In this document: positions 1-30,648 of the stretch, piece after piece
How the letters are laid out: the number at the start of each line of letters is the position of its first letter
Position numbering within the stretch: the stretch's first letter is position 1
From: a virus
Length of the DNA: 30,648 nucleotides
Direction: 5' to 3' (one strand)
Virus record (IMG/VR): IMGVR_UViG_3300021961_000015
Coordinates: 1-30,648 of that record
Position numbers and translations under genes: made by a program
The notes under the pieces: generated by a model
The model's input: only the letters and a program-made list of their open reading frames with translations
Databases searched by the model: none
Told to the model about the DNA's origin: nothing

Positions 1-68
1 TCGACTAATGAGATAGCAAATACCTCATCTATTCCTTCATCCTCTACTTTTAATTCATATAGTTTCAT
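1..68 (-). CDS. Duplicate 5' end of prohead protease gene (partial)
   Basis: The ATG is at 66-68 and reading runs off the left edge. It is the same DNA as 30522-30589, where the complete 390-residue protease gene lies. It is not a separate gene; it appears twice only because of the terminal repeat. On the circle, the protease gene starts 31 bp downstream of the tape measure stop codon. Confidence 0.9.
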   Translation of the reverse strand, partial: MKLYELKVEDEGIDEVFAISLV

Positions 69-127
69 AATGTTATAACATTAAAAAGTTAATCTATGTT
101 TATCCACCTGTGAATGTAGCTGCTCTA
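1..127. repeat. Left copy of 127-bp terminal direct repeat
   Basis: Bases 1-127 are identical to 30522-30648; base 128 is the first that has no partner. A length of exactly 127 matches a common maximum k-mer of short-read assemblers, so the most economical reading is an artefact of a circular assembly graph. The genome would then be circularly permuted or terminally redundant, with a unit of 30,521 bp. It covers the first 23 codons of the prohead protease gene and the last few codons of the tape measure gene. Confidence 0.95.
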
Positions 128-1980
128 GATGTTCTTCTATCTAATGCCTGTTGTGATGATACTTCACCACTAACTACATATGCTTTCATTGGTGCTCTTG
201 CTGCTGCAATAGTTTCTGCAATCTGTGTATTAGGATTCATTCCACCAGTTGTATTGATTGTAGGTGCTGATGCTCCTGCTACTCTTGGTGCAGGTATATT
301 CGGTGCTGCTCCAACACTTCCTCCACCACCACCACCTTTAACTCCTGCTTGCGATGCTGCCTGATTAATTTGTTGAATAGATTTTACTGCACCTGCAATT
401 GTTGATGCAATACTTAATCCGGCAGATATAGTATTAATAGCCACCCACGGCATACCTGCTGTCAAAGGTGATGCTGCTACTGATTTAGCATTTGCTATTG
501 CTGTGTTTGCAATAATCTGACCGATACTTGCAGCCTGTTGTATAATAACACCTGCTATTGCAAGTGCTTTATTCTTACCAGCAACCTGTTGTAATAGAGA
601 GCCGAATTGTTCAAACAAACCAAGATATGCCATATTGATATCATGCTTTGCTTGCATTGCTGCTCTTTCAGTAGCAAGTTCTTGGTCAACTATTGCAGTT
701 CTTGCATCTGCATATTTCTTACGGATTTCAGTTTTTTGAAACTCTGTAAGTTCAGTATTCTGTAAATCAATTGCCTCTTGCTGTGCAAGTATATCCTTTT
801 GTTCTGCTAATCTTTGTAGGTCTTGTTCAAAATCTAAATCAGATTGTTTATTCTTTCTATCTAAATCTTCGAATTGTGCTTGTAGGCCTGTAAGCAAGAT
901 ACCTCTTTCATCTTCTGCTTTTTTCTTTAATCTCTCTGCTTCTTTTTCATCTGCTTTCTTTTTCTCTTCTGCTTCCTTCTCATCATACTTTGCTTTGATA
1001 TCAGCCATTTCCTTACGGAATGCTTCTTCAATTAATTTAGTATCTGTTCTTCCTGCTTTCTCTAATGCAGCTCTTCTCTCTGCTAATTTTAAACCTGCTT
1101 CGTATTCCTCTCTTTCCCTCTCACCAAGTGTTTCTTTAAATGATTCTAATTCTGCTGCATCTGCATTTTTATTTGCTTCCTCTCTTTCTCTTCTAGCTTT
1201 TTCTTCTGCTTCTTTTCTTTTCTGTGCAGCTTCATCATATCCCTTCTGTCTTTCTTTAAGATTTTCCTTTTCAGTTTTGGTCATCTTCTTTGTACCTTCT
1301 TCATACCTTTCCATTCCGGCTTTGAAAGAAGTTACTGCTTTATCCCAACTACCTGTTAATTGTTCATAACCGGAAGTAATTGCATCATAATCTAATGTGA
1401 ATATACCTTTAAGAATTTTACCAACACCTGTTCCTGCTTCTTTTAATAATGTGAATAGTGCAACGATACCTGAATAGAAATTACCTATGTATTTTGTTAC
1501 ATAAGGTAATGCCTTCATTGCTAAATCTAAAAACGCATCTATTAGAGGCTCTAATGCAGAAAATATACCACCAAGTATTTTTTCCATTCCAATTAGAAGT
1601 GGCTCTAATTTCTTTCCAGCTCCTTCTACATTATTGAATGCTGCAACTAATCCACCAACAGCTGCAACGATTAAACCGATACCTGTTGCTTTAAGTGCCG
1701 TACCAAATGATACGGTTGCTACCTTTGCTTTATTTAAGGCACCACCGATAGCACCAATAGGTCCACCTGCTGATTCTAATGTATCAATCCAATCCGCAGA
1801 ACCCTGTCTAGCTCCTTTAATCGTATCTTCCAAATCATCTATTTCATTTGCAAGACGTTTAAAGTCCGCAGAACCTGCTGCAGTTTCTTTTAATTGTTTC
1901 TTTAACTCTTTTAATTGAGCAATAGAACCGGCAGCGTTTGTTTCAACGTCTACTTTTACTTTGACTTTCTTCTCTGCCAT
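100..1980 (-). CDS. Tail tape measure protein
   Basis: 626 residues. It sets tail length and is threaded inside the tail tube; at about 0.15 nm per residue it predicts a tail near 90 nm (inference). Residues 1-60 are a charged, coiled-coil-like start. Residues about 80-190 hold several hydrophobic stretches, such as the one containing IGLIVAAVGGLVAAF. Residues about 230-440 are a long Lys/Glu/Arg-rich coiled coil. Residues about 465-545 are an Ala/Ile-rich hydrophobic region, followed by a glycine run. The end, with AYVVSGEVSSQQ, matches the C-terminal signature I associate with Bacteroidota phage tape measures. The short length for a tape measure fits a 30-kb phage. The start overlaps the end of a 51-codon gene by 25 bp. 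Confidence 0.88.
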   Translation of the reverse strand: MAEKKVKVKVDVETNAAGSIAQLKELKKQLKETAAGSADFKRLANEIDDLEDTIKGARQGSADWIDTLESAGGPIGAIGGALNKAKVATVSFGTALKATGIGLIVAAVGGLVAAFNNVEGAGKKLEPLLIGMEKILGGIFSALEPLIDAFLDLAMKALPYVTKYIGNFYSGIVALFTLLKEAGTGVGKILKGIFTLDYDAITSGYEQLTGSWDKAVTSFKAGMERYEEGTKKMTKTEKENLKERQKGYDEAAQKRKEAEEKARREREEANKNADAAELESFKETLGEREREEYEAGLKLAERRAALEKAGRTDTKLIEEAFRKEMADIKAKYDEKEAEEKKKADEKEAERLKKKAEDERGILLTGLQAQFEDLDRKNKQSDLDFEQDLQRLAEQKDILAQQEAIDLQNTELTEFQKTEIRKKYADARTAIVDQELATERAAMQAKHDINMAYLGLFEQFGSLLQQVAGKNKALAIAGVIIQQAASIGQIIANTAIANAKSVAASPLTAGMPWVAINTISAGLSIASTIAGAVKSIQQINQAASQAGVKGGGGGGSVGAAPNIPAPRVAGASAPTINTTGGMNPNTQIAETIAAARAPMKAYVVSGEVSSQQALDRRTSRAATFTGG

Positions 1981-2111
1981 ATTCTCATTATTTTATATAT
2001 ACCACTCTTCCAGGTTACTGGTATTTCATATTTACCCTTTGCAATTTCAACTCTATCTGAAACTCCGTAGAAGTGATTGGTATTTAGTAAATCAATTATA
2101 TCCTTAATCAT
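1956..2111 (-). CDS. Small protein encoded just upstream of the tape measure
   Basis: 51 codons, ATG at 2109-2111, TAA at 1956-1958. It begins MIKDIIDLLN, contains FYGVSDRVEIAKGKYEI and ends in a basic tail (WQRRKSK). No family recognised. Support comes from position: it fills the otherwise empty 165 bp between the hub gene and the tape measure, overlaps the tape measure start by 25 bp in another frame, and has a natural charge and hydrophobicity pattern. The place just before the tape measure is where tail chaperones usually sit, but this protein is much too short to be called one. Confidence 0.6.
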   Translation of the reverse strand: MIKDIIDLLNTNHFYGVSDRVEIAKGKYEIPVTWKSGIYKIMRIWQRRKSK

Positions 2112-2145
2112 AATAACAATGTTTTAAATTAATATTGTATAGAAC

Positions 2146-3279
2146 TTATATTGAATAATAGTATGCATCCGAATAAGATGATGTTGTCGAAGAACATCCT
2201 ATCAATATTCTGTAATATGTTGATGATGTAGGTGCAGTTATACTTCTTGGTGATGTACAACCGCCTGTATTATCTCCACCCCAATTTATATTATCAGTTG
2301 AGGATTGTAGTGTTGTGTAAGTACATGTCGCACATCCACTTCCTGTTGTAAATGATATTAATAAACTTCCACCACTTAAAGATGCCGTTGTTATTGTTGG
2401 TGTGCAACAAACTACACCATTATTTACAACACTAGCTGTAATATAGTATATACTTCCTGATTGTGCAGTAAATGAGCCTGTGAGTGTTGTATCTGTTGTT
2501 GCTACTGATGATATTGTTGCTCCACCATTTGTATTTAATGATGATGTTACACCTGCTGTCCAACTTACTGGATATAATTCAGGTGCAATTGCATCAGAGC
2601 CTGAAACTCTTAAATTACCTGATGAATTTGCTGTTGCAGTTACAACCGGCGAACCATTTCTAAATATTTTAAAGTTACCGTCTGTATTTGTTTCTGTAAA
2701 TGACCAACTAACTTCTGCATATCCTACACTAGCAGTAGGTGGCTCTGGCGTAGGTTGCAAACGGCTAAATGTATCTGCAATAATTGGACCTAATAATTGT
2801 AATTCACAATCACCCGTCTTTAATGAATAATTATTTATTGCTCGAAGATGATAATAGTTTCCTCTAAAATTTACAATATCATTCAATTCCATTTTGATAT
2901 AATCAGCTAAAGGTATTATTGCTTTTGCTGTTAATAAACGTGTCTTTGGATTATAAAGAAGAGAAACATATGTATCCCAATATTCTGTAAAAAGAGATGA
3001 TGACGGTAGTGCACCATATGATACTGCTTCATTATTGAATAGAAGTGATTTACTTCCATCAGTAGGGAAACTTCCTGTTACTACATTGTAATTATCAAAA
3101 TATGGAAATGCAGTTTGTGTTTTAACTACACCTGATTGTGTTAATGACCCACTTTCAAAATACCAAGTTTCACAATCAACCAAACCATTATAGTAAAAAA
3201 GACGTGGTAATACACGACTAGGATTGTAATTCTGGTCGGAAATGTAAGTTGGTATGTATATAGGAATTATCTGTGACAT
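2146..3279 (-). CDS. Distal tail / hub C-terminal-like protein with beta-sandwich repeats
   Basis: 377 residues from ATG at 3277-3279; an upstream in-frame TTG at 3288 overlaps the previous stop and is less likely. Residues about 100-165 (region with YNPKTRLLTAKAIIPL through DIVNFRGNYYHLRAINNY) resemble the C-terminal part of tail hub proteins of Bacteroidota phages. In such proteins this segment follows the domain encoded by the preceding gene, so the hub function may be split over two genes here (inference). Residues about 170-377 are Ser/Thr-rich with Ig- or FN3-like strands and clustered cysteines (VCCTP, GCATC, GGC). These are probably surface-exposed tail domains. It starts 2 bp after the upstream stop. 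Confidence 0.6.
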   Translation of the reverse strand: MSQIIPIYIPTYISDQNYNPSRVLPRLFYYNGLVDCETWYFESGSLTQSGVVKTQTAFPYFDNYNVVTGSFPTDGSKSLLFNNEAVSYGALPSSSLFTEYWDTYVSLLYNPKTRLLTAKAIIPLADYIKMELNDIVNFRGNYYHLRAINNYSLKTGDCELQLLGPIIADTFSRLQPTPEPPTASVGYAEVSWSFTETNTDGNFKIFRNGSPVVTATANSSGNLRVSGSDAIAPELYPVSWTAGVTSSLNTNGGATISSVATTDTTLTGSFTAQSGSIYYITASVVNNGVVCCTPTITTASLSGGSLLISFTTGSGCATCTYTTLQSSTDNINWGGDNTGGCTSPRSITAPTSSTYYRILIGCSSTTSSYSDAYYYSI

Positions 3280-3281
3280 GA

Positions 3282-5300
3282 TTAGCAAGATTGTAATAGT
3301 GAAACTTGACCACTCGAGTCAATATATGCTGAATACTTTTGGTAGAAATAAGGATAACCAAATTTCCAATAAGAGAAACCACCATCGAATGTTGTAGTTA
3401 AATTACTATCTACATACAATTGAGTAACATTTTGTGGGTCACTTTCAATAGCATATACGACAGTTGGATAATAATAAGTTTGAGAACATGCTGATGCATT
3501 ATCATACCATCCTCTTGCACCAATAGCATATGCATAAGAAGTTACAGGCGGAGTTATACCACCAACACTTCCTGAAAGACCTGTTCCTGCAATACGGATA
3601 AGTGGTGATGAAGCAAATGTTGTTTTAACTTCAAACTTACCTTGTGAGAAAAAGTTTTGTGTATCTGTATAATATGTTTTACCATACTCTCTATTTGTTG
3701 CTTTACTGAATTGTTGTGAAATATAATCCTGGTCAAGTGTATCACCAAAATTTAATTCGTTTACAGCAAGATTGTTTGCAGGAATTACTTCGATAGTTTC
3801 ATCCAAATTAATATATTTGTTGAAATCCCATCTCTGTCCTTTGTTATACCACTCATTAAATGGCTCTATAATAAATTCGTTATTACGGGTTTTATTAGGA
3901 TATATTACAAGATTAAATTTCCTTTGTAATCCTACAATAAAATCAATTTGCTTAATTCCATTTGTACCGAATGGCATATTAGAAGGTATATCCATAATAC
4001 GCCCATCAGCTGCTTGGTCAACTTGTTTTATTTCTATATATCCTTTTGTAGTCCCACCAGGGTCCAGAGTTACTAGCGGTTGTGATGTAGGTGGTGCATT
4101 ATTAGGTGATTGCCTGATTTGGAAATAATAATCTCCAACAGGTATATCAAATAATTTAAATTGTTGAGATAATTCGTATGTAGTGTTTATTCCACCCGTT
4201 CTACTATTTTGTAACTGGTCAAAGAAATTAATAAATGATTGTAATGCAATAGTTGCTACAGGTGTAAAACTTCCTGTTTGTACCATTCTTAATCCCCATG
4301 TTCCATTTGCCGAAAATGTTCCTGGCATATTATTTACAGAGCAACTAACATTTACATTTATGTTTAATACACCTGAAAGGTTACTTCTTTTAGTAACTCT
4401 ATATGTTCCATCGTTATAAAAACCTTGCACATCACTTAATTCATTATACCAATTTAGTGTAGTCCAACTACCTGATGCAAGGGTTACATCTGTCATTCCA
4501 CTTCCTGATATTGGTCCTACTTTTATTTTACCAAAAGTTTCCAAATCAACACCATTAAATTCAGGATATTTTAATGCATAATTGCAAACCATATACACAT
4601 CATCTAATGCTCCACCTTGAATAAATGAAGAAGAATATGTAAATCCTGCTTCTTGGAATATTGCATCTAATACTGCTTTTGTTCGGATTGCAGGTTTAAA
4701 GTTTTGTACATTCAATCCACCATCTTGTGTATTCATTCCGTATGTTACCAAACTACCTTGTGTAAATTGATAACCAGAACCATAATCTGCAAGTGGATAA
4801 ACTATATCACCATTAAATAATCCACCACTCCAACTTGCTGTAATATTATCGTATGATGCAGTGTGATTGTATTTTGAAAGTGAAGATAATTCAGTTAAGA
4901 ATGCTCTGTTAATATCTCTACCAAAACTGGATAGTGTACCATAGATTGTTACTTCATATGATTCAATAAATTTATTTGCTCTAACATTTACTTTATTTAA
5001 TTGTAGATATCCTTGCGAAAGATATACAGAATCAAAATCAAAATATGCCGGCACTTTAATATTTGTTGCAAATAAGAAAGGTGAATCAACAGAAATATCA
5101 TAAACATGCTCAAAGAAAGCATTATTTACTTTTGTTCCTGGTAAAGTAATTTGACGAGTGAAATCAGATGGAAGGACTCCTAAATCAAATAGACCAGTTA
5201 CGTTATTTGATAATTGTATATCTTCATCATCAAATAGGTCTAATTGCTGTCCATTTGCTACTAATCGGAAAGTAAATGCCTGTGTACTAGTTATTCCCAT
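3282..5300 (-). CDS. Tail hub / baseplate-like structural protein
   Basis: 672 residues. The N-terminus (VANGQQLDLFDDEDIQLSNN, LPSDFTRQITLPGTKVNN, FFEHVYDISV) resembles a tail-tip protein family common in Bacteroidota phages and placed near the tape measure. Residues about 80-120 are strand-rich, with LSQGYLQLNKV and YEVTIYG. The C-terminal 60 residues contain paired cysteines and many tyrosines (SACSQTYYYPT, ending LLQSC), a small cysteine-rich end domain. Its ATG overlaps the upstream stop by one base (TAATG), so translational coupling is likely. Placement with the neighbours suggests it forms the tail tip ring or hub. No catalytic motif was seen. Confidence 0.65.
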   Translation of the reverse strand: MGITSTQAFTFRLVANGQQLDLFDDEDIQLSNNVTGLFDLGVLPSDFTRQITLPGTKVNNAFFEHVYDISVDSPFLFATNIKVPAYFDFDSVYLSQGYLQLNKVNVRANKFIESYEVTIYGTLSSFGRDINRAFLTELSSLSKYNHTASYDNITASWSGGLFNGDIVYPLADYGSGYQFTQGSLVTYGMNTQDGGLNVQNFKPAIRTKAVLDAIFQEAGFTYSSSFIQGGALDDVYMVCNYALKYPEFNGVDLETFGKIKVGPISGSGMTDVTLASGSWTTLNWYNELSDVQGFYNDGTYRVTKRSNLSGVLNINVNVSCSVNNMPGTFSANGTWGLRMVQTGSFTPVATIALQSFINFFDQLQNSRTGGINTTYELSQQFKLFDIPVGDYYFQIRQSPNNAPPTSQPLVTLDPGGTTKGYIEIKQVDQAADGRIMDIPSNMPFGTNGIKQIDFIVGLQRKFNLVIYPNKTRNNEFIIEPFNEWYNKGQRWDFNKYINLDETIEVIPANNLAVNELNFGDTLDQDYISQQFSKATNREYGKTYYTDTQNFFSQGKFEVKTTFASSPLIRIAGTGLSGSVGGITPPVTSYAYAIGARGWYDNASACSQTYYYPTVVYAIESDPQNVTQLYVDSNLTTTFDGGFSYWKFGYPYFYQKYSAYIDSSGQVSLLQSC

Positions 5301-6478
5301 TACATTATCAGTTTATATGGTTGTCCGTATTGGAACTCAAATTGATACTGAATTAATTTATCCACTACGCCTGTTTTAAATTGTATATTTTCTGTTACAA
5401 TTGTCAAAGGTCTTACCATATCTCCTGCATTAGTTTCTTCGTAAACCCAATAGATTTCATCGGAAACTAATAATTGTTTGAGAATGTCGTTATATGATTC
5501 AGATAACCAATTTGAATTTACAGATATAGTTTGCTTTGAATCCACAATATAAGCCTGATTTGCAGTATCATATTTTTGATATCCAAATGTAGAACTTTCC
5601 CATGTACCTAATTGCGGCTGATATGTTTTTCTACTTGTTGAGAAAGATTCTCTATTTACCATATCAAAATTCATCCAATCAAATTGACCAAAACGATTTT
5701 TCCATTTAATACGAATATTAGGATACTTTTGTTCACATACTATATTGTATTTGATAGATTGACCTAATGGAGTTGATGCGTTATATGCTTGCAGTGTAAA
5801 CCATTCTAAACCTATCTGATTTGTAATTGGAAAATCATTTTGAGATGGTCCAATAGGATATTGTGCAGTTTGATTATTTGATGATGTTGTAAATGAAACA
5901 TTATAAACACCATGATTACCATTAGAACCGCTGTATATTAATCTTGTAGGTACAGGTGCTCCACCATTTGCCCCACCCCATACACTACTATATCCTTTGT
6001 TTGTAAGGAATGCAGATTGTGTTGCAGGGCCTGATGTCATTAGAGGCCAATGTACTGATGCAGATGAAATGTTTTGTGAAATAGGTTCTTGGAATACACC
6101 ATATCCATCTAATGCTTTGTATGTATCTGAACGTACATGCGAACCTGTCACATATATACTTCCTGAAAGATATTGCCAATAAAAATCAACAGCAAAATAA
6201 GTTACGTTTGATGTATTAGCGATTGCATAACTTGTAAGTGTTGAATTGATTATTCTATTCAAATCAAATATACCTACATTAGTATTATTAGGAAATTTAA
6301 CAAGTGTGTAATCTGCTACTGATGCTGATGATTGCATACTACCTGTCCAATAGTATAAATCACCTACATATTGAAATGAAGATGATGTATATACGGGTGT
6401 GTTTTCAGCTATTGTGAATATAATTGGTGATTGTGCTAAACTAACTACCGCAGGAGTTTGAGTAATGGATAACGCCAT
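5300..6478 (-). CDS. Distal tail structural protein, Bacteroidota-phage type
   Basis: 392 residues. The N-terminal region has SLAQSPIIFTIAEN and FQYVGDLYYW, a start I associate with tail proteins adjacent to hub genes in Bacteroidota phages. Around residues 245-270 lies YPNIRIKWKNRFGQFDWMNF, a conserved-looking strand-turn-strand. The protein is rich in Ser, Thr, Tyr and aromatic residues, with no membrane segment or catalytic motif. It is translationally coupled by a TAATG overlap to the 672-residue hub-like gene. A distal-tail or baseplate ring role is inferred from context; the exact component cannot be assigned. Confidence 0.55.
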   Translation of the reverse strand: MALSITQTPAVVSLAQSPIIFTIAENTPVYTSSSFQYVGDLYYWTGSMQSSASVADYTLVKFPNNTNVGIFDLNRIINSTLTSYAIANTSNVTYFAVDFYWQYLSGSIYVTGSHVRSDTYKALDGYGVFQEPISQNISSASVHWPLMTSGPATQSAFLTNKGYSSVWGGANGGAPVPTRLIYSGSNGNHGVYNVSFTTSSNNQTAQYPIGPSQNDFPITNQIGLEWFTLQAYNASTPLGQSIKYNIVCEQKYPNIRIKWKNRFGQFDWMNFDMVNRESFSTSRKTYQPQLGTWESSTFGYQKYDTANQAYIVDSKQTISVNSNWLSESYNDILKQLLVSDEIYWVYEETNAGDMVRPLTIVTENIQFKTGVVDKLIQYQFEFQYGQPYKLIM

Positions 6479-6524
6479 ATCTTTTTTTAATAATAACCTC
6501 TTTTTTCGTATCTGTAATTGATAC

Positions 6525-6935
6525 TTACTTTAATTCCTTATCAATTGCTTTCGCTATACTTGCTGCAACTTTATCTGTAAGTGTATCAATGTATTCGTTG
6601 AACATTGCCTGAAACCCAGGGTCCAGATATGCTTGGTCAGCAAAATTAAATTCAGGTCTATGTTTTGTTCTAGATTTATCGGTAGCAGGGTCATTCCAAA
6701 ATTTACCATACTCTGCTCCTTGTGGTGCTACTTCTACTTGCATTTCAAAAGTATATGTTCCAGATTTTAGGTCTTCAATTATTGCTTTTTCAGCTTGAGC
6801 AGAATTCATTCCACTCAATATCTTTCGACCGGTATTTGCACTTCTTAATTTGCTTTTAAGATTGCCTGTTTTCTTTGGTGCTTTCGCAACTGTCAGGTCA
6901 CCTAATCTCTGTGCTACTTGTAATAGTGTTGCCAT
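6525..6935 (-). CDS. HK97 gp10-like tail completion protein
   Basis: 136 residues. The pattern APKKTGNLKSKL near residues 19-30, then VEVAPQGAEYGKFWNDPATD and NFADQAYLDPGFQAMFNEYI, is the typical arrangement of the HK97 gp10 family. Members of that family act at the head-tail joining or tail completion step. The length is normal for the family. What is odd is its position: it lies between the glycine-rich adhesin and the distal tail genes, rather than beside the connector and tail terminator. The gaps to its neighbours (46 bp upstream of the next gene, 10 bp after the previous one) are small, so it belongs to the same transcript. Confidence 0.7.
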   Translation of the reverse strand: MATLLQVAQRLGDLTVAKAPKKTGNLKSKLRSANTGRKILSGMNSAQAEKAIIEDLKSGTYTFEMQVEVAPQGAEYGKFWNDPATDKSRTKHRPEFNFADQAYLDPGFQAMFNEYIDTLTDKVAASIAKAIDKELK

Positions 6936-6945
6936 AATTTATTTT

Positions 6946-8532
6946 TTAATAAACACCACAATAGGCTGCTGGGCCTGTTTGTATTGTAATATTAGGACCG
7001 ACAGTAGGAGTTGTTCCACTTCTTACACATGCAGTTCCGTTTCGCTGAATTGGACTTAAATTAAATGATGATGTTAATCCTGTATCACAATTTACATAAG
7101 AAACCGTTGACGGTGGAGTTGGTAAATTTGCAGTATATCTAAATGTCCATGTTTGACATGTATTTGTAATTGGTAAACATCCTGCTAATCCATTATCAGT
7201 TCTACAATTTAAACAATCTACTGAACCGCTGTATGCATCTGTTCCATAACTATAAGTTCCAAAATTAGCAGTTGTCAAACTAAATGATACGTTATCATAA
7301 GTATCAACTACTGCAACTGATTTCATACATTTGTTTTCATTAGGATTGTATATTACATAATTTAAACCAAATGGAACTCCACTTTGAACTGCAACATTTG
7401 AAAACGAAGCTGTATCACAACAGCTTTGCATTTGATAAACTGTATATGTAGAACCACAAAATGATGGATATAATACTATTATTGTTCCGTTTTGTCCATT
7501 GAAAGCATCAATACGATTTGTAATCCATCCAGATGCTCCTCCTCTACCACCACTACCCAAAGTACCATCTCCAACTGCTGGCGAACCTGTATAAAAACCT
7601 GCAATATTTGTACAACCACTACCACCTGCAGCAAAGTATTCAGCTGTTCCTTTTATAGTAAAAAGACTTCCACTACCACCTTGCGTTGCATAATCAGTAT
7701 TAACACCCGGGTTCAATACATTTACTCCATTAGAACCTGCTCCACCACCTCCACAGCCAGAATCATTGACAGGTCTAGACGTTCCATCTAATGAACTACC
7801 ACCACTATTTCCTTGGTCACGTCCATTTAATCCACCTAAATCTATACCATTAGAACTTGCACCGAATGCATCTACTAAATCTGCAGCTGCCCTAACTGCA
7901 CCTCCACCTGAACCTCCTTCATCCGGTGTAATTAAATCTTGTCTTACTTGTGTACCAGGACCACCAGACCATATAGTAAACCACTGCGCTCCTGCACCTC
8001 CACCATATGCGGTTAATTGAGATGATGTAAATGGTGTGTATATATTTCCTCTATTTACAAAGATAGTATCTTGTCCAACGGATGCTGACCATTGCAGGGT
8101 GTGGTCTTGATCAACAGTATAACCATCTGCATTATCAGATGCATGTCCACCTGAACCTACATATAAAGTATATGAGCCACTATAAAGTGGAAAATTATTA
8201 TAATAAACAACACCACCAGCTCCACCACCGCCGCCGGCTAAATTTCCACAATTACCAAAAGAGTAACAATTTGTGGAACCACCACCTCCACCTCCACCAA
8301 CTAATAAAAGTTTTGCTTGATTTGTTCTTCCTGCCTCTATATTAAGAGATGCAGTAAGATATTGCATATTTTTACCAGTTATTGTGTGAGTATTAGTAAT
8401 TTGAATCCACTTCCATTCAAAACCACCCGATACATATGACCCACTACTAACACTTCCTGACCCTGCTAAAAGTGAAACGGAAGCAGTTATACACGAATCT
8501 TGTTGACTATTGAATATTGCAGGTATGTACAT
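6946..8532 (-). CDS. Glycine-rich tail adhesin (receptor-binding candidate)
   Basis: 528 residues. After an N-terminal strand-rich domain, residues about 75-350 form a glycine-rich domain with runs such as VGGGGGGG and LAGGGGGAGGVVYY, then GGGAGA, GSGGGA, GGGGAGSNG, GGRGGASG, closing in GQNGTIIVLYP. Such domains occur in phage adhesins and in glycine-rich surface proteins, where they can pack as polyglycine-II helices. Residues about 355-528 are cysteine-rich (SCCDT, DCLNC, CQTW) and include a module also visible in the 287-residue tail terminator. It sits directly after a fibre gene with 2 bp spacing, which fits a receptor-recognition tip protein. Host receptor unknown. Confidence 0.65.
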   Translation of the reverse strand: MYIPAIFNSQQDSCITASVSLLAGSGSVSSGSYVSGGFEWKWIQITNTHTITGKNMQYLTASLNIEAGRTNQAKLLLVGGGGGGGSTNCYSFGNCGNLAGGGGGAGGVVYYNNFPLYSGSYTLYVGSGGHASDNADGYTVDQDHTLQWSASVGQDTIFVNRGNIYTPFTSSQLTAYGGGAGAQWFTIWSGGPGTQVRQDLITPDEGGSGGGAVRAAADLVDAFGASSNGIDLGGLNGRDQGNSGGSSLDGTSRPVNDSGCGGGGAGSNGVNVLNPGVNTDYATQGGSGSLFTIKGTAEYFAAGGSGCTNIAGFYTGSPAVGDGTLGSGGRGGASGWITNRIDAFNGQNGTIIVLYPSFCGSTYTVYQMQSCCDTASFSNVAVQSGVPFGLNYVIYNPNENKCMKSVAVVDTYDNVSFSLTTANFGTYSYGTDAYSGSVDCLNCRTDNGLAGCLPITNTCQTWTFRYTANLPTPPSTVSYVNCDTGLTSSFNLSPIQRNGTACVRSGTTPTVGPNITIQTGPAAYCGVY

Positions 8533-8534
8533 AA

Positions 8535-10073
8535 TTATCTCATTGTGTTTACAGCTACTCCAAATACAAAAGAAGTATCAAATACTAAAAATGATATTAC
8601 ATCTATTGCACTTCCAGATGGTGTTGGAATATATGGTGATGTTTGTGGAAATCTTATACTTGGTGATACTGATAGATTACCATAACTACCAGTAGGTTGT
8701 AAAACTCTTAATGCGATAGTTTCTCCTGGTAAAATATTAGTTGCTGTTAAATGAGTTGTACTGCCTGATACAAGGGTTAATGTAAAGAAATTACCCAATG
8801 ATAAATCCATACTTGCAGTACCAGAAGTAATTGTTAATGGTAATACCTGTCCTCTTACACTTCCTGAAAATAATGAGTTACCTATTGTAGTTAATTCAAC
8901 TGCTGCTGATGAAGAAAGTATTAAACTTCCTGTTATTGTTTGATTTCCAATAAATACATTTGAGCCTGTTGTTGCATAACTTCCTGTAAATGATGATAAT
9001 AGATTTAGTCTTTGTGTTTGTGCATTATCAGTAACTTGTATTGATGATGATAGTGCTAATATTGAAGAACTTATCGATTGACTTACAGAATTTATATATG
9101 CATAAGATTGACTAAAACTTGTAGAAACACTTGCACTATAAGATTGTGTAAATGAATTTAAATTTGCAAGACTAACATTAACACTTGCACTAGTAGTTTC
9201 TAAATTATTTAATCTGGTATCTGTCGAACTTGTATAAGAATTAAACGAAGATGTATTTAACTTTTGATTAATCTGATTTTGTAAGAAAGATGCAGTCTGT
9301 GTTAATTCTGGTTGTGTAACAAAATTGGTTTGTAAAGAAGAACTCCAACTTTCTAATTCATCTAAACGAAAATCTACACTTTGTGAAAATGTTGTATTCA
9401 AATAAGATGCAGTTGCTTCTAATCCATCTAATCTATTATCTACTGATTGAGAGAATGTTTGATAAGTTGATGCAGTAAAGTTTTCTAAATTATCTAAACG
9501 GCTGTCAACAGATGTAGAGAATGGTCCTTCTAAATAATCCAAACGTGCATCTACTGATTGAGAATATGTGGTTACATTTCCAATTCCGCTTATAGTAGAT
9601 GAACTAATATTGTTTGTAACTTGCAGAGACCCGGTAATTTCCTCACTTCCCGATACAATCACAGTTCCATTAAGGGTTTGAACATCTGCCGTAGAATCAC
9701 CTAATATGTTGCTTCCTGATGAATATATGATTGAAGCACTTTCTATTAGAGTATAAATTGCACTTGCAGTAAGAGAACCTAATACATTAAGATTACCTTC
9801 TATTAATGCAGAAGATGCTGTTACAGGTCCATCTATATCAACACTACCTGTAATTTCAATTTTATTTTTGATTACTAAATTAGTTGCTTCAATTCTAGAT
9901 GAAGAAATGGATGTAGTTGTTCTCAAGTCTCCATTATTATTTAAGAAAAGACCTAATGAATTACCTAATCCATCTTCGATAACTCCTAATTGAGCAACAG
10001 AGGCAGTATTGCTTCCGAAATGCAATAATCCCTGATAAGATTGTGAAATATATAAGTTATTTAAACTTGCCAT
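8535..10073 (-). CDS. Tail fibre protein with RLDxLE repeats
   Basis: 512 residues, Ser/Thr/Asn-rich. The N-terminal part has short beta elements (ITGSVDIDG, LNVLGSLTASAIYT). Residues about 170-245 carry four spaced copies of SVDxRLDxLE, a heptad-like pattern expected of a trimeric shaft. Residues about 363-375 have ATTGSNVFIGNQ, also present in the 1212-residue fibre. The C-terminal ~70 residues (LPGETIALRVLQPTGSYG to VISFLVFDTSFVFGV) match a common phage fibre tip domain that starts with GxTI and ends with an aromatic-rich strand. It lies between tail terminator and adhesin genes, consistent with a side or tip fibre. Confidence 0.75.
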   Translation of the reverse strand: MASLNNLYISQSYQGLLHFGSNTASVAQLGVIEDGLGNSLGLFLNNNGDLRTTTSISSSRIEATNLVIKNKIEITGSVDIDGPVTASSALIEGNLNVLGSLTASAIYTLIESASIIYSSGSNILGDSTADVQTLNGTVIVSGSEEITGSLQVTNNISSSTISGIGNVTTYSQSVDARLDYLEGPFSTSVDSRLDNLENFTASTYQTFSQSVDNRLDGLEATASYLNTTFSQSVDFRLDELESWSSSLQTNFVTQPELTQTASFLQNQINQKLNTSSFNSYTSSTDTRLNNLETTSASVNVSLANLNSFTQSYSASVSTSFSQSYAYINSVSQSISSSILALSSSIQVTDNAQTQRLNLLSSFTGSYATTGSNVFIGNQTITGSLILSSSAAVELTTIGNSLFSGSVRGQVLPLTITSGTASMDLSLGNFFTLTLVSGSTTHLTATNILPGETIALRVLQPTGSYGNLSVSPSIRFPQTSPYIPTPSGSAIDVISFLVFDTSFVFGVAVNTMR

Positions 10074-10092
10074 CTATTTTTATTTTACATTT

Positions 10093-10956
10093 TTATACAA
10101 ATTGCCATTGTCTGATTTCTCCCCAATAACCTTGCCATTGTGCTGGCGAAGTTCCCCACACTTGCGGATTTGTCCATAGGGTACAATATTCACAAGTTCC
10201 GAAATCAGGGTGTGGTATATACATTATAGGCAAATTCACAAAATCATAATCATCTTCACCTTCAAATGTATCTACTATGGTATAACAATTCAAATCATAA
10301 TAGGTAGTAAGGTCAACATTGTATTTTGGAAAGTATCTACTTGCAAATACTTGTCCTATGCTACCACTCTCTGTAAGAACTGCTTTATACCTTTCACCAT
10401 CCGCACAATCCTCAATAATATATCCACTTCCCGAAGGGTTAATTAAAAAAAAAAGGCAACGATTTTTATCATTGTGAGTTGTCAGTTCAAAGGTTGCTGA
10501 CCACCCTGCCAATCCGTTATTAAACCTATCGGAAAAAGGTGTACATGTTATATCACCATTGATTTCAAAACCTGCCACTCCTCTTTGGGTATATGCGGTC
10601 AGGTCATTTAAAACTGCAAGTGTATTTGCATGTATATCTACCATATCATCAACCCCGTAGAATGGAATTGTTTGTTCGTTTCTACTGCCTGATGATTCGT
10701 TATTAAGGACTTTTTGTTTATCTGCTACAATCAACTGAATTGTAAAATTAGTAGTAGATGTTCCAAAGGATGTATCGGTTATTAAGATATTTCCTAATGG
10801 ATATTCAGGATAAGATTTATCATCTATTGTATCAATGTCACCATACGTTACCGATTGGATAGTAGGGTGATTTCTCATTATTGTTTTAAAATAATTAAGA
10901 ACATTGTAATAGAGTGAGTAGTTTACACCTGTGTTATGTACGATTTGTTGAGCCAT
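10093..10956 (-). CDS. Tail terminator-like protein with cysteine-rich C-terminal extension
   Basis: 287 residues. Residues 1 to about 171 look like the tail completion/terminator family of Bacteroidota phages: NYFKTIMRNHPTIQSVTYGD, YPLGNILITD, FTIQLIVADKQ, then NGLAGWSATFELTTHNDKNRC near the usual end. Residues about 172-287 are an extra domain (YIIEDC, CYTIVDTFEGEDDYDF, FGTCEYC) that also appears in the adhesin. Codons 168-171 are CTT TTT TTT TTA, a ten-T run at the exact border. A -1 slip there gives Asn-stop (172-residue product), and loss or gain of one T also stops at once. Long and short forms are therefore possible. It starts 5 bp after the connector gene. Confidence 0.65.
   Translation of the reverse strand: MAQQIVHNTGVNYSLYYNVLNYFKTIMRNHPTIQSVTYGDIDTIDDKSYPEYPLGNILITDTSFGTSTTNFTIQLIVADKQKVLNNESSGSRNEQTIPFYGVDDMVDIHANTLAVLNDLTAYTQRGVAGFEINGDITCTPFSDRFNNGLAGWSATFELTTHNDKNRCLFFLINPSGSGYIIEDCADGERYKAVLTESGSIGQVFASRYFPKYNVDLTTYYDLNCYTIVDTFEGEDDYDFVNLPIMYIPHPDFGTCEYCTLWTNPQVWGTSPAQWQGYWGEIRQWQFV
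10444..10455 (-). promoter_or_regulatory. Slippery sequence CTTTTTTTTTTA in tail terminator gene
   Basis: Minus-strand codons 168-171 read CTT TTT TTT TTA, followed by ATT AAC. A -1 slip reads AAT TAA (Asn-stop). One extra T gives the same stop, and one missing T gives TAA directly. All slips thus yield a product of about 170-172 residues without the cysteine-rich extension. Confidence 0.5.
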
Positions 10957-10961
10957 AATTA

Positions 10962-11480
10962 TTATAATTGTATTCCGTGGAAGTAATTATTGCTTTGGTC
11001 AGGATATATCTGTGTTTGATTTCCAACAGACTCCAAGTATTGTGGAATGTTATTAGAATATGCGATTAAATAGTTTTGTAATCTTAATGCGTAATAGTCA
11101 GCATTTGCTTGAGCCATACTTTTAAGATAATCTATTTCAGTTTTACTTGGTGCAACACCCTGTTCACTTTGTTGTTTCACAGCACCATTAGATTTAAATT
11201 GAATAGAACTAAATGGAATATACTCCACGCATGCATACCATAATAGTGTATACTTTATGTGGTCATCCATTAAGTCCTGATAATAAGAACTCAATGAACC
11301 AAAAGTTCCTGCTACAATCTGTGCTTGCAGATATTCAAATAAGACAGTACCTAAAAGATTTTTAAGATACTTGTCCTGCGCAGTTCTACAAAATGGTAGA
11401 AGTGCATCTGCATCAATTGCACCCTGTAGTGGTGAATTTTTAATTATATCGTTTCTGCTAATAAAAAGTGCGTATGACAT
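10962..11480 (-). CDS. Head-tail connector (adaptor) protein
   Basis: 172 residues. It begins MSYALFISRNDIIKNSPLQG and continues with DADALLPFCRTAQDKYLKNLLG, LMDDHIKYTLLWYACVEYIPF and a long C-terminal helix with YYALRLQNYLIAYSNN. This helix-rich pattern is typical of the head completion/adaptor proteins that bind under the portal in Bacteroidota phages. I believe it is in the DUF6712 type, from memory only. It begins 1 bp after the portal stop and lies 5 bp before the tail terminator gene, giving the expected portal-connector-terminator order. Confidence 0.65.
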   Translation of the reverse strand: MSYALFISRNDIIKNSPLQGAIDADALLPFCRTAQDKYLKNLLGTVLFEYLQAQIVAGTFGSLSSYYQDLMDDHIKYTLLWYACVEYIPFSSIQFKSNGAVKQQSEQGVAPSKTEIDYLKSMAQANADYYALRLQNYLIAYSNNIPQYLESVGNQTQIYPDQSNNYFHGIQL

Positions 11481-11481
11481 A

Positions 11482-12774
11482 TTATTTATAAATTTCGTAT
11501 TCTTTATTAAAATGTGCAGGCATTACAAACTCTCTCATCTCTAAATCTTGTTTAGGGATTACTGAATCTGGATTTGTTTCTGCATCTGTTTGACCTTCTT
11601 CAGGTGTTTGCATTGAATCATTAACTTCATCTTCAACTTCTGCAACAGTTTTACCAGTTTCTTCCGCTGTTGTAGAAAGAATTACTAACGGAGTTAATTG
11701 TTCAAAGTATAATTCTCTACTATCGTATCCACCAATTTGGAATGCATAATCTAATGCGTTCACAATAAGATTTTGGAATGGCATGATAGTCATTGTTTGT
11801 AGAATAGAGAATGCTGTTTTCATTTCCTCACTTTGTGAAGAGAAACCATTATTTGCAGTACGAATACCGAATAATAATGGTGATGTTACTCTATGCGATA
11901 CAAGTATTCTATCTTGTGCATATTCTGCAACATACTGAAACTTCTCATGCATATTATCGATAGAGATTGTATCAATTGTAGGTTTCGTTGCTACATCATC
12001 ATTGAAAGATAACATAAAACGTCCTGCGTTATTTGTACCTGTGAACTTTGCTTGTAATAAATCTTCTATTGTTTGTCTTTCTTCAGGAGCAGGTACACCA
12101 TTGTTAAAGTTTACCATTACAAGAGGTAAGAAACCATTTGTAATATTGTGTAAGTGTAAGTTAGATAATTCTGCTTCACTTACTGCAAATTGTAATGAAG
12201 ATACATAATCAGGTAATGCGTAATAATATAAACCTGGGCAATAATGTTTGATGTAAAGTATTTCCATCTTCTCATTAGATGTGCCGAAAGCAGGTATCTT
12301 CTTTTTATCTCTTACTTTCTTTTGGTCATTCCAATCTACACAATAGTAATAGTTTTCAATACGAGGATTAGAATAAAGTTTTTCTGCACGAAGTGTTTGT
12401 ACTGGCACCTGATACATCTTAACGATTTTTGTATGGTCATCGTTCCAATATACTTGTAGTGCAGCATTACCAAATAGTTTCAAATCAAATGCAATTCTTT
12501 TTACTTCTGTTTGTGGTAATACCTTTTCTAATACTTGCTGAAATGCTTCATCCTTACTAAAAAGTCCTTTACCAAATATTAAGTCGGAGATACCTTCTAT
12601 ACATGCAGCATTAGTTGTTGAGTTATTGTATGCAATTGTTACAGCATCAAAGAAATCATCGTGTCCATAAACACCGAATGGAATCCAACCATAACGTGTT
12701 TTAGTATCTTCCGTAATGATTGGAAGAGTATTATTATTTACATTGATAACTGAAAATTTTTGATTTAGTTTCAT
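11482..12774 (-). CDS. Portal protein
   Basis: 430 residues. The portal forms the dodecameric ring at the packaging vertex. Visible features are an N-terminal YGWIPFGVYGHDDF and ACIEGISDLIFGKGL, and a clip-like central region with VPVQTLRAEK and IKHYCPGLYYYALPDYVSSLQ. After this come EERQTIEDLLQAKFTG, and RILVSHRVTSPLLFGIRTANNGFSSQSEEM near residues 285-315, which resembles a conserved portal segment. The end is acidic and flexible. Size is at the low end for portals. It lies downstream of capsid and tail tube and 1 bp before the connector gene. It is therefore far from the terminase genes, which is unusual for tailed phages. Confidence 0.82.
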   Translation of the reverse strand: MKLNQKFSVINVNNNTLPIITEDTKTRYGWIPFGVYGHDDFFDAVTIAYNNSTTNAACIEGISDLIFGKGLFSKDEAFQQVLEKVLPQTEVKRIAFDLKLFGNAALQVYWNDDHTKIVKMYQVPVQTLRAEKLYSNPRIENYYYCVDWNDQKKVRDKKKIPAFGTSNEKMEILYIKHYCPGLYYYALPDYVSSLQFAVSEAELSNLHLHNITNGFLPLVMVNFNNGVPAPEERQTIEDLLQAKFTGTNNAGRFMLSFNDDVATKPTIDTISIDNMHEKFQYVAEYAQDRILVSHRVTSPLLFGIRTANNGFSSQSEEMKTAFSILQTMTIMPFQNLIVNALDYAFQIGGYDSRELYFEQLTPLVILSTTAEETGKTVAEVEDEVNDSMQTPEEGQTDAETNPDSVIPKQDLEMREFVMPAHFNKEYEIYK

Positions 12775-12775
12775 A

Positions 12776-13135
12776 TTACTTCATTATTATGTAGCTATTT
12801 TCGCTCAGATGAGAGATATATTGCCTGTTCTGATTTTCGTATACTGATTTATCTGTTGATTGAGATGCAAATACTTGCACACTACCATTCCAAATTGGAG
12901 TAAGTGAGCCAGAGTTTAATAGTTCTGCTCTATACTCTTGTCCAACAATTGCACCACTTATTGCAAGAGAAAATGAAACATAACTTTCGTATGGTTCATA
13001 ACTCATAGATGTAATCGTTCCTCTAAATGTTTCCAACGTTGTCATATCTGTTAAGGACATAGTATATTGATTACTTGCCGTAGGTTGCGTTCTGAACGTA
13101 TAATCGTTGGATTGAGATATAAAATAAGATAGCAT
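12776..13135 (-). CDS. Small structural protein before portal, unknown
   Basis: 119 residues. No firm family. It starts MLSYFISQSNDYTFRTQPTA and contains TFRGTITSM, VGQEYRAELLNSGSL and IWNGSVQVFASQSTD, ending HLSENSYIIMK. The pattern of alternating strands with YRAELL...IWNGSVQVF looks like a small beta-sandwich found in other marine and freshwater phage structural blocks. Its stop is 1 bp from the portal start, and it is the first gene after the terminator that closes the capsid-tail tube unit. A decoration or head-completion role is possible but not shown. Confidence 0.55.
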   Translation of the reverse strand: MLSYFISQSNDYTFRTQPTASNQYTMSLTDMTTLETFRGTITSMSYEPYESYVSFSLAISGAIVGQEYRAELLNSGSLTPIWNGSVQVFASQSTDKSVYENQNRQYISHLSENSYIIMK

Positions 13136-13195
13136 TATCTGGGTTTTATATTATAATAACACAGATTTATCTCTCCATACTTAAATAGCATAAAA

Positions 13196-13223
13196 AAACC
13201 CCACTCAATTAAGAATGGGGTTT
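13196..13223 (-). terminator. Intrinsic terminator after the capsid-tail tube genes
   Basis: On the minus strand an 8-bp stem AAACCCCA / TGGGGTTT closes a 12-nt loop and runs into a seven-T tract (plus-strand A7 at 13192-13198). It lies 24 bp downstream of the tail tube stop and 60 bp upstream of the next gene in the same direction. It therefore likely reduces transcription into the portal and tail genes relative to capsid and tail tube. Confidence 0.8.
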
Positions 13224-13246
13224 AATATATTTTAGCCTATACTGAA

Positions 13247-13783
13247 TTAGCTATATACGATAGTTGGTTGAGATGACAAACCTGCGAATGGAGAAGTAGT
13301 TGTACTTCCGCTTAAGAAAGCTGCTGGTAATTGTTCCTGTCCCTGAAAAGTTACAGAATATCCATACAAATCTCCTAATGCTCCACCTGTTTGAATTGTT
13401 CCCGCAGTTACATCTGCACCCTCTCTTTCACCAACCAATAATGCATCACCGTTCATTGTCCATACAACGATTTGAGGTCTACCATAAGCCATAAGCTTTA
13501 ATTGAGTAGTCATTTCGTTTGTAAGCTTTTTAAGATTTAATACTAATTCTTGTGAGAAGAATGTAGTACCATTATCTCTTGAAGAGTTCACGGTTTCAGT
13601 ATATGTGCTATTTCCCTTCAATTCATAGTAGTAAACTGTACTACCTGAAGGTAAAGCGGTAACTTGACCACTTCCGTTCTTTGTAAAAGAGCCAGTTGTG
13701 TAGTTGATAAAGTAAACACCGGCTAAACCACCGATACTTTCTTTACAAACTTCCTGACGTCCTTGTGTTAAATTACATGCCAT
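13247..13783 (-). CDS. Major tail tube protein
   Basis: 178 residues. The start (CNLTQGRQEVCKESIGG, VYFINY) and the core are as in the tail tube-like family of Bacteroidota phages. The core runs NGTTFFSQELVLNLKKL, QLKLMAYGRPQIVVW, GREGADVTAGTIQTGG and YGYSVTFQGQEQLPAAFL. The protein would polymerise into the tube that surrounds the tape measure. The usual ending 'VTF.G.E..PA' is present. It follows the capsid gene by 30 bp and is followed by a strong terminator, so capsid and tube, the two proteins needed in highest copy number, form the last part of one transcription unit. Confidence 0.75.
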   Translation of the reverse strand: MACNLTQGRQEVCKESIGGLAGVYFINYTTGSFTKNGSGQVTALPSGSTVYYYELKGNSTYTETVNSSRDNGTTFFSQELVLNLKKLTNEMTTQLKLMAYGRPQIVVWTMNGDALLVGEREGADVTAGTIQTGGALGDLYGYSVTFQGQEQLPAAFLSGSTTTSPFAGLSSQPTIVYS

Positions 13784-13813
13784 ATACTTTGTTTTTGTTA
13801 GTTAGTTAATTGA

Positions 13814-14779
13814 TTAGTATGCACCGTAGTACACGATATCTTGTCCAATACCGAACTCAACACCTGCTGTGTATCTCATTATGATACGATAGTTTTGAGA
13901 ACCATCGATGTTCGCCATATCAAGTACTTTAACCTCGTTGTAATCAGACATTAAACCTGTTCCGAAGAATAAGTTAGATTTTTGTGCTGCAACGATTTTG
14001 TCAGAACTCATACCTGGACACCATACGATTTCGATACCATTGAAGTTGAATGGTTTTTCACCAACGTTCATTTGGTTGTTCCATCCGTTTGCTCCAATTG
14101 CACCACCTGCTAATGCTTGCTGATATGCTTTTGCTACGTTTGTAGAAACATATAACAATACATCTGGCTTACCATAAACGGTATCAGGGATTGTGTTTAC
14201 AACAGAATTTAATTTGTCTAATACGTTTGCAGAAGTTACAGAGCCAGAGATTACGATTGAACCACTCTTAGCCGCTAATACTGCTGTTGAACCACCTGCT
14301 GCGATAGATGCAGAGAAATCAGCTTGGAATCCAAGGAACTGACCATTAACGTTAGTACCTTGCCAAATTGATTGTTCAGTTGCTTCTGCTACTTTACCAC
14401 CAACGTAAGATACCAAGAAATCGTTGAAGTTCTTTGGAATTTCATCGAATGCAGAGAAACCTAATTGTAAAGCTTCCCATGAATCTACGAACTCTTGCTT
14501 ACATAATTGTAAGTTAACTTGTAATTCTTTTGGTTGTAAAATTCTTTCTGAAATCGCTACTGAACCACTAGTAGTGAAATCACAAGATGCGTCTTGTACA
14601 ATACCAGAAACGTCCAACTTCTGTAATACAGATTTGAATTTAACGTTTGGCATAATTGTTACAAGCTTCTTGTCCAAAGTGTTTGCACTTAATAAAGCAG
14701 CTGCTATATAGCCTGATGCTGCCTCACCAGCGTATGTTGTGGTGATTGTAGGAAGTGCGAAATTTTGTCTTGTTTTCAT
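13814..14779 (-). CDS. Major capsid protein, HK97 fold
   Basis: 321 residues. The sequence shows a helical start (GYIAAALLSANTLDKKLVTIMPNV), LQPKELQVNLQLCKQEFVDSWEA and a helix with FNDFLVSYVGGKVAEATEQSIWQG. Next come PDVLLYVSTNVAKAYQQAL in the A-domain region, FNFNGIEIVWCPGM, and an ending with RIIMRYTAGVEFGIGQDIVYYGAY. This is how short HK97-type capsid proteins of Bacteroidota phages look. It is preceded by an acidic scaffold-like gene and followed by the tail tube gene. The leader AAAAAGGAAAAAATG has one of the few Shine-Dalgarno-like stretches in the window, in keeping with strong expression. Confidence 0.85.
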   Translation of the reverse strand: MKTRQNFALPTITTTYAGEAASGYIAAALLSANTLDKKLVTIMPNVKFKSVLQKLDVSGIVQDASCDFTTSGSVAISERILQPKELQVNLQLCKQEFVDSWEALQLGFSAFDEIPKNFNDFLVSYVGGKVAEATEQSIWQGTNVNGQFLGFQADFSASIAAGGSTAVLAAKSGSIVISGSVTSANVLDKLNSVVNTIPDTVYGKPDVLLYVSTNVAKAYQQALAGGAIGANGWNNQMNVGEKPFNFNGIEIVWCPGMSSDKIVAAQKSNLFFGTGLMSDYNEVKVLDMANIDGSQNYRIIMRYTAGVEFGIGQDIVYYGAY

Positions 14780-14813
14780 TTTTTCCTTTTTAATAATTTT
14801 TTATGAAATATGT

Positions 14814-15545
14814 TTACTTATAAAGTTTAGATAAGAAATTAGATTGCGGAGTTGCAACTTTCTTACCGAAATTTTTTCTATTTGTTTCTGCGGAGAACTT
14901 CATTGCTTCATCAACAGGAGCACCATCTAATTTTGGTAATTCCATTTCTTCTTCAACTTCTTCTGCTACTTTCTCATCAGGAGCTGGCATCATTGCTTCC
15001 ATCTTTGCCATCTTCTTTTCCATCTCTTCGATTCTGTAAGCCATGTCTTCCATTTTCTTACCTAATTCGATTTCGATTTCTGGCTTCTCATCTTCAGGCT
15101 TCAATTCTGCATCAGCATCTTCTGGAAGTGTTTCTACTTCTTCTGTTTCTTCTGCACCTTTGAATGTTCCTTTGATTTCAGAGCCTGCTGGGTCTGCAAC
15201 TTCATCATCTTTTGTGTAAGTTCCTGCTTCAGGAATATCTTTTACTTTTTCAGTTGATGCATCTGCATCTGCCATTTCTACATTCATTCTCTCAACGATA
15301 ACACCATCTTCTGTTCTTACTTTGATAAGATTCTCATTACCTGATTCATCTTTCAATGCTAACTCGTGTGTTCCGTTTGGAGCTGGAGATTTTGTACCAT
15401 CTTCTGATACAACATCTAATTTTTCACCTACGTCAAATGTTGGTGATTCTACGATAGTTCCGTCTGCTAATTTCGCATATGTTAATTCCACTTCTTCTGC
15501 TGAAAGGAACTCTACTATCTTGTTTAATACTTTCTTTGCGTTCAT
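14814..15545 (-). CDS. Scaffolding-like acidic protein upstream of capsid gene
   Basis: 243 residues and very acidic (many Glu and Asp). Residues 20-95 form repeated short strands (LADGTIVESPTFDVGEKLDV, DGTKSPAPNGTHEL, RTEDGVIVERMNV) as in a family often found just before capsid genes in Bacteroidota phages. Residues about 160-190 are a coiled coil (KKMEDMAYRIEEMEKKMAKM). The end is basic (ETNRKNFGKKV to FLSKLYK), as expected for the capsid-binding tail of a scaffolding protein. It lies 34 bp before the capsid gene. Role as internal scaffold is inferred from composition and position. Confidence 0.65.
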   Translation of the reverse strand: MNAKKVLNKIVEFLSAEEVELTYAKLADGTIVESPTFDVGEKLDVVSEDGTKSPAPNGTHELALKDESGNENLIKVRTEDGVIVERMNVEMADADASTEKVKDIPEAGTYTKDDEVADPAGSEIKGTFKGAEETEEVETLPEDADAELKPEDEKPEIEIELGKKMEDMAYRIEEMEKKMAKMEAMMPAPDEKVAEEVEEEMELPKLDGAPVDEAMKFSAETNRKNFGKKVATPQSNFLSKLYK

Positions 15546-15607
15546 AGTTTGTGTTTTTAAATGCAGTTAATATAATAACATGCGTTTTGATGTTTGTAAT
15601 TATTTTT

Positions 15608-18600
15608 TTATCTTATTTGCGTTACTGTCAGAATTACTGATGGGATTGCAGGTATGTTTCCACTTGCAGGTTCATATAATATAGTCGCATTTCCGTTTGT
15701 TGTTTGGTATGCTAACTGATAGTAATCATTTGCTACTGCTTCATCTAAAATGTTTACAGTCATAATCTGTGCTGTGTTATTTGCTAATACTACTTTACTT
15801 GCAGAGTCAGAAATATTATTTCCGTTTTTCTTAAACCAAATATGGACAGTATCTGCTCCTGCTGATGTTTCTATTTGTGCAGAGAACTGAACGTTGTAAG
15901 TTCCGGCTTGTGATAGAGTTACCTGTGAATTGTTTACAACAGATACTCCTGCTACACTACCTGAATTGTTGAATGTGATACTTCCACTTACTCCTGCACT
16001 TCCACTTTGAGTTGTAGTTGACCAAAACTCTGCTGCGTCAAATGATGCAGATGTAATAGCTGCAAGTGATGCTTTTCTTAATTCACCTGTTGTTGTGTCA
16101 TAAGTTACAACATCAGCAGTTACTCCATTTTGTAGGTTACTTATAAATGTGCTACCTGAAAGTATTGTACTACCACTTACGTTAAGAGTTCCTTCAAAGA
16201 ATGAATTAGAACCGCTATCAATTAAGAAACCGGTCTTTCTTACTATACCTGTACTTCCTGATGTACCCGTACCTACTGCGAATACTGTTTGAGCTGATAA
16301 TGCTCTATTACCATCTTCCGCATTCCATCTTCCGAAGAAAGCAGAACCTCCATTTTGTCCACCTGCATTTGCAGCGTTTGATGCATCATATAAAGATGTT
16401 CCGTATATATTTAATCCCTGTCCAATAATTGCTGATGCTAATAAGTGTCTATTTCCATCACCAATTACAGATGCGGATATACGGCTACCACCTATCACAT
16501 TTCCATAAAGTCCTCTACCTCTATCGTTTGTCGTACCTGTTCCTGCTGCACTGCCAGAGAAGTAAATATTATTTGCTATAAATCCTAATAGTGTATTTCC
16601 ATTTATGTTGAATGTTCTACCTACCGTTCCATTTGTCATAGAGTCATAATCATTAGTTATGGTAAATCCACCTAATGAATTCGCGGTCATAGCTACCGAT
16701 GCGGATGCTCTATTTGTTACAGTAACCGCTCCATTAATACTGTTTTGTTGAATAGCGTTAGTAGAACCAACGGTAGGTCCATTTACAACTTGGTCATTTA
16801 TCGTAAGCGAACCATTCATGGTATTATTTGACACTGTATATCCTCTACTACCAGATTGGACATTCATTGTTAGAGTTCCTCCTATAACATTCTGTTGAAT
16901 TGCATGGGTAGAAGATGAAACCGGTCCAAAATATTGTATTGTACCTTGTGTTAATACATTTGATGTTATAGAAACTGCGTTGCTTCCACTTACTCCCGCT
17001 AATACGTTTGCAACTGATGCAGATGGTGCATTAAGACCTATTGTTGGGATTAATCCAATGTTATTACTAAAAGTAACAGCACCTGTATTACCTGTTGTAT
17101 TAAAGTTCATTGTACCATTTTCTAAAATATTATTTGAATATATGTGTGCACCTGGGTTAGATGCTTGGTTTATATTCCATGTAATATTTGATGGTATAAT
17201 ATTATTATTCATTGTAGGTCTATTACCACTTACACTTGCAGCTGATGCAGTTATTTGTGGTACAGAGCCTGAATTCATATAAATGTTTCCAAAACCTCCA
17301 ACAAATCTTGTAAAGTTTGTTGTTGGTGCTGTTGGATTAACAAATATATTATTACTACCGCTTACTTGCGTAGTACTCGTTAAGTTATTATTTTTGAATA
17401 CTAAATTAGCTTGGTTTTGTGCACTTGCTGATAAGTGTAATAGATTTGCTGCGCCTGAATTAAATGTTAATGCACTTAATACTAAACTACCTGAAATACT
17501 TTCCACAGATGGATTTGCGAATGTTTGTCCGCCACCACCTCCTCCGCCGGAGCCAGTATCTACTGTGATATTAAATGTTGTGTTATCACCTTTTGTAAAT
17601 GTAATTGTGTTAAGTGATACAGATGCAGTTATTAGTGATGATGCAGTTACAGAAGAACTAACAAATCCTAATGCGGTTATTTGTGCACTACCTGATATTG
17701 TTCCTGCTGGTATACTACCACCACCAAATGATGATGTAGCAACTTGTGCATTTTTACCTGCTGAATTACCTACCCATGCATATCCTTCTTGTAGTGATGC
17801 TGTAAAGCCACTTTCTAATCTAACATTGTTTGTTGCTATAATAGGTGCTTGGAATGTATTGATATATGTTCCACCCTGATTATCTATTAACCATAATTGT
17901 TGATTAGTCGAACCTGTCACAACAAAGTCATAAGTTTGTCCGTTATCAGAAACACCCACTCTGAATATTTCATTGCCACCATCTCTTGTAAACATCAAAT
18001 AATTGTTGTTTGTAAGAGCGCTAGACCCACTAATTATTACTCTACCGGCTACATTTTGATTACCTATAAAACTATTTGAGCCTGTTGTTGCGAATGAGCC
18101 TGTATTTATTGTACCGCTACCACTAACGTCAGGAATGTTTACTGCGAATGTAGTTGTATCTCCTTTTGTAAAAGTTAAGTTACGAGTTCCGTTATCGAAT
18201 GAAGCAGTAATTAAGAAACTACCACTTTCTGTTTCAGTTACATAAGATGCAGTTGCTGCATTTAACGCATTGATACTAACTTGTTGAGATGCAGATGATG
18301 CATTCAATTGGGTTATAGATGTATTAACACTTGCTGAATTACTTTCTAATGATGATACTCTTTGATTCGTAGATGCAGTATATGCATTGAATGAAGATGT
18401 AGTTACAAAGTTTCCTGCACTACCTGAAACATCAGGGATATTTACAGCAAACGTAGAAGCATCTCCTTTTGTAAATGTAAGATTTCTAGTACCATTATCA
18501 AATGATGCTGTAATTAGGAAACTGCCACTTTCTGTTTCTGTAACCCAACTACCACTTTGAGAACCTAAAATATTCCACTTATCATTATTAGATGCAGTAT

Positions 18601-19246
18601 AAGAATTAATTGATTGCGTATATGCATTGAAAGATGCAGTTGAAACAAATGCTGTTGTTAAACTTGCTGTGAAATTATTTAGAGATTGTGTTGTTTGATG
18701 TATTGAATCTAAATCAGCAGTTGTTGATGCGGTGTATTGATTAAATGAAGCCGTATTTAATTTAGTTCCATCTTGCTCTATAAAGATAGAAGCAATAGGT
18801 CCATTAACATTTGGTACAATGCTTGCCGATACTAATCCAGAAAAATGTAATCTTGTAGAAGTACCTTGTACAATACCATTATCTGCAATTTGGTTTACAG
18901 ATGCAGTCCATGCTTCTATATTAGCTGTTTCATTTTCCAATGCAGTCAATCTACCATTAGCAGATTGAGTAAATGTATTAACTCCACTATTAATCGTTAA
19001 TTGTGAAGCAGTGAATTGATTTAATGCTGCAAATGATGGTTGCTGTGAAGATGTAAATGTATTTAATCTGCTTATTGAATTATTCCAACTTGCACTATCT
19101 ATATTATATCCTATCTCATCAACAAGAGAGTCAATCATGTTCACATTGAATCCTCTCAAATCCGCAGCTGATATTTCTCCATTATTGTTATTTGGAAAAC
19201 TTGTATTATTTTCTACCTTTAAGGCCTGTTTACTTAATTCAGACAT
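15608..19246 (-). CDS. Large tail fibre / tailspike-like protein
   Basis: 1212 residues, the largest gene. N-terminal 200 residues are a Ser/Thr/Asn-rich shaft with coiled segments (FTASQ, RLTALENET). Two nearly identical modules at about residues 233-275 and 334-376 share VTETESGSFLITASFDNG and LTFTKGD, and a divergent third lies near 530-562, before a glycine run. Residues about 590-950 have repeating NNI/NNT turns (NNNIIPSN, SNNILENG, QQNVIGG), the pattern of a right-handed beta-helix. The final ~140 residues (VSGSITFNNSG, AGTYNVQFSAQ, IWFKKNG, YYQLAYQT) resemble a C1q/TNF-like jelly-roll tip. It is encoded between terminase and scaffold genes, an unusual place for a fibre. Confidence 0.75.
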   Translation of the reverse strand: MSELSKQALKVENNTSFPNNNNGEISAADLRGFNVNMIDSLVDEIGYNIDSASWNNSISRLNTFTSSQQPSFAALNQFTASQLTINSGVNTFTQSANGRLTALENETANIEAWTASVNQIADNGIVQGTSTRLHFSGLVSASIVPNVNGPIASIFIEQDGTKLNTASFNQYTASTTADLDSIHQTTQSLNNFTASLTTAFVSTASFNAYTQSINSYTASNNDKWNILGSQSGSWVTETESGSFLITASFDNGTRNLTFTKGDASTFAVNIPDVSGSAGNFVTTSSFNAYTASTNQRVSSLESNSASVNTSITQLNASSASQQVSINALNAATASYVTETESGSFLITASFDNGTRNLTFTKGDTTTFAVNIPDVSGSGTINTGSFATTGSNSFIGNQNVAGRVIISGSSALTNNNYLMFTRDGGNEIFRVGVSDNGQTYDFVVTGSTNQQLWLIDNQGGTYINTFQAPIIATNNVRLESGFTASLQEGYAWVGNSAGKNAQVATSSFGGGSIPAGTISGSAQITALGFVSSSVTASSLITASVSLNTITFTKGDNTTFNITVDTGSGGGGGGGQTFANPSVESISGSLVLSALTFNSGAANLLHLSASAQNQANLVFKNNNLTSTTQVSGSNNIFVNPTAPTTNFTRFVGGFGNIYMNSGSVPQITASAASVSGNRPTMNNNIIPSNITWNINQASNPGAHIYSNNILENGTMNFNTTGNTGAVTFSNNIGLIPTIGLNAPSASVANVLAGVSGSNAVSITSNVLTQGTIQYFGPVSSSTHAIQQNVIGGTLTMNVQSGSRGYTVSNNTMNGSLTINDQVVNGPTVGSTNAIQQNSINGAVTVTNRASASVAMTANSLGGFTITNDYDSMTNGTVGRTFNINGNTLLGFIANNIYFSGSAAGTGTTNDRGRGLYGNVIGGSRISASVIGDGNRHLLASAIIGQGLNIYGTSLYDASNAANAGGQNGGSAFFGRWNAEDGNRALSAQTVFAVGTGTSGSTGIVRKTGFLIDSGSNSFFEGTLNVSGSTILSGSTFISNLQNGVTADVVTYDTTTGELRKASLAAITSASFDAAEFWSTTTQSGSAGVSGSITFNNSGSVAGVSVVNNSQVTLSQAGTYNVQFSAQIETSAGADTVHIWFKKNGNNISDSASKVVLANNTAQIMTVNILDEAVANDYYQLAYQTTNGNATILYEPASGNIPAIPSVILTVTQIR

Positions 19247-19257
19247 ATCTAATTTAT

Positions 19258-19533
19258 TTATGGTTGTACTATATCAAAATCATCAGAGTAACTATTATCA
19301 AATGCTCCACCACCTGTTCTTGTAGGTGATTCTATTACACCTATGCCCTGATTCATAAGGTATCCCTGACAGCACTTAACATCATAGGTATTTGAATCCA
19401 AACAAAGACACGCTCTTCTGCTATTCTTTGGTGAACTCAATCCTAATGTTGGTCCGATGAATATGCCGGATTGATTTTCTCTGTTTACAGAATAACGAAG
19501 GTTTCCGTTTCTGCTATTGCTCCATTTAGGCAT
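19258..19533 (-). CDS. Small cysteine-rich structural protein, unknown
   Basis: 91 residues from ATG at 19531-19533 (MPKWSNSRNG). An in-frame extension to 19557 without an obvious signal is less likely. The sequence has GIFIGPTLGLSSPKNSRRACLCLD, YDVKCCQGYLMNQGIGVI and an acidic C-terminus. I have a sense of having seen the 'CLC.D...Y...CC.G....QGIG' pattern in other environmental phage structural blocks, next to fibre genes. The four cysteines (CLC, CC) could bind metal or form disulfides. It sits 11 bp upstream of the 1212-residue fibre and may be its attachment or assembly partner (inference). Confidence 0.55.
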   Translation of the reverse strand: MPKWSNSRNGNLRYSVNRENQSGIFIGPTLGLSSPKNSRRACLCLDSNTYDVKCCQGYLMNQGIGVIESPTRTGGGAFDNSYSDDFDIVQP

Positions 19534-19575
19534 GAGATACTTTTTTAATAATAACAAAGATACTTCTATCTATCG

Positions 19576-20345
19576 TTATCCCTTTCCTACTTTTGCCAGA
19601 GACTCTTTATGTAGTGTTTGTTCAACTAAACCTTTATCTGCTTTGTAGCACAGATATAATAGTACTTTTTCTAATGGTTCTTGAGAAATAGAGTCGAAGC
19701 GGGTGACATCACCATTTGCGAGCTCAACAATTGTAATATAGCTTCCCCACTTCTTTCCAAAATTTGCTTGTATTGGGGATGAACTTCCTCCTTCATCGAA
19801 TATTTCAGAGTAGCGCTCAGTAAGTCCGTTAATAAATTGAATAAAAAAAAAAGTGCTCCGAAGTGTATATGCATAGGTACATCTAACCATTTCTCGTCAC
19901 CCTTGCTACCTTCGTATTTGGTTATAGAGTAATTACCCATTGATTTGGTTTCAACAGGTCTGTATAGTATATTCATTATCTTTGCCCAATTACTGTCTAT
20001 TGTTATTTGTCCGAACTTTGTAATGTCCGCATATGCACCATAGGACATATTAGATAGATTAGGTTCAAATCCATATTCAACACCATCTATCTTAATAAAT
20101 CTTTGCAATTCCAAATCTGTTTTTCCAATGAACTGCATCAACTCATACTTTAATAGATTATAATCATCTACTGATATACCTGTAAGATATTCAGGTGATA
20201 GGCCGCATAAGTGTAAGAGTAGAACAGCAGTTGTTGCTTCTTCATCCTCTTCGTAATTCTTTAAATCATTCTGTAACTCTAACCATTTGCGAAGTGTAAT
20301 ATCTTCGTAGCCCGTTGGTATCTTTAACTCAATTTGTTTTTGCAT
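19576..20345 (-). CDS. Predicted -1 frameshift fusion (gpGT-like)
   Basis: If ribosomes slip -1 at T_TTT_TTA, residues 1-168 of the zero-frame product join an 88-residue alternative C-terminus encoded down to a stop at 19576, giving 256 residues. The new part has FINGLTERYSEIFDEGG, FGKKWGSYITIVELANGDVT and LYLCYKADKGLVEQ, a balanced, folded-protein-like composition. It fills the 94 bp left between the zero-frame stop and the next gene. The two frames overlap for about 180 bp, as in gpG/gpGT tail chaperones. No clear downstream pseudoknot was seen. A one-base indel of the ten-T run in the assembly is the alternative. Confidence 0.5.
19671..20345 (-). CDS. Tail assembly chaperone-like protein, zero frame
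   Basis: 224 residues. Motifs are LKIPTGYEDITLRKWLELQNDL, DGVEYGFEPNLSNMSYGAYAD, IMNILYRPVETKSMG and DVPMHIHFGALFFLFNLLTDLL. I associate this series with a common tail-region family of Bacteroidota phages, probably the gpG-type assembly chaperone. After the LFFL codons (CTT TTT TTT TTA, 19853-19842) the zero frame continues 56 residues, with YKQILERSGEAILQ. The -1 frame stays open to 19576 with a different protein-like sequence. The heptamer T_TTT_TTA is in the correct phase for -1 slippage. The start overlaps the previous small gene by 17 bp. Confidence 0.62.
   Translation of the reverse strand: MQKQIELKIPTGYEDITLRKWLELQNDLKNYEEDEEATTAVLLLHLCGLSPEYLTGISVDDYNLLKYELMQFIGKTDLELQRFIKIDGVEYGFEPNLSNMSYGAYADITKFGQITIDSNWAKIMNILYRPVETKSMGNYSITKYEGSKGDEKWLDVPMHIHFGALFFLFNLLTDLLSATLKYSMKEEVHPQYKQILERSGEAILQLLSSQMVMSPASTLFLKNH
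19842..19853 (-). promoter_or_regulatory. Slippery sequence CTTTTTTTTTTA in chaperone gene
   Basis: On the minus strand codons 165-168 read CTT TTT TTT TTA. The last seven bases form T_TTT_TTA in the X_XXY_YYZ phase, the same heptamer used by HIV-1 gag-pol. A -1 slip, or insertion of one T by RNA polymerase slippage, opens the 88-codon second frame. The same 12 bases occur in the tail terminator gene at 10444-10455. Confidence 0.6.
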
Positions 20346-20514
20346 ATAATAATAGTGTTAATCTTTTTACTTTGTTTTCTTCGTTTTGTAGTTTAGCATT
20401 CATCATAATCATCTTTGCTTGCAAGTCCTCATTCTCTTTACGCAAGTATTGTGCTAATTCTATCAATTCCTTTATCTCATCTTCATTCCATAATCTATCT
20501 GACTGTAATTGCAT
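20329..20514 (-). CDS. Short coiled-coil protein between TerL and chaperone genes
   Basis: 61 residues, no family recognised. It is almost entirely helical and charged: LWNEDEIKELIELAQYLRKE then LQAKMIMMNAKLQNEENKVKRL, a predicted two-heptad-plus coiled coil. It overlaps the large terminase end by 20 bp and the chaperone-like gene start by 17 bp. This tight chain, and the natural composition, make it a likely real gene. Small coiled-coil proteins next to terminase genes may assist packaging or regulate it, but nothing here shows that. Confidence 0.6.
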   Translation of the reverse strand: MQLQSDRLWNEDEIKELIELAQYLRKENEDLQAKMIMMNAKLQNEENKVKRLTLLLYAKTN

Positions 20515-21655
20515 ATGTTCCTTTTTTAGTTGCTTTCTGTGTTAATCGCATCATACCTACATATCTTGCAGCATCCAATAAGTGGTCTAATCCACCTTCA
20601 GGTGTATCAGTTACATAACCATACTTATCCGTTGCGTATTGGTAGCCGTATAATTCGTTGATTAGGTTTTGTGATGTTCGTAGTACGTGTATCTTATGAT
20701 TTTGCAGTACTGATATTCCAAACTTAATAGAATCTTTTCCCTTTGTTACAGGCTTTGCATTGAATCCGTATCTGTATAATTCTTCTATGCTTCGTGGTTC
20801 CGAACTATCACACCATATCTCATAACTCTTATCAATTTCTTTTTTGCTTAGCGTATCAGCAATATCTTTTAGAACTAATCCCTTTTCGTAAATTACTTCT
20901 TCTAAATAAATGTTATCACCATTCTTATAAACTGCTACTAATGCTGTCGGGTCGTTATAACCCCAGTCTAATCCGAATGCCACAAACTCAGCTTCGAAAT
21001 CATCTACTATATCAAACTTATACACTGCTTTCTCATTAGGAGCAAATTCACCTAATCCATAAATCTTCCAATACTTTTCATTCTTTGTTTGTAATTCTTC
21101 AATTGCTGCCACCATTTCTTTTGGTAAGTATGGATTGTCTTTGTATGTAGTAACGTATCTTTCACAATCATTCATTTGCCTTAACCAATGATAAGGTGAT
21201 ACGGTTGGGTTGTATGCCAGTATTATCTGACCTGTTGTACGAATGCTTAACTGAAAATAACTTTCTTCATCTATCTCGGATGCTTCATCAATAAAGAGGA
21301 TGTCCGATTTGATACCACGCAGTTTCTCTGCATCATCAGTAGAAATAAACTGAATAGTGCTATCGTAATAACTCCATATCCTATCCGTACCATTGTAATC
21401 CGCTTCATTCCAAACTCCTAATCCTTTTAATATATCTATGAAATCCTTTATGACTGTACGTTTGAGTGATGGAATTGTTTTACGGACTACCGTGATGTTT
21501 ATTCCTTCTCTCTCAATCATCTTCACTAACAGATATTGTAGTATTGCGTAGGTCTTGCCGCTTCTCGTTCCACCGATATGCTGCTGAACTCTACTCTTAC
21601 TATCCAATATGTTCTGAAATGTTATCGTTGTTTGTATGTCTATTTGTGCCGGCAT
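20495..21655 (-). CDS. terL: Terminase large subunit
   Basis: 386 residues. It is the ATP-driven packaging motor and nuclease. Walker A is GGTRSGKT at 28-35, Walker B DILFIDEA at 118-125, and the coupling motif LAYNP is at 146-150. The RNase H-like nuclease domain has GLDWG with D230, WCDSSEP with D283, and DHLLDAARY with D357/D361. This fits the Terminase_3/PBSX-like type. It is complete but on the short side. Its start overlaps the small-subunit gene by 56 bp. The packaging strategy cannot be deduced with certainty from sequence alone; exact 127-base ends argue for circular permutation (headful) or simply a circular assembly. Confidence 0.93.
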   Translation of the reverse strand: MPAQIDIQTTITFQNILDSKSRVQQHIGGTRSGKTYAILQYLLVKMIEREGINITVVRKTIPSLKRTVIKDFIDILKGLGVWNEADYNGTDRIWSYYDSTIQFISTDDAEKLRGIKSDILFIDEASEIDEESYFQLSIRTTGQIILAYNPTVSPYHWLRQMNDCERYVTTYKDNPYLPKEMVAAIEELQTKNEKYWKIYGLGEFAPNEKAVYKFDIVDDFEAEFVAFGLDWGYNDPTALVAVYKNGDNIYLEEVIYEKGLVLKDIADTLSKKEIDKSYEIWCDSSEPRSIEELYRYGFNAKPVTKGKDSIKFGISVLQNHKIHVLRTSQNLINELYGYQYATDKYGYVTDTPEGGLDHLLDAARYVGMMRLTQKATKKGTYAITVR

Positions 21656-21929
21656 TGTTTACTTGTATAGTAACTTGTTGTATTTTTTGTTCAATCTCTG
21701 CTCTCATTTCAGTTCTACTCAATTTAGGCAGATTAAATTCTAATAACTTAATAGATAAATCAACTGCCGCTTTCGGGTCTTCCTTAATTAGTTTATCCAT
21801 TATTGCAGGAAGTTCATCCATAACTCTATTTGTTGCACGAGCTAGCGATAACTTCATTTGTTCTGTGCTTCTATTCAATGCACCAACCGGTCTTCCCTTT
21901 GCTAACTTATGTCCTTTTTGAAACGGCAT
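21600..21929 (-). CDS. terS: Terminase small subunit-like protein
   Basis: 109 residues. It starts MPFQKGHKLAKGRPVGALNR, a basic 'KGRPxGxxNR' entry that is typical of small terminase subunits in Bacteroidota phages. A helical part follows (EQMKLSLARATNRVMDELPAIMDKL, DPKAAVDLSIKLLEFNLPKL), then a coiled-coil end with EIEQKIQQVTIQV. It would recognise the packaging site and load the large subunit. It overlaps the large-subunit gene by 56 bp in a different frame. Assignment rests on position and the N-terminal motif, so moderate certainty. Confidence 0.7.
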   Translation of the reverse strand: MPFQKGHKLAKGRPVGALNRSTEQMKLSLARATNRVMDELPAIMDKLIKEDPKAAVDLSIKLLEFNLPKLSRTEMRAEIEQKIQQVTIQVNNAGTNRHTNNDNISEHIG

Positions 21930-21984
21930 GTTATATTAAATCTGTATTATTTAAATATATAACACACCTTCTGTCAATTTGTAA

Positions 21985-22086
21985 TTAAACCGATACTTTT
22001 ATACTCCATAGTAATAAGAGTCCAATGGCGCAAAGATATGCTATCATTAATAGGATTATTTCTTTATTCTTCTGATACCAATTCAT
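21985..22086 (-). CDS. Possible 33-residue single-span membrane peptide
   Basis: ATG at 22084-22086, TAA at 21985-21987. It begins MNWYQKNKEIILLMIAYLCA and continues IGLLLLWSIKVSV. A short basic N-terminus and about 20 hydrophobic residues form a convincing transmembrane helix. It overlaps the upstream 57-codon gene by 23 bp. In a genome without a recognised holin, a tiny membrane protein is worth noting, but there is no dual-start or partner gene to support a lysis role. It could also be chance. Confidence 0.4.
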   Translation of the reverse strand: MNWYQKNKEIILLMIAYLCAIGLLLLWSIKVSV

Positions 22087-22237
22087 ATCCATATACTTTT
22101 ACTAATCTACCATCCTTGTCCAAAATGTAAAGCATGCCTCTTATGTGATTACCTTCTAATTGGATTTCTTTATCTTTAATCCATCCCCACGGGAAAGTGA
22201 AGTGTACATAATTGTAATGCGTTTTCATATCATTCAT
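22064..22237 (-). CDS. 57-residue hypothetical protein
   Basis: ATG at 22235-22237, TAA at 22064-22066. It includes YNYVHFTFPWGWIKDKEIQL, then GNHIRGMLYILDKDGRLVK and YGYELVSEE. The charge and aromatic pattern look like a small folded beta protein. The start overlaps the end of the zinc-binding protein gene by 8 bp, a typical coupling arrangement. No known family recognised. It belongs to the run of small overlapping genes between the endonucleases and the terminase. Confidence 0.6.
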   Translation of the reverse strand: MNDMKTHYNYVHFTFPWGWIKDKEIQLEGNHIRGMLYILDKDGRLVKVYGYELVSEE

Positions 22238-22634
22238 AATATCCTCTCGTGTCTGGTATGATTTTTGATTCTAAACTTTTTCTTCCTCTTTTGCCACTTC
22301 CTTTCTCTAATATTATTGGCGTAAATCTTAAATCCGTACACCATAACCATATTCCACTTTCTATCATAAATTCGATTTCTTTACGATATATCTCTCGCCT
22401 TTGTTCGTGGGTTTCTGCTTTATTTAATTCTCTTTGTATTCTTCTATGCCTTAACCTTTTTTCGTTTTCGTTTAGTGGATATGGTTTTTTATAATCTTCT
22501 TCACTTAACTTTTGTGATTTTTTATAATGTCTTTTTCGGCATGGTACACATAAGCAATATATGTTTCTGCTATTCCAATCGTATGTATCTCCGCAATTCA
22601 CACATTCTTTAATTTCCGTTGGTAGTTTTCTCAT
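22230..22634 (-). CDS. Zinc-ribbon-like protein, unknown function
   Basis: 134 residues. Residues 11-33 hold CVNC, then CLCVPC, a C-x2-C ... C-x-C-x2-C array likely to bind zinc. Downstream is a basic helical stretch with NENEKRLRHRRIQRELNKAE and a region with FMIESGIWLWCTDLRFTPII. The composition suggests nucleic-acid binding, perhaps a transcription accessory factor working with the adjacent sigma-like protein. The two genes overlap by 26 bp, which fits coordinated expression. No family name can be given. The high positive charge and the C-terminal RGRKSLESKIIPD are the other visible features. Confidence 0.65.
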   Translation of the reverse strand: MRKLPTEIKECVNCGDTYDWNSRNIYCLCVPCRKRHYKKSQKLSEEDYKKPYPLNENEKRLRHRRIQRELNKAETHEQRREIYRKEIEFMIESGIWLWCTDLRFTPIILEKGSGKRGRKSLESKIIPDTRGYYE

Positions 22635-23178
22635 TTGGGTTGGGTATAACTTCGTTTAAGTATCTTCTTATTTTTTTAATTGCAAGGAATGTTGTACTTT
22701 TACTTATTCCTATTTTCTTTGCTAAACTTTCCATTGTATCATCACTTTCAAAATAGAGTGAGAAGATACGTGCTTGTGGCCACATTCGTGTCTGTTGTAA
22801 TGCTTTTAGTTCTCCTACTATTTGCTGATGTGTTTCCATTATGAGTATATCTCTTTCTTCGTTGTATGGTACATATTCTTCTTCTGTATGTATTTCTTCT
22901 TTCAAGGTTGTCCGATTCATTTTCTTAACCTTATTCATCCAACGAGAGTGTAGAAACTTATTACAATAGAATAGATTGAATGTATTATTTCCGTAGAATA
23001 TTTTAGGATTACATTTTTCAAGCAGATAGATATAAAGGTCAGAAACTAATTCTTCTGCATCTTCTTTATGACGAGTAAGTTTCTTTGCTTCTCTTACTAA
23101 CCATATGTGAGATTCTCTGTATAATCCATCTACTCTTCTCTCACAATTACAATAATCAATAGAGCCTGTATCTATCAT
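22609..23178 (-). CDS. ECF-like RNA polymerase sigma factor
   Basis: 189 residues. Residues about 25-56 (IWLVREAKKLTRHKEDAEEL, LYIYLLEK) match sigma region 2, including the 'AEELV' version of the usual ADDLVQ core-binding helix. Residues about 146-175 (DTMESLAKKIGISKSTTFLA, IKKIRRYLNE) are a region 4 helix-turn-helix. The linker is acidic (KEEIHTEEEYVPYNEE). It likely directs host RNA polymerase to a subset of phage promoters; placement before the terminase and structural genes suggests a late switch. Similar small sigma-like proteins are common beside terminase genes of Bacteroidota phages, though their activity is rarely tested. The start is 1 bp after the previous stop. Confidence 0.68.
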   Translation of the reverse strand: MIDTGSIDYCNCERRVDGLYRESHIWLVREAKKLTRHKEDAEELVSDLYIYLLEKCNPKIFYGNNTFNLFYCNKFLHSRWMNKVKKMNRTTLKEEIHTEEEYVPYNEERDILIMETHQQIVGELKALQQTRMWPQARIFSLYFESDDTMESLAKKIGISKSTTFLAIKKIRRYLNEVIPNPNEKTTNGN

Positions 23179-23179
23179 A

Positions 23180-23407
23180 CTATTCTCTTTCTTTTACCCA
23201 ATTGAATAAGAAATCTATTGCTCTTTTCCAATGTGCTCCACTACTTGCACACGTACATGGTTGTGGTTCTCTTTCACCTCTTATGTGATTAAATGTATTC
23301 CAAACATAAGGTGCATGATTTTCTTGCAGATAAGCTCCAATATTTTTTATGAAATCTTTTAGTTGAATGAATTCTGCTTCTGTGAGTGGTGCATATTTAT
23401 TTTCCAT
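23180..23407 (-). CDS. 75-residue hypothetical protein
   Basis: The start chosen is ATG at 23405-23407 (MENKYAPLTEAEFIQLKDFI), which overlaps the upstream gene by 11 bp. A longer in-frame reading to 23512 has shadow-like basic sequence and is rejected. The protein has a helical N-terminus, NHAPYVWNTFNHIRGEREPQ, then CTCASSGAHWKRAIDFLFNW. The PCTCASSGAHW motif with a Cys-x-Cys and His may bind metal. I have seen similar short proteins near terminase genes but know no function. It ends 1 bp before the sigma-like gene. Confidence 0.6.
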   Translation of the reverse strand: MENKYAPLTEAEFIQLKDFIKNIGAYLQENHAPYVWNTFNHIRGEREPQPCTCASSGAHWKRAIDFLFNWVKERE

Positions 23408-23666
23408 TTGGTTTAATTGCTTTAAGTTTAGGAAGTTTAATTTCTTTCTCTTGTGGTTGTGGAGTCTGTGGGATAGGTTGTTGTAAGTTAAGTAAGTGTT
23501 TAATCCCTTCAATGTTTGGATGTGAACCTGGGAATGCTATTGCCATACTTGCTAATATCAATACCATATCATTTACTGATTGCATCTTTGACCAATCTAC
23601 CATATAAATACTATTAGGGTCAATCTTTGTTTCTGTTCCTGCTAAACTAATTGTTGTTTGTTCCAT
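23397..23666 (-). CDS. 89-residue hypothetical protein
   Basis: Residues 1-25 include SLAGTETKIDPNSIYMVDWS. The central part, SVNDMVLILASMAIAFPGSH, is amphipathic or hydrophobic; the protein ends in a Pro/Gln-rich segment (QQPIPQTPQPQEKEI) and a basic tail. No family recognised. The Pro/Gln tail suggests a flexible linker to a partner. It overlaps the next gene by 11 bp and follows the previous by 10 bp. Gene reality is supported by this spacing and by the codon pattern being like its neighbours. Confidence 0.6.
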   Translation of the reverse strand: MEQTTISLAGTETKIDPNSIYMVDWSKMQSVNDMVLILASMAIAFPGSHPNIEGIKHLLNLQQPIPQTPQPQEKEIKLPKLKAIKPNGK

Positions 23667-23676
23667 TGTTTTTATT

Positions 23677-23889
23677 TTATAATATACTAATTGTTTCCGA
23701 ATAATCTGGGCATGTCCATTGATTCATTGTTACACGTCTTCGGTCACATCCACAATTAGAGTAACCTAACTTTCTTGCTACCCAACTTGCTACTGTCTTA
23801 CCATGTCCTAATGTAACCAATCCTATGATATGTTCTGTGATACTTCCTAATCTGATGAAGCATCCAATACATTTAATTACTTTTGTCAT
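23677..23889 (-). CDS. 70-residue Cys-containing small protein
   Basis: The start chosen is ATG at 23887-23889, overlapping the upstream small gene by 17 bp. The longer reading to 23952 uses sequence that belongs to that upstream gene in another frame. The sequence has KCIGCFIRLGSITEHIIGLV, GHGKTVASWVARKLGYSNCG and CDRRRVTMNQWTCPDY. The 'W-A-K-x-LGY-x-x-CGC-xRR-x-x-x-N' end resembles a short conserved protein type of Bacteroidota phages with unknown role. GHGKT is not a credible P-loop because no strand precedes it and the protein is too small. Confidence 0.6.
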   Translation of the reverse strand: MTKVIKCIGCFIRLGSITEHIIGLVTLGHGKTVASWVARKLGYSNCGCDRRRVTMNQWTCPDYSETISIL

Positions 23890-24025
23890 TTTTAATAAAT
23901 TTTCTGATGATGTTTGCTGATAATGCTGATATTTTGAAACCATGCTTATCACAATATTTTTTTAATTCTGTATGTAACTCAATTGGAATTTGTATTAGTC
24001 CATACTTTTTTTCTTTTTTATCCAT
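23873..24025 (-). CDS. 50-residue ribbon-helix-helix-like protein
   Basis: ATG at 24023-24025, TAA at 23873-23875. A lysine-rich start is followed by the strand YGLIQIPIEL, helix HTELKKYCDKHG and a second helix ISALSANIIRKFIKN. A strand then two helices in 40 residues is the Arc/MetJ/CopG-type layout, which dimerises and binds DNA by the strand. It would be a small repressor or regulator, first of the small-gene cluster after the endonucleases. It overlaps the next start by 17 bp. The fold call is by pattern only. Confidence 0.6.
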   Translation of the reverse strand: MDKKEKKYGLIQIPIELHTELKKYCDKHGFKISALSANIIRKFIKNDKSN

Positions 24026-24028
24026 AAT

Positions 24029-24550
24029 TTATAATTTGTGATTTAATGCTAATCCTAAATCTTTGAATGATTTAATAAATGCTTTTTCTATTTGACGTAA
24101 TCCTTTTCTATCCATATCTTCTGATTCAAAAAGGATACCTACCTGATGGTTATCTATACCCCATTTTTTAAAACTTTGAAAAAGATTAGGATGCTGTGTT
24201 GTTTTCTTACCATTCATCCAAGCATTAAATTTTACTTTATGTTCTAACAAACGTACACCCATGTGCATGTTAGTCATACCTATATAGTACAACCCATTAG
24301 GTGCTTTTAGGTAATAAACTTTTGAACTCTTATCTGCTTTTCTGAATTTACCAACAATTTCGACATGTCTTTGTGGATTCTGTCTTTGCCAATCTAATTG
24401 ATACTGCGGATTGATTTCTCTAAAATTCTTATTGATTTTCTTAAAGCAAGACTTACATTTACATTGAAGTCCATCTTTACTTGCAGTCTTTTTGTGAAAT
24501 TCTGATGTGGGTTTAGTTTTATTGCATTCGTTGCAATGTTTCGTATTCAT
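24029..24550 (-). CDS. Free-standing GIY-YIG endonuclease with zinc finger
   Basis: 173 residues from ATG at 24548-24550; an in-frame TTG 12 bases upstream is less likely. An N-terminal zinc finger has C6, C9 and C32, C35 (KHCNECNKTKPTSEF, CKCKSC), as seen in many phage homing nucleases. The GIY-YIG domain follows: VYY at 78-80, YIG at 89-91, R100 as the catalytic arginine, and E155 as the metal-ligand glutamate. All expected residues are present, so it should be active. No intron was seen around it. It stands as a self-contained mobile gene, 36 bp downstream of an HNH endonuclease gene. Confidence 0.85.
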   Translation of the reverse strand: MNTKHCNECNKTKPTSEFHKKTASKDGLQCKCKSCFKKINKNFREINPQYQLDWQRQNPQRHVEIVGKFRKADKSSKVYYLKAPNGLYYIGMTNMHMGVRLLEHKVKFNAWMNGKKTTQHPNLFQSFKKWGIDNHQVGILFESEDMDRKGLRQIEKAFIKSFKDLGLALNHKL

Positions 24551-24586
24551 ATATTGTGCCAATTTATATACTAATATATATTATTC

Positions 24587-25282
24587 TTAAATGCCAAACG
24601 CATGATTTCTTAAAGAATTTATCATACCTCTATTAAGATTTAACTTAAATTCTTTATAAATCCAATCTTTAATATGCCTTGGTTTTAAATTTGTATTTTG
24701 TTTTATATGATTAATAATTTCGGTTTTAATGTAAACTGGAACAATATTTTCTGCCTGTTTATATATTTGTATATTATTATGTACTAATACTTTTCTTGCA
24801 ACACCAATAGAAACTTTCCAATATTTAGCTGGATATTTTAATTGTCCAAATTTTTTGTATAATTGTATTCCTTTTTGTAATTTCTTTTGATTATTTTGAA
24901 TGCTATTAAATTTAGGCTTTTTTATTTCTAAATTAGAATACTTATGAAAATTATTTTGTTCTTTCGTAACCCACTCTAAATTTTCTACTGAATTATTACT
25001 TTTATCAAAATCTTTATGATTAACTTCAGGTAACTTTAATGGATTTGGTAAATAACATTCTGCTACTAATCTATGAACGTAGAATGCTTTTGGTTTATCA
25101 TTGGTAGATTTATTTTGTAAAACTATTAAATGATATCCTGTTTTTTTATTAGGATATGATTTTACTAATCTTGGATTGGCTTTTTGAAACGTGCCCCATC
25201 TATTCTTTGTTACTGTATTAAAAATATTACCATCTTTATCGATTAAATATTTTTCAAAACCTTTGTGTATTAAATTTTTCAT
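24587..25282 (-). CDS. Free-standing HNH homing endonuclease
   Basis: 231 residues from ATG at 25280-25282. A reading from TTG at 25309 is less likely. Residues about 12-25 (YLIDKDGNIFNTVTKNR) are a NUMOD4-like motif. The HNH core covers H70-R71 (FYVHRLVAECYLPNP), N88-H89 (PEVNHKDFDKSNN) and NLEWVT at 101-106. The rest is basic and helical with a helix-turn-helix-like IGVARKVLVHNN, for DNA recognition. It is the first gene of the leftward operon, directly behind the control region, and adjacent to a second endonuclease of another family. Confidence 0.85.
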   Translation of the reverse strand: MKNLIHKGFEKYLIDKDGNIFNTVTKNRWGTFQKANPRLVKSYPNKKTGYHLIVLQNKSTNDKPKAFYVHRLVAECYLPNPLKLPEVNHKDFDKSNNSVENLEWVTKEQNNFHKYSNLEIKKPKFNSIQNNQKKLQKGIQLYKKFGQLKYPAKYWKVSIGVARKVLVHNNIQIYKQAENIVPVYIKTEIINHIKQNTNLKPRHIKDWIYKEFKLNLNRGMINSLRNHAFGI

Positions 25283-25325
25283 ACATCTAATATACAAAAA
25301 GTTTTTCAAATTACCAAATAAAAAT

Positions 25326-25357
25326 GGGGAGAACTACTGGCACTTTGTAGTCTCCCC
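25326..25357 (-). terminator. Terminator- or attenuator-like hairpin in leader of leftward operon
   Basis: An 11-bp stem (GGGGAGA plus CTAC against GTAG plus TCTCCCC) has one bulged A and a 9-nt loop. On the minus strand it is followed by ATTTTTATTT. It lies 44 bp upstream of the HNH start and about 90 bp downstream of a promoter candidate, so it could act as an attenuator or insulate the operon. Confidence 0.6.
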
Positions 25358-25445
25358 TATATTATGAGAGTCAGACACTGCTTAAAGTTTATAGATAAAA
25401 ATCAGAGTAGCAGTATTAATTAAGTCTAACTAATTTATTAACAAG

Positions 25446-25475
25446 CAAGTTTATTTTTATATTTAATTTTGTCAA
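25446..25475 (-). promoter_or_regulatory. Candidate leftward Bacteroidota-type promoter
   Basis: On the minus strand TTG (25475-25473) is separated by exactly 19 nt from TAAACTTG (25453-25446), a 7-of-8 match to TAnnTTTG. Transcription would start near 25440, giving a 160-nt leader to the HNH gene that contains the hairpin at 25326-25357. Confidence 0.4.
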
Positions 25476-25501
25476 GTGCTGTCTGCTATTGTCTTTGTTT
25501 T

Positions 25502-25603
25502 CTTACTAATGGATACACAACACCTTTCGTGATTACTACTTAAAAAAAATAATAATCAAGTGTTGCGTATATCATTGACTACTTACTAACGGAGCCAACA
25601 CCT
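25502..25603. repeat. Imperfect direct repeat CTTACTAAyGGA...CAACACCT (2 copies)
   Basis: The copies are 25502-25525 and 25582-25603, starting 80 bp apart. The first has ATACA between the two conserved blocks, the second has GC. The first copy overlaps the left arm of the nested inverted repeat. Confidence 0.5.
25513..25570. repeat. Nested inverted repeat
   Basis: The outer arms ATACACAACAC (25513-25523) and GTGTTGCGTAT (25560-25570) pair at 10 of 11 positions. The inner arms TGATTACTA (25530-25538) and TAATAATCA (25550-25558) pair at 8 of 9. The loop holds an A8 run on the plus strand. It could fold in DNA or RNA of either strand. Confidence 0.55.
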
Positions 25604-25605
25604 GG

Positions 25606-25623
25606 TTTATTCAATTTATTCAA
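25606..25623. repeat. Tandem duplication of TTTATTCAA
   Basis: Two perfect 9-bp units lie head to tail. AT-rich tandem units next to other short repeats are the kind of DNA seen at origins and operators, but two units alone could be chance. Confidence 0.5.
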
Positions 25624-25649
25624 CCAACATCCTAATCAAATGAATACCA

Positions 25650-25775
25650 TTATACATTATGATAGGAGACACCTTCCAGTCTTTTAAGTATTTCAACTAC
25701 TGCGCTGTGACTCATTTTCTTATTATATTTAGTGTGTAGGTAAAGTGCGTTGTGTTCCAACCCTACTTCTATCAT
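25650..25775 (-). CDS. Possible 41-residue ORF in control region
   Basis: ATG at 25773-25775, TAA at 25650-25652. It begins MIEVGLEHNALYLHTKYNKK and continues with AVVEILKRLEGVSYHNV, an amphipathic helix. Composition is plausible, but there are no overlapping neighbours and no homologue recognised. It lies upstream of the candidate leftward promoter, so it would need its own. A short regulatory peptide or a chance ORF in a control region are both possible. Confidence 0.35.
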   Translation of the reverse strand: MIEVGLEHNALYLHTKYNKKMSHSAVVEILKRLEGVSYHNV

Positions 25776-25912
25776 ATAATACCTTCGTTTAGATTTTAGG
25801 TTTTACAATAGTAAATATATGGAAAGTTTATGAAAACGCAAAATTATTTAAACTTTTTTTAAATGTAGAAAAACCTGAAAAAAGTGGATTTTTTACCCCT
25901 AAAACATAAGTC

Positions 25913-26015
25913 ATTGATTGTCAATAAGTTATATAAAGCGTTGAAAACCAGTGTTTTACGCATAAACTGACATATATGGTAAATCCTTAATTTATAACTA
26001 ATTGATTGTCAATAA
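25913..26015. repeat. Direct repeat ATTGATTGTCAATAA (2 copies)
   Basis: Perfect 15-bp copies lie at 25913-25927 and 26001-26015, starting 88 bp apart. Each contains the inverted element TTGATTGTCAA (TTGA/TCAA arms), which suits a dimeric DNA-binding protein. Confidence 0.75.
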
Positions 26016-26036
26016 ACAATTTTTACCGAACTGACA
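25965..26036. repeat. Direct repeat AACTGACA (2 copies)
   Basis: 8-bp copies lie at 25965-25972 and 26029-26036, interleaved with the 15-bp repeats. Each follows one 15-bp copy, at unequal distances (37 and 13 bp). Short, so taken seriously only because of the company. Confidence 0.45.
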
Positions 26037-26055
26037 CATTAACAGATAAAACCTA

Positions 26056-26085
26056 TTGCCAGGTCCCAAAACTTTCGTATCTTTG
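26056..26085 (+). promoter_or_regulatory. Bacteroidota-type promoter of rightward operon
   Basis: TTG (26056-26058), 19 nt, then TATCTTTG (26078-26085) fits the -33/-7 consensus TTG and TAnnTTTG of Bacteroidota housekeeping promoters exactly. Transcription should start near 26092, about 65 nt before the first ATG. The leader can form a GGTATG/CATACC stem (26099-26126). Confidence 0.75.
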
Positions 26086-26155
26086 GGTATATTCTTTTGG
26101 TATGTGTATATGGTTATGCCCATACCTTATTTATTAAACTCTAAAAATAATTAAA

Positions 26156-26446
26156 ATGAGTAAAAAGAAAAGTGACATTATTTTCGCAGTAAATGAATTG
26201 AAAAAAATTATGGTAACAAGTGATGAAGATGGTAATCAAGCAACCCATCCACACACAAAAGAAGAATTATTTGATTTCGTTTTGAATGGTTTTTGTTTTG
26301 ATGTAAATAAAGACAAAAAGTTTTTTGATGATGATTGTACTATTTGGTTGACTAAATCACAAATTTTAGAATTTAGAAATATGCTGAATGATGTTGTATC
26401 GGAAATTTATCCTGATGAAATGTCCGATATTTTTATTAATGAATAA
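26156..26446 (+). CDS. First rightward-operon protein, unknown
   Basis: 96 residues, no family recognised. It has a lysine-rich start (MSKKKSDIIFAVNELKKIMV), then THPHTKEELFDFVLNGFCFD and an acidic C-terminus with SEIYPDEMSDIFINE. Net acidic and probably helical. It is the first gene after the Bacteroidota-type promoter, so it is expected to be expressed early by host RNA polymerase. A small acidic protein in that position is often a host-takeover factor, but nothing in the sequence proves this. Confidence 0.7.
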   Translation: MSKKKSDIIFAVNELKKIMVTSDEDGNQATHPHTKEELFDFVLNGFCFDVNKDKKFFDDDCTIWLTKSQILEFRNMLNDVVSEIYPDEMSDIFINE

Positions 26447-26637
26447 AAAATAAGTTATGCTCACAAAACAATTAAGAGAAATGGAAAGACAAGCAAGTGT
26501 AGTTGTTACAAAAGAACAAAAAGAACATTTGGTTGAACTTATGTTAGCAAATACGGATTTCACTATTGATGAAATTAAAGAAATGCCTATTTGGGAAATT
26601 GAAAGTTATTTAGGAATACAATAAAAAATAAGTTATG
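26442..26637 (+). repeat. Duplicated translation-initiation region (18-mer, 2 copies)
   Basis: AATAAAAAATAAGTTATG is found at 26442-26459 and 26620-26637. Each copy includes the stop codon of one gene, an A-rich spacer and the ATG of the next. It has no Shine-Dalgarno sequence, as usual in Bacteroidota, and could be a standard ribosome-loading cassette or the trace of a gene insertion by recombination. Confidence 0.8.
26457..26624 (+). CDS. 55-residue early protein, unknown
   Basis: ATG at 26457-26459, TAA at 26622-26624. It begins MLTKQLREMERQASVVVTKE and goes on LVELMLANTDFTIDEIKEMP, ending in WEIESYLGIQ. Two helices are likely; the last part (FTIDEIKEMPIWEIESYL) looks like a helix-turn-helix or a small helical hairpin. 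It lies 10 bp after the first gene. Its stop-spacer-start region to the next gene is an exact copy of the one before it. Confidence 0.65.
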   Translation: MLTKQLREMERQASVVVTKEQKEHLVELMLANTDFTIDEIKEMPIWEIESYLGIQ

Positions 26638-26961
26638 AATGTAGAATTAAAACACGCGTTAGACACAATTAAAAAATATTGTGAACAACCAAAGAGAAAA
26701 TCTTTTGAAGAAGTAATGGAAAATGCATCCCTTAAACAAAGAATTGAAAATTTAAGAGGACAATTTACACATTATATAGACCATCAAACCATATGGTATC
26801 TTCATAATAAAAATATTAAAAAGGGTGATACAAGTTGGTTAAAACATCCGAATTATATAAATGTAGAATTATCTGAAAAACAAAGAAAAGATTGTTTAGA
26901 TTCTTTAGAATGGTTTAAAAAAGATATTGAATATTGTATTGGTCATTTAAAAAATAAATAA
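26635..26961 (+). CDS. 108-residue early protein, unknown
   Basis: No family recognised. It begins MNVELKHALDTIKKYCEQPK and continues with SFEEVMENASLKQRIENLRG and THYIDHQTIWYLHNKNIKKG, then WLKHPNYINVELSEKQRKDC and EWFKKDIEYCIGHLKNK. Basic and mostly helical. It precedes the AAA+ ATPase by 3 bp, so it may act with it as a DNA-binding or adaptor partner in replication (inference from position only). Confidence 0.7.
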   Translation: MNVELKHALDTIKKYCEQPKRKSFEEVMENASLKQRIENLRGQFTHYIDHQTIWYLHNKNIKKGDTSWLKHPNYINVELSEKQRKDCLDSLEWFKKDIEYCIGHLKNK

Positions 26962-26964
26962 AAT

Positions 26965-27765
26965 ATGAAGCAAAATCCTATTGTAAAAAAAGTACTAAAT
27001 AAATTCCAAAGTATTCAAAACATCGCTGAAGTATTTGTAACAGGTCAATCAGCACAAAGAGGACTATTAATATCAGGTGATGCAGGTACAGGTAAATCAC
27101 ACTATATTAGACAAGCATTTATAAATACAGGTACAACTAATAAAGTTGATTATGTAAAATCAGTATCATTTACTGCACCTGCTTTATATGCTAAACTTTG
27201 GGAAAATAGACACAAAGGTAATGTAGTTGTATTTGATGATTGTAGTTTAGAGTCATTAACAGGTGAGTCATTTAGAAAATGGGTTAGTTGGATTAAAGGT
27301 GGTTTGGAATTATCAAAAGATAAAAAAATGATTGGTTATGAAGCAGCATCTAAAAATCAGTTATTTGAAGATTTAGGTGTTGAGCCTGAATTTAATTTTG
27401 AAGGTTCTATTATTTGGATAACAAACACTCGATTTGATAAACTAGAGAAGAAATTCGCAGACCATTGGGATGCTGTTAAAGGTAGATTTATTTGCGTAGA
27501 AATCTTTCTTTCAAAGGAAGAAAAGTATATGTACACAAATTATCTTATTGATGAAAAGGATATGTTAGGTAAAAAATGTGAAGCAAAAGAAGGTGGATAT
27601 TCGGATAAAATTATTCTTAAAACTATGGAATATTTATCAGATTCTTATGATGACTTTAAAGAAGTAACACCACGTATTGCAATTAAAGTTGCAGACACAA
27701 TGGAAATGTATCCTGATATGTGGAAAACAATTTTAGATAATCAAAACATTTATGAAGATGAGTAA
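26965..27765 (+). CDS. AAA+ ATPase, helicase-loader-like
   Basis: 266 residues. Walker A is GDAGTGKS at 38-45, Walker B VVVFDDC at 87-93, and sensor 1 WITNTRF with N154; R174 (KGRFICVE) could be the arginine finger. The single compact AAA+ module with a short C-terminal lid fits phage DnaC/gp44-type loaders or related remodelling ATPases. It is the only replication-type enzyme I recognise in this genome, so it probably recruits host replication proteins to the phage origin. Alternative: a MoxR-like or transcriptional AAA+ protein. It overlaps the next gene by up to 14 bp. Confidence 0.75.
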   Translation: MKQNPIVKKVLNKFQSIQNIAEVFVTGQSAQRGLLISGDAGTGKSHYIRQAFINTGTTNKVDYVKSVSFTAPALYAKLWENRHKGNVVVFDDCSLESLTGESFRKWVSWIKGGLELSKDKKMIGYEAASKNQLFEDLGVEPEFNFEGSIIWITNTRFDKLEKKFADHWDAVKGRFICVEIFLSKEEKYMYTNYLIDEKDMLGKKCEAKEGGYSDKIILKTMEYLSDSYDDFKEVTPRIAIKVADTMEMYPDMWKTILDNQNIYEDE

Positions 27766-28195
27766 AAATATAGAGTGGAAAAAAAGTTCTATTGATTATA
27801 TTAAACTTAATGAAATAAATCATAAAAGTATTACAAGTAGTAAAAATGGTTATAAGCTAGCTACAACAAAAAATAAAAATCAAGGAAAAAAGAATGCTGC
27901 AACAGGTCATATGAAAGAAATCCAAAAAGTTGGATGTTCTATTGGTGGTAAAATAGCTGGTTTATCTAAATCAAAAGAGTATTTAAAAAAAATTGGTAAA
28001 TTAGGTAATGAAGTTAATGCACAAAAATATGGTGAAAGAATTATAGCTACAAATTTAATAACAGGTGAATGTTGGGAATATATTTCTAAACATGAAGCTG
28101 CAAGAGATACAAACGTTCCAACTTGTACTATAAGAAAAATATTAAAAGGTTTACAACCAAAAACTAAAACTGGTTGGACTTTTTATGAAAAATAA
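27752..28195 (+). CDS. Orphan NUMOD1/NUMOD3-type DNA-binding protein
   Basis: 147 residues from ATG 27752; ATG 27758 gives 145. The C-terminal part (ERIIATNLITGECWEYISKH, AARDTNVPTCTIRKILKG, TKTGWTFYEK) is a clear NUMOD1 module, the DNA-binding domain attached to homing endonucleases. The central region (KKNAATGHMKEIQKVG, GGKIAGLSKSKEYLKKIG) looks like NUMOD3-like beads. There is no HNH, GIY-YIG or LAGLIDADG catalytic core. It is therefore a nuclease-less remnant, or a DNA-binding protein domesticated for another role. It is the last gene before a strong terminator. Confidence 0.7.
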   Translation: MKMSKNIEWKKSSIDYIKLNEINHKSITSSKNGYKLATTKNKNQGKKNAATGHMKEIQKVGCSIGGKIAGLSKSKEYLKKIGKLGNEVNAQKYGERIIATNLITGECWEYISKHEAARDTNVPTCTIRKILKGLQPKTKTGWTFYEK

Positions 28196-28219
28196 TTCTG
28201 TTTGTTTTTCTCATAATAG

Positions 28220-28244
28220 TTTGTCATTATGCCATTTTGACAAA
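28220..28244. repeat. Inverted repeat TTTGTCA/TGACAAA
   Basis: Perfect 7-bp arms at 28220-28226 and 28238-28244 enclose an 11-nt loop. It lies just upstream of the operon terminator. It may be a first hairpin or an alternate structure; no T tract follows it. Confidence 0.5.
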
Positions 28245-28247
28245 CGA

Positions 28248-28279
28248 AACCCCGACCGAAAGGTTGGGGTTATTTTTTT
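28248..28279 (+). terminator. Intrinsic terminator of rightward operon
   Basis: A 10-bp stem AACCCCGACC / GGTTGGGGTT (one G-T pair) with GAAA tetraloop is followed by ATTTTTTT on the plus strand. It ends 84 bp after the last gene of the operon. On the minus strand no T tract follows, so it is directional. Confidence 0.9.
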
Positions 28280-28341
28280 GCGTTTCCCGTAGGCTATTCT
28301 CCGAATGGGTATTCACCCTAATTTATTATTTGAATGGACAG

Positions 28342-28361
28342 AATTAGGTTATAACCTAATT
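28342..28361. repeat. Perfect 20-bp palindrome
   Basis: AATTAGGTTATAACCTAATT equals its own reverse complement. It lies between the convergent operons, 15 bp past the end of the leftward one. No T tract follows on either strand, so it does not look like a terminator. The half CCTAATTT also occurs at about 28317-28324. A weaker inverted repeat CAGAAT...ATTCTG overlaps it. Confidence 0.85.
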
Positions 28362-28375
28362 TCCACCTATTCTGG

Positions 28376-28504
28376 CTATCTGCCTTGTCCTCTATATGTT
28401 TTTGGTCGTGGTGTATGTTTGTTATAACTTTTTTTAGCACTCCCACCTTTTCTTTTTCCGAATGAGGTTTTTGTATTTCCACCTCCACCTTTCATTTTAG
28501 CCAT
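28376..28504 (-). CDS. 42-residue very basic Gly/Lys-rich peptide
   Basis: ATG at 28502-28504, TAG at 28376-28378. It begins MAKMKGGGGNTKTSFGKRKG and ends THTPRPKTYRGQGR-like (actual: NKHTPRPKTYRGQGR). It has about a dozen Lys/Arg and no acidic residue, so isoelectric point is very high. Similar tiny basic Gly/Lys proteins occur in Bacteroidota and marine phages near lysis or end-of-operon genes; function unknown, perhaps DNA or envelope binding. It overlaps the preceding stop by one base (TAATG), and is the last gene of the leftward transcript. Confidence 0.65.
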   Translation of the reverse strand: MAKMKGGGGNTKTSFGKRKGGSAKKSYNKHTPRPKTYRGQGR

Positions 28505-28782
28505 TATAAACTTTTTCTATTTTGTTCTTGTAGATATTTCACTTCGGTTTCTAACCTTGCAACTTGAGATGAAAGGTTTAAAATGATTGCACGCATTTCA
28601 TCTTTCTCTCTACTACTTTCCTCTAATAGTGCTTCTAACTTTGCAATACGAGAAGTACAGTCGTTTTTAATCCAACGGTCATCTTCTTCTTTTTTTGCTG
28701 CACGTTTCTCATAGTATCTCCATGCAGTAGCACCACCTAATGTAGTAATTGCTGTTATGATTACTGAATAGATATTTTCCAT
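28504..28782 (-). CDS. Membrane-anchored coiled-coil protein, holin/spanin candidate
   Basis: 92 residues from ATG at 28780-28782 (MENIYSVIITAITTLGGATA); a longer reading from 28836 is a shadow of the upstream gene's end. Residues 4-21 are a hydrophobic segment with a short N-terminus. Residues 25-85 are a strongly charged coiled coil (IAKLEALLEESSREKDEM, SQVARLETEVKYLQEQ). This is the architecture of small phage holins or spanin-like proteins, and also of some tail-anchoring proteins. It is the best candidate for a lysis function here but is not proven. The gap to the upstream gene is 4 bp. Confidence 0.6.
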   Translation of the reverse strand: MENIYSVIITAITTLGGATAWRYYEKRAAKKEEDDRWIKNDCTSRIAKLEALLEESSREKDEMRAIILNLSSQVARLETEVKYLQEQNRKSL

Positions 28783-28786
28783 TACT

Positions 28787-29104
28787 TTATTCTTTTTCGT
28801 CAGGTATACAATTAGGAACTTGACGTCCATCAACATCCTTCATGCCGTATTGTGTATAACCACTCCAACATGGGTCTTCACCTGCTTCTGCTAATAAATT
28901 AATTCCTTTGAAATCAGTATCATATTTCACTTTTGCCATCACCTTTGATGTAGGGTCTGTCATTTTACTCATCTTATCTTTTCTCCAATAAGAATAGCAT
29001 ATTGCTGCTGCTTGTGATTGTTCATATCCTGCTGATACTTCTTCACCTATACATCTTGATATAAATGCGTCTTCACGCTCACCTTTTTTTGGATTTACTG
29101 GCAT
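28787..29104 (-). CDS. Conserved phage protein following the protease, unknown
   Basis: 105 residues. The start MPVNPKKGEREDAFISRCIG, with EQSQAAAICYSYWRKDK, is a motif I know from proteins near prohead proteases of Bacteroidota phages ('FI.RC......QA.AIC...W'). The C-terminal part has DPCWSGYTQYGMKDVDGRQ and PNCIPDEKE, a second short motif (CWxGYxxxGMKxxxGRxVPNC) often seen at the ends of phage head proteins. Cysteines C18, C36 and the later pair may bind metal. It lies two genes downstream of the protease, in support of a head-assembly role. Confidence 0.6.
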   Translation of the reverse strand: MPVNPKKGEREDAFISRCIGEEVSAGYEQSQAAAICYSYWRKDKMSKMTDPTSKVMAKVKYDTDFKGINLLAEAGEDPCWSGYTQYGMKDVDGRQVPNCIPDEKE

Positions 29105-29115
29105 TGTTTTATTTT

Positions 29116-29427
29116 TTATTGTACATAATATGTTATACCATCTTTAACAAGTTTTTCAACATTATCCATTACGATGGTTCTAAAATCGTTTACTCCTTCA
29201 TCATAGAAAACCATATATCCATCTGCTTCATAATCATATACAGCATTACCAGAAGGTCCTGCAACTGAATACATATCTCTAACTATATTTCTTCCATTTA
29301 CTTTTTTAGAATATATTTTGAATGGTTCATACCAAGTCAAAACCATATCCTTCATTTCTCTGAATGATATATACTTGCGTTTTGCGGCGAACTCTTGAAG
29401 TTTGTTATGTACAATGTTACTTGTCAT
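29116..29427 (-). CDS. 103-residue protein after prohead protease, unknown
   Basis: The start chosen is ATG at 29425-29427 (MTSNIVHNKLQEFAAKRKYI), overlapping the protease stop by 11 bp; the in-frame extension to 29469 is antisense-like shadow. It contains FREMKDMVLTWYEPFKIYSK, then DMYSVAGPSGNAVYDYEADG and FRTIVMDNVEKLVKDGITYY. The last part looks like a small beta-alpha fold. No family recognised. Its tight coupling to the protease gene suggests a head protein or protease partner. Confidence 0.6.
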   Translation of the reverse strand: MTSNIVHNKLQEFAAKRKYISFREMKDMVLTWYEPFKIYSKKVNGRNIVRDMYSVAGPSGNAVYDYEADGYMVFYDEGVNDFRTIVMDNVEKLVKDGITYYVQ

Positions 29428-30589
29428 CTTTTTTCTTTTTACTTGCAGGTTCTCCGGCATATGTTCCACCTGGAAAACTTGGTTGTGCTTCTAATTCTTC
29501 TATGTGATAAAGATATTCACTATCTGCTGTGTGAGTTGCACCGGTCATTAATCTACCACTTGCATCTTTATGTGTTGGTCCTTCCCATACTTTACCATCT
29601 TTTGTATAATGTGGTACACCTTCTTTCCCTTCTGTAAGTAATCCTAATTCTCTTAATTTACTCTTTGCCCATCTTCCGCCGGCAAGACCGCCCCAACTTT
29701 GCATCATAAGATATCCACAACCATCGCCGAATCCTTTTGATGTTTCCAAATCTACTTCATGTCTACTAACATATGAATGCATGCGCTTGATTGTATCTAC
29801 TGATATCGGTTCACCCTTTGCTAACTGATTTGCTCTTTGTTTGCCTACCGGTGTTCCGCAAGAACCCCAACCATTTTTATCTGCCCACTCTAATGCTCTC
29901 TTTGCATTGTTCTTAACTGCATCTGGATAATCAGAGTAAGATTCCATATCTATTCTCTGTTTTGCTTTATATCTTTTGTCTTTGCGTATAATTGCTTTAA
30001 TCTGACCTAGGAATATATTTGCTTCTTCTTCTGTGAAATCATTTATATTCTTATCTAAATCAATTAGAGATGCTTTTACTAATTTCTGTTCTAATAATGC
30101 TTCAACAGAGAAACCTTTCACTTTGCCGGTCTTTACATAATCGTTCCAAAGTGTTTCATCTGCAATCTTAAACATTCCTACCCATGTACCTTCTGGTAAT
30201 GCTAAACCATAGTTATTTGATTTATCTAATTTACCATCTTTTATCCAACTCTCTACAAGGTGAACTCCTTTTATCTTTCTATCACCATGTTCAATTGTAG
30301 CCTTATCTGTATATTTTTTCATCAGATAATTCTGTGCTAATTTCTTTACGGTCTCTTTTGTAAAGAATACATGATAAGGATTTCCCTCACCATCAATTCT
30401 TAATATCTTTTTATCAGGGATAAGGATAGGTCCAATCAACATTCTCTGTTCATTATCTATCTTTGCAAAACGAAGTTCTTCCTTATTAAAGAAAAGAAAA
30501 TCTGATTCGATAGCCGGAGATTCGACTAATGAGATAGCAAATACCTCATCTATTCCTTCATCCTCTACTTTTAATTCATATAGTTTCAT
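29417..30589 (-). CDS. Prohead serine protease (XkdF-like) fused to a C-terminal domain
   Basis: 390 residues. Residues 50-170 hold the XkdF-type protease region: GPILIPDKKILRID, YHVFFTKETVKKLAQNYL, H101 in ATIEH, LPEGTWVGMFKI, and S161 in KGFSVEALL. His and Ser would form the catalytic pair of the HK97-type protease class. Residues about 219-313 are a second domain (YPDAVKNNAKRALEWADKNG, SCGTPVGKQRANQLAKGEPI, GDGCGYLMMQSWGGLAGG) often fused to, or next to, such proteases in Bacteroidota phages, of unknown role. Residues 325-365 resemble a short GPTH...TGATH motif seen in structural proteins. It is intact only across the circle junction, 31 bp after the tape measure. Confidence 0.8.
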   Translation of the reverse strand: MKLYELKVEDEGIDEVFAISLVESPAIESDFLFFNKEELRFAKIDNEQRMLIGPILIPDKKILRIDGEGNPYHVFFTKETVKKLAQNYLMKKYTDKATIEHGDRKIKGVHLVESWIKDGKLDKSNNYGLALPEGTWVGMFKIADETLWNDYVKTGKVKGFSVEALLEQKLVKASLIDLDKNINDFTEEEANIFLGQIKAIIRKDKRYKAKQRIDMESYSDYPDAVKNNAKRALEWADKNGWGSCGTPVGKQRANQLAKGEPISVDTIKRMHSYVSRHEVDLETSKGFGDGCGYLMMQSWGGLAGGRWAKSKLRELGLLTEGKEGVPHYTKDGKVWEGPTHKDASGRLMTGATHTADSEYLYHIEELEAQPSFPGGTYAGEPASKKKKDDK

Positions 30590-30648
30590 AATGTTATAAC
30601 ATTAAAAAGTTAATCTATGTTTATCCACCTGTGAATGTAGCTGCTCTA
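30522..30648. repeat. Right copy of 127-bp terminal direct repeat
   Basis: This is identical to bases 1-127. See the left copy. Joining base 30521 to base 1 gives a seamless sequence in which the tape measure and protease genes are complete and adjacent. Confidence 0.95.
30621..30648 (-). CDS. Duplicate 3' end of tape measure gene (partial)
   Basis: The stop codon is at 30621-30623. It is the same DNA as 100-127 and codes only the last nine codons and stop of the tape measure. It is not a second gene. Confidence 0.85.

Follow-up and report, generated by a model that had tools for sequence, protein, structure and literature searches.

In-frame T tracts as probable programmed slippage sites in a tail terminator gene and a tail-chaperone-like gene of a phage lineage

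Tail chaperones produced by frameshifting have been described before, and so has transcriptional slippage. The tail chaperone genes G/GT of phage lambda and E/E' of P2 produce a short form and a trans-frame form, the latter being reached by a -1 shift and carrying a conserved extension (PMC5009743). In Thermus thermophilus, slippage at an A9 run of dnaX (tau/gamma) gives in-frame mRNAs that encode the long protein and mRNAs of other lengths that lead to a nearby stop and a short protein (PMC1088944). Nine is the usual length of bacterial slippage runs, and counterselection against runs appears at this length in many bacteria (PMC1088944), the RNA-DNA hybrid in the polymerase being of 9-10 bp (PMC5009743). 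In the Shigella type III secretion genes spa13, spa33, mxiA and mxiE, slippage extends some products of one machine and truncates others (PMC5009743). Ribosomal frameshifting adds a C-terminal adhesin-like domain to part of the virion pool of SPP1 gp17.1*, of TpeX of the 936 phages and of the T3 capsid protein (PMC5009743, PMC6669499). In open-licence papers, neither a tail terminator with a slippage site nor a phage tail chaperone expressed through transcriptional slippage was found to be reported.

The sequence analysed here, called the window, is a virus record from IMG/VR of 30,648 nt. It contains exactly two copies of the 12-mer CTTTTTTTTTTA, both on the minus strand (10444-10455 and 19842-19853); dinucleotide shuffles give an expectation of 0.07 copies per window, and two or more copies were obtained in 1 shuffle of 100. 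Both tracts are read CTT TTT TTT TTA, the T run beginning at the second position of codon 168 in a tail terminator gene (gene A) and of codon 165 in a tail-chaperone-like gene (gene B) (Table 1). This agrees with an earlier note on this DNA, which had placed a ten-T run in frame at codons 168-171 and 165-168 of two tail-assembly genes and had seen no other run of ten identical bases: the next longest single-base runs of the window are of 8 (twice), then of 7. Since independent contigs show the same lengths and phases, sequencing or assembly error is ruled out as the origin of the tracts. The same note had proposed that slippage would extend one protein and end the other at once. A -1 shift indeed opens 91 codons in gene B and the shifted frames of gene A stop soon, and comparison with relatives strongly supports the view that a single slippage motif acts in opposite ways on the C-termini of the two genes.

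Table 1. Positions, in the window, of the features of genes A and B discussed in the text.
Feature	Position	Strand	Basis or remark
Gene A (287 aa in 0 frame): tail terminator carrying a C-terminal extension	10093..10956	-	ORF; terminator fold, lambda gpU Z 11.6
Gene A terminator domain, codons 1-167 (fold match residues 11-165)	10456..10956	-	Structural match
Gene A T10 slippage tract (predicted), codons 168-171	10445..10454	-	Exact T10, same phase, in 85/85 distinct complete relatives
Gene A post-slippage stops: +1 TAA 10445-10443, -1 TAA 10441-10439	10439..10445	-	Predicted short products of 170 and 172 aa
Gene A extension domain, codons 172-287, four invariant Cys	10096..10443	-	Adhesin-like by context
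Gene B, tail-assembly-chaperone-like, 224 aa in 0 frame	19671..20345	-	ORF; Phage_TAC_7, below curated cut-off for window protein
Gene B T10 slippage tract (predicted), codons 165-168	19843..19852	-	T9/T10 in 143/143 distinct relatives, any phase
Extension of gene B in the -1 frame (91 codons); predicted trans-frame product of ~256 aa	19579..19851	-	Conserved in all relatives
0-frame tail of gene B (codons 169-224), which overlaps the -1 extension	19674..19841	-	Open ~51 codons vs null median of 6

Gene A lies just after the portal gene and a DUF6712 gene. A structure model built from 25 relatives, of modest confidence (mean pLDDT 64, pTM 0.47), shows a terminator domain reaching residue 165 and, apart from it, a beta domain; the linker (residues 164-175), modelled with low confidence, corresponds to the tract. 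Tail terminators fill the top structural matches of residues 11-165, lambda gpU being first, and Foldseek gives E values of about 5e-4 to 1e-2 against terminators. As modelled, the residues up to 165 have the tail-terminator fold of lambda gpU.

Reading through the tract in frame adds ~117 aa to the terminator, and up to ~930 aa with fibre-type domains in some relatives. Thus, the same T10 tract leads into much longer proteins in the contigs L206 and L249 (445 aa), L210 (927 aa) and L251 (>320 aa, open-ended), the fusions being located at L210:6389-9157, L206:1965-3287 and L251:1-957. Those of L206 and L210 carry a Gly_rich_2 domain and that of L251 an Lcl_C match below the curated cut-off; some of these long fusions also have Thr-rich linkers. 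Gly_rich_2 is also found in a nearby gene of the window (8532-6946). Modelled alone, the extension reaches a pLDDT of 79; searches retrieved no known family or convincing solved fold for it (best Z 4.1; Foldseek best E 0.1), and it recurs in two proteins of uncultured phages, the length of one of them being 868 aa. Homology of the extension with the Cys-rich end of the Gly-rich protein encoded at 8532-6946 was considered and rejected, the likeness being by eye only (hhalign E 0.5). Because the tract leads into long, fibre-like modular proteins with Gly_rich_2, a modular adhesin-like arm is inferred, and gene A most likely encodes both a plain terminator subunit and one bearing such an external arm.

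The tract of gene A is conserved as T10, in one single phase, in all 85 distinct complete homologs with the extension. It might be thought that it merely consists of the codons of a conserved Leu-Phe-Phe-Leu linker, the short form being irrelevant and gene B alone being programmed; L168, F169 and L171 are indeed invariant in the protein alignment. However, codon 168 is CTT in 44/44 representatives, although CTT makes up 15% of Leu codons, and no other of the 103 columns scored for codon use is as extreme, whereas several synonymous codons are used at the other conserved Leu and Phe columns. Furthermore, T10 is retained in two contigs where this codon has changed to ATT (Leu to Ile). The Arg166 codon just upstream (10459-10461) is also unusually conserved, being CGT in 39/44 representatives against codon usage, and this suggests that the local codon bias may have another cause; CGT is also found there in some run-less relatives.

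The shifted frames of gene A provide a second line of evidence. In the window, the -1 frame is read TTT AAT TAA and the +1 frame TTT TAA. Among the 85 homologs, the +1 frame stops immediately in 84, which is weaker evidence as this stop is partly a consequence of the conserved Leu-Ile/Val, and the -1 frame runs on for at most three more codons in all 85, a limit that the +1 frame respects in every homolog too; in a marine clade the -1 stop lies further out, up to about five codons. An immediate -1 stop occurs in 37 of 44 representatives vs 16.6 under a synonymous null, whose maximum is 28. Slippage would thus yield a terminator of 170-172 aa, which is the same length as the natural end of most run-less relatives: L141, L143 and L157/L024, which have no extension, end at 172-173 aa, at the site itself. 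These stops and the run-less relatives that end at the same place also stand against the linker explanation, which is judged extremely improbable.

The earlier note had named run-less relatives in which the frame simply continues as a refutation, and no such relative was found: those of gene A stop at the site or, in L401 and L402, carry an unrelated in-frame tail of 36 aa in place of the extension. In L139 (3243-4018), an internal deletion removes the tract of the gene A homolog and the frame ends at 165 aa, which could be due to an assembly error or to a mutant. The match of gp09 of the Nonlabens phage P12024L to gene A is not convincing.

Runs of 9 or 11 T, likewise named beforehand as a refutation, were sought by scans at the gene A site and found in only four true homologs, each on a single contig (T9 in L316, L320 and L327; T11 in L329). 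These variants could suggest that the tracts are contingency loci, where replication slippage at the DNA level would switch the phage population between forms (phase variation). However, each of the four stands alone in a clade whose other members have T10, near-identical ones for three of them, and lengths are otherwise fixed; they are therefore treated as errors or passing mutants, and the idea of frame-swapping lineages was dropped. The extension of gene B also keeps the same relative frame at 143/143 loci, and phase variation appears very unlikely.

The designation of gene B as tail-assembly-chaperone-like is based on a match to Phage_TAC_7 and on its frameshift anatomy. Of the 29 members of the family, 16 match Phage_TAC_7, at E 5.6e-4 for the best; the window protein reaches E 0.02, below the curated cut-off. 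Gene B has no NCBIfam match, and scans found no relatives in bacterial genomes. A chaperone gene is usually, but not obligatorily, located directly upstream of the tape measure gene. Gene B is not: it follows the terminase gene, ~18 kb from a tape-measure-like gene (100-1980). This unusual order, with the chaperone-like region (19258-20345) beside the terminase gene, is common to P12024L (L147, NC_018272.1). In this cultured phage, the homolog of gene B (23946-24640) consists of gp40 and gp41, annotated as two separate hypothetical genes and joined across a T9 run at 24388-24396. A profile match of gp41 to the gene B extension was discounted as circular, since the alignment includes that stretch. 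From the host of P12024L (Persicivirga), the host group of the lineage is probably the Bacteroidota.

Other genes of the window include a possible phage sigma factor at 22609-23178, with a weak match to sigma-70 region 2 (E 0.0034), an HNH endonuclease-like gene at 24587-25309 and, on the opposite strand, a gene encoding an AAA/DUF815-like ATPase at 26965-27765. A sigma-70 note is also attached to gp35 of P12024L.

In a first scan, every gene B locus reaching the site had one of two tracts, T9 (phase 0) or T10 (phase 1) (L010, which ends before it, is outside the tract count). A scan led by the distant Nonlabens phage protein added relatives ~27-34% identical to that protein, all with T9 or T10. 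Among 143 distinct pooled loci, T9 is found in 100 (phases 0/1/2: 63/31/6), T10 in 43 (1/41/1) and fewer than nine T's in none, and the conserved extension lies in the -1 frame in all 143. Run and phase are conserved on alignment in gene A, as the earlier note had asked, and in gene B the run is conserved in any phase.

Each gene B tract contains the in-frame heptamer T TTT TTT. When the T's to the left and right of this heptamer were counted and then shuffled, totals below nine were expected in 12.9 of 46 representatives (<65% identity) and in 3.4 of 16 (<50% identity); none was observed in either set (P about 1.5e-4 for the latter, P values being guides only as relatives are linked by descent). 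The T's on the two sides thus compensate, which indicates selection on homopolymer length and not on one codon pair. The 0 frame was compared with a null in which the -1 codons were resampled synonymously: it stays open for ~51 codons, whereas the null closes after a median of 6, so that the unshifted tail is also under selection. The homolog of P12024L, with a 0-frame tail of 24 codons (P 0.38), is perhaps an exception. Judged from these comparisons, gene B has two real C-termini.

The earlier note had left the choice between ribosomal -1 frameshifting and slippage of RNA polymerase open; the comparative evidence favours the latter. The same two products per gene would result if ribosomes made a programmed -1 shift at U UUU UUU or U UUU UUA, a mechanism that is established for the tail chaperones of lambda and P2 (PMC5009743). 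An in-frame heptamer is present in every tract, and the invariable -1 frame of the gene B extension fits both mechanisms equally, one added U also giving -1. However, seven T's would suffice for the ribosome, yet runs of 7 or 8 occur in 0/143 gene B loci, and the extra T's compensate across phases. Heptamers of any other kind were not found, and codon 168 of gene A is frozen despite being outside any -1 heptamer. Furthermore, in the alignments of relatives, no consensus hairpin was found beside either tract (mean z about 0). Not every ribosomal frameshift site needs a stimulatory RNA structure. Runs of at least nine are also scarce elsewhere in these genomes: about 24 were counted over 1.85 Mb, and 45 would be expected per 0.54 Mb under a first-order model. 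Ribosomal frameshifting as the explanation is rather unlikely, but it could contribute alongside, U UUU UUU being in frame in every tract.

Because at least nine T's are selected in any phase, a gene A codon outside the heptamer is frozen, no consensus hairpin was found and such runs are scarce elsewhere, both T10 tracts are probably sites of programmed slippage, and the slipping enzyme is most likely RNA polymerase. The T tract would fill the RNA-DNA hybrid, and the polymerase, assumed to be the enzyme of a host itself deduced from the cultured relative, would realign on T9-T10 and add or drop U's, producing a mixed mRNA pool for each gene. Unslipped mRNA of gene B would encode the chaperone ending in the 0-frame tail, whereas mRNA with one extra U would encode a fusion of the chaperone with the -1 extension, a pair comparable to G and GT of lambda. 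Conversely, unslipped mRNA of gene A would encode the terminator with its extension, and the gain or loss of U's, other than by threes, would lead to a prompt stop and a plain terminator. Plain and extended subunits could then be combined in the ring capping the tail, which would bear a few adhesin-like arms at the neck. A role in setting ratios of tail assembly proteins, as initially proposed, would thus hold for gene B only, in the manner of G/GT; gene A would instead provide plain vs arm-bearing terminators.

On a wider reading, about which our judgement is evenly divided, polymerase slippage replaced ribosomal frameshifting in the tail chaperone of a widespread lineage of tailed phages, probably infecting Bacteroidota, and was reused for a mixed terminator ring, where slipped mRNA would give plain subunits and unslipped mRNA modular neck adhesins. 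If this is true, transcriptional slippage would be a fixed, lineage-wide switch of tail assembly in DNA phages, for which textbooks cite ribosomal frameshifting, and the second site would set how many terminator subunits carry the adhesin-like arm. P12024L, which is in culture, also carries the chaperone tract, so that this part of the proposal is open to direct test.

Set against the described systems, a tail switch that relies on slippage throughout a lineage and a terminator that exists in forms with and without an adhesin-like arm both look like new variants. Gene B resembles lambda G/GT and P2 E/E' in its short and -1 trans-frame forms, but differs from them by having, where those genes have a heptamer, a homopolymer of at least nine T's whatever its phase, by a long selected 0-frame tail and by its position beside the terminase gene, far from the tape-measure-like gene. 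Gene A shares the logic of Thermus dnaX, but with T10 and not A9, in a putative virion ring protein and not a polymerase subunit, and with slippage that is predicted here. The pair resembles the Shigella genes in that slippage would extend one product and truncate another of the same machine; those are bacterial secretion genes, for which slippage was shown experimentally. Finally, gene A is comparable to SPP1 gp17.1*, TpeX and the T3 capsid protein in placing an adhesin-like domain on part of the virion pool, but these are major tail or capsid proteins to which ribosomal frameshifting adds the domain, whereas in gene A, a terminator, the shift would remove it.
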